Part shown: positions 1 through 51,307 of the stretch, piece after piece
How positions within the stretch are numbered: position 1 is the first letter of the stretch
How the letters are laid out: every line of letters begins with the position of its first letter
DNA from: a virus
Reading direction: 5' to 3' (one strand)
IMG/VR virus record: IMGVR_UViG_3300018411_000029
Coordinates: 1-51,307 of that record
DNA: 51,307 bases
The notes under the pieces: generated by a model
What the model saw: only the letters and a program-made list of their open reading frames with translations
What the model was told of the DNA's origin: nothing
The model's database searches: none
Made by a program: the position numbers and the translations under genes

Positions 1-186
1 TACCTGCGTGCACTGCTCATGCGAGCGTTTCACCGCGCCCTGAGCGAGGAGTTCGCATTTGACATGAGGTGGGTGTTACAGGTGAAAAAAGATGGATTAC
101 TCACCCAACTGAGCGATCGTCGCTGGATCGACGTCGAGGTGATGGACACAGATGGCACTTTCATTCTTACATTTGAGGATCTATAA
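1..186 (+). CDS. 3' end of an unrecognised gene (truncated by the window edge)
   Basis: An open frame runs in from the left edge and stops with TAA at 184-186, two bases before the next gene's ATG. The visible 61 residues end in a pattern of short beta strands (a basic VLQVKKDG segment, then DRRWIDVEVMD and FILTFEDL), which suggests the end of a small beta-rich domain. Codon use matches the following genes and the near-zero spacing says it is translated in the same unit. No family was recognised; the N-terminal part lies outside the window. Confidence 0.75.
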   Translation, partial: YLRALLMRAFHRALSEEFAFDMRWVLQVKKDGLLTQLSDRRWIDVEVMDTDGTFILTFEDL

Positions 187-188
187 CC

Positions 189-578
189 ATGATCACCAAT
201 TACATCGGCTCCACTGTTAAGTTTGACACGGCTGCTCCGGCAGCCCTTGGCTCCAACCGCCAGAACGTCACCGTGTTGGCTGTTTTGGACTTGGACACCG
301 CGATGCTTCTGTCCGATGTGCGCGCCAAACACGCACAGGTCAAGAACTACATCACCGACCTACCGGGTAGCGCAGGAGCGTACAGCTACGTCAAGTTGCG
401 CTACGGTAACGGTGAGATTGAAGTCCTCGGTGTGCCATGGATTCGTCACGAAACCATCGAGGTGATCGACAACCGCGAGTTGTTCATCCGGGTCCGAAAT
501 GCTACCCCGTCCACTGAGAATATCATTCGACAGGCATTCTTGCAAAATGGGATCGAAGACTTTACATTTGAGGGCTAA
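189..578 (+). CDS. Small phage protein, possible SH3-like beta barrel (129 aa)
   Basis: The ATG at 189 directly follows the stop of the upstream gene. The product is rich in short beta strands and has the run DVRAKHAQVKNYITDLPG followed by YSYVKLRYGNG and GVPWIRHETIEV. From memory this order (AKHA..., YVKLR...G, G-PWI) resembles small SH3-fold proteins of unknown function found in large phages; that is a weak recall, not a demonstrated match. The gene overlaps the next one by about 30 bases if the downstream ATG at 547 is used, consistent with translational coupling. Confidence 0.65.
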   Translation: MITNYIGSTVKFDTAAPAALGSNRQNVTVLAVLDLDTAMLLSDVRAKHAQVKNYITDLPGSAGAYSYVKLRYGNGEIEVLGVPWIRHETIEVIDNRELFIRVRNATPSTENIIRQAFLQNGIEDFTFEG

Positions 579-1056
579 ACGCCGGGTAAGCTATCCCACC
601 CGGTCCAACGACTTCATTCTCAGCCGCGACCCTGAGCGAGAAACCTTCCTGCTCTATTCGTTTGACGAGGCGTACTTCGATAAGTACACCGAGTTCTACG
701 ATATGGTTAAAGCCACCTTGCTTCGGTACGAAACACCCAATGAGATGGTCATGTGTCTTGAACACACCCTGTCTCCCTCTGCCATGGTGGATGTCCTGAT
801 GCGCGAGCAGATGGGTAACACCGACATGGCCGAGGCCATGATGGATGACATCTATGGATTGACAGACATTGACGATTGTGCATCAGACATCATCGAGCAC
901 GTGGTCAACTTCTGCAACTGTGGCGTTTTCCCGCAAGGTTTTGACAATGTCTGTGACCTCCTGAGGACCAACGAAGGCTTCTACTTGCTGGACTTCTACC
1001 CTGTCCGGGAAGAGGACACCATGGTGTATGTGGTGGCAAATGCTGACAGTGAATAA
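547..1056 (+). CDS. Unrecognised protein, 169 aa
   Basis: The frame is open from 499, but the first plausible ATG that limits overlap with the upstream gene is at 547. No strong Shine-Dalgarno sequence is visible, so the start is uncertain; coupling to the upstream stop is likely. The product is acidic, with a mid-region of DDIYGLTDIDDCASDIIEH and a CNCG pair of cysteines, and no recognised domain. A rho-independent terminator follows within ten bases, so this is the last gene of its unit. Confidence 0.65.
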   Translation: MGSKTLHLRAKRRVSYPTRSNDFILSRDPERETFLLYSFDEAYFDKYTEFYDMVKATLLRYETPNEMVMCLEHTLSPSAMVDVLMREQMGNTDMAEAMMDDIYGLTDIDDCASDIIEHVVNFCNCGVFPQGFDNVCDLLRTNEGFYLLDFYPVREEDTMVYVVANADSE

Positions 1057-1064
1057 AAACAAAA

Positions 1065-1104
1065 GGAGCTCTCTCTATGAGAGCTCCCACTTATTTCTTT
1101 TTTG
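1065..1104 (+). terminator. Rho-independent terminator
   Basis: A 9-bp perfect stem (GGAGCTCTC at 1065-1073 with GAGAGCTCC at 1079-1087) and a TCTAT loop, followed by a T-rich run ending in six Ts. It separates the small-gene unit from the DNA polymerase gene. Confidence 0.85.
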
Positions 1105-1120
1105 TCCAATTTGAGGCCGA

Positions 1121-3406
1121 GTGATGGAAAATCCATTTGTTCTTCCCAAAGACCAGTACACACGCGACCTAAATCTGCTTAAAGGTTATTTCGATCAGAA
1201 TATTCACTTTCTCACGACCATGACAGGTCAGCCCAAAGAGAAAGCCATGAATTTCCTTAAGCGAAACCTGTCGCGTGGTGGCGACTTCCCGCTCCGTGAC
1301 CCGAACATGCTGGTCTTGAAGCAAGAAAGCCCAGGTAATCGCGTCAAGACCGAAATGACCCTGCTGACCTACGTCAGAACAGTGACCGATAGCAAGCGCA
1401 TCCTGTCGCCGTCAATGGTCTGCTATGAAAACCCCGAAGTGCTTAAGTCTCCGTCTGCCATTTTCGTTGAGAAAGGCATTGCCGGCCGTAAGAAAGCCAA
1501 GACCGAGATGTTTTACGCCAAGGTAGCCGGGGATGAAGTCCTTGAAAAGATCAAGGATGCGGAACAGAACGCCAAGAAGATCGGCATCAACTCCCTCTCT
1601 GGCATGCATGGCTTCTCCGGTAACATCCTGTACATTAAATCCGGCCACTCCAGCCTGACGTCGATGTGCCGGGCGGCAACTGGATACGGCAACGCCAACA
1701 ACGAACGCCTTCTGGCCGGGTCGAGGCATTACCACACCCCGACTATCGCTTTGGCCAATATGCTTTCACTGGTCACCACTCAGCCGCATGATGTTTTCGA
1801 AGCGGCCATGGAAAAATGCGGGCTGGCCTACCCCACTGTCGAACAAACGGCTGACTGCATTCGCCGCAGTACTGACCTGTACTGGCGTAACGCGGGACAA
1901 TTCCAGAAAATCATTGACTACATCGTGCGCATCACCCCACTGGAACGTGCCATCATCGTTTATACCGGTGATCTGTACCACATCGCCCAGTACAACGATG
2001 GGTTTGTTCGCACCATGATGGACAAACTGATCAAGTATGACCCGGCTTCAGACGCCACTGTGATCGAGGACCCGTACGCTATTCTAACGGGTAAGACATT
2101 CGACGGTGATCTGCTGATGCTGGCCACCTACCTCAATGCCGACCTTACCAAGGGGGAGAACTTTGACTCCCTCAAGGATAAAGGCCTGACCGATGTACTG
2201 GCAAAGGTCGCGAAGACGGCGTATCATGTCCAAGGAGTCCTGGAGGAGTACTTTACCTTTATCCGGGTGTTCCTCACTCCGGTGAGTCTGACTCCAACGG
2301 TGGCCAACATCAAAGGCATCCTGCGACGCAGCGTGCTGGCTTCCGATACCGACTCGACCATTTTCACCACTCAGGAATGGGTGACGTGGTACACCGGTAC
2401 CGACCGGCGGACAAGGGAAGGTGACGGCATTTGGTACGCCACGACGTTCATTGCCTGTCAATGCATCGTGCATGTGTTGGCCAAATTGTCAGCGAACATG
2501 GGGGTGATCCAGCAGGACCTGCACCGGTTGACCATGAAGAACGAATACGCCTTCCCTGTATTCACCCTGACCAGCCGTGCCAAACACTACTACGCATTCA
2601 TGTCGGCCCGTGAGGGTAACGTCTATAAGGACTACGACATGGAGATCAAGGGCGTGGCGTTGCGGTCATCCACAGTGCCTCCGACCATCATCAAGGCAGC
2701 TAAAGGTCTGATGAAGGAAGTCATGACCCGTGCCGATGAAAACCGGCAGTTCACCCTAGAGGAAGTCTATCAGATCGTCTGGCGGTATGAGCAGGACGTC
2801 TATACCTCGATCAAGAAAGGTGAGCACCGCTACCTGCAGTCAGCTCAGATTCAGGAGTCGTACGCCAACATGAACAAGGACGACCCGTACAAGGAGAAGA
2901 CCAAGTACCGGCACTACCTGATGTGGGAAGATATCTTTGCCCCCAAGTACGGCCATGTAGAGTCCCCACCCTTTACGGTCATTAAGGTCCCGCTGGCAGT
3001 AAATAACAAGACTGACATGCAGACCTGGTTCAAACACTGCGACTCCATCGACCCTGAATTTGGGGCTCGTCTGCGCAACTACTGCGTCCTGTCGGAGCGT
3101 GAGAAGATCAGCACCCTGATGCTGCCACTGTCTATCCTGTCGGGGACCGGAATGCCCGACGAAGTCATGGCGATGATCGACATCCGTCGACTGACCTATG
3201 GCATCCTGGAGTCGTTCTACATGATCCTTGAGTCTCTTGGAATCTTCCAGGTCGACAGCAAGTACGTCAGGCTCATCAGTGACATCTATACCCCGAGCGG
3301 AGAAATCAATCTGCAGCCTTCGCCAACAGATGCCAATAGCACACTGGAGGACGATGATGACGATGATTTGTTCGAGGACGATGATGAAGACTGGCTTCTC
3401 CTTTAA
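1121..3406 (+). CDS. DNA polymerase family B, C-terminal (motif B + motif C) subunit, 761 aa
   Basis: This is the C-terminal piece of a replicative family B DNA polymerase. Visible motifs are motif B at residues 153-161 (K-x3-NSLSG, the nucleotide-binding helix of the fingers, usual form K-x3-NS-YG) and motif C at 408-413 (SDTDST; D409 and D411 are the palm carboxylates, usual form Y-DTDS). There is no exonuclease domain and no motif A: these are on the minus-strand gene at 41128-42891. The remainder (about 420-740) would be palm and thumb. The last 20 residues are almost entirely acidic apart from a WLLL end, perhaps a docking tail for a clamp or partner. ATG 1121 is preceded by TTTGAGGCCGAGTG, a modest ribosome site; a second ATG follows immediately. 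Activity should require the other subunit. Confidence 0.85.
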   Translation: MMENPFVLPKDQYTRDLNLLKGYFDQNIHFLTTMTGQPKEKAMNFLKRNLSRGGDFPLRDPNMLVLKQESPGNRVKTEMTLLTYVRTVTDSKRILSPSMVCYENPEVLKSPSAIFVEKGIAGRKKAKTEMFYAKVAGDEVLEKIKDAEQNAKKIGINSLSGMHGFSGNILYIKSGHSSLTSMCRAATGYGNANNERLLAGSRHYHTPTIALANMLSLVTTQPHDVFEAAMEKCGLAYPTVEQTADCIRRSTDLYWRNAGQFQKIIDYIVRITPLERAIIVYTGDLYHIAQYNDGFVRTMMDKLIKYDPASDATVIEDPYAILTGKTFDGDLLMLATYLNADLTKGENFDSLKDKGLTDVLAKVAKTAYHVQGVLEEYFTFIRVFLTPVSLTPTVANIKGILRRSVLASDTDSTIFTTQEWVTWYTGTDRRTREGDGIWYATTFIACQCIVHVLAKLSANMGVIQQDLHRLTMKNEYAFPVFTLTSRAKHYYAFMSAREGNVYKDYDMEIKGVALRSSTVPPTIIKAAKGLMKEVMTRADENRQFTLEEVYQIVWRYEQDVYTSIKKGEHRYLQSAQIQESYANMNKDDPYKEKTKYRHYLMWEDIFAPKYGHVESPPFTVIKVPLAVNNKTDMQTWFKHCDSIDPEFGARLRNYCVLSEREKISTLMLPLSILSGTGMPDEVMAMIDIRRLTYGILESFYMILESLGIFQVDSKYVRLISDIYTPSGEINLQPSPTDANSTLEDDDDDDLFEDDDEDWLLL

Positions 3407-3462
3407 ACTTGACAGTGACTTGTCAGAGGTTCTCCTGGCCATGACATAAGCCAGACGGCATA

Positions 3463-3486
3463 AGGAGGGGCCTCAGCCCCTCTCTA
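3463..3486. terminator. Bidirectional terminator between convergent genes
   Basis: GAGGGGC (3465-3471) pairs with GCCCCTC (3476-3482) around a CTCA loop, with outer CATAA/TCTATG flanks. It lies between the plus-strand polymerase gene and the minus-strand gene ending at 3492 and can serve both. Confidence 0.75.
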
Positions 3487-3491
3487 TGTCC

Positions 3492-4598
3492 TTATAGGTA
3501 AGGTTCGATGTGTTCGGTTATAAACCCGGCCACATAGTCGGCAACATTGGCCGGTATCTGGTTGACCAGGTACTTTCCAGACTGTGCTTCCTTAAGGCTT
3601 CGACGGATACGGTTTTTATCCGAATCGTTTTTGGCGTTAGAGCTCACTGCATCGAACTTAAGCAACATGGCAATGACTGGGAGTCGCGCGATGGTCAGCG
3701 CCCAGATCGCTTGGTTGGTGTAAGCAATGTCGGGCATCCGGACTGTCTGAAGCAGGTTGTTCTGACCGAACACGGGAGTGTTACTCAGGATGTCCTTGTA
3801 GAAGCTGGTCTGACTGCTGAACTTGTTGACAATTTCACCCAACCCCTTCGTCAAGCGAGGCCAGAGGTCTGTAGTGAAGAACGGCATCGCCGAATCGATC
3901 TTGGTGTACTGTTCAGCACCCAATAGATGATGCATGGTGTTGAGTACTGCCACATCCAGATGACTGGATAGCATATTCGGGATGATGACCTGTGTGATAA
4001 AATGAGCAGCCGGCAGGGTATGGCCTTCAGGGGCCATGGTGCGCACCGCCATGCGCCAGAGATGATACTGACAGGCCAGCAGCGGGATGTTCAATTCCAG
4101 CACGCTCATGGCGCCGTCGGGAAGCCCCTTGAACTCGGCTGTCCCATTTAGCTCAAGGATACCGCACCCCATCACCGGATGGCTCAGGACCCGAATGGGT
4201 GACATGTCACGCCAGCCAAACCAGATCTGTGTTGGTGTCAGGTTATCATCGGTCACAGCGATGATGATCTCATTGACTCCCTTGCCGTAGAACTGACTCT
4301 TGGTACTGACTCGTCCGTGGTGGGCTGCGTTGCAGAAACCCATTTGTCCAGCCAGTCGGTTAACGATACTGCTGACCTGTAGATAATAGTCAGGGAGATC
4401 ACCGTCAAACGGGATGTCGATCAGGCCGAGGATCTTAAGGAGTACATGGTCACTTTTGAGGTAGCCTGGGTTCATCGCCCGGTACTGTTTATAGCGCTCT
4501 ACCTGAGTGCCCATCAGTTCACGCTTGACGTAATCCAGCCCGAAGACCGTGGTGTTCGTCTGGCGCAACAGCTGGTCGGAGTTAAAAAGCGTGTACAT
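3492..4598 (-). CDS. Probable phiKZ-type virion protein adjacent to the capsid gene, 368 aa
   Basis: The frame is open to 4646, but the ATG at 4598 has an AAGGA ribosome site 7 bases upstream and is the better start (product begins MYTLFNSDQLL). No enzymatic motif is visible; the protein is of ordinary composition with several hydrophobic strands. Its place, divergent from the capsid gene and sharing the palindrome-rich spacer, suggests a structural or assembly role, but this is inferred from position only. A hairpin terminator lies just downstream, shared with the convergent polymerase gene. Confidence 0.7.
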   Translation of the reverse strand: MYTLFNSDQLLRQTNTTVFGLDYVKRELMGTQVERYKQYRAMNPGYLKSDHVLLKILGLIDIPFDGDLPDYYLQVSSIVNRLAGQMGFCNAAHHGRVSTKSQFYGKGVNEIIIAVTDDNLTPTQIWFGWRDMSPIRVLSHPVMGCGILELNGTAEFKGLPDGAMSVLELNIPLLACQYHLWRMAVRTMAPEGHTLPAAHFITQVIIPNMLSSHLDVAVLNTMHHLLGAEQYTKIDSAMPFFTTDLWPRLTKGLGEIVNKFSSQTSFYKDILSNTPVFGQNNLLQTVRMPDIAYTNQAIWALTIARLPVIAMLLKFDAVSSNAKNDSDKNRIRRSLKEAQSGKYLVNQIPANVADYVAGFITEHIEPYL

Positions 4599-4904
4599 GA
4601 TGGGGTCCTTGGGTAAAAGTCTAATCTCAAAGGATTGGCCGAACATGACAAATAGTAAAAAATAACTACCATTCCCCTATTGTATAGGAGATGTGCTCCT
4701 GACAGAGTTTTCACTCTGTCGCCAAGGGAGGGTATTTCCTTTTCCTGTGGATCACGTCGTATTTTTAAACGCAACCGTCGGATTGTACGAGCCTAGGAAT
4801 TATAATTCCATTCAAACAATTCATGGCGCTATATAATCCACGTGAATATCACTACGATGTTCACTAGGCCTAGTAAACAACGAAATCTCTCCAAGGAGTA
4901 CACC
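4599..4904. promoter_or_regulatory. Divergent control region of the capsid gene with a cluster of palindromes
   Basis: This 306-bp spacer has no convincing gene. It holds CCTATTGTATAGG (4676-4688), a 7-bp-stem hairpin GACAGAG/CTCTGTC (4701-4720), a perfect 14-nt palindrome GGAATTATAATTCC (4796-4809), an AT box GCTATATAATCC (about 4828-4839), and a perfect 12-nt palindrome ACTAGGCCTAGT (4863-4874) within the capsid leader. A strong AAGGAG ribosome site sits at about 4893-4898. The AT box or the 14-nt palindrome is the likely capsid promoter or operator region; the element at 4676 could serve the minus-strand gene. Which of these is a promoter is inference. Confidence 0.5.
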
Positions 4905-6815
4905 ATGGCAGTTCAAGATAGCCACGACAACAGCAACAACTCGCAGGCGCAGGAGCCGTCCCGCGAACAGGCGAACAGCCGCTCGTCCCGTCCGACCCCT
5001 CAGGAAAACCCGGTCCTGAACGCTGGTCTGCTGGATATCAACCGTCTGCTCGGCAGCCCGATGTCCCGTCGCACCAGCGGTGAATCCCTGGTCAACGCCA
5101 TCAAGGCCGCTAAGTTCTGGTTCTCGGCCGAGCGTCAAGTAGCCGGTGCCGCTGCCATCGACCTGACCAAGATCCAAGTGCTGGGTCTGGACGGTCAGGA
5201 AAACAACGTCAGCATCTCCTCGGTGATCCTGGCGTACCCGATCGAAGATCAGGGCGTTACCAAGGTACTGGTTCACTCGCTGGTGCTGGAAGGCACGCTG
5301 AGCGACGAAACCCCGATCCGCAACGTCGAGATCAACCATCGCACCTACCCGCTGCCGATCATCGCTTCGGATTACGTGACCGAGTCGTACCTCGCCCTCA
5401 TCGACGACATCGTCAAGAAGGCATTCGACCAGTCCCGTCGTTCCGTCGAAGTGATCCGTGGCGGCTGGCGTGTGGTTGACCGCAAGGTCGACTTCAACGA
5501 TCCGGAAACTACCGAAGCGCGTCAGGTCATCTTCTACGCGCAGGCGGCTCTGTCCTCGATGTACAACGAGCTGTACCGCAACGACATGTTCTTCAGCCTC
5601 GAGTGGCTCAACAAGCAGTCCACCCTCGAGATCAACGTCGACATGTCCGGTCGTGAAAGCGTATCCGCCGACGGCCTGCCTCGCCGCAGTGACATCGCGG
5701 TATCGGTTGCAGGTACCGTTCGCAAGGGCGACCAGAACGTCACCGTGCCTCTGGCCAACCTGGGTGGTTACATGAACATCGTGTACACCCCGCCGCAGAA
5801 CGAAGAGCGTTGGGCTCGTGACCGTCGTCGCGATCAGCCGTACTTCACCCCGACGTACATCATCAACCGCATGGACACCAGCGGCAACGCCATCACCCCG
5901 GAGCTCCTGCTCCTGGCACTGGCATCGTCCTCGGTGATCTCCAAGAACCAAGCGTGGGCCCGTACTTTCCTGCCGGGTGAAGTTGCCCGTGGTGAGATCG
6001 ATGCTCGCGACAGCGGTCTGCTGAACATTCTCGGCCCGGATGAAGATCAGCAACCGATCGTGTTCGACAACCGTGGTTCGCTGGACGAAGAGAAGTGGGG
6101 TCAGTACTTCTTCAGTCTGGTCGATGAAAACCTGGTATACGCAATCGAGCTGGAAGAAGGTGGCGACAACAGCTGGCTGACCAGCCTGCTGCTGGATGCT
6201 GCAGACGACACTTCGGCCAACCGCGAAGCTGTTCGCCGTCTGTACGACTACGCTGACCGCCTGACTTCGGGCAACTTCAGCCGTCGTGCTCAAGAGCTGG
6301 GCGTAGAAAACCCACTCGTGATGTCCGGTGCCCGTTACCTGACCGGTACCTGGCTGGACGAGAAGGGCAACGAGCGCGATCTGCGTGAATGGGACCTGCT
6401 CCGTTGGATGGCGCAGAACCCGAACGATGGTGGTGAAAGCGCCCTGCGTTATCAGGACGTGATCGACCGCACTGACCTGGACGTGGAAATCCGCGTATCC
6501 GAGCAGTTCGACCAGCTGACCGGCGCCCTGCAGCAGAACGTCAAGTTCTCCCGCTACGTCGACCTGGCCTTCATCAACCCGCAATTCATCGAAGCGCTGG
6601 CACTGTCGGTGGCCGATTGCAAGATCAACATCGATCAGCGTCAAGCTCACTTCACCTTCGGTGCTCGTCGTCTGCGTGGCAACACTCGCATTCGCGACTT
6701 CCGTGGTGGCGATCTGACCCACGGTCTGCTGAACAGCCGTCGTGTGGTTAATGGCGATCAGCGCAGCCTGCGCAGCCATGTGAGCAACGGCTTCGGTCGC
6801 GGTTCGTCGTTCTAA
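4905..6815 (+). CDS. Major capsid protein (probable), 636 aa
   Basis: The start is ATG 4905, 6 bases after AAGGAG; the frame is open further upstream (to 4842) but without a ribosome site. I call it capsid because the gene has the most extreme codon bias in the window (almost only AAC, CGT, CTG, GTC, GAC), its own leader and terminator, and a size near that of phiKZ capsid protein (about 750 aa before processing). The first ~50 residues are Ser/Asn/Gln/Pro-rich and look like a disordered propeptide; SGES (about residue 58) and SAER (about 72) fit the S/A/G-x-E rule of the phiKZ prohead protease, so N-terminal cleavage is likely. The C-terminus ends in GFGRGSSF. No sequence-level proof of the HK97 fold can be given by eye. 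Confidence 0.8.
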   Translation: MAVQDSHDNSNNSQAQEPSREQANSRSSRPTPQENPVLNAGLLDINRLLGSPMSRRTSGESLVNAIKAAKFWFSAERQVAGAAAIDLTKIQVLGLDGQENNVSISSVILAYPIEDQGVTKVLVHSLVLEGTLSDETPIRNVEINHRTYPLPIIASDYVTESYLALIDDIVKKAFDQSRRSVEVIRGGWRVVDRKVDFNDPETTEARQVIFYAQAALSSMYNELYRNDMFFSLEWLNKQSTLEINVDMSGRESVSADGLPRRSDIAVSVAGTVRKGDQNVTVPLANLGGYMNIVYTPPQNEERWARDRRRDQPYFTPTYIINRMDTSGNAITPELLLLALASSSVISKNQAWARTFLPGEVARGEIDARDSGLLNILGPDEDQQPIVFDNRGSLDEEKWGQYFFSLVDENLVYAIELEEGGDNSWLTSLLLDAADDTSANREAVRRLYDYADRLTSGNFSRRAQELGVENPLVMSGARYLTGTWLDEKGNERDLREWDLLRWMAQNPNDGGESALRYQDVIDRTDLDVEIRVSEQFDQLTGALQQNVKFSRYVDLAFINPQFIEALALSVADCKINIDQRQAHFTFGARRLRGNTRIRDFRGGDLTHGLLNSRRVVNGDQRSLRSHVSNGFGRGSSF

Positions 6816-6829
6816 GCAACACCATTAGA

Positions 6830-6853
6830 GAGGGGGGGCTCCGGCTCCCCCGA
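6830..6853 (+). terminator. Hairpin terminator after the capsid gene
   Basis: A run of seven Gs and a C pairs with GCTCCCCC (one G-U pair) around a TCCG loop. The following sequence is only weakly T-rich, so some read-through into the RNA polymerase gene is possible. Confidence 0.65.
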
Positions 6854-6912
6854 TCTATGCCCTTTCCATTAATTTTTATACTCACCAATAACCGCTAATA
6901 AAGGTACTATAC

Positions 6913-9086
6913 ATGGCCATAAAAGAACGCAATGGCATTTACCTGAGTGTGGTCAACTACGACGACATCTTCCGTCATCAGGCGCATCCTGCGATCCTCA
7001 TGAACGAGTTCAACATCGATCTGGAAGCCGATCGTCTTGAGCTTAATAACCTGATCTATGCCAGTCTTGACGGCGATTCGCTGAACAACACCGCCAGCTG
7101 TGACTGCGGTTCCATTGTCGGCATGGACAATTACAACATCCGTTGCAATAACTGCTTATCGCTGGTTGTCCCGGTTACCGAGAAGCCTCTGGAGTCTATC
7201 CTCTGGCTCAAAGCACCAGCGGGCATTAAAGCATTCATTAACCTTACGGTGTGGCGGATTCTGTCAAAGAACCTCAGCCATTCTAATTTCAACATCCTCG
7301 AGTACCTGACCAATCCCCGTTATCAACCGGCTGCTCCATTGGCTGCCGACAAGATGCGTAAGCTTGAGCGGCTCGAGATCCCACGCGGCTACAACCACTT
7401 CATCGAGAACTATGAAGCCATCCTGGTTGCCCTGGCCAAGGCGTCACTGATTGGTCCGTCTGCCAGCGCCCGGAAACGCCGCAAGATCATGCGCTTCCTT
7501 CAGGAGAATTTCGACCGGACGTTCTCCGAACACCTGCCATTCCCTACTCGCCTTGGCTTTATCCGCGAGTCGTCCAATAACCGGATCGTGTCCGACCCAA
7601 AGATGGTCCCTGCCATCGATGCGGCACACATCCTCATCGGCATCGACAACCGCGAAAACGCGGAGAACCAGCCCAAGCTGCCACAGGCTAACAAAGAAGC
7701 GCGGATGGTCAATGCCCTCAATAACTTCAGCGAGTACTATAAGTCGTTCGAGTCTGAGGTCATCTTTAAGAAGCCTGGGATCATGCGTAAGCTGATCTAT
7801 GGTACCCGGCCATACTGGGGATTCCGTTCGGTCATCACCTCCCGGCAAAAGCCACATCGTCAAGATGGCCTGGAGATGCCGTGGTCGCTAAGTATCTTGT
7901 TGTTCAAGGTCCACCTGCAAAACAAGCTCATGGCGCGGGGCTACACACCCAACGAAATGAATGCCCTGATCTACGAGAACACGTTGCGCTACCACCCGGA
8001 CTTGCACAACCTGCTGAACGAACTGCTGGACGAATCCCCAGGTGGGACCATTCCGACGCTGTTCGCGAGGAACCCCACCTTGACCAGGGGTTCCATAGGC
8101 TACAACCAGATCGATCACTTCAAGACTGACCCGACAGATAACACTGTCAGCATGAGTCCTCTGAACCTGATCGATAAGAATAAGTCACATTGTTCCTTCT
8201 AGGGGCGACTCTAGTCGAAGAACCTCTCTAACTGCTGGAAGACGCTAAAGCTACCTTACCACAACGCAGCTGGAAACGGCATTCGTGACGGTTTGAAAAG
8301 TAGGTAGATGATACAATGGGTCAATCAGCCTCGAAGTCCCTATCGCGCAGGGAAAGGGCCTAACCGTTAATGTGTAATTCATTAACCGAAGCGTATGGGA
8401 TGTGATCAACGACTATCGAAACCTACGGGGAGTAGAGTAGGCCACCAAGCGGGGTCGAAACGGGAGGCATCTCAGTCATGAGATGATGATATAGTCTGGT
8501 ATCCTGGCGTAATTGCCAGGGCTATGCAGGTAATGCTGCGGGGTGACGTTGCGTCTCACCTGAACATACGGCCGATTTCGACGGTAAAGCATTGCCGTCG
8601 TTAAACCTTTTAAATTGACGGGAACGTGCTGAGAGCTTCATCTACCAAGCTACAGTGGAAACACTGAAGTGGCCGAGGGTAACTCCGAGGGTACGGTAAT
8701 AAAGATGAAGATTGCACAATCCGCAGCCAAGACCCTACCGATTGCTGGGAAGCAAGCCAGGGGTACGGTTCATCGACTATCGAAAGGCGTCGGGAGACGA
8801 ACCGAGTAGAGTAGGTCTGGCAATTGACCGAAACAGAAGGTACCTGGTTTTACAGGTAAAGATATAGTCAGGTCATGGGGAAATCCCATGAGTGTCCCCG
8901 GATGCATTATGGGGCGAATTGCCACTGGATAAGCAGACGGCCAAAGCACTGAGTCGATTCGACCCAGTCACAGGCGTCATGGATCTGAACAAACCCTTCA
9001 CAGTTTCCCGTAACACCACCTTGCCGCCACCACTGATTGCCAGCATGACGAACTGGCTGATCGAAGGTGACCAGGTTTCACGATAA
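6913..9086 (+). CDS. RNA polymerase beta' N-terminal subunit, interrupted by two group I introns (spliced product 489 aa)
   Basis: Coding exons are 6913-8181, 8571-8585 and 8901-9086. The spliced protein matches the N-terminal half of bacterial beta': a zinc cluster C63-x-C65-x12-C78-x2-C81; a FRSVIT segment with a following PW-LSILLFK (equivalent to the GRSVI...P..MA.ELF region); RNPTLTRGSI at 386-395 (usual R-PTLHR-SI); and NADFDGD at 423-429, whose three Asp hold the catalytic magnesium. Residue N423 ends exon 1, ADFDG is exon 2, and the third Asp is the first codon of exon 3. Without splicing, exon 1 would run into six intron codons and stop at 8202, giving an inactive product. In phiKZ the corresponding subunit exists twice, in the virion enzyme and in the early-made enzyme; which one this is cannot be decided here. 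The ATG at 6913 is preceded by AAAGGTACTATAC. Confidence 0.9.
8182..8570 (+). ncRNA. Group I intron 1 (389 nt), no endonuclease gene
   Basis: The 5' exon ends in U (AAT codon, 8179-8181) and the intron ends in G at 8570, as group I chemistry needs. Core features by eye: a paired P4-P6-like segment around CTGCTGGAAGACGC...AACGCAGCTGGAAACGG (about 8230-8290), CGACTATCG (about 8409-8417) as the 5' side of P7, and GATATAGTC (about 8489-8497) as its 3' side, with the usual GGGAGTAGAGTAGG between. A short P1 is possible: GTTC at 8192-8195 pairs with exon GAAT through a terminal U-G; it is weaker than in intron 2. There is no open frame large enough for a homing endonuclease. Removing exactly this segment restores the beta' frame. 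Confidence 0.85.
8571..8585 (+). other. 15-nt micro-exon encoding ADFDG of the RNA polymerase active site
   Basis: GCC GAT TTC GAC GGT lies between the two introns and supplies five of the seven residues of NADFDGD, including two of the three metal-binding Asp. Its last seven bases also form the P1 helix of intron 2 with the intron's guide sequence, so the exon is at once coding sequence and ribozyme substrate. Confidence 0.85.
8586..8900 (+). ncRNA. Group I intron 2 (315 nt), no endonuclease gene
   Basis: Splice sites are well supported. P1: intron GCCGTCG (8594-8600) pairs with exon CGACGGT (8579-8585) over 7 bp ending in the required U-G. P10: intron GCATT (8589-8593) pairs with GATGC at the start of exon 3 (8901-8905). 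The intron ends in G at 8900. The core has AATCCGCAGCCAAG (about 8718-8731), ACGGTTCATCGACTATCG as the P6/P7 junction (about 8764-8781), and AAAGATATAGTC (about 8860-8871) closing P7. No protein-coding frame of useful length is inside. A GTG-initiated frame beginning at 8892 is just intron tail plus exon 3. Confidence 0.92.
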
Positions 9087-9140
9087 GGAGCAACTTATCA
9101 TCCTACTCACCCATTCTCACAAAGGGGGCTAAGTCTCAAC

Positions 9141-9764
9141 ATGGCTATTGCAATGTATGCGGACGAGTCGGAATTTCGGTCGATGCACTACGGGCTGCCG
9201 AAGTCAGAGGACCGGGCTGCCATTCGAAGCCGACTGGAGAACACAGCACGTTCCTTCGGGTTGATGGGCAGTGACCTGTATAACCGCGCCGTTGAGCGAT
9301 TCGAGTCGTTTGACTTTGATCGTATCGAGCGCAAGGTCGATGCACTGAAACGTAAAGTCACCCACCTCTTCGACAAGGATTCCATCCGCCCAATGTCGAA
9401 GATTGGTCAATTCCAGCAAGCCGGCCCGGAACAGGCTCGCTGGCTCATGGCCAACCCACGGGCAAAGCAGTTGTTTGAGAAGGACATGATGAATGGCTGG
9501 AGGAGTTTCCTCAAGCACGAAAATCGTGGCCGGATCGGCGAAGATGACCCCGATTACCAGGAAGTCACTAACGGACTGCTGCAATTCGATGAGCACGGCC
9601 ACTCCAAGTTCGTCGAGTACTTGCATCTGTATGACTCTGATGGACGGACTCAGTTGACGTTTGCCGACCAGGTCACCATCCGTGACTCAATGTGGGCCAA
9701 TTTCAACACCTTCCTCGATGAGGGTTTGGACGACCCGAGCTGTCCAGATAACAGCTCGCTTTGA
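9141..9764 (+). CDS. Unrecognised protein, 207 aa
   Basis: The ATG at 9141 follows a CACAAAGGGGGCTAAGTCTCAAC leader (AAAGGGGG is a reasonable but distant ribosome site). The product is charged and mostly helical in character, with a basic helix RIERKVDALKRKVTHLFDKD at about 55-74 and an acidic C-terminal end. No motif was recognised. It lies 54 bases after the beta' gene and is closed by its own hairpin, so it may be co-transcribed with the polymerase subunit. Confidence 0.75.
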   Translation: MAIAMYADESEFRSMHYGLPKSEDRAAIRSRLENTARSFGLMGSDLYNRAVERFESFDFDRIERKVDALKRKVTHLFDKDSIRPMSKIGQFQQAGPEQARWLMANPRAKQLFEKDMMNGWRSFLKHENRGRIGEDDPDYQEVTNGLLQFDEHGHSKFVEYLHLYDSDGRTQLTFADQVTIRDSMWANFNTFLDEGLDDPSCPDNSSL

Positions 9765-9769
9765 CTGAT

Positions 9770-9809
9770 AGGGTGACACACCTGCCGATTGGTATGTGTG
9801 TCACCCCTT
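9770..9809 (+). terminator. Hairpin terminator
   Basis: GGGTGACACAC pairs with GTGTGTCACCC (11 bp) around a loop of about 14 bases; followed by CTTCCGTT, only moderately T-rich. Confidence 0.7.
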
Positions 9810-9854
9810 CCGTTACTGCCACCGCAATCCTTTTTCTTTGTCGGAGTCTTCCCC

Positions 9855-10295
9855 ATGTCCCGTGTGATTCCCGTCCTAGGTCCAGCAGGCTTCGCTTCTG
9901 ACCTGACCATCAAAGCCGACGAGGCCATGGCCAACTTCTATATCACGCAGAAGTCTCAGTCGGACATGTACCGTGGGTCCCTGGTCAGTCTAGGGGCCAT
10001 CATCAGTCAGTTTGGTAACAATCCAATTGAGCTACAGAACGAGACTTACCGCGTCTTACAGTCTTATTTTGAGCGTCAGTTTGATGCTGTGGATCTGAAC
10101 GTCAACGCTGTCACGAAAGGGAACAGTATTGATTTACAGATCAGTGTTATCTTACGAGACGGAGACAAGAGCATTGACATTGTTCACGTGGTAACGTCCA
10201 CGGACTCGCGTATCCGTAGCATCATCGATTTACAAAACAACGGCCGGCCTTTCATTCCGGCTGATACCTTTAATGTACAAGGAGCTTCACTGTGA
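9855..10295 (+). CDS. Unrecognised protein, 146 aa, possibly tail/baseplate-related
   Basis: The open frame extends upstream, but ATG 9855 with GGAG nine bases before it is the likely start. The C-terminal half alternates hydrophobic strands (AVDLNVNAVTKG, SIDLQISVILRDG, SIDIVHVVTST), and the N-terminal half is helical with NPIELQNETYRVLQSYFERQ. This layout is loosely like gp25-type baseplate wedge proteins, but the similarity is too vague to name it. Its last four bases overlap the GTG start of the next gene, so the two are translationally coupled. Confidence 0.7.
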   Translation: MSRVIPVLGPAGFASDLTIKADEAMANFYITQKSQSDMYRGSLVSLGAIISQFGNNPIELQNETYRVLQSYFERQFDAVDLNVNAVTKGNSIDLQISVILRDGDKSIDIVHVVTSTDSRIRSIIDLQNNGRPFIPADTFNVQGASL

Positions 10296-10846
10296 CCGAG
10301 CAAACCAAAGATCAGATCATCGCTGACCTCGAAGCGCGCGTAGCCACCCTCGAGTCCACCCTGATCGCCACCAACGATGCGCTTACCAACATCCAGCGCT
10401 CCATTGTCGAACTGACCGCCGATCATGTTCAGCGTGTTTTCAATGACGACGTCCTGGTCGACTCCATTGCTCACCGCATCATGGTTGCTGGCGCCAACGC
10501 TATCTCCCACAAGGTCAAGTCTTCCAAGCAGCGTGCTCCCGAGCTGGTGGTAGTGGAAGGTTACGTCCCAGGCGCTATCCGTGTCACCCTGACTGACGCC
10601 GGCACTGTGATCGAAGAGCAGACCGAAGACGGCCAGTGGGTCTCCGGCGACGACATCTCCGAAGAGCTGCGCCAGCCCCACGTGGTCACCGTGTTTGGCG
10701 ACCTGGTTGTCTCCTACGGCGGTCAACTGGACCGTACTTACTACGTGGTGGAATCCACCCACCTGGAAGAGTTCCGTCGTCAGACCTCGGCTCAGGCCAT
10801 GGAAGTTACCCGCACTGTTGAAGAAGCAGCTGAAACCATCCAGTAA
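10292..10846 (+). CDS. Unrecognised protein with N-terminal coiled coil, 184 aa
   Basis: Starts with GTG 10292 inside the previous stop (GTGA overlap), 7 bases after AAGGAG. Residues 1-50 form a clear amphipathic coiled-coil heptad pattern (DQIIADLEARVATLESTLIA). The rest is beta-rich and acidic. Codon use is strongly biased to C/G-ending codons, like the capsid gene, which suggests an abundant, possibly virion, protein. No family recognised. Confidence 0.75.
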   Translation: MTEQTKDQIIADLEARVATLESTLIATNDALTNIQRSIVELTADHVQRVFNDDVLVDSIAHRIMVAGANAISHKVKSSKQRAPELVVVEGYVPGAIRVTLTDAGTVIEEQTEDGQWVSGDDISEELRQPHVVTVFGDLVVSYGGQLDRTYYVVESTHLEEFRRQTSAQAMEVTRTVEEAAETIQ

Positions 10847-10857
10847 GACGACATAAT

Positions 10858-10877
10858 GGGGCGGGTTAACCCGCCCT
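10858..10877 (+). terminator. Palindromic hairpin (weak terminator)
   Basis: An 18-base perfect palindrome, GGGCGGG-TTAA-CCCGCCC, right after the stop of the coiled-coil gene. There is no U-tract, so it may be a partial terminator or an mRNA 3'-end stabiliser. Confidence 0.55.
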
Positions 10878-10893
10878 GTTCGAGGATATAGCC

Positions 10894-11484
10894 ATGCAAC
10901 TGAACTCCGATGACTTCGAACGTCTGGAAGCCATGGATTACGAGAACAACGCCCGATTACGTGAATCGGACTTTGTTCGTCGTCTCCTGCCTCACCTGAT
11001 CCCCTCGGAAGACGGGCGAAAGCGCGACGTTTCGATCTATGTCGCAGCAGCAGGTCATCCGAACCGCATGATCGATGTGGTCGCCGATTCGGACCCCAGC
11101 AAGCTTCTTTTCACCGTACCGCCGCTGATCTCCCAGACCCCCATGGTCATTCGATCACTCGATGCCCAACCTGGTACCGATATCGGAGAGATCACCGCCC
11201 AGTTCGAAGCCCAGATTACCACCGAGCATCCCGGTTCTGTGATCAACGGGTTCGTTCAGCGTCTGATGGCCATCAACTTCACCCCAGCCGAAGCAATTGA
11301 GGTTGCCTACGGCAGGATGTGGCTTCAGATCTACCGTCGGTACAACATCCCACTGGAACGCCTGTTCGGCGACCAGGCCAAAGCTATCGAAGCGGCGCTC
11401 GGTCCTGTAAAGGAGGAGCAACCCGCTTCCTCCACTCGGAACACCATGGATGAAATCGACGAAGACGACCTCGCACCCATCTGA
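10894..11484 (+). CDS. Unrecognised protein, 196 aa
   Basis: ATG 10894 follows CGAGGATATAGCC (GAGG ribosome site). The product begins with an acidic helical stretch, has a central beta-rich part (DVSIYVAAAG, MIDVVADS, LLFTVPPLI) and ends in an acidic tail EIDEDDLAPI. Its 3' end overlaps the 5' end of the phosphoesterase gene by about 35 bases in another frame. No family was recognised. Confidence 0.7.
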   Translation: MQLNSDDFERLEAMDYENNARLRESDFVRRLLPHLIPSEDGRKRDVSIYVAAAGHPNRMIDVVADSDPSKLLFTVPPLISQTPMVIRSLDAQPGTDIGEITAQFEAQITTEHPGSVINGFVQRLMAINFTPAEAIEVAYGRMWLQIYRRYNIPLERLFGDQAKAIEAALGPVKEEQPASSTRNTMDEIDEDDLAPI

Positions 11485-12601
11485 AATTACGATGGCGTCC
11501 ATCTCAGATATCCACTTGGCGCATCCGCGCACCAGTACGTACCACATTATCGACAATTTGCGAAAAGCCTTTCCCGATAATGCGGACACCGCCAAGCTGG
11601 ATATCCTGTTCTTCGCCGGAGATGTCTTTGACCGGCTGATGAACCTGCCTCAGGACGAGGTAGATGCGATCCAGGAATGGATCGCTGACTTACTGAAACT
11701 GTGCGTCAAACACAACATCATTGTTCGGGTGTTGGAAGGCACCCCCAGCCATGATTGGCGTCAGTCCAAGCAGTTTGTCAACGTCAACAATTCGCTGCAC
11801 ATCAAAGCCAACCTTAAGTATGTCGATACCTTGTCCATCGAGGTGATCGACGAGCTGGGTGGGCTAAGTGTCCTGTATGTCCCTGACGAATGGAATGCTG
11901 ACGCATCGGTGACCTGGCAACAGACCCTGGAGCTGTTAGGTATCCATGGGATGTCTCAGGTGGATGTGGCCTGCATGCACGGCTCATTTGACTATCAGCT
12001 GCCTGTGGAGTCAGTCAAAAACCACAACAGTGAACAATACATGTCCATTGTGCGCAGCTACATCACCATCGGTCACGTGCACATCCGTTCTGAGCGCGGC
12101 GGTAAGATTCTGGCCCAGGGTTCCTTTGACCGACTCTCACACGGTGAGGAATCTCCCAAAGGCCACTACCGTGCCTGTCTGTCTCCATCCGGTAATTACC
12201 ACTGGTTTGTGGAGAACACAGGTGCTCGGATCTATAAGACCCTCGATTGTCGCGAGATGTCGACTGAGGCAGTGATTGCCTTACTCGAGTCGTACGAAGA
12301 TTGTCCTGATCTGTCCCGGTTTCGCCTGCTTATCACCCGTGGGTCTGTGGTTCAACATGGCATCAAGGATGTCCGACGTCGCTTCCCGCAGTTTGTCCTA
12401 AGTACCCAAATGGACGAGCTGAAGACTCAGGAAGACGCTGCGATTATCCAGGATAGACAGCCAGCCTTGAAGCCTATCAGCATCACCCCGACTAACATCG
12501 GGCACCTGGTAGCTGATCGGCTTAAGCGACTGTACCATGATGAGCACGATCCTGAAGTCATCTCGGTTCTGACTGTCCTAGGTAAATACAGTCAAGTATA
12601 G
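11450..12601 (+). CDS. SbcD/Mre11-like calcineurin-type metallophosphoesterase, up to 383 aa
   Basis: The protein has the five-block metal centre of the calcineurin-like phosphoesterases: SDIHL (D-x-H, residues 19-23), FFAGDVFD (GD-x-x-D, about 54-61), EGTPSHDW (usual GNHD, about 98-105, altered to PSHD), MHGS (about 178-181) and IGHVHIRS (GH-x-H, about 204-211). This order fits SbcD/Mre11 nuclease subunits, which process DNA ends and recombination intermediates. A matching SbcC-type ATPase is not in the window. The start is uncertain: ATG 11450 lies inside the previous gene; ATG 11492 would cut into the first strand (ITMASISDIHL), so the upstream start is preferred. The C-terminal third (270-383) is unrecognised and may bind the ATPase partner. 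Confidence 0.85.
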   Translation: MKSTKTTSHPSEITMASISDIHLAHPRTSTYHIIDNLRKAFPDNADTAKLDILFFAGDVFDRLMNLPQDEVDAIQEWIADLLKLCVKHNIIVRVLEGTPSHDWRQSKQFVNVNNSLHIKANLKYVDTLSIEVIDELGGLSVLYVPDEWNADASVTWQQTLELLGIHGMSQVDVACMHGSFDYQLPVESVKNHNSEQYMSIVRSYITIGHVHIRSERGGKILAQGSFDRLSHGEESPKGHYRACLSPSGNYHWFVENTGARIYKTLDCREMSTEAVIALLESYEDCPDLSRFRLLITRGSVVQHGIKDVRRRFPQFVLSTQMDELKTQEDAAIIQDRQPALKPISITPTNIGHLVADRLKRLYHDEHDPEVISVLTVLGKYSQV

Positions 12602-12611
12602 GTAGACACCC

Positions 12612-13481
12612 ATGAGTAACAACGCGCAAGCCATGGCTGTTTTGTCCGAACGAGACCTTGGCCAGATTCCCGTGTCCATCGGAACGAGTCTGGCCCTGGA
12701 AGGAGCCTTCGGGATTCTCGAGGACAACCACAACCCCAAGCCCATTATCAACCAGATCGATGTACTGTATGTCAATATCCGAACGCTGGTGCGTAACCTA
12801 GCCGGATCATTGAACCCCGAACTGGCGCACTACGTGTTCCCGGAAGACATGGCGGCTATCTTGATCAACGAGATGACCGTCATCGACCAGTCCATCCGTC
12901 AGATCACGAATGAACGGGCTCGAACTCAGTTTTACCTTTGTAACTATCGAGGACTGCCGAAACGATTCCCCCACGCTATTTTAAAGGCCGCTAACACCGA
13001 GCGTCAGAAACTTGCCGCCATTCGGGAAGAACAGACGGTCATCGAGCTGCTGGGTCTTCTGCCTAACCACCCGCACCTGAAGACACTTGAGACGGACATC
13101 GATATCCCTAACGACCCGTACCGTGTACTGATGTTGACCAGTTATGCCGTAGACCTGCTTCAGCGTTATCGTTTCAGTGCCTTGACTTTGTTGGAATCGC
13201 ACACGGGTGCTACCAAGGCCCAGACGTTCTGGTACACCAAGTTATCGAACGGTAAAGAGTTGACCAACATCCCTTTTGATCGCATGACCCTGCAATTCTT
13301 TGGGGATGGAAGTAATCTCTTCACCGCATATCCGATCAAGTACCGTCGGATAATGCAGACGATCGCTGATAAAAACAGATGGAACTCACTGACTACTAAA
13401 GACTACATTATCGACTGCGTCAAGAAGGCCTATGAGCCCGAACTGGAGCGGCTGGTGATCAATCTCTACGCGAAAAGCTGA
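12612..13481 (+). CDS. Unrecognised protein, 289 aa
   Basis: ATG 12612 is 11 bases downstream of the phosphoesterase stop, with AGGTAGACACCC before it, so the genes are likely co-translated. The product is largely helical, with an NERARTQFYLCNYRG segment near 100 and a well-ordered C-terminal part containing FDRMTLQFFGDGSN (about 220-233). No motif of a known family was found. Its neighbours (nuclease before, SSB-like after) suggest a DNA-replication or repair role by position only. Confidence 0.7.
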   Translation: MSNNAQAMAVLSERDLGQIPVSIGTSLALEGAFGILEDNHNPKPIINQIDVLYVNIRTLVRNLAGSLNPELAHYVFPEDMAAILINEMTVIDQSIRQITNERARTQFYLCNYRGLPKRFPHAILKAANTERQKLAAIREEQTVIELLGLLPNHPHLKTLETDIDIPNDPYRVLMLTSYAVDLLQRYRFSALTLLESHTGATKAQTFWYTKLSNGKELTNIPFDRMTLQFFGDGSNLFTAYPIKYRRIMQTIADKNRWNSLTTKDYIIDCVKKAYEPELERLVINLYAKS

Positions 13482-13517
13482 GCCTCCTGAACCCCCCTGT
13501 TAAAAAGAACCCATCAC

Positions 13518-13532
13518 CTCTATATTGTAGAG
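13518..13532. promoter_or_regulatory. Near-palindromic AT-rich element upstream of the SSB-like gene
   Basis: CTCTATATTGTAGAG, 28 bases before the ATG of the SSB-like gene. It shares a TATTGTA core with CCTATTGTATAGG at 4676-4688 in the capsid control region. It may be a phage promoter or an operator; two copies are not enough to decide. Confidence 0.35.
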
Positions 13533-13559
13533 AAAACGCCTAGACCGTTGGAGTACACC

Positions 13560-14282
13560 ATGAGCGAACAAAACCAGCGTCCTGAAACCATTCTGGACGA
13601 TCCATCTCTGGCGTTGAAAGCCAAACGTCAAGATGACATGGAAGGTGAACCTACCCTCCGCCCTAGCTACTACGAGAACAATCCCCGTCTGGTTGTGGCC
13701 ACCAAAGTGCCGAACGACAAGAACAACGGTAAGATCGACGCCAAACTGTCGAACCGTGCGTTTTTCTCGATTCTGCGCGCCCTGGAAGCGGTAGCAAACA
13801 GCAAAGAACCGGTTGTCTGGTTCATGGACAACAAGGGCCATCGCTTCATCGACAAGAAGCGTGACCCGAACCCCTCGATCATGAGCTGCATCAAGATGGA
13901 AAAGAATGCCGAAGGCGTTATCTCCATCTGCATCAGTGCCGGTAAGACCCGTCCCCTGATCGAGTTCCCGTTCCTCGACGACACCTATCACAAGTTCCGT
14001 GATGCGAACGGCTCCATGCCGGTAGCGATCGCTTCCCGCCTGTACTGCCTCGCCTGGATCGACACCATGCGCGAGTACATGGGTAAGGTGCTTGAACGTC
14101 ATTACAAGAAGCCCGAGTGGATGAATCGCAACCGTGGCAACGGTGGTGGTAACCAAGGTGGCTGGAATAACGGTGGTGGTAACAATGGCGGCGGTGGTTG
14201 GGGCGGTGGTAATGCTGGCCATACCAGCAGCGCACCCAGCGGCGGCAGCGACTTCAGCTTTGACTCGGACGTGCCTCTCTAG
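13560..14282 (+). CDS. SSB-like single-stranded DNA-binding protein (probable), 240 aa
   Basis: ATG 13560 has TTGGAG six bases upstream. The protein has an N-terminal globular part (about 1-185), a Gly/Asn/Trp-rich linker (about 186-225, many GGG and GGWG runs), and an acidic, hydrophobic-ended tip (DFSFDSDVPL). This three-part design, with the tip resembling the DDDIPF end of bacterial SSB that docks partner proteins, is the basis of the call; the globular part itself was not matched to an OB fold by eye. The gene is highly codon-biased, fitting an abundant replication protein. Confidence 0.65.
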   Translation: MSEQNQRPETILDDPSLALKAKRQDDMEGEPTLRPSYYENNPRLVVATKVPNDKNNGKIDAKLSNRAFFSILRALEAVANSKEPVVWFMDNKGHRFIDKKRDPNPSIMSCIKMEKNAEGVISICISAGKTRPLIEFPFLDDTYHKFRDANGSMPVAIASRLYCLAWIDTMREYMGKVLERHYKKPEWMNRNRGNGGGNQGGWNNGGGNNGGGGWGGGNAGHTSSAPSGGSDFSFDSDVPL

Positions 14283-14315
14283 GACCTGAATACGAATTAA
14301 GCCTTGATCATGGAT

Positions 14316-14344
14316 CGACACAGGGTCATTACGACCCTGTGTCG
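14316..14344 (+). terminator. Hairpin terminator after the SSB-like gene
   Basis: A perfect 12-bp stem, CGACACAGGGTC with GACCCTGTGTCG, around a 5-base loop. No strong U-tract follows. The next 119 bases before the following gene contain GATACATTATCAGT (about 14383-14396), similar to the promoter-like element at 37464, but no gene. Confidence 0.7.
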
Positions 14345-14463
14345 GCCTTATACCCTCTCGAGGTTTCATTCAACCATTTTAAGGCGATACATTATCAGTC
14401 TGATCGCCGATCTATCAATCGGTATAACCATCCACTGATTCATCACCATCCTCGAGGTAATCG

Positions 14464-16029
14464 ATGCAGATCAATGTACAGGACATGTCCAGCAAAGGGA
14501 TCTCCATGCTTCGTTTGGAGCACGGCGACAAAACTCTCATGCTGTCAGCTGGAAGTTACTACTCGGCTGCTATCATCAACCGCGAAATCTTGTTCAAGGA
14601 GACCAACGAGTTCATCGCCACCCTACCTGAGGCCGACCAGACCAGCTTGTGGGATCTGTACGTGCGCTCTGCCGAACTTTTGATGTCAGAGGAAATCCGT
14701 TCCTCGTTCCTGGTCCGTGGCGAAATTGAAGCCATCACCAAGGAAATCTACACCATCGTCACCTACCCAGCGCTGCGCAGCTTCATTGACCGAGCAGGCC
14801 TCGTTGTGCCCTCGGATGTTTCTGACAAGTTCGAAGAACACAATGAGTTCGGGAGAAACTACCGCCGTAGCCGTACGTATATTCGTTCCGACTACATGGA
14901 CATGGTTGCACTCGCCCTGGGTCTTCGCTTCATGGTGCCGATCTGGGGCATGTACATCCAGAACGTCGCCCCGATCAACGGCAACGGCTATAAAGAGTCG
15001 GAAGCGGTTAAGTTGATCGAACTGGCTGGACTGGATCATTGGCCGCCTTATCTGCGCATGGTCGAGTACATCGAAGCCAGCGTGGATAATGATATCAGCA
15101 TGACCATGGCCATGGCAGGCCTTTCGAGCGAAGAAGTGCCTCGCCATTTGATGTCGATGGCTCTGGTGCGTAAGATCTCCATTGGTCCATTGTCCACTCC
15201 GGTGGAGCAGAACTCGTTGGCCCGAATTCTGTTCAACTACGTGACTGGTACTGCCATCCGCATGGACGGTCGATTCCAGTCGGTAACCGGCGTGGTTCAG
15301 GCCAAGCGTCGTCGTACCATGGACATGTCCGATGAGGATAACTCCTCGGTGTGGGATGACTACAGCCAGGCAACTGAGATCTCGGAGGGCGATCGGCAGG
15401 TCATCGAGATCTACACGGAAGGGGTGGAACACATCGTGGCTCGGATGGCGCCTAAGTTGCCCATCGGGCGAGTTGAGCAATGTATCTCGATCTGTTCGCG
15501 CCATGACACCCGTCCAATCGAGCCGTTCCAGAAAGCCTTGGTGTTCTGGGTTATCCGCACCATCAGTCCCGAAGCCCGCGAGCTGATGCAAAAGCTGACG
15601 CATTTCCGCCTGATGGGCATTGCCCAAGCCATCCTCGACCATTGGGGGTTCCACGAACTGGCCATCCTGGTGGCAGCCGAACAATTCATCGATGCCGACG
15701 GTGAATCGTTCATGCCGATGGAGACCCGGAACAAGATCACCCGCCAACAGGCGGAGGTCCTTGACAAGCAATACCCTCACTATCGACAAGAGACAAAGCG
15801 CCAAGAACCCGGCAAACGGTCCAACGTGGCGGTCATTGCGATCGACATGGTAGTGGATTGGATGTCAGGTAAGGCGTGGAAGCCTCATGCACCCAGAGAC
15901 ATCATCGAGAAGATCCCCATGCTGGCGCAGACCGGTCACATGTACATCTCCGGTGACATCAAACGTCAACTTGCCGACATGATCATCCATGTCAATCAAC
16001 TACTTGGGAGTCAACATGGAACTAATTGA
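14464..16029 (+). CDS. Unrecognised large protein, 521 aa
   Basis: ATG 14464 follows CTCGAGGTAATCG. The protein is mostly helical, of even composition, with no catalytic signature visible; a basic patch AKRRRT sits near residue 280. It overlaps the start of the next gene by 14 bases, so both are translated together. It could be a virion component or a polymerase accessory subunit (the phiKZ early enzyme has one non-conserved subunit of this size class), but nothing in the sequence decides between these. Confidence 0.75.
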   Translation: MQINVQDMSSKGISMLRLEHGDKTLMLSAGSYYSAAIINREILFKETNEFIATLPEADQTSLWDLYVRSAELLMSEEIRSSFLVRGEIEAITKEIYTIVTYPALRSFIDRAGLVVPSDVSDKFEEHNEFGRNYRRSRTYIRSDYMDMVALALGLRFMVPIWGMYIQNVAPINGNGYKESEAVKLIELAGLDHWPPYLRMVEYIEASVDNDISMTMAMAGLSSEEVPRHLMSMALVRKISIGPLSTPVEQNSLARILFNYVTGTAIRMDGRFQSVTGVVQAKRRRTMDMSDEDNSSVWDDYSQATEISEGDRQVIEIYTEGVEHIVARMAPKLPIGRVEQCISICSRHDTRPIEPFQKALVFWVIRTISPEARELMQKLTHFRLMGIAQAILDHWGFHELAILVAAEQFIDADGESFMPMETRNKITRQQAEVLDKQYPHYRQETKRQEPGKRSNVAVIAIDMVVDWMSGKAWKPHAPRDIIEKIPMLAQTGHMYISGDIKRQLADMIIHVNQLLGSQHGTN

Positions 16030-17494
16030 TATCGTTTTTCGTGAGCGTTCGGGCTATCGCGAGATGCAGTTGCGACCCTTTGACGCCGATGCCACGGGCG
16101 ATCTCATCCGTCAGCTGAACGAAGACACCTCCGGTGGCAGTGACCTGACCCCGGCGGCATTGAGCCGTACAGCTGGGCGCATCATCCGTCCAGCCGCCAA
16201 CGTCAGCGGCAGCGCCCTGATCAGTAATGGCTGGGGTGAAAAGCGCTTCATGTTCATCATGACCGTGCTGGTTCGTGAAGCTCGTGGTGCCCGTTCCACG
16301 GTGGAGATCACCGGGCACACAGACCATGCCGATGCAGCCAATACCCTGCGCGGTGTTCGCCTGCCTGACGACATGTGCCTGTACTTCAACTCGATCACCG
16401 AGGTGAACCAAGCGTATTTGGACACCCCGACGCAACGCGGCTGGTGCACCCAGATTGCCGGTTCTCACCACGTGATCGGTCCACAGACCCGTCCGAACTT
16501 CTCTCGTGATCGTCTGTCTCCAGGCACAATGACCATGCGCCCCGAGGACGTCTTCCGGAACAGCCCGAAGAACATCCTACAGAACAGCTTCAGCCGACTG
16601 GTTGAACGTGAAAGCGATTACCAGGACCTGCGCAACAGCTTCACCAGTGACTCGCTGCGCCTGTCCAATCGCTGGAATGACTCCTCTACCCGTTACCTGC
16701 ACCGCTCCATCAAAGCGCTGGCAGTGGCCAACCAGGGCGAACAGTACGGCGAGGGTATGGGTCTTGATCGTGATCCTGGCGAGATTCTCAAGGATGCCCG
16801 TAAGCAGGTTCGTGAACGCACGGTGAGCCAGATGCCAGTGTTCGCAGACTTCAACCGGGATACCAACATCCTGAGTCAGGGTTTCATCACCTACGGTGAG
16901 CTCTGTGCCATGAACCCGGACTTTGCCTGGGACGATGTCAAGGTGTTCTTCGAGCGTCCGGAGACTGCCCGTGATTATGCCACCACTACCAACAAATGGG
17001 ATGGGCGGGACAACACCACGATCGCGGCAATTCAGATCGCCCGTGCACTGCCGACGTACATGGCGTTTCACCACATTGCTTTCATCGACTTTGAAGCAAA
17101 CAACATGTCCTACGCCGGACAGCCCGTCATCCTCATTCCGGAAGTCCTGCCGATCCTCGGCAAGGCCATCAACCAGAATGCGCTTCAGGCGTTTGAGCAG
17201 CGCCTGATCACCGAGCTGTTTGTGGACATGCTCCCGTGGGAAGACTGCATGTTTGACCTGCGGGTTAAAGCCACGCTCAGTGGCGATGTAATCATCAGCA
17301 TCAAACTGGAAGGGGAAGATCCGGGTGAGTTTGCCTTCCCGGTTTTCTGTGACTCCCTGGTGGCTCCAGTGGTCGTCGACGATTCGTCGTGCATCGACCG
17401 GATGAGCAAAACGCTGACCAACATCGTAGACCGCATTGGCGGCGACGATCACCTCAGCAACGAAATTATCACTGACAACAGTTGTCGCTTTTAA
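16016..17494 (+). CDS. Unrecognised large protein, probable virion component, 492 aa
   Basis: ATG 16016, eight bases after TTGGGAG, is a better start than the in-frame ATG at 15989. The product begins with beta-rich sequence (MELIDIVFRERSGYREMQL), has an Asn/Ser/Arg-rich middle with a run of RLVERE..YQDLRNSF, and a C-terminal domain with WDGRDNTT and several hydrophobic strands. Position in a block of large same-strand genes and length suggest a structural protein. No family recognised. Confidence 0.72.
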   Translation: MELIDIVFRERSGYREMQLRPFDADATGDLIRQLNEDTSGGSDLTPAALSRTAGRIIRPAANVSGSALISNGWGEKRFMFIMTVLVREARGARSTVEITGHTDHADAANTLRGVRLPDDMCLYFNSITEVNQAYLDTPTQRGWCTQIAGSHHVIGPQTRPNFSRDRLSPGTMTMRPEDVFRNSPKNILQNSFSRLVERESDYQDLRNSFTSDSLRLSNRWNDSSTRYLHRSIKALAVANQGEQYGEGMGLDRDPGEILKDARKQVRERTVSQMPVFADFNRDTNILSQGFITYGELCAMNPDFAWDDVKVFFERPETARDYATTTNKWDGRDNTTIAAIQIARALPTYMAFHHIAFIDFEANNMSYAGQPVILIPEVLPILGKAINQNALQAFEQRLITELFVDMLPWEDCMFDLRVKATLSGDVIISIKLEGEDPGEFAFPVFCDSLVAPVVVDDSSCIDRMSKTLTNIVDRIGGDDHLSNEIITDNSCRF

Positions 17495-17509
17495 ATAAAG
17501 GAGTCCTCA

Positions 17510-18883
17510 ATGGAACTGCATGATTTCAACGCTCGTCTGTTGAACAGTTTGAACATCATCGACGAGACAGGTGAAGGTCATCTTAGCCGTCGCCTGGGTG
17601 ATAGCTACACCCCGTTTACCATTGGCGGTAAGCGGGTGGTCCTTCCGACCAGTCAGAACCTTCGTGAGGTGGATAAGAACACCATCGTATTCCATCCATT
17701 GAGTGAGAACATCACCCGTGGCGAATCCGACGTGCTCAAGGCCATGCGCGATTCCATCATGTACGAGCTGACCATGCGGTCGGTCTCCGTCATGTTGGAG
17801 CTGGCCCGTGTGGCTGCCACCCCGAGTGAACACAAGCGCCTCGATCCGTCCTCGTCCAAGTACCTCAAGGATCTTCAGGACATGGATGAGAAGACCTACC
17901 TGTTCCTGAAAGACAAAGTCCTGATGCGGGTAGGTCCTGAGCCGGAAAAGCGCCTGATCTCCATCTCCCTGCGCAAGGGCGACAAGCGCGACGGCGTGCT
18001 GCGTCGCGTGCAATTCAAGTTCCCGGTTCTGGAGGTCCTGCTCAGCGACGAGCCAAGCATTCTCGGGGTGAAGTACCCGTCCCAGAAAGCTCGCAACACC
18101 CTGCGCACCCTGTTCCAGATCGTGCTCGGCGACGAGGAAACGCGCGCAGGCTTCGACTACGGCAGCAAGAACCACACGGCTCCCTATCTGCACGCACTGC
18201 TGATGGGCTACTCCAACCTGGCCGAACACCTGAATCGGGTGATCGCCACCCACAAGAAGCTGCTCACCCCCGAGCTGGCCAATGACCTGACCACCGACCT
18301 GTCCTGGTTCGAGGGTCTGGAAGAAATGGCCGAGATGCGTCGTGTCGTACCTCCGCAAGAAGGTAACCAAGGTAGCATCATCGTGCAAGAAGGTACCGGT
18401 GAGCAGGTGACGGAGAAAGTCGCTACTCGTCTGATGCCGGCAGATCGCCGCCATAAGTTGCAAGAAGCCACTGCTGACGACAGTGACACCCCGCCATGGG
18501 AAGAAACCGTTGTCGAAGACGATCGCCGTGACTCCCGCCGTGACACAGCGCCTGCCCAAGCTGCCAAGCCTCGTGGTAAGAGCTTGGATGAATACTTGGG
18601 CCGGGGTCGTGAACCTGAGCATGATCCGTTTGCGCGACGTGGGCGTGAGCGCGGCAGTCGTTTCGAGGGGCGTGATGAACGGCGGCCTGTCGATCGCCGT
18701 GAGGTTGATCGCTTCTCCCGTGATCGTCGAGACGATGATCGCGGCTTTGGCCGTGGCCGTAACATCGACCTGGGTCGTGACCGGGATGATCGCGATATCC
18801 GCGGTGGGCGTGACAGTCGTTGGGACAGTCGTCGCGATGATCGCGGCTTTGGCCAAGGCCATCGCCACGGCTCGCGCTTCTGA
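17510..18883 (+). CDS. Protein with long Arg/Asp/Gly-rich disordered tail, 457 aa
   Basis: ATG 17510 has AAAGGAGT before it. Residues 1-300 look like a folded, mainly helical domain of unknown family. From about 335 the composition changes sharply to a repetitive tail rich in RD, RR, DR and RG pairs (for example RDDDRGFGRGRN, then RDRDDRDIRGG, then RRDDRGFGQGH), ending HGSRF. Such mixed-charge RD/RGG tails are typical of RNA-binding or condensate-forming proteins. A role in an RNA- or DNA-associated phage compartment is inference. The tail is coded with ordinary codons and is not an artefact of frame. Confidence 0.8.
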   Translation: MELHDFNARLLNSLNIIDETGEGHLSRRLGDSYTPFTIGGKRVVLPTSQNLREVDKNTIVFHPLSENITRGESDVLKAMRDSIMYELTMRSVSVMLELARVAATPSEHKRLDPSSSKYLKDLQDMDEKTYLFLKDKVLMRVGPEPEKRLISISLRKGDKRDGVLRRVQFKFPVLEVLLSDEPSILGVKYPSQKARNTLRTLFQIVLGDEETRAGFDYGSKNHTAPYLHALLMGYSNLAEHLNRVIATHKKLLTPELANDLTTDLSWFEGLEEMAEMRRVVPPQEGNQGSIIVQEGTGEQVTEKVATRLMPADRRHKLQEATADDSDTPPWEETVVEDDRRDSRRDTAPAQAAKPRGKSLDEYLGRGREPEHDPFARRGRERGSRFEGRDERRPVDRREVDRFSRDRRDDDRGFGRGRNIDLGRDRDDRDIRGGRDSRWDSRRDDRGFGQGHRHGSRF

Positions 18884-18894
18884 TCCAACGACAT

Positions 18895-18922
18895 AGAGAG
18901 GAGGCCTTGCGGCCTCCTCTTT
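18895..18922. terminator. Bidirectional terminator
   Basis: AGAGGAGGCC (18897-18906) pairs with GGCCTCCTCT (18911-18920) around TTGC, followed by TTCTTTTGTT. It sits between the plus-strand RD-tail gene and the convergent minus-strand gene at 18930. Confidence 0.85.
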
Positions 18923-18929
18923 CTTTTGT

Positions 18930-19268
18930 TCAGAGCCGGCCTGGAACCTGCCTGTAGAGGGATTTGAGATTCTCCATCAAGCCCAGGTCTGGTAACTTCA
19001 ATTCTTTCATCTCGCGAGTCATCTGCGTGGGACAATCAATGTCATTGACAACCATGAAGAAAAACAGATTCTCCATCGGATAACCCAGTTCTACCAGCAG
19101 GGAGACAAAGTTGTATTCGAAAGTATGCACCTTGCCAGGATCAAGTGGTGTTTTGACGGACTGGGCCTTCAACAGAGCCTTGTGACTATGGACGTACGCC
19201 AGAAATTCTGGAGTGTGGTACATGACGTTACCGCCAGAGATCATCAATTGATTTAACGCACTGCTCAT
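18930..19268 (-). CDS. Unrecognised small protein, 112 aa
   Basis: A lone minus-strand gene between two plus-strand genes, with AGGAAGGACAATATG at its start (good ribosome site). It contains a hydrophobic stretch ENLFFFMVVNDIDCP in the middle and a basic C-terminus. No family was recognised. The 89-bp spacer to the next plus-strand gene must carry divergent promoters; it has GTAGCTACACATTATC and the inverted pair ATTCGAG/CTCGAAT (19313-19335). Confidence 0.65.
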   Translation of the reverse strand: MSSALNQLMISGGNVMYHTPEFLAYVHSHKALLKAQSVKTPLDPGKVHTFEYNFVSLLVELGYPMENLFFFMVVNDIDCPTQMTREMKELKLPDLGLMENLKSLYRQVPGRL

Positions 19269-19357
19269 ATTGTCCTTCCTAATTTGAAATCACTGTAGCT
19301 ACACATTATCTATTCGAGTTAAGATATCTCGAATGGCCATAATCTTGGGAGTTTCAG

Positions 19358-21580
19358 ATGGATGCCACCACTATTCCTTCTGCCGTAGAGCAGATCAACC
19401 AGCGCTACCATAACCTATCGTCAGATAACCCGGTCGAGTTGCGCCCGGAACTCATGTCGCTCTATGGTCTCAACCCATTCATCCGCCACATCTCCGCATC
19501 CCGCGCCGCCATGTTCACCGGCAACCTGGCTCAGATGGTGGTGATCAAGAATCCGATGCGTAAGCGCATCATGACTGGCATGGAACGTGCCTTTGGGGAT
19601 GCAACCTTCTCCATCGAGTTCAAAGACGATGTGGAGATCCTTGAGATCATCCCGCGCTTTGGTCACACCGCCGGTGTCAACCGCATCCGCCATTCCCCAC
19701 AGACTGCAGTGATTTACGAGAACTTCAGTACCGGTGAGATCGGTGTACTGATGTTGACCGACTACAACTGCACCCACCAGCACTTTGGTACGGAGTACAA
19801 GCGTAACCGGGATAATCTTGACCAACTCCGTAAGGGCGCTCGTTTCCCCAAGGGCACCAAGCTGGCTCAGTCACCCCTGATCGATGAATTCGGAAACTAC
19901 ACGTACGGGATCGAGACCAACGTCTTAATGGATTCCGACGTGGCAGGGACTGAAGACGGCGTGAAGGTGCGTCGGGGTTACCTCGAGCGACTGGCTCCCA
20001 CAGGATTTGAGACACGTGTCTTCGAATTCGGTCGCGAATACTACCCGATCAATCAGTCTTCCCAGCCGGGCGTGTACAAGATCATGCCGGACATTGGCGA
20101 GAAAGTAGACTCCAGTGGTCTGCTGGTCTCGTTGCGGCGGTACGATCCGATCAGCGCTGTGTCGAACATGACGGTTGAAGCCCTTCAGCAACCTGACTAC
20201 ATCATGGACCGCAAACGCTTTGTCCAGCATGTCGATGCCGAAGTCGTGGACATCAAGGTTGAGCGCAACACCTCGATCAACATCCCACCGCTACCTATCG
20301 GGATGGATGACCAACTGCTCAAGTACTACAACGCCGATACCGAATGGTACAAGAAGATCATTGACGTCTGGGTCGACCTGAAGCGCCGTTGCAGTCAGCG
20401 CGGTGTTCAGTTGCGCCTCGAGCCTCAGTTTGATCGTCTGGTATATGAGGCCATTGGTCGTGTAGGTCCTGACTACATCCGTCCCGATGCAGGTCTGGGC
20501 CGTCGTGGCGAGGAACCGGGTAAGGTTGATAAAGTCTACCGGGGCGTCAAGCTCGATGCCTGGCGGGTTGAGGTGACCTTCAAGTACTTGTCGGTGCCGA
20601 ACAAGGGTTACAAGATCACCGACATCAACGGCGACAAATCGGTAGTCGTTGAAGTGGTAGACGATGAAGACATGCCCGTCGATGAGAACGGCATCGTGGC
20701 GGACATCGTGGTAGACCCCAACTCCCGTTGGAACCGGGTAACCCCGGCATCCCCGATTGAGATGGTGGTCTCGGCAGCAGGTCGTGACCTGGGCAAGCGC
20801 ATTCAAGCCTCCTTCGGGTTTGACATGAACATCCAGTTGACCGAAGATGAAGTCATGGATGCCGTCATGAGTCCTGACAACCGTGACCTGGTCAAGGTGG
20901 CTTACCAGGAGCTGTTGGAATTCTACAAGGTAGTGGTTCCGTTCCAATACGAAGACATGACCGATCCGGCTTTCCTTAAGAAGAACCCGGAGCACATGTA
21001 CGATCACGTGGCCTCGGTACTGTTGGATCACATGTACGGCCTGTACCTGTTTCACCCCACCGACAACCCGGTGAGCACCCCTGATGTAATCCGTACGATC
21101 AAGGACCGTTGGCCTCCCTTTATCACGCCGGTCCGTTTCCGTGGCCGTGACGGTAAGATGAAGGTATCTCGCGAACCGAAGCTCATCGCCTCGTCGTATT
21201 ACATCAACTTGGAGAAAACTGCCGAGGATTCCTGGATGGCAGCCTCATCTTCCAAATGTAACGTGTTTGGCACTACCGCCCGCCTTAACAACAACGACAA
21301 GTACGATTCACCCGGTCGACAGTCATCGATCCGAGTCGGCGAGTCTGAGTTCCGTTCGGCAGCAGCAGTCTGTGGAGGCGAACCTATCGCAGATCACTAC
21401 GATGCCAGTAACAACCCCATCGCACACAAGTTCGTCTTGCGTCGATTGTTGACACACCCCACTCCCACCAACATCGACGAAGTCCTTGACCGCACTATAG
21501 TGCCAGTGGGTGGACATCGTCCGTTGGCATACGTGCGCCACATGTTCGAATGCTCCGGCAAGTCGTTCACCAACGCCTGA
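19358..21580 (+). CDS. RNA polymerase beta C-terminal subunit, 740 aa
   Basis: The protein corresponds to the second half of bacterial beta. SRAAMFTGNLAQ (48-59) matches the fork-loop SRALMG-NMQRQ motif; EDGVKVRRGYLERL (about 199-212) matches the EDAI-ISERLV region; and RVGESEFRSAAAVCGG (about 658-673) matches the C-terminal R-GEMEVWAL--YGA segment that contacts beta'. The equivalent N-terminal beta half is not in the window. The gene is followed by a hairpin and then by a beta' C-terminal subunit, an arrangement that keeps beta-beta' order as in bacterial rpoBC. By pairing with the larger (688 aa) beta'-C it may belong to the virion enzyme, but that is a guess. Confidence 0.85.
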   Translation: MDATTIPSAVEQINQRYHNLSSDNPVELRPELMSLYGLNPFIRHISASRAAMFTGNLAQMVVIKNPMRKRIMTGMERAFGDATFSIEFKDDVEILEIIPRFGHTAGVNRIRHSPQTAVIYENFSTGEIGVLMLTDYNCTHQHFGTEYKRNRDNLDQLRKGARFPKGTKLAQSPLIDEFGNYTYGIETNVLMDSDVAGTEDGVKVRRGYLERLAPTGFETRVFEFGREYYPINQSSQPGVYKIMPDIGEKVDSSGLLVSLRRYDPISAVSNMTVEALQQPDYIMDRKRFVQHVDAEVVDIKVERNTSINIPPLPIGMDDQLLKYYNADTEWYKKIIDVWVDLKRRCSQRGVQLRLEPQFDRLVYEAIGRVGPDYIRPDAGLGRRGEEPGKVDKVYRGVKLDAWRVEVTFKYLSVPNKGYKITDINGDKSVVVEVVDDEDMPVDENGIVADIVVDPNSRWNRVTPASPIEMVVSAAGRDLGKRIQASFGFDMNIQLTEDEVMDAVMSPDNRDLVKVAYQELLEFYKVVVPFQYEDMTDPAFLKKNPEHMYDHVASVLLDHMYGLYLFHPTDNPVSTPDVIRTIKDRWPPFITPVRFRGRDGKMKVSREPKLIASSYYINLEKTAEDSWMAASSSKCNVFGTTARLNNNDKYDSPGRQSSIRVGESEFRSAAAVCGGEPIADHYDASNNPIAHKFVLRRLLTHPTPTNIDEVLDRTIVPVGGHRPLAYVRHMFECSGKSFTNA

Positions 21581-21603
21581 GTGGGTTATTGTCTCACCCA
21601 ATA

Positions 21604-21625
21604 GACGGGGCCGCGTAGCCCCGTC
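21604..21625 (+). terminator. Hairpin between the two RNA polymerase genes
   Basis: GACGGGGC pairs with GCCCCGTC (8 bp) around a CGCGTA loop. No U-tract follows; it may reduce rather than stop transcription into the beta'-C gene. Confidence 0.6.
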
Positions 21626-21656
21626 ATCACCCCAAGTTTGGCGAGGAAAGTATCGC

Positions 21657-23723
21657 ATGCGCAAAATCAAAGCCAGGGATTTCATGCACCTGGATATCCC
21701 GAAGACATTTCGCGATATGCCAGATGAAAAGCTGGAAATTGAGTTCGATGACGGTGTTCTGGTCACCAACACCCGACGGACCGTCCTCAGCTGGTTCTGC
21801 TGGGAACTGCACCGCAAGTTTCCACGCACCCCCTTGAACATCTGTCACCATGTAGGGAATGCTTTCCCCAGTGCCGACATGGTACCTAAGACACTGTCAT
21901 TGATTGTTCGGGATCTTCATTACACCTACTTCAACAACGTCGGTGATGATCACGACGCGTGCTACGACCGTGAGGCAGCGTGGCGGGTCGTCAAGGACAT
22001 CGGTAACGAGATTTACAACGTCCTGTCCATCGAGCTGGAAGAGTGGCAGGTATCGATCAACGCGTTCCATCTGTTGGAACTGTTCGACTACCCGGCGATT
22101 GCCGAGGTGCGCAAGACCCTCCGTCCCAATCAACTGTCGATCACCAACGCCTACGACACGGCTACCGAGATCCTGATGAAGGACCCGGCGATCCTACATA
22201 ACCCGATTGTCCGTGGCCTGCGAAGCCGTCAGATCAAGATGGGTCAGTTCCTGCAGATTCTGATCTGCCGGGGGTATCTGACCGACCTTGACCAGGTGAT
22301 CTTCCGCAAGCCGATCACGGTAGGGTTCTTCGAAGGCCTGACTACCATGCACGATATCATGATCGAGTCGTGTTCGGCAAAGAAAGCCTTGCTGTTCACC
22401 AAAAAGCCCCTCCGGATCGTCGAGTACTTCAACCGTAAGATGCAGTTGTCTACCACCGTGGTCGACAAGCTAATCTGGGATGATTGCGGCTCCGACATGT
22501 ATTCGGAGATTCCGGTAGACTCGGTGATCTTCCCGTACCTCGATGGAAAGTTCTACCTGAACGAGAAGACCAATCGCCTACAACCAATCACGGCTAGTGA
22601 CAAAGCCGCCTTGGTGGGTAAAACCATCAAGATCCGCTCGGCCTTCTTCTGTCGTCACCGTGGTCGTGGTGAAGTCTGTCACGTGTGTTTCGGTGAACTG
22701 GCCTGGTCGGTACCCCGTGGGACTTCCCTGGGACATGTCTGTGCCACCGAGCTGTGCCGAGAAGGTTCTCAGCGAACCCTGTCGGTCAAGCACCTGGACG
22801 GCTCGTCAGTGGTGGAGGAGATCGTCATCTCTGAGGAGTACCTGCCGTATATCGACGTGTGTGCGTCAGACCCAACTGAGGAGGAGGAACTGCAACACCT
22901 ACTCGGTGGTGAAGAACTGCCAGTGTCGACGAAAGACAGTTCGCTGCTGAAGTTCAACCCCCGCATCAAGCCAATGAAGCCTGTGTTGGTTCTTTCGGCG
23001 GCACCGGACAAGGGCATGGACAATGCGGTGAACCTGGCTACCGTGACCAAGGACACTGTGGTTGATCGCTTGAACATCCACCGCTTCACATCCTTCCGGG
23101 AAGTGCAGCTTCGGGTTACCAACCTGCGCGACGAGACCTTGAGTGTGTTCATCCCTGTTTCTCAGGGTGCACGCATGGCTTCACTGTCGCGGATCATGTT
23201 GCATTACGTACAAGACCACGGCTACACGGTAGACGAAGACGGTAACTATTGCATCGACCTGTCCGAGTGGGAATTTGCAGCCCCAGCATTCTCCCTCCCA
23301 CGTCGCCATGCCAGTACGCTGGACTTCATGGCAGCAGTCGAGGCCTTCATCCGGTCACCAGCAAAGAAATCCGAGCGCAATGGTTTCTCCGGTCGTATGC
23401 TGACAGGCTATACCGATCCGGTGGCAGCCCTGTTGGACTTCAGTGATCTGGTGAACTCCCAACTCTGGGTACACATCAGTCACCTGGAAGTCATCTTGCT
23501 GTCGCTCATGCGACCTGCCGATGACCCCGACGACTATCGCCTACCGAGTATCGATCAACCCATCAAGTTCGAGGAGCACCGCACCCTCATGCAGTATCGT
23601 TCTGGTGGTCAGCAGTTTGCATACGAGCGCCAGCCCGATACCATCGAAGATCCGGACAGCTATCTGATCACCAAGCGCCCAGCCGGGCTGCTCGATCCGT
23701 TTGCATTGCCGGAAGTCATTTGA
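21657..23723 (+). CDS. RNA polymerase beta' C-terminal subunit (larger of two), 688 aa
   Basis: ATG 21657 has GAGGAAAG before it; the frame is open upstream to 21510 without a better start. FRKPITVGFFEGLTTMHD (about 216-233) matches the beta' bridge-helix/trigger-loop segment P-I--NF-EGL---F; the following CSAKKALLFTKKP, FNRKMQLSTTVVD and WDDCGS (about 275-280) match GARKGL-DTA-KT, YLTRRLVDV and DDCGT. A zinc site is visible at about 331-345 (C-x8-C-x2-C with GH-C after it). The C-terminal third is divergent. With the second beta'-C at 32756 this shows that the phage codes for two RNA polymerases. Confidence 0.9.
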   Translation: MRKIKARDFMHLDIPKTFRDMPDEKLEIEFDDGVLVTNTRRTVLSWFCWELHRKFPRTPLNICHHVGNAFPSADMVPKTLSLIVRDLHYTYFNNVGDDHDACYDREAAWRVVKDIGNEIYNVLSIELEEWQVSINAFHLLELFDYPAIAEVRKTLRPNQLSITNAYDTATEILMKDPAILHNPIVRGLRSRQIKMGQFLQILICRGYLTDLDQVIFRKPITVGFFEGLTTMHDIMIESCSAKKALLFTKKPLRIVEYFNRKMQLSTTVVDKLIWDDCGSDMYSEIPVDSVIFPYLDGKFYLNEKTNRLQPITASDKAALVGKTIKIRSAFFCRHRGRGEVCHVCFGELAWSVPRGTSLGHVCATELCREGSQRTLSVKHLDGSSVVEEIVISEEYLPYIDVCASDPTEEEELQHLLGGEELPVSTKDSSLLKFNPRIKPMKPVLVLSAAPDKGMDNAVNLATVTKDTVVDRLNIHRFTSFREVQLRVTNLRDETLSVFIPVSQGARMASLSRIMLHYVQDHGYTVDEDGNYCIDLSEWEFAAPAFSLPRRHASTLDFMAAVEAFIRSPAKKSERNGFSGRMLTGYTDPVAALLDFSDLVNSQLWVHISHLEVILLSLMRPADDPDDYRLPSIDQPIKFEEHRTLMQYRSGGQQFAYERQPDTIEDPDSYLITKRPAGLLDPFALPEVI

Positions 23724-23730
23724 CCCGATA

Positions 23731-23760
23731 GAGAGGAGGGCTTCGGCCCTCCTCTCTTTA
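23731..23760 (+). terminator. Rho-independent terminator with UUCG loop
   Basis: A 12-bp perfect stem, AGAGAGGAGGGC with GCCCTCCTCTCT, closed by TTCG and followed by TTTAATC. Confidence 0.88.
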
Positions 23761-23785
23761 ATCACCTACCAAAGGGACCTTTGCC

Positions 23786-24019
23786 ATGTCGCTGAACATG
23801 ACCGTACAAGTTACAGAAAGCTGCACCATTAACGCCCGTAAGCTCATCCAGGAGAAGACTGAGACCGATACCAATGGGGTAGCCCTCATCGTAGTCAGCG
23901 ATGTACGCATCGAAGGCGTGGAAGCCTCCTGCGAGGTTGTCGGCGAGGATGTCATCGTTACCTATGCTGCGGGTGAAACGGGAGTCGGTACAGCTTCGTT
24001 CGAAGCTGTCCTGATGTAA
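23786..24019 (+). CDS. Small unrecognised protein, 77 aa
   Basis: ATG 23786 follows AAAGGGACCTTTGCC (good ribosome site). The product is beta-rich, with two cysteines, alternating Val/Ile strands (GVALIVVSDVRIEG, EDVIVTYAAG) and no charge bias; it looks like a compact beta sandwich. It sits alone between two terminators, so it is its own transcription unit. Confidence 0.65.
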   Translation: MSLNMTVQVTESCTINARKLIQEKTETDTNGVALIVVSDVRIEGVEASCEVVGEDVIVTYAAGETGVGTASFEAVLM

Positions 24020-24053
24020 CCGTGAACGATATCCACATCATCAAGTAGGCCCT

Positions 24054-24077
24054 CAGGAGATCCTGATGGATCTCCTG
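24054..24077 (+). terminator. Hairpin terminator
   Basis: CAGGAGATC pairs with GATCTCCTG around CTGATG. A T-rich stretch with TTTTTT follows about 15 bases later. Confidence 0.65.
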
Positions 24078-24159
24078 GGACTTCCTTGGATTTAGTTTTT
24101 TATCATTTTATCAGGGTTTGATATGTATTAAGCACCGTATGCGTTTAGGGGAGATCCCA

Positions 24160-26394
24160 ATGAAGATTGACGTTTACAGTCATGCGATCAAAGTAAGGGA
24201 TGTAACCACAGACCGAGACCTGCAGGCCATGCTGTCGTTCTGTAAGCCCCTGATCGAATTTGGCTTTGAAAAGAAAGGTAAGAAGTTTTACCCCAAGGCA
24301 ATGCGTACGTACGCCGCCGCGACCCGCAACCGTAAAGAATTCAGCTTCCACCGTAACCAACTGGATGAGTTGAAAGACTTCCTCTTTAAACGCCAGGGTT
24401 ACGTTGAGCGCCTGATCCAGATCACCCACCACACCGTTGACCGTAGCGACTATCCGGTGGTGGTGTTTGATATCCGCAAGATGCACGACCCTCGACCGAT
24501 TCAGGTCGGCATCATCGAATACATCCTCGACATTGACAACCCTGCATGGGACCCGATCATCAAGATGGTGACCCTCCAAACTGGTGGGGGAAAGCGAGCC
24601 TGTGACGATTCATGGGTTAGAGTGCCTGGAGGATGGCGTTTAAACGGAGATATACGGCCTGGTGACGACGTTATTGCGCGAGATGGAACACCTACCAAGG
24701 TTTTACAAATTCACCCCCAGAAAGCCGTCCAGGTCTTTGCAGTGACCTTTGAAGATGGTCGTTTTCTTGAGGTTTGTCTGGATCATCTATGGGGTGTGAG
24801 GGCAGCCGGTCATGACACTGTCCTTGACACTGCTACGATTAAGGAGTTGATTGAACGGGGATATGATGTATATATTCCGCTACCTGAACCAGATGCGGGC
24901 GACGGCATCGATCGTGAGGAAGATCCATATAGTGCTGGCGCTTTGGCACCCGATACCCCCGTCGAGCAACTTAGTACATGGCTCGAGTCACCCGCTTATC
25001 AACGACATCAATACGTCGAAGGGCTAATTGCCCGCTGTGCCGACCGGGATGTGCTTCGTTTGCCCGATCCTGAACACGCTGCCAATGCCATCCTGGCGAT
25101 CAGAAGTTTGGGCGGTAAAGCGTCACTGGAGGAGCATAATGCGGTACGATATAGCTTCGATAAATCTTGGCTTAAGGTCTTGTCGGTTAAGGCGACTCGT
25201 ATTACAGATGCTACCTGTTTGACCATCGATCATCCGGAAGCCCTTTACGTAGCTCAGGATTTCATTGTCACTCACAACACCTTTCTTGCCCAGTACTGCA
25301 TGAACAAGCTTCAGTCCCGTACCGTCATCCACTTCAAGGGGGGTTACGTTGAGCGGTGGAAGAACGACTTGGAAGAGACGTTCAACTTCAAGCGTGGTGA
25401 GTTCCTGATTGTCCGTGGCAGTAAGGACATGATTGCCCTTCAGACCATGGCACTGGAAGGCACACTGAAAGCCAAGGTCATCATCATCACCACTGCCACT
25501 ATGCGTGATTACATCAAGGACTATGAGGAGTCCAACGGCTACTCCAAGGTGTACCCGATCGCACCGATGGACTTCTACCCTAAGTTGCAGGTGGGTTTCC
25601 GGATCAATGACGAATTGCATCAGGAGTTCCACAACAACTACCGGATAGACCTGTATACCCACGTACCCAAATCGCTGGGTCTGTCGGCGACCATGACCAG
25701 TTCGGACAAGTTCAAGAACAAGGTCTATGACATTGCCTACCCATTGAGGCAGCGTCATGACGGTGGTGGCTACAACGTCTACATCGGGGTGACAGAAGTA
25801 CTCTACCAGATGGATCAGGATGTACGGATTCGTTACATGGGTGCGCAGGGGTATTCGCACACCACGTACGAAGAATCCATCATGCGCCACAAAGGCCTGC
25901 TGAGAAACTACCTCAAGATCATCGAGCATGCGATTTATAACCGCTTCGTTCAGCATCGTGAGGAAGGGCAGAAGGCGCTGGTGTTCTTTGCGCGGGTGGA
26001 CATGTGCACACTGATGGTTGAGCGGTTGAAGAAGCTCTACCCGGAATTGGACGTGGTGCGCTACGTGGGCTCCGAGGGTGACTCGTACGAAGACATCTTG
26101 GATGCGGATATCACCGTTTCCACGATTGGTTCGGCAGGTACCGCCATCGACATCAAGAACCTGCGCTGTACGTTCATGAGCACAGCGATTGACTCGCGTC
26201 AGTCGAACGAGCAGGTACTGGGTCGGACCCGTCCCCTTAAGGATTGGCCAGACATCACACCTGAGTTCATCTACTTCAGCTGTGTCGAGATTGAGCAGCA
26301 CGCCAAGTACAGCCGCAATAAGAAAGAATACTTCAACTGGAAGGTGGTTCACCACAACAGCGTGATGAGTAAGTATGTTCTAGCACTGAACTAA
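24160..26394 (+). CDS. Superfamily 2 helicase with an intein in its Walker A motif (744 aa precursor, 516 aa after splicing)
   Basis: ATG 24160 with AGGGGAG upstream is preferred over the in-frame ATG 24118. After removal of the intein (precursor residues 146-373) the flanks join as QTGGGK-TFLAQ, a full P-loop. Other helicase motifs: DELH at about 484-487 (motif II), LSAT at 508-511 (motif III), STIGSAGTAIDI at about 655 (motif V) and QVLGRTRP at about 685 (motif VI, Q--GR--R). The N-terminal 140 residues hold a basic, partly beta domain, as in UvsW-type phage helicases. The role is probably in replication-fork or recombination-intermediate remodelling. Activity depends on protein splicing because the intein separates the Lys and Thr that bind the phosphates and magnesium. 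Confidence 0.9.
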   Translation: MKIDVYSHAIKVRDVTTDRDLQAMLSFCKPLIEFGFEKKGKKFYPKAMRTYAAATRNRKEFSFHRNQLDELKDFLFKRQGYVERLIQITHHTVDRSDYPVVVFDIRKMHDPRPIQVGIIEYILDIDNPAWDPIIKMVTLQTGGGKRACDDSWVRVPGGWRLNGDIRPGDDVIARDGTPTKVLQIHPQKAVQVFAVTFEDGRFLEVCLDHLWGVRAAGHDTVLDTATIKELIERGYDVYIPLPEPDAGDGIDREEDPYSAGALAPDTPVEQLSTWLESPAYQRHQYVEGLIARCADRDVLRLPDPEHAANAILAIRSLGGKASLEEHNAVRYSFDKSWLKVLSVKATRITDATCLTIDHPEALYVAQDFIVTHNTFLAQYCMNKLQSRTVIHFKGGYVERWKNDLEETFNFKRGEFLIVRGSKDMIALQTMALEGTLKAKVIIITTATMRDYIKDYEESNGYSKVYPIAPMDFYPKLQVGFRINDELHQEFHNNYRIDLYTHVPKSLGLSATMTSSDKFKNKVYDIAYPLRQRHDGGGYNVYIGVTEVLYQMDQDVRIRYMGAQGYSHTTYEESIMRHKGLLRNYLKIIEHAIYNRFVQHREEGQKALVFFARVDMCTLMVERLKKLYPELDVVRYVGSEGDSYEDILDADITVSTIGSAGTAIDIKNLRCTFMSTAIDSRQSNEQVLGRTRPLKDWPDITPEFIYFSCVEIEQHAKYSRNKKEYFNWKVVHHNSVMSKYVLALN
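24595..25278 (+). mobile_element. Class 3 intein (228 aa) with degenerate homing-endonuclease region
   Basis: The insert lies exactly between Lys145 and Thr374 of the helicase precursor. It starts with Arg, not Cys/Ser/Ala, but carries the three residues that define class 3 inteins: W66 two positions after the block B histidine H64 (DHLW), C208 in block F (CLTI, where other inteins have D), and T226 before the terminal H227-N228, with Thr as the +1 extein residue. C208 would be the first nucleophile. Blocks A and B are recognisable (DSWVRVPGGWRLNGDIRPGD; TFEDGRFLEVCLDHLW). Residues 110-176 resemble a collapsed LAGLIDADG endonuclease without its acidic catalytic residues. The coding sequence is visibly more A+T-rich than the flanking helicase gene, which suggests separate origin. 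Confidence 0.88.
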
Positions 26395-26396
26395 GT

Positions 26397-26416
26397 GGGA
26401 GGGCTTCGGCCCTCCC
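26397..26416 (+). terminator. Terminator with UUCG loop
   Basis: GGGAGGGC pairs with GCCCTCCC around TTCG, followed by CCTTATGCC. Confidence 0.75.
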
Positions 26417-26482
26417 CTTATGCCGCGCGTCAATGAAAACCAACCCCACCTATTTTTACAGACCATCCATAGGAAACTGACC

Positions 26483-27163
26483 ATGTCCGATAACATCATT
26501 GACTTTACCCAACACCTGCAGCAATCCCGCCCCAATCCTAACCACGCCATCCTGGTCAAGAGCTACGAGCTCGGCCCACAATCGCTGCTGATGGACCCGT
26601 CGTTCCAACTTGATGCACTGCAGAATATTGCCTTTGGTGAACTGACTTCTGGTGAATACCATGCACCTAAGATCCATCGTCTGCTCAGGGTCATGCAGTA
26701 CCTTTACCAGGGGGTCGTGCTACCGTTTGATCTACGGTCTCATGTGGTGGTCAGGCACCAGCCGGGTCAAAAGCATTCCCTAGCGTACTCAGTGTATAAT
26801 TGGGCCATGCCTATAGGTCGGATCAGTGCCGAGCCGACAGGTAAACGATTCAGCTATCAGCTCGAAGTCGGTTTGATCCAGCTGGATGACATGGCGCTGT
26901 TGGAACCCTGCGGCATCTATCCGCCTGAATGGATGGGTTTCGAGATCGCTGAAGACGACGTCATGACCCAACGGCTCCCCAAGCACCTCATCAAGAAGAT
27001 GAACGAATTGGTGGTAATCAACAGTGGTCGTGGCATACTGACCACAGACAACTTGTACAGGGCAATCCTGCCAGACAGTGGCATTCATGCCCTGATCATC
27101 ACCCTTGAGTTAGAACACCCCATCACGCTACTGCCCGAAGATCAACGTCAACCCGTGAAATAA
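26483..27163 (+). CDS. Unrecognised protein, 226 aa
   Basis: ATG 26483 is preceded by AGGAAACTGACC, a better start than the upstream in-frame ATG at 26420, which lies in the terminator. The product is of even composition with FDLRSHVVVRHQPGQ and CGIYPPEWMGFEI segments and no recognised motif. The next gene starts 11 bases after its stop, so the two form an operon. Confidence 0.7.
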   Translation: MSDNIIDFTQHLQQSRPNPNHAILVKSYELGPQSLLMDPSFQLDALQNIAFGELTSGEYHAPKIHRLLRVMQYLYQGVVLPFDLRSHVVVRHQPGQKHSLAYSVYNWAMPIGRISAEPTGKRFSYQLEVGLIQLDDMALLEPCGIYPPEWMGFEIAEDDVMTQRLPKHLIKKMNELVVINSGRGILTTDNLYRAILPDSGIHALIITLELEHPITLLPEDQRQPVK

Positions 27164-27173
27164 GGACACCACC

Positions 27174-28190
27174 ATGCTACCATCCAGCGAAGCTGACGTC
27201 ATCAGTGCACTGCAAATGACTCGCACTAACCTGACCAATAACAACCAGGCCTTCTCAGCCTATCCTCAGCTCATAGGCCCCTTCCATCAAATGGCCAGTG
27301 ATCTCGATCTGCTGATCGAGACCCTGATTACGACACAGCGCGAGGAATTATTGTTCGGCAAAACCCCGGCAGCTAAGTTGTACGAACTTCAGTTCCGGCA
27401 GGCGCATGCAGTTCCTTCAGGCGTATTGAAATCGGTAAACCCTGACCGGCGGAACGAGACGGCCCCCATGCCGTTACTGCAGATCTTGAAATATGCCAAG
27501 AATGTCCGCCGGTCGACTGCAGGTACGATCAAATACACGTTTGATCATATCGAAGAACCCGCTACCGAAAGTACCCCAGCCACTACTCGAACCGCTCACG
27601 TGACCCTTGACATCGGAACTATGGAGGCGTTTATCACTTGGGCGGGATGTGTGGTGAGGGCTCGCCTTCCTTCGTTTGACTGTGCCGAAGCATTTGTCGA
27701 AGGACCTCTGTTCCACGAACCGATCAGGGTATCACTCGATGTAGACATGCTCGGTAAGGCACTGTGGGCTCCGGTGTATAGTAAACTGATAGGTTCCGAG
27801 CACATTGACGTCCCTGAAGGCAAGTGTTTACTGATGACTCACTACTTCGCTTCAGGGCGAGTCTCCTCAGACGACGTCGATCACCCCGTGGTGAAACTTC
27901 GCGCCTTGTTGAATGACAATCTCTACGGTCGTCGGAATTCAGGCTATGCGGAGGTGGAATGGAATGGTTATATCGTCCAGCTGTCCACTAAACGCGATTA
28001 CTCTCATCTGGAATCGCTTCAGCTGACGGTCAATGTCCTAGAGTGCAGTGACCGTCCAGGTCAGATCGTTAGCAACTGGTGGAAGAACCCATTGCTGGTC
28101 AATGATCTACTCAAGGACATGGACGACATTATCGATCAGTTATTGACTTGTCACGATCGTGAAGAAGCTGAGCTTAAATCGAACGGGTAG
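27174..28190 (+). CDS. Unrecognised protein, 338 aa
   Basis: ATG 27174 follows AAGGACACCACC. The N-terminal third is helical (a TLITTQREELLFGK segment near 60), the rest has many beta strands. There is no catalytic signature. It is the last gene of a two-gene unit and is followed by a strong hairpin. Confidence 0.7.
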   Translation: MLPSSEADVISALQMTRTNLTNNNQAFSAYPQLIGPFHQMASDLDLLIETLITTQREELLFGKTPAAKLYELQFRQAHAVPSGVLKSVNPDRRNETAPMPLLQILKYAKNVRRSTAGTIKYTFDHIEEPATESTPATTRTAHVTLDIGTMEAFITWAGCVVRARLPSFDCAEAFVEGPLFHEPIRVSLDVDMLGKALWAPVYSKLIGSEHIDVPEGKCLLMTHYFASGRVSSDDVDHPVVKLRALLNDNLYGRRNSGYAEVEWNGYIVQLSTKRDYSHLESLQLTVNVLECSDRPGQIVSNWWKNPLLVNDLLKDMDDIIDQLLTCHDREEAELKSNG

Positions 28191-28203
28191 GTCGTGTCTA
28201 ATG

Positions 28204-28224
28204 GAGGGGGCGTTTGCCCCCCTC
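28204..28224 (+). terminator. Hairpin terminator
   Basis: GGGGGC pairs with GCCCCC around GTTT with flanking GA/TC pairs, followed by TCTCTCTATTCG. Confidence 0.75.
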
Positions 28225-28245
28225 TCTCTATTCGATTGGAAAAGA

Positions 28246-28271
28246 TTTCAACAGTACATAGTACTGGTGAA
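28246..28271 (+). promoter_or_regulatory. Promoter-like element, copy 1 (TTTCAACAGTACATAGTACT...)
   Basis: TTTCAACAGTACATAGTACT followed by GGTGAA, 46 bases before the ATG of a 50-aa gene and just after a terminator. It shares its core and downstream GGTGA with the copy at 29267, and its core with those at 28546, 37464 and 40217. Confidence 0.6.
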
Positions 28272-28316
28272 TAGCTAGAACGATCTAGTCGATAACCTTT
28301 TTATGGAGTTGAAACC

Positions 28317-28469
28317 ATGCCTACAGATAATCCAATCCCCGGCACCCTGTCTCTTGAAGAACTGATGGAGGAGTTTGACTCGGAAGTCGAACGTCTGGAA
28401 AATAATCGCCGTGAACTTGAAGAGGAGTTCACCAGCGGTCGTGCCTACCTGCGGATGAAGTTCAACTGA
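28317..28469 (+). CDS. Very small acidic coiled-coil protein, 50 aa
   Basis: ATG 28317 follows ATGGAGTTGAAACC. The product is PTDNPIPG then a continuous helix of heptad character (LEELMEEFDSEVERLENN) ending in a basic RAYLRMKFN. It has its own promoter-like element and its own terminator, which supports it as a real gene. Function unknown. Confidence 0.7.
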   Translation: MPTDNPIPGTLSLEELMEEFDSEVERLENNRRELEEEFTSGRAYLRMKFN

Positions 28470-28480
28470 TGCCGCATAAC

Positions 28481-28502
28481 CGGGGGTCCTAAGACCCCCG
28501 GA
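28481..28502 (+). terminator. Rho-independent terminator
   Basis: CCGGGGGTC pairs with GACCCCCGG around CTAA; a run of Ts follows about 20 bases later. Confidence 0.75.
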
Positions 28503-28545
28503 GCTATCGGTTGGATTTCTTTTTTTGCTTTTGATTGGATGGGGT

Positions 28546-28570
28546 TTTGACCCTACATCATCCAGCCGAA
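28546..28570 (+). promoter_or_regulatory. Promoter-like element, copy 2
   Basis: TTTGACCCTACATCATCCAG then CCGAA, 22 bases before the ATG of the HD-domain gene. The TTT-A-CCCTACAT core matches the copies at 29267 and 40217; the GGTGA part is replaced. Confidence 0.5.
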
Positions 28571-28591
28571 TATACCCAATGAGGAACCGAC

Positions 28592-29185
28592 ATGCTTAAC
28601 CTTAAAGTCCATGCATTACGCGCAGATGTCGTCGCTAAATTCTCCGCTGCATGGGAACTCAATGATGAAGCACATCGCGCCAATCACTTCGGGAATGTGG
28701 AGGCTTGTGCTCTCGAAATCGACCAGCGTCTTGGCCTTAACCAAAACCCTGAGCTGATCATGATGGCGGCATACTTTCACGACATGTTCGCCTGGAGTCG
28801 GGTGAATCATCATCTGCTCAGTGCCGAATGGGTCAAGAGTACTGATTACGAACACATAGTCGCTCTCAACAATGAAGACAGGACGCTTCTGTCCCACGCC
28901 TGTCGTGAACATCGCGCAAGCTTCAAAGGACAGTTCACCTCACTGTTCTCGGAGTTGATGAACGCCGCTGACCGTGAATTGCCAGGTCGGATTGAGGACA
29001 TGCTGGAGCGTGCTATTCAGTATCGAGTAGCGCGCGGCATGGCACGAGATGAAGCCCTGGCACCGGCCATTGCACACATCAAGGAAAAGTTCGGCACGGG
29101 CGGGTATGCCGGATATCCGAGACTGTATTTGTATGCCTTTGGTGATGCTTTGGAAGTACAGCGAAAAGAAATCGATAACCTGTAA
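28592..29185 (+). CDS. HD-domain phosphohydrolase, 197 aa
   Basis: The metal ligands of the HD superfamily are in order: H32 (in RANHFGNV), H63-D64 (AAYFHDMF), H102 (LLSHACREH) and D127 (NAADRE). This set occurs in nucleotide or cyclic-nucleotide phosphohydrolases. The substrate cannot be told from sequence. ATG 28592 follows GAGGAACCGAC. Its own promoter-like element and terminator make it a single-gene unit. It could act in nucleotide salvage or in removing signalling nucleotides made by host defences; the latter is speculation. Confidence 0.8.
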   Translation: MLNLKVHALRADVVAKFSAAWELNDEAHRANHFGNVEACALEIDQRLGLNQNPELIMMAAYFHDMFAWSRVNHHLLSAEWVKSTDYEHIVALNNEDRTLLSHACREHRASFKGQFTSLFSELMNAADRELPGRIEDMLERAIQYRVARGMARDEALAPAIAHIKEKFGTGGYAGYPRLYLYAFGDALEVQRKEIDNL

Positions 29186-29211
29186 GAAAGGAGTTTGACT
29201 ACACAGACGGC

Positions 29212-29253
29212 ATAGAGAGGAGCCTTGCGGCTCCTCTCTTAGCTGTTTTTTTT
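29212..29253 (+). terminator. Rho-independent terminator
   Basis: An 11-bp stem AGAGAGGAGCC/GGCTCCTCTCT with TTGC loop, then eight Ts at 29246-29253. Confidence 0.9.
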
Positions 29254-29266
29254 CGATTCGAATTAT

Positions 29267-29319
29267 TTTCAACCCTACATAGTACTGGTGACCTTACCCA
29301 CGATCTAAAGGAGATCGCC
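29267..29319 (+). promoter_or_regulatory. Promoter-like element and leader, copy 3
   Basis: TTTCAACCCTACATAGTACT then GGTGACCTTACCCACGATC, followed by AAAGGAG inside a small GATCT/AGATC hairpin, 28 bases before the ATG. The whole segment is closely repeated at 40217-40268. Confidence 0.65.
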
Positions 29320-29775
29320 ATGTCCTATAAAACTGAAATGCACCAGAACGTCGCTGTCTGGGCACGTCGCTTCCAGGTGGAGATCACCAGTCTGGATAAC
29401 GCCGTCGCTATGGCCAACAAAATTTACGGTGGCGTTATCAGCCGTAAGTGCGCCATTATCGTGGTCGCCATGAAGCCCGTAGCGACAATTCTTGATCGGG
29501 ATTTGAAAGACCCGATCGTTGCATTGGTGGCTAATATCGTAACTGGAATCGTCTATGACTTCTGTTACACCAGCGGTCCTGACAATGCCCGCCTCATCTT
29601 CAGGAAGGAACTGAAGCGGTTGCTCGATGAAAACCGTCTGACTGAAGATGCGTACATCGAGATCGCTACGAAAGAAGAACGGTTCGTAGCACTGGCGTTG
29701 AACGCGGTGGCTCGGCGGAGCGATGCACACAGCCGCCCGAGTATGGTGAACGCTATCCTAGCCAAGGTGCGTTAA
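29320..29775 (+). CDS. Unrecognised protein, 151 aa
   Basis: ATG 29320 lies 5 bases after GGAGATC. The product is mainly helical with a hydrophobic centre (CAIIVVAMKPVATIL and PIVALVANIVTGIVYDF, about 44-80), which might be a membrane or buried helix pair, and a basic C-terminus. It has the strongest form of the repeated promoter-leader and a strong terminator, like an early small-gene unit. Confidence 0.7.
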   Translation: MSYKTEMHQNVAVWARRFQVEITSLDNAVAMANKIYGGVISRKCAIIVVAMKPVATILDRDLKDPIVALVANIVTGIVYDFCYTSGPDNARLIFRKELKRLLDENRLTEDAYIEIATKEERFVALALNAVARRSDAHSRPSMVNAILAKVR

Positions 29776-29779
29776 GCGG

Positions 29780-29813
29780 ACATAGAGAGGAGCCATCGGG
29801 CTCCTCTCTATGT
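29780..29813. terminator. Bidirectional terminator, 15-bp stem
   Basis: ACATAGAGAGGAGCC pairs perfectly with GGCTCCTCTCTATGT around ATCG, with TTTCTTTTTTTG after it. It separates the plus-strand small gene from the convergent 970-aa gene. Confidence 0.9.
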
Positions 29814-29829
29814 ATCTTTCTTTTTTTGT

Positions 29830-32742
29830 TTAATTGACCCCATAATAAGCGAGAAGTCCTTGCCGCGCCTTCTCGTTCGGCAGTTCCTTCAGTGCAGTGG
29901 TCCATTCGGTCAGACGTACAGCACGGTCACGGTTGGCCGGATCGCACGTGGTCATCAGGATGGCAGTCATGTTCTGGAAATTACGCAACCCTTTCGGAGT
30001 AATTGCCATTTGACCGACGCCTATGTAAAGCTTCTTGGCCGACGTGATGCCAGTGCTGTGCTTGTGGAAGAACAGCAGCAGTTCAGTCCAGCCCTGTACG
30101 AAGTCTTCACCTTCCAGACGCAGGACACGGCCGATGCAGCGCTCCAACAGCGTCTGATAGGGTGCAGCTTTGAGCGCGTTGCTCCCGGCGGCCTCACGCC
30201 CTTGGGCGTAGCTGGCCAGGTCATCGGTGACGAATTTAACCGTCATGGTCATTGACTCCTCAGTAATTTCAGCGATGCGACGTTTGATCGAATCGTCATC
30301 AAGTAAAGCAGATACCCCAAACAGACGACTGGCTTGATGGACCAGTTCTTCTGAGGAGGCGTTAATACCTGGCAGGATCAGGCCTCGACACCAGGCTTTT
30401 ATTTCACGACGGGTCCAGTGCTTGGCAGGGCGTGCATCACGATTGCGATCACGTAGCCAAATGCCACTCGGAGTGGTCGGGACCTCAGTGCCATGTAGAA
30501 CATAGGATTTGGCATCCTCGCGGTACCAGAACACCGGGACCTTGAACCTGACATAAGTCTCATGCCAGAGTTGTTCTGCAGTGGCTGCTTCAGTTGGCTG
30601 AATATCCCCGCTCAACCAGGCCTTAAGTTCCACCTCACGCCATTCACTGGCGCTCCGATAGATACGGGTCGGGTCGTTGAGGTAAACCCCGCTCTCCAAT
30701 GCACGCGGGACGGTTTGCCGTTCCAGGAACATCAAGACTTCGCGATCACTCCAGTTCACTTCATTGTGACCATACTGAATCCGGATCAGTTCACGCACCC
30801 GAGTCATAAAGGCAAGACAGTCGGGAGAAAACTCCGCCCCGATCTCGCCCCGGTTGAGGGCTTGCAGTTCTTTCCAGGTCCACTTGACAGGGGTGCTAGT
30901 GTCACGAAGACGGTCTTCGACCAGGACACCATCGGCTGTCACAGTGGGCTGGGTTCCATTCCTGAAATGGGCCAGTACTTGTTGATCTGTCCAATGGGCA
31001 TCAATTCGGTGCCGACCTCGGACGAGGTTGAATAACTCCGCTTCCAATTCCGGTGAGACTGTCATGTTACCGTCCAACCATGCCTTGAGTTGTGCATCCG
31101 ATGCTGTGTTTGCAACTGTGATAGGGGCGATGGCCTCTGTCTCATATTCACCACTGGCTACAAACCGCTTGACCTGCTCATCGTTAAGATGTCCCGGCAC
31201 GTTGAACCGCACCCGTAACGTCAGCATGATTTCATCAGGTTTTGCAGTGGCTGTCCGAATCTTCCCAGCTGCATAGGCAGTCAGTTCTTCATCAGTCCAG
31301 TCACCTGGGTGTTTCTTGTCCCTGATAACATCTTCGACCAACATCCCACTGTCAAAGCCCTCAGGAAGCTCCTGGAGAGCAATGAATGACTTGACTGCAT
31401 CATCGGTCCAGTTTGTCACGAAAGGCCCGCAATGAAGCCGTAGGGCCGCTATGAGGGTTGCCTCAGTAGTATTGAGTCCTGCCGGGATCAAACCACGCGC
31501 CCACCCGACCAATTCCGCCAGTGACCACCTGGAAGCGGACAGTAAAGTCCGTTGCTCACTGTCTGCAATGATCTCGTCAGAGGTACTTACAGACAATGCA
31601 TCAAACAGAGGCGAATCCTCGGTCACCAAATCGGTCCAGACCGTTGGAGTAACGGGCGGTAGCTCTTCTGCGGGCTCTGGCTCTTCGAGCACTACTTCCT
31701 CAACCACCACTTCACCTAGGTTTTCAGGCTCGGGAGTTTCGACTGTCTCGGGCTCAGGTTCTGGGAGCTCTTCCGGTTCGACGACCTCAACCGGTTCTTC
31801 TGGGATCACCCCATCGAGCAGGTAATTGCGCCGCTGAGCCTCATCCCACCAGCTGTGGTCAATCGCATTCGGCAGTAGAAGACTCTTTTCAAGGGCCTCG
31901 TATGCCCGTGTGTCGTTCTCTTCACGAACCAGGCGTTTGAGTTGATCTGTCGAGAAGCGGCTATAATCAAGGTCCACTTCCGGGATCTCTTCGTCCCTGA
32001 CCCAAGTCAATAAAGACGCACGGTCCCAGTACCACTCTCCACCGAAGGCATCCAAGGCTCTGACCAGGAGGGCTTCATCGGTAGAGTCAGGCTCGAGTTC
32101 ACCCAAGGCATACGCTTGAAGTTCATCGTCAGTCCAATCAACAACCGCCTTGCTGGCCCGTCGACGGTCATTGATGAGAACACCATTGCTGGTCAGCTCA
32201 GGCTTGGTCCGATCCTTGATATACGCACAGTAGTCTTCAAACGTGATGCCCAGCGGCAAGTCAAACCGTTCGCAGGCCTCATCGAGGATGTAGAGCTGAG
32301 AGCGATCCAACTCACCGAAGTACCCACACCCAAGATCCACCAGCTCAGAATCATTCCATGTGTTGGCGTCTTTGGTCCAGCGATCCGGGTCGTTGAGGTA
32401 GTTCCCGTTCGGGGTTCTCTCTGGGGTACGCTCAAACAACAACCAATCGTAAAGTTCCTCTTCACTCCACTTCAAGGCATCCTTATCGACCAATAGGGCC
32501 TTGGTGCGAAGGGTGCGGTAGAAATCCCCAGTGCCCGGTTGTTGCTGGGTGTAAAGTTCGTTGTTGGCCAGGGCGAACAGTTCGGCCAAAGACCAGTCAG
32601 CCAAATCGCGGGCTTCTCGTTCGACATCCCCAACCCACAATCCATTTCGAGTCTTGGGAGGTTCTTGCCCCAGCTGCTCGTAAACTGCAATCTCGCGTTG
32701 CGTCCATGCCGTGGGATAGACACCGTTGTATTTATCGCTCAT
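29830..32742 (-). CDS. Giant repeat protein with WTxxEL modules, 970 aa
   Basis: ATG 32742 follows AAGGGTGTCACC. The protein is made of about fifteen short modules beginning W-[ST]-x-x-E-[LIV] and running to a G-[EDK]-[ILE]-x-P turn (for example WTDDELQAYALGELEP, WTDEELTAYAAGKI). Seven copies of a linking segment G-x-[LWY]-[LV]-x-D-x-x-R come between pairs of modules (NGLWVGDVER, NGVLINDRRR, SGVYLNDPTR, SGIWLRDRNR). A Pro/Glu/Val-rich acidic spacer of about 50 residues splits the array near residues 315-370. The last 120 residues are a non-repeated domain. I know no family with this pattern; each module resembles a small helix-turn-helix or SAP/HeH-like unit. It is the last gene of an operon with an RNA polymerase subunit. 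Confidence 0.85.
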   Translation of the reverse strand: MSDKYNGVYPTAWTQREIAVYEQLGQEPPKTRNGLWVGDVEREARDLADWSLAELFALANNELYTQQQPGTGDFYRTLRTKALLVDKDALKWSEEELYDWLLFERTPERTPNGNYLNDPDRWTKDANTWNDSELVDLGCGYFGELDRSQLYILDEACERFDLPLGITFEDYCAYIKDRTKPELTSNGVLINDRRRASKAVVDWTDDELQAYALGELEPDSTDEALLVRALDAFGGEWYWDRASLLTWVRDEEIPEVDLDYSRFSTDQLKRLVREENDTRAYEALEKSLLLPNAIDHSWWDEAQRRNYLLDGVIPEEPVEVVEPEELPEPEPETVETPEPENLGEVVVEEVVLEEPEPAEELPPVTPTVWTDLVTEDSPLFDALSVSTSDEIIADSEQRTLLSASRWSLAELVGWARGLIPAGLNTTEATLIAALRLHCGPFVTNWTDDAVKSFIALQELPEGFDSGMLVEDVIRDKKHPGDWTDEELTAYAAGKIRTATAKPDEIMLTLRVRFNVPGHLNDEQVKRFVASGEYETEAIAPITVANTASDAQLKAWLDGNMTVSPELEAELFNLVRGRHRIDAHWTDQQVLAHFRNGTQPTVTADGVLVEDRLRDTSTPVKWTWKELQALNRGEIGAEFSPDCLAFMTRVRELIRIQYGHNEVNWSDREVLMFLERQTVPRALESGVYLNDPTRIYRSASEWREVELKAWLSGDIQPTEAATAEQLWHETYVRFKVPVFWYREDAKSYVLHGTEVPTTPSGIWLRDRNRDARPAKHWTRREIKAWCRGLILPGINASSEELVHQASRLFGVSALLDDDSIKRRIAEITEESMTMTVKFVTDDLASYAQGREAAGSNALKAAPYQTLLERCIGRVLRLEGEDFVQGWTELLLFFHKHSTGITSAKKLYIGVGQMAITPKGLRNFQNMTAILMTTCDPANRDRAVRLTEWTTALKELPNEKARQGLLAYYGVN

Positions 32743-32755
32743 GGTGACACCCTTA

Positions 32756-34063
32756 TCAGGTAAAGACTTCTGTGATGTTGAGTTTGGTGGTCTTCAGTTC
32801 TTTTGCGTGCGCCGAGGCCATCATGATGTCCATGAACTTGGACGCCACTGACGTGTTTTCCGCACCGATGGCAAACGGAATGGCTGCCAGGGCCTCACCG
32901 ACACACTTGGCACAGAAGTCAGGGCCCTTGGTCCGACAGAACATCGGCGACCGGGTCAAGATGGTCTTGCCTTCCAGTGACTTGGCGCGCTCAGCATCGA
33001 TCAACTTGATCCCACCCGGTACGATCTCCCACAGGCCAGTGTAATACTCGCCTTGACCGGGGTCGATTGTACGTTCGATCCCAAGCTTGGACCCACAGTC
33101 GTCTTCACTGATGGTGGTGTTCTGGAACACCCGCATGAAGAACTTAACCGCTTCACCCCCCAGTGCAGTCAATGCCCCGCGGTAGAAGGAACCAGCACGG
33201 GAGGAGTTGAACATGTCAACCAGGTAGTCTGTATCCCAGCCTTCGTTGAGGCTATTGACGACCAGCTGCGCATTACCACCTTCGTTGAAACCAGCCTCAG
33301 GGCCGTGAATCAAGAACATCCGCTTACGGGCCGTGCCGAACGACTTTCCTGAACCCAGGAAGAAGCCCTCTGAGGGATCGCCGTCAATCCAGGCCTTGTC
33401 CATTGCAATCAATTCGTTCTGGATCTTGGCCTGAACCACCGGGTCAAACAGGCGGTCTTCGTTCTCTTTGAGCAGTTCGGCGCGGCGTACCCGGACAGCC
33501 GGATCAGTTGTCAGTGCCTTGGGTGTAAGGGTTGGGACGAATACCTGCACGAAGCCTGCCAAGGCCCCCATGCAGCGCCCGTAACGCATGTACATGGACA
33601 CGGAGATCTGATCAGGTAGTGGTGCCACCCCTTTGACCTTTTCGTCGTCCACCAGGCGTTTGGCGATGATCCGTTCGATCTTACCGATGTCGACTGGCCC
33701 CACCTCGAAGTCAATCAGATTACCGAACGCTTCGACCAGTACAAACCAGTTGAACAGCAGATCCCCATAGGTCGATTCAACTGCGACCTTACAGTTGGGG
33801 ATCATCTCTGGGGTCACGGTAATGGGATCGGCAGGGTAGAAGGCAGGCTCCATGGGTTTAGTGTCATCGAGCGGCACCCACATGTCTCCAGCCTCAGTTG
33901 GAATGTAGCCTTCGGTATTGTCGCGGTTATACCGGATAGACCAAAGCTTGGGCGCCTCGTCATTTCGAGTTGAGCGCTTGACCGCAAAGGCTTCAACTAC
34001 CCAGCCTTTGTAGCGATATGCGCCAGCCTGCAAGGCCTGTACATAGAAGTCAAACTTGTTCAT
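32756..34063 (-). CDS. RNA polymerase beta' C-terminal subunit (smaller, second enzyme), 435 aa
   Basis: The C-terminal half has MFNSSRAGSFYRGALTALGG (bridge-helix/trigger-loop region with the GARKG-like turn), VFQNTTISEDDCGSK (about 310-324, usual V--V-DDCGT), and a zinc site CRTKGPDFCAKCVGEAL at about 375-391, followed by an IGAENTSVASKFMDIMM helix in place of IGE-GTQLT. It is clearly distinct from the 688-aa protein at 21657, so there are two separate enzymes. Its small size is like phiKZ gp55 of the early-made (non-virion) polymerase; this match of size is from memory. The start overlaps the upstream gene by 14 bases (coupled) and the repeat protein follows 13 bases after its stop. Confidence 0.85.
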   Translation of the reverse strand: MNKFDFYVQALQAGAYRYKGWVVEAFAVKRSTRNDEAPKLWSIRYNRDNTEGYIPTEAGDMWVPLDDTKPMEPAFYPADPITVTPEMIPNCKVAVESTYGDLLFNWFVLVEAFGNLIDFEVGPVDIGKIERIIAKRLVDDEKVKGVAPLPDQISVSMYMRYGRCMGALAGFVQVFVPTLTPKALTTDPAVRVRRAELLKENEDRLFDPVVQAKIQNELIAMDKAWIDGDPSEGFFLGSGKSFGTARKRMFLIHGPEAGFNEGGNAQLVVNSLNEGWDTDYLVDMFNSSRAGSFYRGALTALGGEAVKFFMRVFQNTTISEDDCGSKLGIERTIDPGQGEYYTGLWEIVPGGIKLIDAERAKSLEGKTILTRSPMFCRTKGPDFCAKCVGEALAAIPFAIGAENTSVASKFMDIMMASAHAKELKTTKLNITEVFT

Positions 34064-34892
34064 GGGTAGCGTCCTTCAAAGCACTCAGTCGCACCTTAAG
34101 TCGTTTGTATGTCTTTTGGATGCCCAGAGGGTCGTCCACGATGCTCTCCACGAAGTGCATCACTTCATCTTCCAAGGCATCATGTGGGATATTACCAAGC
34201 AAGGCGATTGAGAGCAATGCGTCTGCCAGAGTGTCTGCAGACATGGTGACCAAGATCTCGCGGTGCTGCTCGACCATCGTCGTCGTATCTGTCCCGATTG
34301 GTACACCAGCCTGCAACGATTCCATGCCCACGGTCAGGGCCGTACCGATCAACTGCTGTTGGCGATTGAGCAGAAGCACTGCTTCCTGAACCCCGCTTTG
34401 ACTTTCTTCGTTATAGCTCAGGTTGCGTTGAAGCGTGCTCTCGATGCTCTGCAGAGTAGTCATCGCCACAGAGGTGATTACCGGCAAGTATTCGATGGGG
34501 TCTGCTCCGGTATACACACTTACAACTTCCGCCAGGATCTCTAATGGATCATCGCCTTGCTGTAGAGCTGACAAGGCATATTCGTCCTGATCGTTTGGGG
34601 CAAAGGTCAGAGCATTCAGAATGGCGGCCAGGGTCTGATGGGTGACCTGATCCAGATCCAGTTCAATTTTCATTTGTCCGAGCAGCGCTGTCACCTGACC
34701 GTAAATGATGGCAATGACCCGATCCACCAGTGCGGTGGTATCCAGGTTGTTAGCGTCCATGATCAGGTGATGCAGCTGCTCTTTGTACAGAATGGCTTGA
34801 TGCTGCTCGAGTGCCCGAGTCAGGTCAAGCAGACCCTCCCAGACCACGGGATCGACCCTGTCTTGGAGAAGCGTAGCAATTTCGTCGAACAT
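34050..34892 (-). CDS. Unrecognised protein, 280 aa, first gene of the polymerase operon
   Basis: ATG 34892 with AAGAGGCCGGTT before it is a better start than the TTG at 34910. The product is strongly acidic and almost wholly helical, with runs such as TALVDRVIAIIYGQVTALLG and VQEAVLLLNRQQQLIGTAL; a long helical bundle is likely. No motif was recognised. It overlaps the beta'-C gene, so it is made together with it and may be an accessory or assembly partner. Confidence 0.7.
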   Translation of the reverse strand: MFDEIATLLQDRVDPVVWEGLLDLTRALEQHQAILYKEQLHHLIMDANNLDTTALVDRVIAIIYGQVTALLGQMKIELDLDQVTHQTLAAILNALTFAPNDQDEYALSALQQGDDPLEILAEVVSVYTGADPIEYLPVITSVAMTTLQSIESTLQRNLSYNEESQSGVQEAVLLLNRQQQLIGTALTVGMESLQAGVPIGTDTTTMVEQHREILVTMSADTLADALLSIALLGNIPHDALEDEVMHFVESIVDDPLGIQKTYKRLKVRLSALKDATHEQV

Positions 34893-34984
34893 AACCGGCC
34901 TCTTGTTCAAAATAAAGTATGCCTAACCTATTATGAGTTAGATACAAATTATTAGCCCAAGAGTTTTAAAAAGGATAGGGGATA

Positions 34985-35386
34985 ATGAACACTACCGCTT
35001 CCAAGCAAACCCCCGCCCAGGGGCTGCATCAATTACGTCAACAGTCACTGCGCATGCTTTTCAATTTCGCCGAATCCACCCAGGTCGTTGCGCGACATAA
35101 TTGGGTCAATCCAGATAAGCGTAGCCGCGCCATCAGTTTGGTGGGCTACATCAAGCGTGACCTTGAGGAGTACAAGCGTCGCCTGGACCGTATTGTCAAT
35201 AAGACCGATAGCCTGTCCGGTAAAGTACTGGCACACCCTCACCACCCCGAACTGCTTCAGCTCGGGGGCGAATACCTGAGCTTCATCGACGACGCGACTG
35301 CTGTCATCACACCCCTGATCGGCGAGTTGACCGAACTGCTTTACGATGAACTCGACACCTCTCAGACCACCGCTACGGCCATTTAA
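34985..35386 (+). CDS. Unrecognised helical protein, 133 aa
   Basis: ATG 34985 follows AGGATAGGGGATA. The product is a mostly helical protein with a basic N-terminal half (KRDLEEYKRRLDRIVNK) and an acidic C-terminal end (ELLYDELDTSQ). It lies 14 bases before the 527-aa gene and is probably co-translated. The 74-bp spacer before it is A+T-rich and divergent from the minus-strand operon. No family recognised. Confidence 0.7.
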   Translation: MNTTASKQTPAQGLHQLRQQSLRMLFNFAESTQVVARHNWVNPDKRSRAISLVGYIKRDLEEYKRRLDRIVNKTDSLSGKVLAHPHHPELLQLGGEYLSFIDDATAVITPLIGELTELLYDELDTSQTTATAI

Positions 35387-35400
35387 GGAACCGAAGAATC

Positions 35401-36984
35401 ATGAGTGAACAAACGCCAAACGACAACGGCGAGCTGGAAATGATCGACGATGTCGTGGAAGATGGCCTGCCTAGCGTAGACGATAATACGGACGCCTTCG
35501 AAGAAGCCACCCGTGCCCAGGCTCAGGCCCCTGAAGCTGAACAACAGACTCGCCAAACCGAAGACGATCCTACCCTGTGGGACGAGTTCAACACCCCCAA
35601 CCCCCACGTCAATCTGGAGTATCCGGTCTACAAGCGTCAAAAGATCGATCCGGCTAAGCCTGCTCTGTCCGCACTTAAAGTCGGTGCTGATGAGATGCTG
35701 AAGATCCTCGAGGCCCGTGGCCTGACCGACCTCGATGAGGAGCGGGTAGCCAAACTCAGCAAGGAAGAACGCCGTCTGGTATTCCTTAGCCGAAACCTCA
35801 GTTCGATCTGGCAGGATCTTTACTTCGACGGGATTGACAAGGACGGTGATTGGGGTCAGTACGTCCTTCACAACGAAGCCAAGCTGGGCGCCGGTAAGGT
35901 ACGTCCTGAAAACATGAAAGACCCCGTCATGGCCATTCGGGCTTCTTTTGGTCAAGGGTCTGTTGTACAGGTTCCGCTATGGAACACTGGCCTTTGGATC
36001 TCGTTCCGGGCACCGGCCATTCAAGCCCTGTTGGACCTAGATCAGCGCATTCGCATGGAGAAGATCACCCTCGGTCGTGCGGCCAACGGCATGTCGTTCT
36101 CCAACACCGAGGTCTACACTGTTGAGACGTACATGCGCTTCGCACTGGAGCACGTGGTGTCGGTCAACTATCAGTTTGAGACTGGGGATACGGTAGATGA
36201 ATTGCTGTCGGTGATCCGTTCCCGTGATTACCAGCAAGTGCTGTGGGGTCTGGTCAGTGCCATGTATCCGGATGGCTACATGTTCCGTCAGCCGTGTGTT
36301 GCTGACAACTGCAGTCACATCGATGAAATGGTGCTCAACTTTGCCCGTCTGGGTGTCGTTGACCGTGACAAGATCAGTGCCAAACAAGCGCTGCTGATGG
36401 CGTCGCGTAAATCCAAGCGTGATCGTGCCTGGCTGGAGGAGTACCAAAAGGAATTCAGCTTCTACGAGAAACGTGTAACGCTGAACGATACCCTGACGGC
36501 AGTCCTGCGGGTTCCGACTCTGCAAGACCAGATCACAGCCGGCCACCTCTGGGTCGACGGTATCTCCAAAGCCACCAACGAAGCCTTCGGACATCGTTTG
36601 GCGGAAATGGATCGGGTTCGCCACATCATGCGTTCGGGTGCCATGACCAACTTGCGTCAATACAGTCACTGGGTAGCGCATTTCGAGCACACTCTTGACC
36701 CCGACACCGAGCCACGTATCATCGGCGAGGTCGAGGACAAGGACCGTGTACTGGAAATGTTGAGTGAATCGCCCGAGCTGTCCGATAAGCTCAGTACCGA
36801 AGTCATGACATGGATTCAGAAGTCTACGGTCTCCTACGTGGGGCTCCCGAAGATCAAGTGTCCGTCCTGTCAGAAAGATCCGGTGGATGAAACCCATCCG
36901 CACCTGATCCCGCTTGACATAGGTTACATTTTTTTCACCCTAGCCGCGTTCAAGATCAGCCAGGTCGAAGGCGCGGCGGACTGA
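35401..36984 (+). CDS. Possible baseplate/tail-assembly protein with C-terminal zinc motif, 527 aa
   Basis: ATG 35401 follows AAGGAACCGAAGAATC. The first ~70 residues are acidic and Gln-rich, probably disordered. The core (100-460) has no catalytic motif. Near the end are CPSCQKDPVDETHPH, a likely zinc knuckle, and PLDIGYIFFTL. This end is reminiscent of T4 gp26-like baseplate-hub assembly proteins, a weak recall. The coding run ATT TTT TTC close to the end contains a T-TTT-TTC slippery heptamer (36930-36936); a -1 shift would open into the frame of the gene at 37035. It could instead be an unrelated virion protein. Confidence 0.7.
   Translation: MSEQTPNDNGELEMIDDVVEDGLPSVDDNTDAFEEATRAQAQAPEAEQQTRQTEDDPTLWDEFNTPNPHVNLEYPVYKRQKIDPAKPALSALKVGADEMLKILEARGLTDLDEERVAKLSKEERRLVFLSRNLSSIWQDLYFDGIDKDGDWGQYVLHNEAKLGAGKVRPENMKDPVMAIRASFGQGSVVQVPLWNTGLWISFRAPAIQALLDLDQRIRMEKITLGRAANGMSFSNTEVYTVETYMRFALEHVVSVNYQFETGDTVDELLSVIRSRDYQQVLWGLVSAMYPDGYMFRQPCVADNCSHIDEMVLNFARLGVVDRDKISAKQALLMASRKSKRDRAWLEEYQKEFSFYEKRVTLNDTLTAVLRVPTLQDQITAGHLWVDGISKATNEAFGHRLAEMDRVRHIMRSGAMTNLRQYSHWVAHFEHTLDPDTEPRIIGEVEDKDRVLEMLSESPELSDKLSTEVMTWIQKSTVSYVGLPKIKCPSCQKDPVDETHPHLIPLDIGYIFFTLAAFKISQVEGAAD
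36930..36936 (+). promoter_or_regulatory. Candidate -1 ribosomal frameshift heptamer (T TTT TTC)
   Basis: The seven bases fit the X-XXY-YYZ rule in the reading frame of the 527-aa gene. From here the -1 frame is open without a stop through 37418, covering the next gene, which has no good start codon of its own. The residues decoded between the heptamer and about 37000 look unlike normal coding sequence, which argues against heavy use. Confidence 0.35.
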
Positions 36985-37034
36985 GTCTCCACCATGGGCA
37001 GCACGTATCCGACCGAGGCTTCGGCATCGAGCGG

Positions 37035-37418
37035 TTGCTAGATAGAGACACTCTCTCCACACTGGACAAGGAGCTTTCGACGTTTGAAGGTACTTTAGAC
37101 AGTGTGGCTGCGCATCTGGTGGTGACGGAGTGCTACGACGAATACTTCGGCATCTATGAGAACAGCAGTCAGGGGAGCAGTCCTTTTGCACTGGCAGCCT
37201 TGCACGAGCCGGAAGACCTGTCGGCGGTTGATCCGTTTGACACGTACCTGGAACGCTACTTGGCAGCGAACGTCCTCAAATTCACCGGCATCGACTTTGT
37301 TACCTTCATGACCCTCCCCCGTGACCGGGCAGAGGCTATCTTGAAGCGCAGCGATTCGATCTCGATGAAAGAGGATGCAAGCGTAGGACAGTTGATGGAT
37401 CAGGTCGGAATCAAGTGA
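37035..37418 (+). CDS. Unrecognised protein, about 127 aa, start uncertain
   Basis: The frame is coding-like from about residue RGFGIERLLDRDTL onward, with a helical N-terminal part and a C-terminal FVTFMTLPRDRAEAILKR. No ATG or GTG exists at a suitable place; TTG 37035 is the first possible start and has only a weak GAGCGG before it. The alternative is expression as a -1 frameshift extension of the 527-aa protein, as known for pairs of phage tail-assembly chaperones. A short ATG frame at 36994-37041 overlaps but stops after 15 codons. Terminator follows. Confidence 0.55.
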   Translation: MLDRDTLSTLDKELSTFEGTLDSVAAHLVVTECYDEYFGIYENSSQGSSPFALAALHEPEDLSAVDPFDTYLERYLAANVLKFTGIDFVTFMTLPRDRAEAILKRSDSISMKEDASVGQLMDQVGIK

Positions 37419-37430
37419 TGCAGAATAGAG

Positions 37431-37448
37431 GAGGGGCTCAGGCCCCTC
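37431..37448 (+). terminator. Hairpin terminator
   Basis: GAGGGGC and GCCCCTC pair around a short TCAG loop; TTTCTATTCG follows. Confidence 0.75.
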
Positions 37449-37463
37449 TTTCTATTCGATTGG

Positions 37464-37491
37464 ATTGAAATCCTACATTATCAAGTCGACA
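37464..37491 (+). promoter_or_regulatory. Promoter-like element, copy 4 (variant)
   Basis: ATTGAAATCCTACATTATCA then AGTCGACA, 31 bases before the ATG of the proteasome-like gene and 15 bases after a terminator. It keeps the TTGAAA/CCTACAT spacing of the family but not the GGTGA end. Confidence 0.5.
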
Positions 37492-37521
37492 TGTCCGTAA
37501 ACCACTTGAGATACTGCACCC

Positions 37522-38148
37522 ATGACGACCATCATCCTAACCCCCACTCACCTTTACGCCGAACGACAGGTCGGTCGCATTGCAAAGAACCACCATCTTC
37601 AATGTAACGACTGCGATGGCACCAACATTGTCGTCTCTAGCAAAACCCGTGAAGACAGCAAGATCACGATCCCGTCAGAAAAGATCCTGTACGGTGGCAG
37701 CCCCATTCTCGCCATCACATCGTGCGGCTCTAAAGAGGCCGGTGATAAGTACAAGAACCTCATTCTTCAGGGACATTGTCCTGTGAAGATCATCGAGGAC
37801 TTCCGAAAAGTCGATAAGTACGACCCGGTGTCATCGTGCCAATTGTTCGTGGTCACTGAAGAACGTGCCTACATGCTGCTAATCTCTTCGTCCCGAGTAC
37901 TCAGGCAGGCCATCAGCCCCAAGCGAGAAATGTCGTTCATGGGGTCGGGTGGATACATAGGTGAAGCTCTACTCAAGGTCTTCCCTAAGATAAAACCCCT
38001 CCAACTCATGTCCACCATGATTGAACATGACAGTTGTTCGGGCGGGATGGTAGATGTGGTCAACTACCGCAGTAAGCGCAAGATCATCAAAACCCTTGAG
38101 CTGAAGGATCTCCCACCGCCACTGAAAGACCTTTCTGTTCCCCGTTAA
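37522..38148 (+). CDS. Proteasome/HslV-like Ntn-hydrolase family protein (possible), 208 aa
   Basis: The layout resembles beta-type proteasome subunits and HslV: a very early Thr (MTTIILTPTHLYAERQ) in place of TTI-A-DGV-AADR; a KI...ILYGGSPILAITSCGSKEAGDKY segment like KI---...AG-AGSAAD; and late FMGSGGYIGEALLKVF like A-GSGG-YA-AAL. Thr2 or Thr3 could be the catalytic nucleophile once Met is removed. Such proteins degrade others with an ATPase partner; none is seen nearby. A CNDCDG pair of cysteines near 28 is unusual for the family. The ATG at 37522 has only a weak ribosome site (GAGATA). First gene of a probable operon with the macro-domain gene. Confidence 0.5.
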   Translation: MTTIILTPTHLYAERQVGRIAKNHHLQCNDCDGTNIVVSSKTREDSKITIPSEKILYGGSPILAITSCGSKEAGDKYKNLILQGHCPVKIIEDFRKVDKYDPVSSCQLFVVTEERAYMLLISSSRVLRQAISPKREMSFMGSGGYIGEALLKVFPKIKPLQLMSTMIEHDSCSGGMVDVVNYRSKRKIIKTLELKDLPPPLKDLSVPR

Positions 38149-38162
38149 GGAGAAAGTTTTAC

Positions 38163-38630
38163 ATGGCATTGACGATTTTACAGGAGGATCTTTTTAAGGT
38201 CCAGGCAACGACCAAGGTAGTGACTATCAACCTTGTAGGAAAAATGGGGAAGGGTGTTGCTAAAACCGCAAGGGACACCATCCCAGGGCTTTACATGCAT
38301 TACAAGAAGATGTACCCACAGATCCGTCCCGATCAGTTTATCCTGTACCGTCATGAGGGAACCAACTACCTGCTGATCCCCACCAAGACCGACTGGAAGA
38401 AGCCCTCTCCCCGTGACCTGGTCATCCATAACCTTAACCGTCTGGTCATCATGTCAAACCGTACCCGAGAACTGGGGACCATTGCACTTCCTCCTTTAGG
38501 GTGTGGCAATGGCGGCCTTGATTGGGAAGATGACATCCGTTACGTGTATATGGCTCTGATGTCTTTTGTCCAAACCGAATTTATCGCCTGTCTAGGAGAA
38601 CCGAAAGGCACCCATGGTCAAGCCCTTTAA
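38163..38630 (+). CDS. DarG-like macro domain (ADP-ribosyl hydrolase), 155 aa
   Basis: ATG 38163 has AAGGAGAAAGTTTTAC before it. The protein is a stand-alone macro domain of the DarG/ALC1 type: VNLVGKMG-like start (INLVGKMGKGVAKTARD, 22-38, ADP-ribose binding), IPTKTDWKKPSP (72-83, conserved lysine in the TK--W---S block) and LPPLGCGNGGLDW (109-121, phosphate loop). DarG removes the ADP-ribose that the toxin DarT puts on thymidine in DNA. There is no DarT or DarG C-terminal domain here. A phage-borne copy could reverse host DarT attack on phage DNA; this is inference. The gene is 15 bases after the proteasome-like gene and overlaps a 35-codon gene. Confidence 0.85.
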   Translation: MALTILQEDLFKVQATTKVVTINLVGKMGKGVAKTARDTIPGLYMHYKKMYPQIRPDQFILYRHEGTNYLLIPTKTDWKKPSPRDLVIHNLNRLVIMSNRTRELGTIALPPLGCGNGGLDWEDDIRYVYMALMSFVQTEFIACLGEPKGTHGQAL

Positions 38631-38721
38631 CTACAGTCCATTCGGCGCGCAGTCTGCAGTCTGTGACATATGTAACCAATGCACGAGGAGTAATTTTTTA
38701 CCTCAGTGGGCATCAATATGA
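38614..38721 (+). CDS. Possible 35-aa Cys-rich peptide
   Basis: A short frame starting at ATG 38614, six bases after GAAAGG, overlaps the end of the macro-domain gene. The peptide has CDICNQC in the middle (two close CxxC pairs sharing a residue range), like a zinc knuckle, and ends WASI. The ribosome site is good for so short a frame, but coding status is unproven. Confidence 0.4.
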   Translation: MVKPFNYSPFGAQSAVCDICNQCTRSNFLPQWASI

Positions 38722-38756
38722 TTTTGTGCGAGTGTTGATTGACACTCAACCCTACA

Positions 38757-38840
38757 GGGGATGAAGGGGGTGAGACTTTATCTAGCTCTTTATCGTCGTA
38801 TCCACCCCGTCGATACATCGGCACGACGCCCTTCATCCCC
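38757..38840. promoter_or_regulatory. Structured leader element before the sponge-like gene
   Basis: GGGGATGAAGGG (38757-38768) is the exact reverse complement of CCCTTCATCCCC (38829-38840). Inside lie further pairings (CGTCG with CGACG; CCG-CGAT with ATCG-G). The 84-nt unit would fold as one branched hairpin about 30 bases before the ATG of the next gene. It is preceded by CAACCCTACAG, a partial copy of the promoter-like core. No known riboswitch was recognised. Confidence 0.5.
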
Positions 38841-38869
38841 GCCTATTTACAGAAGAGGAATCCATCACT

Positions 38870-39403
38870 ATGATGCATCATTTCATCGGCACCAAGATCA
38901 TCAAGGCTCGCCCCATGACACGTGGCGAGTACAACAGCTACCGTGGTTGGGAAATACCAACCGATGAAAACCCCGACGATGTAGGCTACCTGGTCGAATA
39001 CACCGACGGCGGACAAGTCAACCACCCGGCTCATGTCGGCTACATTAGCTGGTCGCCGAAAGAAGTATTCGACAAAGCCTACGTAGGGATGGACACCGAT
39101 TTCGGCACCACTGAAGTCCCGGCTCATCTGCTACGCCTGAGTGGCGAGCGTGCCGAGCTGGCTGACCGCCTGGAAAAGCTGAAAACATTCATCGACCTGC
39201 AGACTGCTCACCATAACAACGACGAAGATCTGGATGACAGCATCCGTGAGAAGATCAAGCACGTCCCCAAGCTGGAACAGGCCGAATGGCGCATGCTGAT
39301 GGAACAATCGATGATCATGGCCAGCCTCTTGACCATCCTCGATCGCCGTCTGCGTTCGGCCAAGGAGCAGTTGAGCAGGACCTTAGGGTCGAGCCATGCT
39401 TAA
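38870..39403 (+). CDS. Two-domain phage protein: Gp49-like N-terminus plus Acb2/Tad1-like helical hairpin, 177 aa
   Basis: Residues 1-80 (IGTKIIKARPMTRGEYNSYR, GYLVEYTDGG, GYISWSPKEVFDKAY) match from memory a small domain very common in siphophages and often next to or fused with other domains. Residues 85-172 hold two helices with the pattern ERAELADRLEKLKTFID ... LEQAEWRMLMEQSMIMASLL ... LDRRL, which resembles the helical hairpin shared by Acb2 and Tad1, proteins that bind cyclic dinucleotides/trinucleotides or gcADPR and so block CBASS and Thoeris defences. That activity is inference from the pattern. ATG 38870 (or 38873) has GAGGAA about 10 bases upstream. The next gene overlaps by 8 bases. 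Confidence 0.7.
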   Translation: MMHHFIGTKIIKARPMTRGEYNSYRGWEIPTDENPDDVGYLVEYTDGGQVNHPAHVGYISWSPKEVFDKAYVGMDTDFGTTEVPAHLLRLSGERAELADRLEKLKTFIDLQTAHHNNDEDLDDSIREKIKHVPKLEQAEWRMLMEQSMIMASLLTILDRRLRSAKEQLSRTLGSSHA

Positions 39404-39590
39404 GTCGGTAAAGGTGCCTGATCTTAGACTACCTCAACTGTGTGAACACTCCCTACTCCAGTGTAATGAGGCCAACCGCCTGAGGACACATGAGATTATG
39501 GAGCGCTACCGCAAAGCAGATGAAGAGATCAAGCGACTGTGTATCAAACACGGTTTTGAACTTCCGGATTTCATCTGCCTGAAAGCCTGA
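39396..39590 (+). CDS. Small unrecognised protein, 64 aa
   Basis: ATG 39396 overlaps the end of the sponge-like gene. The product has four cysteines spread along a basic helical sequence (C16, C23, C48, C61) and ends FICLKA. Tight coupling suggests a function linked to the upstream protein, but no family is known. Confidence 0.6.
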   Translation: MLKSVKVPDLRLPQLCEHSLLQCNEANRLRTHEIMERYRKADEEIKRLCIKHGFELPDFICLKA

Positions 39591-39595
39591 TAATC

Positions 39596-39625
39596 CCCCG
39601 CCGTCTCCTTCTGCGAGCGGCGGGG
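39596..39625 (+). terminator. Hairpin terminator
   Basis: CCCCGCCG pairs with CGGCGGGG around a loop of about 14 bases. Downstream, before the next gene, are the inverted repeats ACGTAC-GTACGT (39641-39658) and GGGATC-GATCCC (39692-39707). Confidence 0.65.
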
Positions 39626-39734
39626 CTATGTACCTCTTAAACGTACGGTACAGTACGTATCAATAATATCCATGTCTTGCAACACTAAGGGGGATCGTCT
39701 GATCCCGTGACATAACGATTCTAAGGGGCTTTCC

Positions 39735-40127
39735 ATGCAGTATTTCCTTCTTCATCCTGTACTGAACTCGACACTTTTCGATAGCAACGAACTGTTGGGA
39801 AAGTTCATGTGTCTGGGTGATTCTTTTGCCTCGGTGTTGGAATTGGGCGCCGTCAAACTGAAATCCGTCGAACAGGATGAGCACGAGTCTGACCTTAAGA
39901 AGATGGTCAACAGCGTTGAGATCAACAGTATCAGTCGCCAGCACAACTCGATCATCGAGAAGATCGTCCATCGCTTTGGATGGGATCTCGTAGCCCGCCA
40001 CCCTGAAGATGAACGCATCGTGTCCATGATCGCCTGCCTCCTCAAGAGTCAGCGCTTTGATGCGCTGGAACATATCGTCCTGACCAAACCGGCAGCGGTT
40101 AAAGATATCGACCTATTGACAGTATAA
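39735..40127 (+). CDS. Unrecognised protein, 130 aa
   Basis: ATG 39735 follows CTAAGGGGCTTTCC. The product has a C-terminal helical domain (IVHRFGWDLVARHPEDER and on) and no recognisable motif. It forms its own unit between two terminators, in line with the small accessory genes around it. Confidence 0.65.
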   Translation: MQYFLLHPVLNSTLFDSNELLGKFMCLGDSFASVLELGAVKLKSVEQDEHESDLKKMVNSVEINSISRQHNSIIEKIVHRFGWDLVARHPEDERIVSMIACLLKSQRFDALEHIVLTKPAAVKDIDLLTV

Positions 40128-40151
40128 CTTAGGGACCTGTATCGACATAAG

Positions 40152-40183
40152 GAGAGCTGGGTGGCCCAAGCTCTCCTATGTCC
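40152..40183 (+). terminator. Rho-independent terminator
   Basis: CATAAGGAGAGCT and AGCTCTCCTATG pair (one A-A mismatch) around GGGTGGCCCA, followed by CCGTCGTC and eight Ts (40191-40198). Confidence 0.85.
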
Positions 40184-40216
40184 GTCGTCTTTTTTTTCTT
40201 TTCCGATTCCAATATT

Positions 40217-40268
40217 TTTCAACCATACATGATAGCGGTGAACCTACCCATGATCTAAGGAGATCAAC
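40217..40268 (+). promoter_or_regulatory. Promoter-like element and leader, copy 5
   Basis: TTTCAACCATACATGATAGC then GGTGAACCTACCCATGATC, followed by a ribosome site AAGGAG held in a GATCT/AGATC hairpin, directly before ATG 40269. About 40 of 52 positions equal the copy at 29267-29319. Confidence 0.65.
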
Positions 40269-40616
40269 ATGACAACTGCCCAGCCTCCTCGCCAAAAGTC
40301 TAAAAACATGTCGGCACTAAAGCTACTGGCCATTGTGAAGAAATTCAATTCCTCTGAATCATTTCTAGACGGTATTGACTGGCCCGCTATGCCAGAATAT
40401 CGAAAGATAAGAATGCAGGAGCATAGCGACGGTGAAACATTGATTGAATTCGGAGCCGGTAAGACGTTGCTGGCAGGTTTAGTTAACGTCGATTTTTTAA
40501 CCCTGGCTACTTACATCTCCACTCATCGGAACGATAAGGACGTTGATGGTTGCCAAGCATACCTGATGCCGACATCTAATCGTGAAGGTGTTCTTTTCAA
40601 AACAATCTGTCCGTAA
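40269..40616 (+). CDS. Unrecognised protein, 115 aa
   Basis: ATG 40269 lies 4 bases after GGAGATCA. The product has a basic N-terminal tail (PPRQKSKNMS), then a compact domain with GDGETLIEF-like and LVNVDFLTLATYIS strands/helices. No family is known. Codon use is more A+T-rich than that of the structural genes. It shares its promoter-leader type with the gene at 29320. Confidence 0.65.
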   Translation: MTTAQPPRQKSKNMSALKLLAIVKKFNSSESFLDGIDWPAMPEYRKIRMQEHSDGETLIEFGAGKTLLAGLVNVDFLTLATYISTHRNDKDVDGCQAYLMPTSNREGVLFKTICP

Positions 40617-40637
40617 TGGCTCAATAAGGAAACATCC

Positions 40638-41027
40638 ATGAACGCGATCATCAAAAACGACATCAATTACGGCAACCTGGTCCAAGTGACTATGGATGGC
40701 GTAGTCATCGTAGGTAGTCACGATTACTTTCGTTTCTACATCTTCAAGAACTCGGACTTCGTCTTCGAGCCGTATGAAGATCACTACTGCGAGTTGACCA
40801 TTGAGTTGGAGACTCCCATGCAGCCGCACTTCTACGCACGGTGTCATGAGGACGTCGTCAAGGTGGCAAAGAAGCTCAGTAAAAGCCATCCGGCCCGTAT
40901 CCAGGCGATGGCACGGATACTGGCTCGCTATGAGAAGGGGGAGCTTGTAGGGGATGTACGGAGCCTTGAAGATTTCTATACGGGGCTCACCCCCGCAGAG
41001 ATTGCATCGCACCGTCTGATCCAGTGA
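40638..41027 (+). CDS. Unrecognised protein, 129 aa
   Basis: ATG 40638 follows AATAAGGAAACATCC. The N-terminal half is beta-rich and aromatic (HDYFRFYIFKNSDFVFEPYEDHY), the C-terminal half helical and basic. It is 21 bases after the previous stop and forms a two-gene unit with it. Function unknown. Confidence 0.65.
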   Translation: MNAIIKNDINYGNLVQVTMDGVVIVGSHDYFRFYIFKNSDFVFEPYEDHYCELTIELETPMQPHFYARCHEDVVKVAKKLSKSHPARIQAMARILARYEKGELVGDVRSLEDFYTGLTPAEIASHRLIQ

Positions 41028-41060
41028 TGGGTCATACAACCTCACTCTAACCGAGACAGC

Positions 41061-41118
41061 ATAGAGACTGACATCAGGCTATTGCGGCCTGATGTCAGTC
41101 TCTTGAGCGTCTTCTTTT
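41061..41118. terminator. Bidirectional terminator with 17-bp stem
   Basis: AGAGACTGACATCAGGC (41063-41079) pairs with GCCTGATGTCAGTCTCT (41087-41103) around TATTGCG, followed by TTGAGCGTCTTCTTTTTTTC. Lies between convergent genes. Confidence 0.88.
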
Positions 41119-41127
41119 TTTCTTTGG

Positions 41128-42891
41128 TTAGAGCACCGAACTTAGGCGAAGTGTTTTCTGTACAGGCGACTCACCGGCAGCCAGTTCCTTCTCAAACGCA
41201 TCCAGCAGTTGCCACGGATCAGGGGCTTTCATCGTCCCTGTCATGATCTCAATGGCGTTCACTGGCCCACCTGTCAAGTTAATCCCCACCAACCGCTGGT
41301 CGCTGGCTGTAACCCCAGCAATACGTCCCACCTCGTACATCGTGGTCATCTTCGAGAGGTTCATGATTACTTCGCCGGTCGGGTATGTCGAACCAATGTC
41401 AGCGTCCGAGGTGTACCGTCTAACGAAGCTCCTCACCGAAGGCAAGTCCTTGATCATGTACGAGCCATTCGGGACTACGGCATGGGTCGGTAACGTAACG
41501 ATCCAATCGGCAATAGATAGCAGGAAACTGTCCAGCTCAGTGATCATCTGATCCGATAGTGTCCCAGCCATCATCCCTTCTTTGAGCATGTCAAAGTAGA
41601 AGGCATTGACGTTACGCTTCGGGTTGGAGTTGAAGATGTTGTACTCCGAACTCCCCGACAGAATCCCGATCTGGGTGTTGAGGTCGGTGACCTTCTCATC
41701 CAGCAGCTCCACACCCAAGCAGTCATACACGTTATAGATCACGTAGTTGACTTTGTAGTGCTTTTGCATCTGCATGTGCCATTCAGCACTACCTGGCGAG
41801 GCTGTCGAATCACCAGTTGGGAAGTACAGCTTACCGAAGTCTTCACCGAGGTTCTTCTTGAGGATCTTGTCCAACGCGTAGCTAGGCTCCTTACCCTTGG
41901 CGCGTCGAATGTTGCGGTACACTGCCGCCGAGTCGATCCAGAAGTGTGATGAGGGTGTCTCCACCACGTGCCAACGGTCATACCATGCCAGGTTCTCAGA
42001 CTTACCGTCCGCTTTGACCTTCTGGTCGGGACCGCGCTTGTAGCGGAAGAAACGAAACTCAGGTGGCACTTCCGGAGCACTGAAGACATCGGCGAGGTTA
42101 TACCCAGACCGCTCCAGTTCACGGATCATGACAGGCATGTCGAAGTCCATGTTCCAGAAACTGACAAAGTCTGGCATCCACTCGTGACAACGATCGATGC
42201 ACGTCTTGACCATCTCACCGCCCGACTTCAGGATCTTGATCTCGAACTCAATGCCGCGTGGTCGAGTGATATGACCCAGATGCTTGTCCAGAGCCTCGAG
42301 GATGGTGTTGATTGGATCGGGGATGCCTTCAATCCAGGTATCGAGGATGGTGACAATCGCCTTCTTCTTGAAGGTCACGGTCGAGATAATGACATCCTTA
42401 CCGTCACCATTCCACATGTCGGTCTCGGTATCGAGTACAGCCACCTGGTTAGAATGGAACAGACCTGGCCACTTATCCATGTACTGCTGCTTGATAAGCG
42501 TTGCGGGGGTGATATCGGCCCCGTAGATGTACTGGTTACGGCACAGGGTGCGCAAACTTTGCTTAGGATTACCATACCCGAGCCGACGGACAATCTGTTG
42601 ATTCAGCTCACGCTGGGTACTTTCACAAAGCACCAACTTATCCAGATACTCGACCTCTTTCTTGTCGGTGTGGTTGCGGTACATTTCCTTGGTGATGCCA
42701 AACGGCCGCAGACGATTCTTGTAGAACCTCAGGCGAGGGATCTTGCGGCCATCTTTCAGGTGAACCAGTTCCTTTACAGTGAGCAGGTCATCGGTGTCAT
42801 TCAAGGCACTGGGGGTATAGACAGCATGCTTGCACTCGAGACCGAGTACTTCCTCTTTATCGAACAGAGGGGCTTTACTTACTGTAGTCAT
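41128..42891 (-). CDS. DNA polymerase family B, N-terminal (exonuclease + motif A) subunit, 587 aa
   Basis: Exonuclease motifs: Exo I LDTET (D154, E156), Exo II N247-x3-D251 (WNMDFD), Exo III Y386-x3-D390 (YNVYD). Motif A of the polymerase palm is at 498-504, D-IGSTYP, followed by N511-x-S513-x2-T516, the usual D--SLYPS------N-S--T pattern. Motifs B and C are absent; they are on the plus-strand gene at 1121-3406. The segment RLRFYKNRLRPFGITKEM and then YRNHTDKKE near 54-79 is typical of the N-terminal domain of T4-type polymerases. The C-terminal ~70 residues past motif A must contact the other subunit. The start follows AGGACTGACCC (ATG 42891). Confidence 0.87.
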   Translation of the reverse strand: MTTVSKAPLFDKEEVLGLECKHAVYTPSALNDTDDLLTVKELVHLKDGRKIPRLRFYKNRLRPFGITKEMYRNHTDKKEVEYLDKLVLCESTQRELNQQIVRRLGYGNPKQSLRTLCRNQYIYGADITPATLIKQQYMDKWPGLFHSNQVAVLDTETDMWNGDGKDVIISTVTFKKKAIVTILDTWIEGIPDPINTILEALDKHLGHITRPRGIEFEIKILKSGGEMVKTCIDRCHEWMPDFVSFWNMDFDMPVMIRELERSGYNLADVFSAPEVPPEFRFFRYKRGPDQKVKADGKSENLAWYDRWHVVETPSSHFWIDSAAVYRNIRRAKGKEPSYALDKILKKNLGEDFGKLYFPTGDSTASPGSAEWHMQMQKHYKVNYVIYNVYDCLGVELLDEKVTDLNTQIGILSGSSEYNIFNSNPKRNVNAFYFDMLKEGMMAGTLSDQMITELDSFLLSIADWIVTLPTHAVVPNGSYMIKDLPSVRSFVRRYTSDADIGSTYPTGEVIMNLSKMTTMYEVGRIAGVTASDQRLVGINLTGGPVNAIEIMTGTMKAPDPWQLLDAFEKELAAGESPVQKTLRLSSVL

Positions 42892-43015
42892 GGGTCAGTC
42901 CTACTTATACGGATCGGAGGGTTCAAGTCCTCTAGGCAAATGGATATAACGATGGAGTAACAATTTACGCTAAATGGTATGATCGTTACTCACCGCCCGG
43001 ACGCGCAAACGGACT

Positions 43016-44383
43016 ATGACCATGAACAAAGTACTTATCGCCTCGATGGAAGCGATCGATTTCCAACGAGATTCCATTTTTATCAAGGAACTCGCCCTGC
43101 AGTTTGCCACTGCCCGAAAGGACCCGTCGAAAGACAACCTCATTAAGGTCGAACAGGCCATCAACGGCATTGTCAAGCGCACTGTCGGCATGACGATCAA
43201 GTTTCATTTCGTCAAGATGGGTGGCATTAATGCCTATGTCATGTGTGCCTCCACCGATGGAGCCCATGCCATGCAACCAGACCGTGTCGTGGAGCGTCTT
43301 TCGACGTTCTCAGGTCCGGTGTCGGAAAAAGAACTGTTCAAAGGTGAGATTAACCTTGCCAAGGGCACTGTCAATGGGATTCTCGGCGAACTGCCGATGG
43401 ATGTCTGCTTTGCCACTGAGTTCCTGACCCTTCCCAACATGCAGCATGTGACACCTGAGGAAATGGCAGCCGTCGCCCTGCACGAATTCGGGCATGCGTT
43501 TTACTTCCTACGGTATCTGGGCAAGATGGTCGTCTCGAACGTCGTGGTCTCCGAGATTGTCAAGAAGCAGCAAGAAGGCGCACCCTCCTCCGAGATCGTC
43601 GAGGTGGTTAAGGTCGCCGAGAAGAAGACGGGCTATCGCCTGAAGGATCTTAAGACCGTTGATCAGTCAACCGACCCTGTCGTCATCCAGCAAATCGTCC
43701 TGGCCTCGACCATCGACAGCATTCGCTCGGAACTGGGGACGAAGTTCTACGACATTCGCACCTTTGAATTTGCTGCCGACCAGTTCGTGGCCCGTCACGG
43801 CGGTGCATCGCTCATCGTATCTGCACTCGATAAAATGAACCGCGCATATGCCAAGTACACCCCCGAATACCGCAGTGGCTATGACAACCTCATGATGTCA
43901 CTGACCAGTTACATGAAGATGTTTATCTCACTCAGTTGGAGGAGCATCGTGGCTGTGGGTTCAGGTGTCAAGGTATATGCCGCCACTGCATCGGTCGTGG
44001 GTTCGCTCGTTGTGGCAGTTCCGCTGATGGCTTACGGCGTCTACAAGGTTGCCTCTCGTTTCTGGGGTCAACTCGATGAAGGGATCTATGACCCCATCCC
44101 CAAGCGCTTTGAAGCCATGCGTCGGGAGTTGATTGCTTCCTCGAAAGCGGACTTCCTGACACCTGTTCAGCGTGCCGACATCATTCGTCAGATCGACGAC
44201 ATCGATAAGATCTTGGGTGACCTTACCAAACTTACCGACTTCGGTCCTGACATGATTCGTCCGTGGCTAGACAGAATCTTCACAGGCAAGAACACCGAAC
44301 AGAAATTCCAACTCAAGCTCGAGAATCTGGTCAACAACCGGCTCTTTGAACTCTCCAACAAACTCCAAACCAAAACGGTATAA
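43016..44383 (+). CDS. HExxH zinc metallopeptidase (M48-like) with membrane segment, 455 aa
   Basis: The zinc motif is HEFGH (156-160, in VALHEFGHAFYFL); the third ligand is likely in FEFAADQFVARHGG (about 250-263), which matches the E--AD-FA---G segment of M48 peptidases. Residues about 318-345 (AATASVVGSLVVAVPLMAYGV) are hydrophobic enough for one or two membrane helices. The N-terminal 110 residues are unrecognised. It may act in virion maturation, lysis or entry; the membrane segment points to an envelope role. Two overlapping starts are possible (43016, 43022). The next gene begins 3 bases after its stop. The 124-bp spacer upstream is divergent from the polymerase gene. Confidence 0.75.
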   Translation: MTMNKVLIASMEAIDFQRDSIFIKELALQFATARKDPSKDNLIKVEQAINGIVKRTVGMTIKFHFVKMGGINAYVMCASTDGAHAMQPDRVVERLSTFSGPVSEKELFKGEINLAKGTVNGILGELPMDVCFATEFLTLPNMQHVTPEEMAAVALHEFGHAFYFLRYLGKMVVSNVVVSEIVKKQQEGAPSSEIVEVVKVAEKKTGYRLKDLKTVDQSTDPVVIQQIVLASTIDSIRSELGTKFYDIRTFEFAADQFVARHGGASLIVSALDKMNRAYAKYTPEYRSGYDNLMMSLTSYMKMFISLSWRSIVAVGSGVKVYAATASVVGSLVVAVPLMAYGVYKVASRFWGQLDEGIYDPIPKRFEAMRRELIASSKADFLTPVQRADIIRQIDDIDKILGDLTKLTDFGPDMIRPWLDRIFTGKNTEQKFQLKLENLVNNRLFELSNKLQTKTV

Positions 44384-44386
44384 GTG

Positions 44387-44818
44387 ATGAAAATCCAACG
44401 CCTGCTCCAACTCCTCGAGTGTGTCGACAACGCCGCCCTGAAGAAGCCTTTCCTTGAGGCAGCCCTTGCCATCGAACTGGCTTACCAATTCGAACTCCCC
44501 AATGCCAAAGTCGACTCAGTGATCGGTTACTTCGAACAGTTCCATGCCGAGAACGCCAAGCGCGTGATCGCCGAAGTCAACGAACTGTATCCGTTCTCTG
44601 TCAACGTGACGTACAACATGACCGTCGACGCGTACAAGAACCGTTACACGCTGTGCTTCGAGCCGCGCCTACTCACCAGCCAGGACATCGCAGCCCAACT
44701 CGCCCGCCCGGCCTTTGAAGCCTCGGTGGACAAGCTTCACCTCGAAGCCATTGGCGGCAAATACGGCTCCATGCTTCGCAGTGACCTGTCGGACTTCATC
44801 CGCCGCTTCGTCGTTTAA
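44387..44818 (+). CDS. Unrecognised protein, 143 aa
   Basis: Begins at ATG 44387, three bases after the peptidase stop, so co-translated with it. The N-terminal half is helical, the C-terminal half has TVDAYKNRYTLCFEPRLL and an arginine-rich end (DFIRRFVV). No family was recognised; the tight linkage suggests a partner or substrate of the peptidase. Confidence 0.7.
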   Translation: MKIQRLLQLLECVDNAALKKPFLEAALAIELAYQFELPNAKVDSVIGYFEQFHAENAKRVIAEVNELYPFSVNVTYNMTVDAYKNRYTLCFEPRLLTSQDIAAQLARPAFEASVDKLHLEAIGGKYGSMLRSDLSDFIRRFVV

Positions 44819-44831
44819 CCCATCCACACCA

Positions 44832-44855
44832 GAGGAGTGTCTATAGACACTCCTC
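44832..44855 (+). terminator. Perfect palindrome (terminator or processing site)
   Basis: GAGGAGTGTC and GACACTCCTC are exact complements around TATA. No U-tract follows and the next gene starts 18 bases later, so it may be a partial terminator. Confidence 0.5.
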
Positions 44856-44872
44856 GCCTATGAGGATGTCCC

Positions 44873-45166
44873 ATGACAACAGAGCCGAGACACGATCTGA
44901 GCCATTCAGGTCGGATTTCCCAGCACATGGAGCAAATGACCAAGGTCTCCGGCGAACTCAAAGTCCAAGTCGACTCCATCGATAAAGAGCTCGCGACCTT
45001 GCGGCGTACAACCCCTGATGACACCGCCATTCGAGCACTGGAACAACGCTCCAAGCTCTTCTGGGGCGCTGCGCTCATTATGGGTATGATTAACGACATC
45101 CCTGGGTATCTGGCGAGTAAGCTGGCGCGCTGCTCCAAGATGCCCTATCGGCTTCAAGCTGCCTAA
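44873..45166 (+). CDS. Small protein with coiled coil and hydrophobic segment, 97 aa
   Basis: ATG 44873 follows GAGGATGTCCC. Residues 15-60 form a coiled coil (VSGELKVQVDSIDKELATL), and LFWGAALIMGMINDIPGYLA (about 62-81) is a single possible membrane helix; the end is basic (KLARCSKMPYRL). The layout is like small membrane-bound phage accessory proteins. Function unknown. Confidence 0.65.
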   Translation: MTTEPRHDLSHSGRISQHMEQMTKVSGELKVQVDSIDKELATLRRTTPDDTAIRALEQRSKLFWGAALIMGMINDIPGYLASKLARCSKMPYRLQAA

Positions 45167-45186
45167 CTCACGCATGAGAAACAATT

Positions 45187-46563
45187 ATGACCACAGACGT
45201 AGAAAACACCGCCCTGACCGAAGAAGAAATCCAGCACATTGAATCGATGTCGTTGGAAGATCTGTTGGAAGACCTGACGGGAATCGAAAACACTCTGAAC
45301 GCCCCTGGCGCAGAAGACCTCACTGTCGACGATCTCTCGCCGACCTTCGAGTCGCTGATGTCATTGGTCGATGAAATTCGTCAAGTAGGGGGCATCAGTC
45401 GCAGTGACGCCCAGACGCTCATGTTCATGACATCCTCCATGGAAAGTCACGCAGACTGTTTCGATGGGTTGCCGATGAACTCTTTCACCGAGTTGCCCTC
45501 ACGAGTGAACTACGATGTGTCCATGGAAAACATCGTTGTCAGAGGAGCGAAAGCGATCGCCGATGTAATCCGTAAGATCATCAAGTGGGTGCGTGAACAC
45601 GTCAAGGCGTTTTTCTCTTGGGCTGCTCAGTTGTTTTCCAAGAACAAGAAAATCAACGCCGCTGCCAAAAAGATTGCCGAAGAAAAGAAAGACATCTCTG
45701 ACAAGGCACTCCAATCCTCTACCGAAAAATCCCTGTTAAACGACAATAAAGCCATCCCCACACCTTTCGTCAAAGAGACGGTGGCTGAGGTCAAGAAAGA
45801 AATAGAGAAGTCCTCTGAAAAGAGTATCCTCGATATCGACGGCCCTATCAAAACCCTGGAAGATCTTGACAAGTACATGGGCGTTGATCGTGGTACGACC
45901 AAGACCGCCGTAGAGACAGTGGTTAAAAAGAAAGTCAAGGAAGCTAAAGCCGCTCTAGAGACTCAGATACCTGACAGCATGCATTTTTTTGAGGGTAAGG
46001 GGACTCTGATACAGATGGTGGCTGGTGGCATCATAGGTCGTCTAAAAGAAACTGGCGACGCCTACAACTTCGCCGTCGGCATGCAAATGGAGTATATGAA
46101 TCTTTTACCGCATGATGCACCCGATATTGGTCTGGTTGAGATTACCCGAGACCAAGAAAATATCGCTCATGTGTTGGAAGGTAATCTCAGCAAGGTTTTA
46201 GGCTTCCTCGAGGAGAAAACTAAAGTCTATTCGCTCACCAGCAGGAAAGACGCCATGCTCGTGCTGGCTCAAATTGACAGATGGGTTAAATCAAACCATT
46301 CAAAGATAACCAATATAAGCAATAAGCTTGAATCCGAGTTAACACATCAGGCACGTGCCATCGTTGTCGAACTCAAGCATACCGAAAGTCTTCTTAGCGC
46401 CGCCGAACGTTCTTCGGACGCGCAGCAGTTGAGGATACTTAAGGCGACGGCAGATTTTACCAGAGCCAGACAGAAAGCCGCAGAGTTCGCAGTTAATCTC
46501 GTCGCTCTGTTCATGAAGGACTACGGTCGGGCTATTCAGTTAATAGCTAAGTACCGCTCTTAA
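45187..46563 (+). CDS. Probable internal virion protein with propeptide, 458 aa
   Basis: The first ~115 residues are acidic and helical (SMSLEDLLEDLTGIENTL), like the propeptides of phiKZ inner-body proteins; VSMENIVV at about 117 and SMSLED near 20 fit the S/A/G-x-E cleavage rule. From about 125 the protein becomes strongly basic and Lys-rich (IRKIIKWVREHVKAFFSW, AAKKIAEEKKD), then helical to the end. Codon use changes along the gene: the 3' half is clearly richer in A+T than its neighbours, hinting at a recombined or acquired segment. The assignment to the virion interior is inference. Confidence 0.6.
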   Translation: MTTDVENTALTEEEIQHIESMSLEDLLEDLTGIENTLNAPGAEDLTVDDLSPTFESLMSLVDEIRQVGGISRSDAQTLMFMTSSMESHADCFDGLPMNSFTELPSRVNYDVSMENIVVRGAKAIADVIRKIIKWVREHVKAFFSWAAQLFSKNKKINAAAKKIAEEKKDISDKALQSSTEKSLLNDNKAIPTPFVKETVAEVKKEIEKSSEKSILDIDGPIKTLEDLDKYMGVDRGTTKTAVETVVKKKVKEAKAALETQIPDSMHFFEGKGTLIQMVAGGIIGRLKETGDAYNFAVGMQMEYMNLLPHDAPDIGLVEITRDQENIAHVLEGNLSKVLGFLEEKTKVYSLTSRKDAMLVLAQIDRWVKSNHSKITNISNKLESELTHQARAIVVELKHTESLLSAAERSSDAQQLRILKATADFTRARQKAAEFAVNLVALFMKDYGRAIQLIAKYRS

Positions 46564-46578
46564 TTAGTGAGCCAACAT

Positions 46579-46607
46579 AAGAGAGCAGCCCTCGGGCTGC
46601 TCTCTAT
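46579..46607. terminator. Bidirectional terminator
   Basis: GAGAGCAGCC pairs with GGCTGCTCTC around CTCG with CATAA/TATG flanks, between convergent genes. Confidence 0.8.
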
Positions 46608-46611
46608 GCCG

Positions 46612-49527
46612 TTACACCGAGTGTTGTGAGAACAAGATGTCGATGGCATCCTCGACGCCGTATGTGGCGTTAGGTAGGGCCACCAGCTTCTTACCGATGC
46701 AGAGTCGGGCTGATTCATTGCTCATGCTGATGACGCTGAAATCACGCTCACCACCAAGATTATTGACATTGACCCCAATGACATACCCACCCACGACGTC
46801 CTTCAAGGTTTCGCTGATCCCGTTGCGGGTAACCTGCATCTCCTTGAACAACTGAGCGACTGTCTTTCGTGTGCTCTTGCGAATCTCTTCCTTGAGGGCT
46901 TCATCACGATAGACCATGGGGCTGACAAAGTATTCAATCCGCAGGCGTTGCGCCGCTTCAAGCGATACAGTCAAGCTACCGTCAACAATGGCATCGACCA
47001 GACCCACAGTCGTCCTAGGATGGAACCACAGTGTGGTATTCTCCAGCAACTTATCGCGGATCGGTTTCAGGGTAATGTTGACCCACTCTACCACCTGTCT
47101 CGGTACGGTTTCTCGGTAAGCCAAGTCCGTGCCGTTGGTGACAAAGTAGTACGCCCCATCGAACAGCACCAGTTCCACCTGCCGCAGGATCGAACGAGGC
47201 GATCTTACAATCGGCGCTCCGTTTTGGATGATCACATCACCCTTGCGATGAAGGTACACAGTACGATTGTCCTCTACCACGATGTCTCCGACCCGATGAT
47301 CGTACACTATGGCAGGTTTACCCGAACTGTAGTCAATGACCACCGCGCCGGTTTCAGTATCCCGTGCCGGGATGTTGGTGGTGTACAGTAGAGGAACGTC
47401 TTCTTCGTACCGTAGGTATTGTTCTTCGCCGATGGTCGAACGTGCCCGTGCCCACAACCCTGTGAGTTCGTGACCCAACTTTACAGTCAGCTGTTCATGG
47501 TACAAACCCGTCACCGGATAGGGCACCATGAAGTGTCCAAATCGCTCATCGATAATGCTGCTTTCGCCGGCGGGCACCAGGTCGTTGCGCACACCGTAGA
47601 ACACGTCAAAGACGGTCGACAGTTCAGCAGGGTAAGGGTGTGGTGAAATACCTTCGCCCTCAAATCCATCGAGGTAGACGCGGTCTTCACGGTCCACATC
47701 CCACGTTGAGTCAAAGCGGAATTCAAAGACCCATTCCTTGGTCTTCGGGTCCCGACCCAGTAGTTGACCATTCAGGTAGACCCGTGTGACTTCACCCGGA
47801 GGGGTGTAAGCCAGCTGAGCTACCAGTACTTCCTCATCCATGTCCTTCAACGCATCGGTACTAGCGGTCATGATGCGCAATACCCAGCCGGTCTCAGTGC
47901 GCTCGAACTGGTGGGTATTGACATTGACCCCAACGCCCATGGTCCCGTTGTCGTCCACGAAGAACTTACGGGTGATCTCAGGTGCACCGAAGTAATACGG
48001 CCTGACCTTGAACACACCATCGGTGATGTCGTAGACATAGTGGAACGGGGTGTAGAAGAAGGTGCTGTTGTTTACCGTGTCAGCCAGCAGATCAGAAGGC
48101 AGTGACATGATCGATTCGCGTTCTTCCCGATCGACAATCGATAGGTAACCCCCCTCGTCCCGATACAGCGTGGTAGGAAGGATGGTGATGCGCTGCCCAT
48201 TGTCCATGACATCGGCAGTGTTCAGGATCTGTTCAATGGTCTTGCTGAGTGTCACTACGTTCGACCCTGCACCCGAAGAAATTTCCTTAATCTCAGGTAC
48301 TGGCATCTCACGGGTGGCGGCGTACAAACGACGGGTGGCATTGTCGATATCCGTCACGCAGCTAAAGCCCGCATCTGTCAGACGGTCCAGTTGAGTCTGG
48401 ATTTGGACGTTGGTGATCGGCAGGTCAATCGAACCCAAAGCGTTGTGGATCACACGCTCCTTGAGCTTGTCGAACCCGATAGCATTCGAGCCACCCGTCG
48501 CTGGCAATGACGCCATGAACCGACTTGCCGTCAGCCGCTTCACTGGAGCGGTGTACTTGCCTTTGTCGTCGTTGTCGTAATCCTCGTACGTAGCCGTGAA
48601 CATGCCCGCACTGTAACCCTGAATAGCCAGCTCCAGTGCCCCACGGGTGGTGTAGATGTCGATCCGCAACGTACGGTTGAGTAGTCCACTGCTGTAGTAG
48701 ATCTGAGGGATACTCACATTGAGCATGCCATCGTCGAGCAACTTCAACACAGCGGTCGGAGTACCTGGATCGTAAACCAAGTCACTGTGCGTGGTCTTGA
48801 TCTCTTTCCAACCATCGTCACCTGTGCTGGTGTAGACACGGCAGTGATGGTATTGATCGGCGTACTTATACGACTTGTTGAATGTCTTGGCTGCCGACAT
48901 CGGTGCGGTGTAACTCTTGATCTCGATCTGCTGAGCAGGAACTTCCAATTGCAGGTATTCTTCATGTCCGATGTTGTAGTTCAGGATAGAGAACGCGACC
49001 TTGTTGGTCTCAAGCGCCTGCAGGGGCGACGGACGACTGTTGTCGTACACCACCTGAATGCCCTGGTGAGGTAAGACCCGGATCTCAATGGGGTATTGCA
49101 GAGTAAACGGTACGTCGCCTGCCATGACCTTGGTATGGCGTGGGATGACGAGCTTGCGCACACCGGCATTGCCAATATCGACCGCCTTCTCAATGATCTC
49201 GCTGAGGCTGTACACTAGCAACAGTTCGGTGGTGGACGGAATGGAGAAGACGTTGAGGTAATCGACATCACTCATGTGGTGATACAGGTCCTCACGTCCC
49301 TGTGCCAATTCAGGGTACTGACGCAGGTTGAGGATTTCATCCTTGCGAGCCAGGTTACTGAACAGGGTGGAGGCAAACTCCATCACATAGACGAACGCAT
49401 TGGATGCGTCGACGATTTCGACTTCCCCGCCGCGCACTTTCTCCAGGTATTCAATCCCCTGGCGCTGGATGGCCATGGGGTTCAATCGTGCCGCATCGAT
49501 CATGCGGGACAAATCAGAACGAGACAT
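46612..49527 (-). CDS. Large virion protein, possibly baseplate wedge-like, 971 aa
   Basis: The protein is long, beta-rich and of even composition, with repeated short-strand patterns (LRIDIYTTRGALELAIQ, VYLNGQLLGRD, VYLDGFEGEG), typical of phage tail-baseplate or fibre-attachment proteins. The segment RIDIYTTRG with following G-x-G turns loosely recalls gp6/J-type baseplate proteins. ATG 49527 follows TGGAGCCTGTCA. It lies 12 bases after the 395-aa gene and is the last gene of its unit. No enzyme motif was seen. The exact role is not established. Confidence 0.72.
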   Translation of the reverse strand: MSRSDLSRMIDAARLNPMAIQRQGIEYLEKVRGGEVEIVDASNAFVYVMEFASTLFSNLARKDEILNLRQYPELAQGREDLYHHMSDVDYLNVFSIPSTTELLLVYSLSEIIEKAVDIGNAGVRKLVIPRHTKVMAGDVPFTLQYPIEIRVLPHQGIQVVYDNSRPSPLQALETNKVAFSILNYNIGHEEYLQLEVPAQQIEIKSYTAPMSAAKTFNKSYKYADQYHHCRVYTSTGDDGWKEIKTTHSDLVYDPGTPTAVLKLLDDGMLNVSIPQIYYSSGLLNRTLRIDIYTTRGALELAIQGYSAGMFTATYEDYDNDDKGKYTAPVKRLTASRFMASLPATGGSNAIGFDKLKERVIHNALGSIDLPITNVQIQTQLDRLTDAGFSCVTDIDNATRRLYAATREMPVPEIKEISSGAGSNVVTLSKTIEQILNTADVMDNGQRITILPTTLYRDEGGYLSIVDREERESIMSLPSDLLADTVNNSTFFYTPFHYVYDITDGVFKVRPYYFGAPEITRKFFVDDNGTMGVGVNVNTHQFERTETGWVLRIMTASTDALKDMDEEVLVAQLAYTPPGEVTRVYLNGQLLGRDPKTKEWVFEFRFDSTWDVDREDRVYLDGFEGEGISPHPYPAELSTVFDVFYGVRNDLVPAGESSIIDERFGHFMVPYPVTGLYHEQLTVKLGHELTGLWARARSTIGEEQYLRYEEDVPLLYTTNIPARDTETGAVVIDYSSGKPAIVYDHRVGDIVVEDNRTVYLHRKGDVIIQNGAPIVRSPRSILRQVELVLFDGAYYFVTNGTDLAYRETVPRQVVEWVNITLKPIRDKLLENTTLWFHPRTTVGLVDAIVDGSLTVSLEAAQRLRIEYFVSPMVYRDEALKEEIRKSTRKTVAQLFKEMQVTRNGISETLKDVVGGYVIGVNVNNLGGERDFSVISMSNESARLCIGKKLVALPNATYGVEDAIDILFSQHSV

Positions 49528-49539
49528 TGACAGGCTCCA

Positions 49540-50727
49540 TTAAACGACGATGAGTCCAGACTGATCTGGAGTGGTTGTGGTAGGACTTGGGGCTGTGGAC
49601 GGCATGGGCTTATTCAAATCGCCCCGTGTTACTTTCACGTAGTCGTCCTTATCGATCCACCACTCCAGTTCGTTGTTGTTCATCAGATTGATCCACGGGA
49701 AGCCTTTATAGTTAAACAGCTTCCGTTCTTCTGGCTCAATGCGCTTCATTTTCTTTTCGCGTTCACCATCGCCCATCATCGGGTTAAAGATGACCACCAA
49801 CTTATTGAACTCCCACAAGGTGATGGGGTCGTTATATTCAGCGATGGTGCAGGCGAAGCTTGCTTGAACACTCTTGTTATTTTCGTTGTATGGCGTGTCA
49901 CGACTGTAGTTAAACGAGGTGCCGATTGACAGGCCTACCGGGAAGGCTGCCCCGCAGGCTGCCCACTTCTGGATATACCGTCCTGACCAGTCTGTCACAA
50001 AACGATAGATCCGAGACATGTAGTCAATCTCGTTCTGCACAATCGAGTAACCAGCAGGCTGAATCTTCGTGCCCAGATAGACACCGCCGATGTACAGTAG
50101 CCACGCAAACAGCGTCAATGATATAGGATCACCTAGGGTGTTTTCGAAGGTACAATCGAGTTCGAATCGACCATTTACCTCGGCGATCGAGTCGTTCATC
50201 ATCCAGACTTCTTTAGCCATCCCTTCGTTACTGCTGTATGCATGGAGCATCAGGTCAGGCCAGCCACTCATGTTGGTCAGCGTGTTACTGAGAAGGGGCA
50301 TAAAGGCTTGACGATTGTCAAAAATGACGTTGTCGTTTGCAATTCCCTGGTCATGTTTACTGCGTTGATTGTCATGAATGATACTGTCCGGCCAAAGCAT
50401 CCGACGGATGATTCGACTGTATGACCGTGGATTTTCACTGGCCAAAACGGACAATTGACGCACTGCCATCACGTTATCGTATGACAGGTTTAAATTTGGA
50501 CGTGTGAAAAACGTCAATCCCTGCATGTCGGTGTTAGCCGGAACCGCAGAACCCTGTTGTGTTCTGTTATAACCGGCCAGAAGATCATGGAAACGGGCTC
50601 CCACCGCACCGGTTCCTTGCTCGCGGGTCAGACGTTGCATCAGTGCATCATCGCTGTCGAAACCTCCGTGCTTGGCGACTGTGTCAAGCACTCGTTTCAT
50701 CAACTTATGTTGGTCGTTCATCTCCAT
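49540..50727 (-). CDS. Probable virion protein, 395 aa
   Basis: ATG 50727 has AAAAGG four bases upstream; ATG 50721 is an alternative. The product has an aromatic, hydrophobic middle (ISLTLFAWLLYIGGVYLG, about 208-225, possibly a buried or membrane-active helix) and a Tyr/Trp/Asn-rich C-terminal half, ending in a Ser/Thr/Pro linker-like tail (STAPSPTTTTPDQ). The linker and neighbours suggest a tail protein. No family recognised. Confidence 0.7.
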   Translation of the reverse strand: MEMNDQHKLMKRVLDTVAKHGGFDSDDALMQRLTREQGTGAVGARFHDLLAGYNRTQQGSAVPANTDMQGLTFFTRPNLNLSYDNVMAVRQLSVLASENPRSYSRIIRRMLWPDSIIHDNQRSKHDQGIANDNVIFDNRQAFMPLLSNTLTNMSGWPDLMLHAYSSNEGMAKEVWMMNDSIAEVNGRFELDCTFENTLGDPISLTLFAWLLYIGGVYLGTKIQPAGYSIVQNEIDYMSRIYRFVTDWSGRYIQKWAACGAAFPVGLSIGTSFNYSRDTPYNENNKSVQASFACTIAEYNDPITLWEFNKLVVIFNPMMGDGEREKKMKRIEPEERKLFNYKGFPWINLMNNNELEWWIDKDDYVKVTRGDLNKPMPSTAPSPTTTTPDQSGLIVV

Positions 50728-50754
50728 TATGCCTTTTCAATAGGAAGTCGTTTC

Positions 50755-51307
50755 ATGAACAAAAAAGTCTCGCAAGAGAGCTTGGTTGGCATCAGTAGCC
50801 TGATCGTCTCAGGCGTTGGCCTACTTGCTAAATACAGTCCTCAGATCGTCGCCGCACTGAAGAACAAGTCGGATGACTCCGCAGGTGGCAAAGCCATCCA
50901 AATGGCCAAAGACGCCCTGCGTTCTTCGACGACCTCCGATCTGGTTCGCTTCACACAATCTGCCAGGGTTGAGCCCATCTTGCTGATGGACAAGCGTGCA
51001 GTCAACACCCCATTCATTCAGGATGTGGTCCATTCTCTGTATAACATGTTCACCGGATACTGGCTTCTGGCAGTCTCGCTTGACACCAAGATCAATGGGG
51101 TCACCGTCGGCCGTCGCCTTGACAAGTTTGCCACCGACCGCGATCTGGCTGAAGACACTCTGACCCTGTTCGGCGAAGACACCAATCCGTCGATGGAGTC
51201 TTTCGGCCTGGCGTTCATCAAGGAAATCATCGACGAGCAGGACGGTGTCACTCTGGAATCCGCGAATCTCCACCCGGCTGAAGTGGCTGCAGAACTCCAA
51301 ACGGCCA
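50755..51307 (+). CDS. Unrecognised protein, N-terminal part (runs off the right edge)
   Basis: ATG 50755 follows TAGGAAGTCGTTTC and the frame stays open to the end of the window (at least 184 residues). It starts MNKKVSQESLVGISSLIVSG, a weakly hydrophobic helix, then a basic-acidic helical region and EPILLMDKRAVNTPFIQDVV. The start of this plus-strand gene is divergent from the minus-strand virion gene at 50727, with only 27 bases between, so the promoters must overlap the coding ends. No family recognised; probably a virion protein by context. Confidence 0.7.
   Translation, partial: MNKKVSQESLVGISSLIVSGVGLLAKYSPQIVAALKNKSDDSAGGKAIQMAKDALRSSTTSDLVRFTQSARVEPILLMDKRAVNTPFIQDVVHSLYNMFTGYWLLAVSLDTKINGVTVGRRLDKFATDRDLAEDTLTLFGEDTNPSMESFGLAFIKEIIDEQDGVTLESANLHPAEVAAELQTA

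Follow-up and report, generated by a model that had tools for sequence, protein, structure and literature searches.

The gene at positions 6913-9086 of the window (the whole 51,307-nucleotide stretch analyzed here, IMG/VR virus record IMGVR_UViG_3300018411_000029) raises the question of how an RNA polymerase subunit can be made from a gene whose active-site motif is cut in two places, and of how such an arrangement came about. Exon 1, which belongs to the gene for the nvRNAP beta' N-terminal subunit, spans 6913-8181 on the plus strand, as do all features of the window described below, and comprises 423 codons ending in ...DKN (AAT). It is followed by intron 1 (8182-8570, 389 nt, site N423|A424), a 15-nt micro-exon, GCC GAT TTC GAC GGT, encoding ADFDG (8571-8585), intron 2 (8586-8900, 315 nt, site G428|D429) and exon 3 (8901-9086, GATGCATTATGG..., 61 codons plus stop), whose first residue, D429, is the third catalytic Asp. 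Both sites are in phase 0. Joining the flanks of both introns gives the predicted junctions ...AAGAAT|GCCGATTTCGACGGT|GATGCA..., and translation of the exons joined at 8181/8571 and 8585/8901 yields a single 489-residue frame, ...LIDKNADFDGDALWGELPLD..., which ends at 9086 and encodes an intact NADFDGD. A sequence-only reading of this DNA had placed an ADFDG micro-exon within the active-site motif, and its boundaries (389, 15, and 315 nt) prove exact to the base.

The spliced protein matches PHROG 2987 over residues 8-483 (453 bits, profile search) and phiKZ gp55 (7ogp_A) over residues 7-482 (E 1.4e-69), and the predicted product is an nvRNAP beta' N-terminal subunit of the phiKZ gp55 type. 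Directly upstream, as in phiKZ 054-055, lies the gene for chimallin, the phage nucleus shell protein (4842-6815; PHROG 4795, E 1.9e-66; PDB 7sqq/8fne), which places the phage among the nucleus-forming jumbo phages. Profile matches also identify an nvRNAP beta subunit that is the fused equivalent of phiKZ 71-73 (19358-21580) and a further RNA polymerase subunit (PHROG 3015; 21510-23723). The 71-73 equivalent has no intron; in phiKZ, an intron with gene 72 is present there.

Two group I introns had been claimed within 8182-8900, and a covariance search of that interval with RF00028 had been proposed. A scan of the whole window against 4227 Rfam families returned two matches, the sole Rfam matches in the window, both to RF00028 on the plus strand and both aligned to the full model (1-253): 8172-8518 (52.3 bits, E 1.6e-10) and 8576-8891 (61.1 bits, E 3.7e-13). 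Each exceeds the gathering threshold of 50 bits, intron 1 by just 2.3 bits. At both 5' splice sites the exon-terminal U stands opposite a guide G, forming a U.G wobble in P1; the P1 of intron 1 (AAGAAU/GUUCCU) has five of six pairs, with one mismatch or bulge, and that of intron 2 (CGACGGU/GCCGUCG) has seven of seven. Both introns end in a guanosine (G8570 and G8900). P10, in which the 3' exon pairs with the guide, is common in group I introns without being universal; as read from the sequence, intron 2 has such a pairing between GAUGC at the start of exon 3 and GCAUU immediately 5' of the guide, and inspection of intron 1 found no canonical P10. Free-energy folding against shuffled sequences separated intron 2 (z -2.86) and gave no separation for intron 1 (z 0.15). 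When intron 1 was aligned with its counterpart in a relative, L050, 15 of the 95 predicted pairs were kept through changes on both sides. Taken together, these features classify both elements as predicted group I introns, and we infer that both are removed in the cell. Splicing is unproven for both; its support in intron 1 consists of homology, reading frame, and a modest Rfam score, and the case for intron 2 is stronger.

A ribosome on an unspliced intron would stop soon after the intron start and release a chain without the complete metal-binding motif: read-through from exon 1 into intron 1 meets a stop after six codons (KSHCSF-stop), and read-through into intron 2 meets one after ten (TGA at 8616-8618, as read from the sequence). 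In-frame stops in both introns also rule out an intein, and a twintron is ruled out as well, since both cores are complete and a coding exon separates them. Both splicing events would be needed for a complete motif, but the earlier claim that they must occur in order is not supported. P1 and core are separate for the two introns. In the micro-exon, the final bases contribute to the P1 of intron 2 and the initial ones to the 3' site of intron 1; because 15 nt can accommodate both roles simultaneously, the sequence forces no splicing order.

We consider it highly probable that the locus contains two separate selfish group I introns, imported as a block by recombination, and that splicing restores NADFDGD. 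Each intron would fold its own ribozyme core, with the last bases of the preceding exon paired to its guide; guanosine would cut at the guide-paired site and the exons would then join, and once both reactions were done the mRNA would encode an uninterrupted NADFDGD. The selfish introns would have lodged in the part of the gene that is most strongly conserved, from which they could not be lost imprecisely without destroying the enzyme. Their endonuclease genes would have been lost here or never present, and the introns would have reached this lineage as one block from a divergent intron-bearing relative, replacing about 290 bp of exon. The anatomy of the gene, its homology, the recurrence of such introns, and the divergent tract around them are established by computation.

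The tract is apparent in a comparison with L004, an intronless allele whose protein is 98% identical to the spliced protein of the window. Nucleotide identity between the two is 98.6% on the upstream side (-1268 to -251), falls to 82.5% around the introns (-230 to +135), and reaches 100% immediately beyond (+136 to +201). Within the 1470-nt ORF, 64 of the 79 nucleotide differences and all 10 amino-acid differences fall in 291 nt (exon positions -180 to +111), which together with both introns define a divergent tract at approximately 8002-8996. The micro-exon itself differs at 4 of 15 bases, all synonymous. At the cut sites L004 has the codons AAC and GGC and the window AAT and GGT, so that L004 lacks the U which both introns require. 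Such a tract is the trace expected from co-conversion around a newly received intron, although by itself it does not prove the direction and would fit either gain in the window or loss in L004. Inside the tract, 11 of 13 relatives are nearer to L004 than to the window (with one tie; the relatives are not independent of one another), whereas outside it the two are about equally close to them; this contrast favors import into the window's lineage. We infer the direction of transfer and the arrival of both introns in one event.

A sharply bounded tract in a 51-kb metagenomic fragment could also be produced in assembly, through the joining of reads from an intron-bearing strain to the contig of another strain, which would create the double intron along with the divergence. 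We judge this highly improbable, since L050, which derives from another metagenome, has the same two-site arrangement in diverged sequence, other pairs occur in independent contigs, and a real strain with introns at this position would still be required. It is harder still to credit that the gene is decaying, with one or both introns no longer spliced and the polymerase either dead or supplied by another copy. The lack of endonuclease genes in both introns and an intron 1 score barely over the cut-off would suit such decay, but every exon has an open frame, all differences from L004 in the micro-exon are synonymous, there is no amino-acid change in the ORF relative to L004 outside the tract, and intron 1 and its L050 counterpart retain base pairs by compensating changes; furthermore, plaques are strongly reduced when phiKZ 055 is knocked down (PMC12571901).

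As the sequence-only reading had stated, neither intron contains an endonuclease ORF, and a profile search found no HNH_3 domain (PF13392) across the 51-kb record; neither is therefore counted among the autonomous mobile introns. HNH genes are present in related introns at each of the two sites. Given that the window has no intron endonuclease, the transfer was probably made through a donor endonuclease (of the L050 type, in which one intron of the pair carries it) or through ordinary phage recombination.

A tree of intron cores groups intron 1 of the window with intron 1 of L050 (support 95/98; cores 76% identical), and by this grouping the two are orthologous. Intron 2 of the window is unplaced, its nearest relative being that of L094 (69%). 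It does not group with intron 2 of L050, which clusters with introns of L014 and L015 that carry HNH genes (support 100/100), although a common group was not rejected (AU p 0.10); with the second introns ungrouped, the pair need not be a single inherited unit. A duplication that gave rise to both of the window's introns was also considered; the two are not paired in the tree, yet their pairing was not rejected (AU p 0.13). The two introns of another relative, L072 (4262-5650), have cores that are 82% identical and are mutual nearest relatives (support 99/97), which suggests that this pair arose by local duplication, copying, or gene conversion to a site 9 nt away.

Introns occupy many positions around the same motif in related phages. 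Expressed as nucleotides from the start of the Asn423 codon, with boundaries read from the sequence by frame and U/G rules and less certain than those of the window, they lie at -3 (Xanthomonas phage LucasX, L267), -2 (L114), +3, the site of intron 1 in the window (phiKZ, kmuB, KpGz_1, L050), +6 (Proteus phage 7), +9 (L019, L053, AVP1, L072), +10 (L077), +18, the site of intron 2 in the window (L014, L015, L050, L072, L094, L099, L114, L267, L306, L318, Totoro, 2050HW, D3, USC-1), and +21 (PS119XW, PA7). Most of the scanned introns of relatives have RF00028 support, and judging from these positions the DFDGD region is an intron hot spot. Searches of IMG/VR with the pattern ACGGCNGAYTTYGAYGGTRRR gave three chance matches without an intron and missed L050 because the L050 intron ends in TTG. 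Most matches to the site-2 intron patterns were also due to chance, and real introns were retained by requiring core motifs. In kmuB (L031, 3637-3886 and 4156-4476) a second group I intron lies upstream in the gene at HRN|PTLQRGS, and a coding stretch separates its two introns. In the deposited annotations of such genes (L020 7924-10762, which is phiKZ 055-056.1, L031, L023, L028, and others), the polymerase ORF stops within the intron and the final exon is either called a hypothetical protein or missing, with loss of the catalytic motif or the part downstream.

The sequence-only reading had called the exon between two such close introns unusually short; the pair is real, but it is not unique, as double introns in a polymerase DFDGD motif occur in at least five phage sequences besides the window. 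L050, whose exon 1 is 71% identical to that of the window, has both of the window's sites occupied around the same 15-nt exon, GCCGACTTCGACGGT, and carries an HNH gene in its second intron. In L072 the exon is 9 nt (TTTGACGGT) and intron 2 contains an HNH gene; in L114 the exon is 20 nt (TTAATGCAGATTTTGACGGT) and the introns contain no endonuclease genes; in L267 the exon is 21 nt (CCAAATGCTGATTTTGACGGT) and intron 1 holds a long ORF, likely an endonuclease. The virion RNAP beta' gene of the L267 phage holds another pair, at GAD|FD|GDTMS with a 6-nt exon, TTCGAT (L324 reverse complement 1413-2169; G005:C1:19400-20065); its exons, once joined, encode a protein that matches PHROG 2986 over residues 1-525 (591 bits). 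An identical 6-nt exon is present in the virion RNAP beta' gene of L336 (5413-6200), where both introns match RF00028 and exon 1 is 82% identical to that of the L267 phage. At least three further group I intron matches occur in the L267 phage (G005:C1:12154-12448, 14698-15008, and 139912-140239), which by this count is unusually intron-rich.

The recurrence of pairs at the same motif in several lineages could mean that the introns persist because they are of use to the phage, as a switch in which slow splicing or skipping of the micro-exon gives an inactive beta' without ADFDG and thereby delays or tunes the nvRNAP. Skipping, with Asn423 joined to Asp429, would stay in frame because both sites are in phase 0, and SIOphi and Twort orf142 provide documented cases in which a phage exon between two group I introns is skipped (PMC11878797). 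We nevertheless regard both the switch and retention for such use as unlikely: intronless relatives are the majority, with 69 of the 79 best IMG/VR loci uninterrupted and the near-identical L004 among them, the end of exon 1 (AAGAAU) mismatches the guide of intron 2 (GCCGUC), and the introns differ in sequence and origin among hosts.

The reading of two imported selfish introns would mean that self-splicing introns can be dense enough for the motif of an essential polymerase to exist only in RNA, after two ribozyme reactions. As a tentative extension, DFDGD may be a double-occupancy site, with paired introns building up by import and, at least in L072, by local copying, both polymerases of a single phage being affected and exons being as short as 6 nt; pairing might protect against rival homing endonucleases, and splicing before translation inside the phage nucleus might make such dense packing tolerable. 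The natural series of exons of 6, 9, 15, 20, and 21 nt offers a test of the shortest exon that two group I ribozymes can share. The locus also raises the question of where splicing happens in a nucleus-forming phage, and whether it gates transcription. Finally, it carries a warning, in that automatic annotation loses the active site and such polymerase genes are deposited as truncated ORFs and hypothetical proteins.

Micro-exons in mitochondria and multi-intron genes in phages are known; what appears new here is the double occupancy of the polymerase's most conserved motif. The closest known case, which has an equivalent in kmuB, is the intron of phiKZ at gene 55/HNH gene 56/56.1, which lies in the same gene and at the same site, N|ADFDG, as intron 1 of the window. 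The earlier description of phiKZ-type phages as having an intron in a beta-subunit gene holds for 71-73 and is incomplete, since gene 55 is interrupted as well. In phiKZ there is a single intron of 1372 nt at the motif, with an HNH gene, whereas the window has two introns and no HNH gene; kmuB likewise has a single intron of about 497 nt at the motif, its further intron lying upstream in the gene. The annotated phiKZ ORF 055 stops after codon 420, inside the intron, yet native gp55 is a 56-kDa protein whose structure shows DFDGD at residues 417-421 (PMC4666361, PMC8287921); as gp55 is whole, the phiKZ intron is evidently removed in the cell. The papers on the phiKZ nvRNAP structures make no mention of this intron. 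In another jumbo phage, PhiPA3, the gp210 intron, a group I intron in a virion RNAP beta gene, lies beside conserved Asp residues of the polymerase (Birkholz 2024, PMC11620839), but there the subunit is a different one, the intron is single, and it has an active HNH endonuclease that is used against phiKZ.

Our literature search, which covered few subscription journals, found no report of double introns in a polymerase DFDGD motif and no phage exon this short. Phage genes with several group I introns are known from Twort orf142/nrdE, phiNIT1 nrdE, and SIOphi TerL, as are small internal exons and the skipping of an exon (PMC11878797); by our own provisional reading of the genome, phiNIT1 nrdE has a small exon of about 70 nt, compared with 15, 9, and 6 nt in the polymerases described here. 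Exons as short as these are found in the intron-rich genes of mitochondria, including a 1-nt micro-exon between two group I introns in placozoan cox1 (PMC5436844) and micro-exons of 12-15 nt in Armillaria cox1, cob, and cox2 (PMC6506933). Those are organelle genes, for which host splicing factors are possible, and are neither viral nor part of a polymerase catalytic motif. Twintrons, which are nested or fused tandem introns, likewise bring two introns close together, but in a twintron one intron lies inside another or the two are excised as a unit, whereas the introns of the window are each complete, with a coding exon between them.
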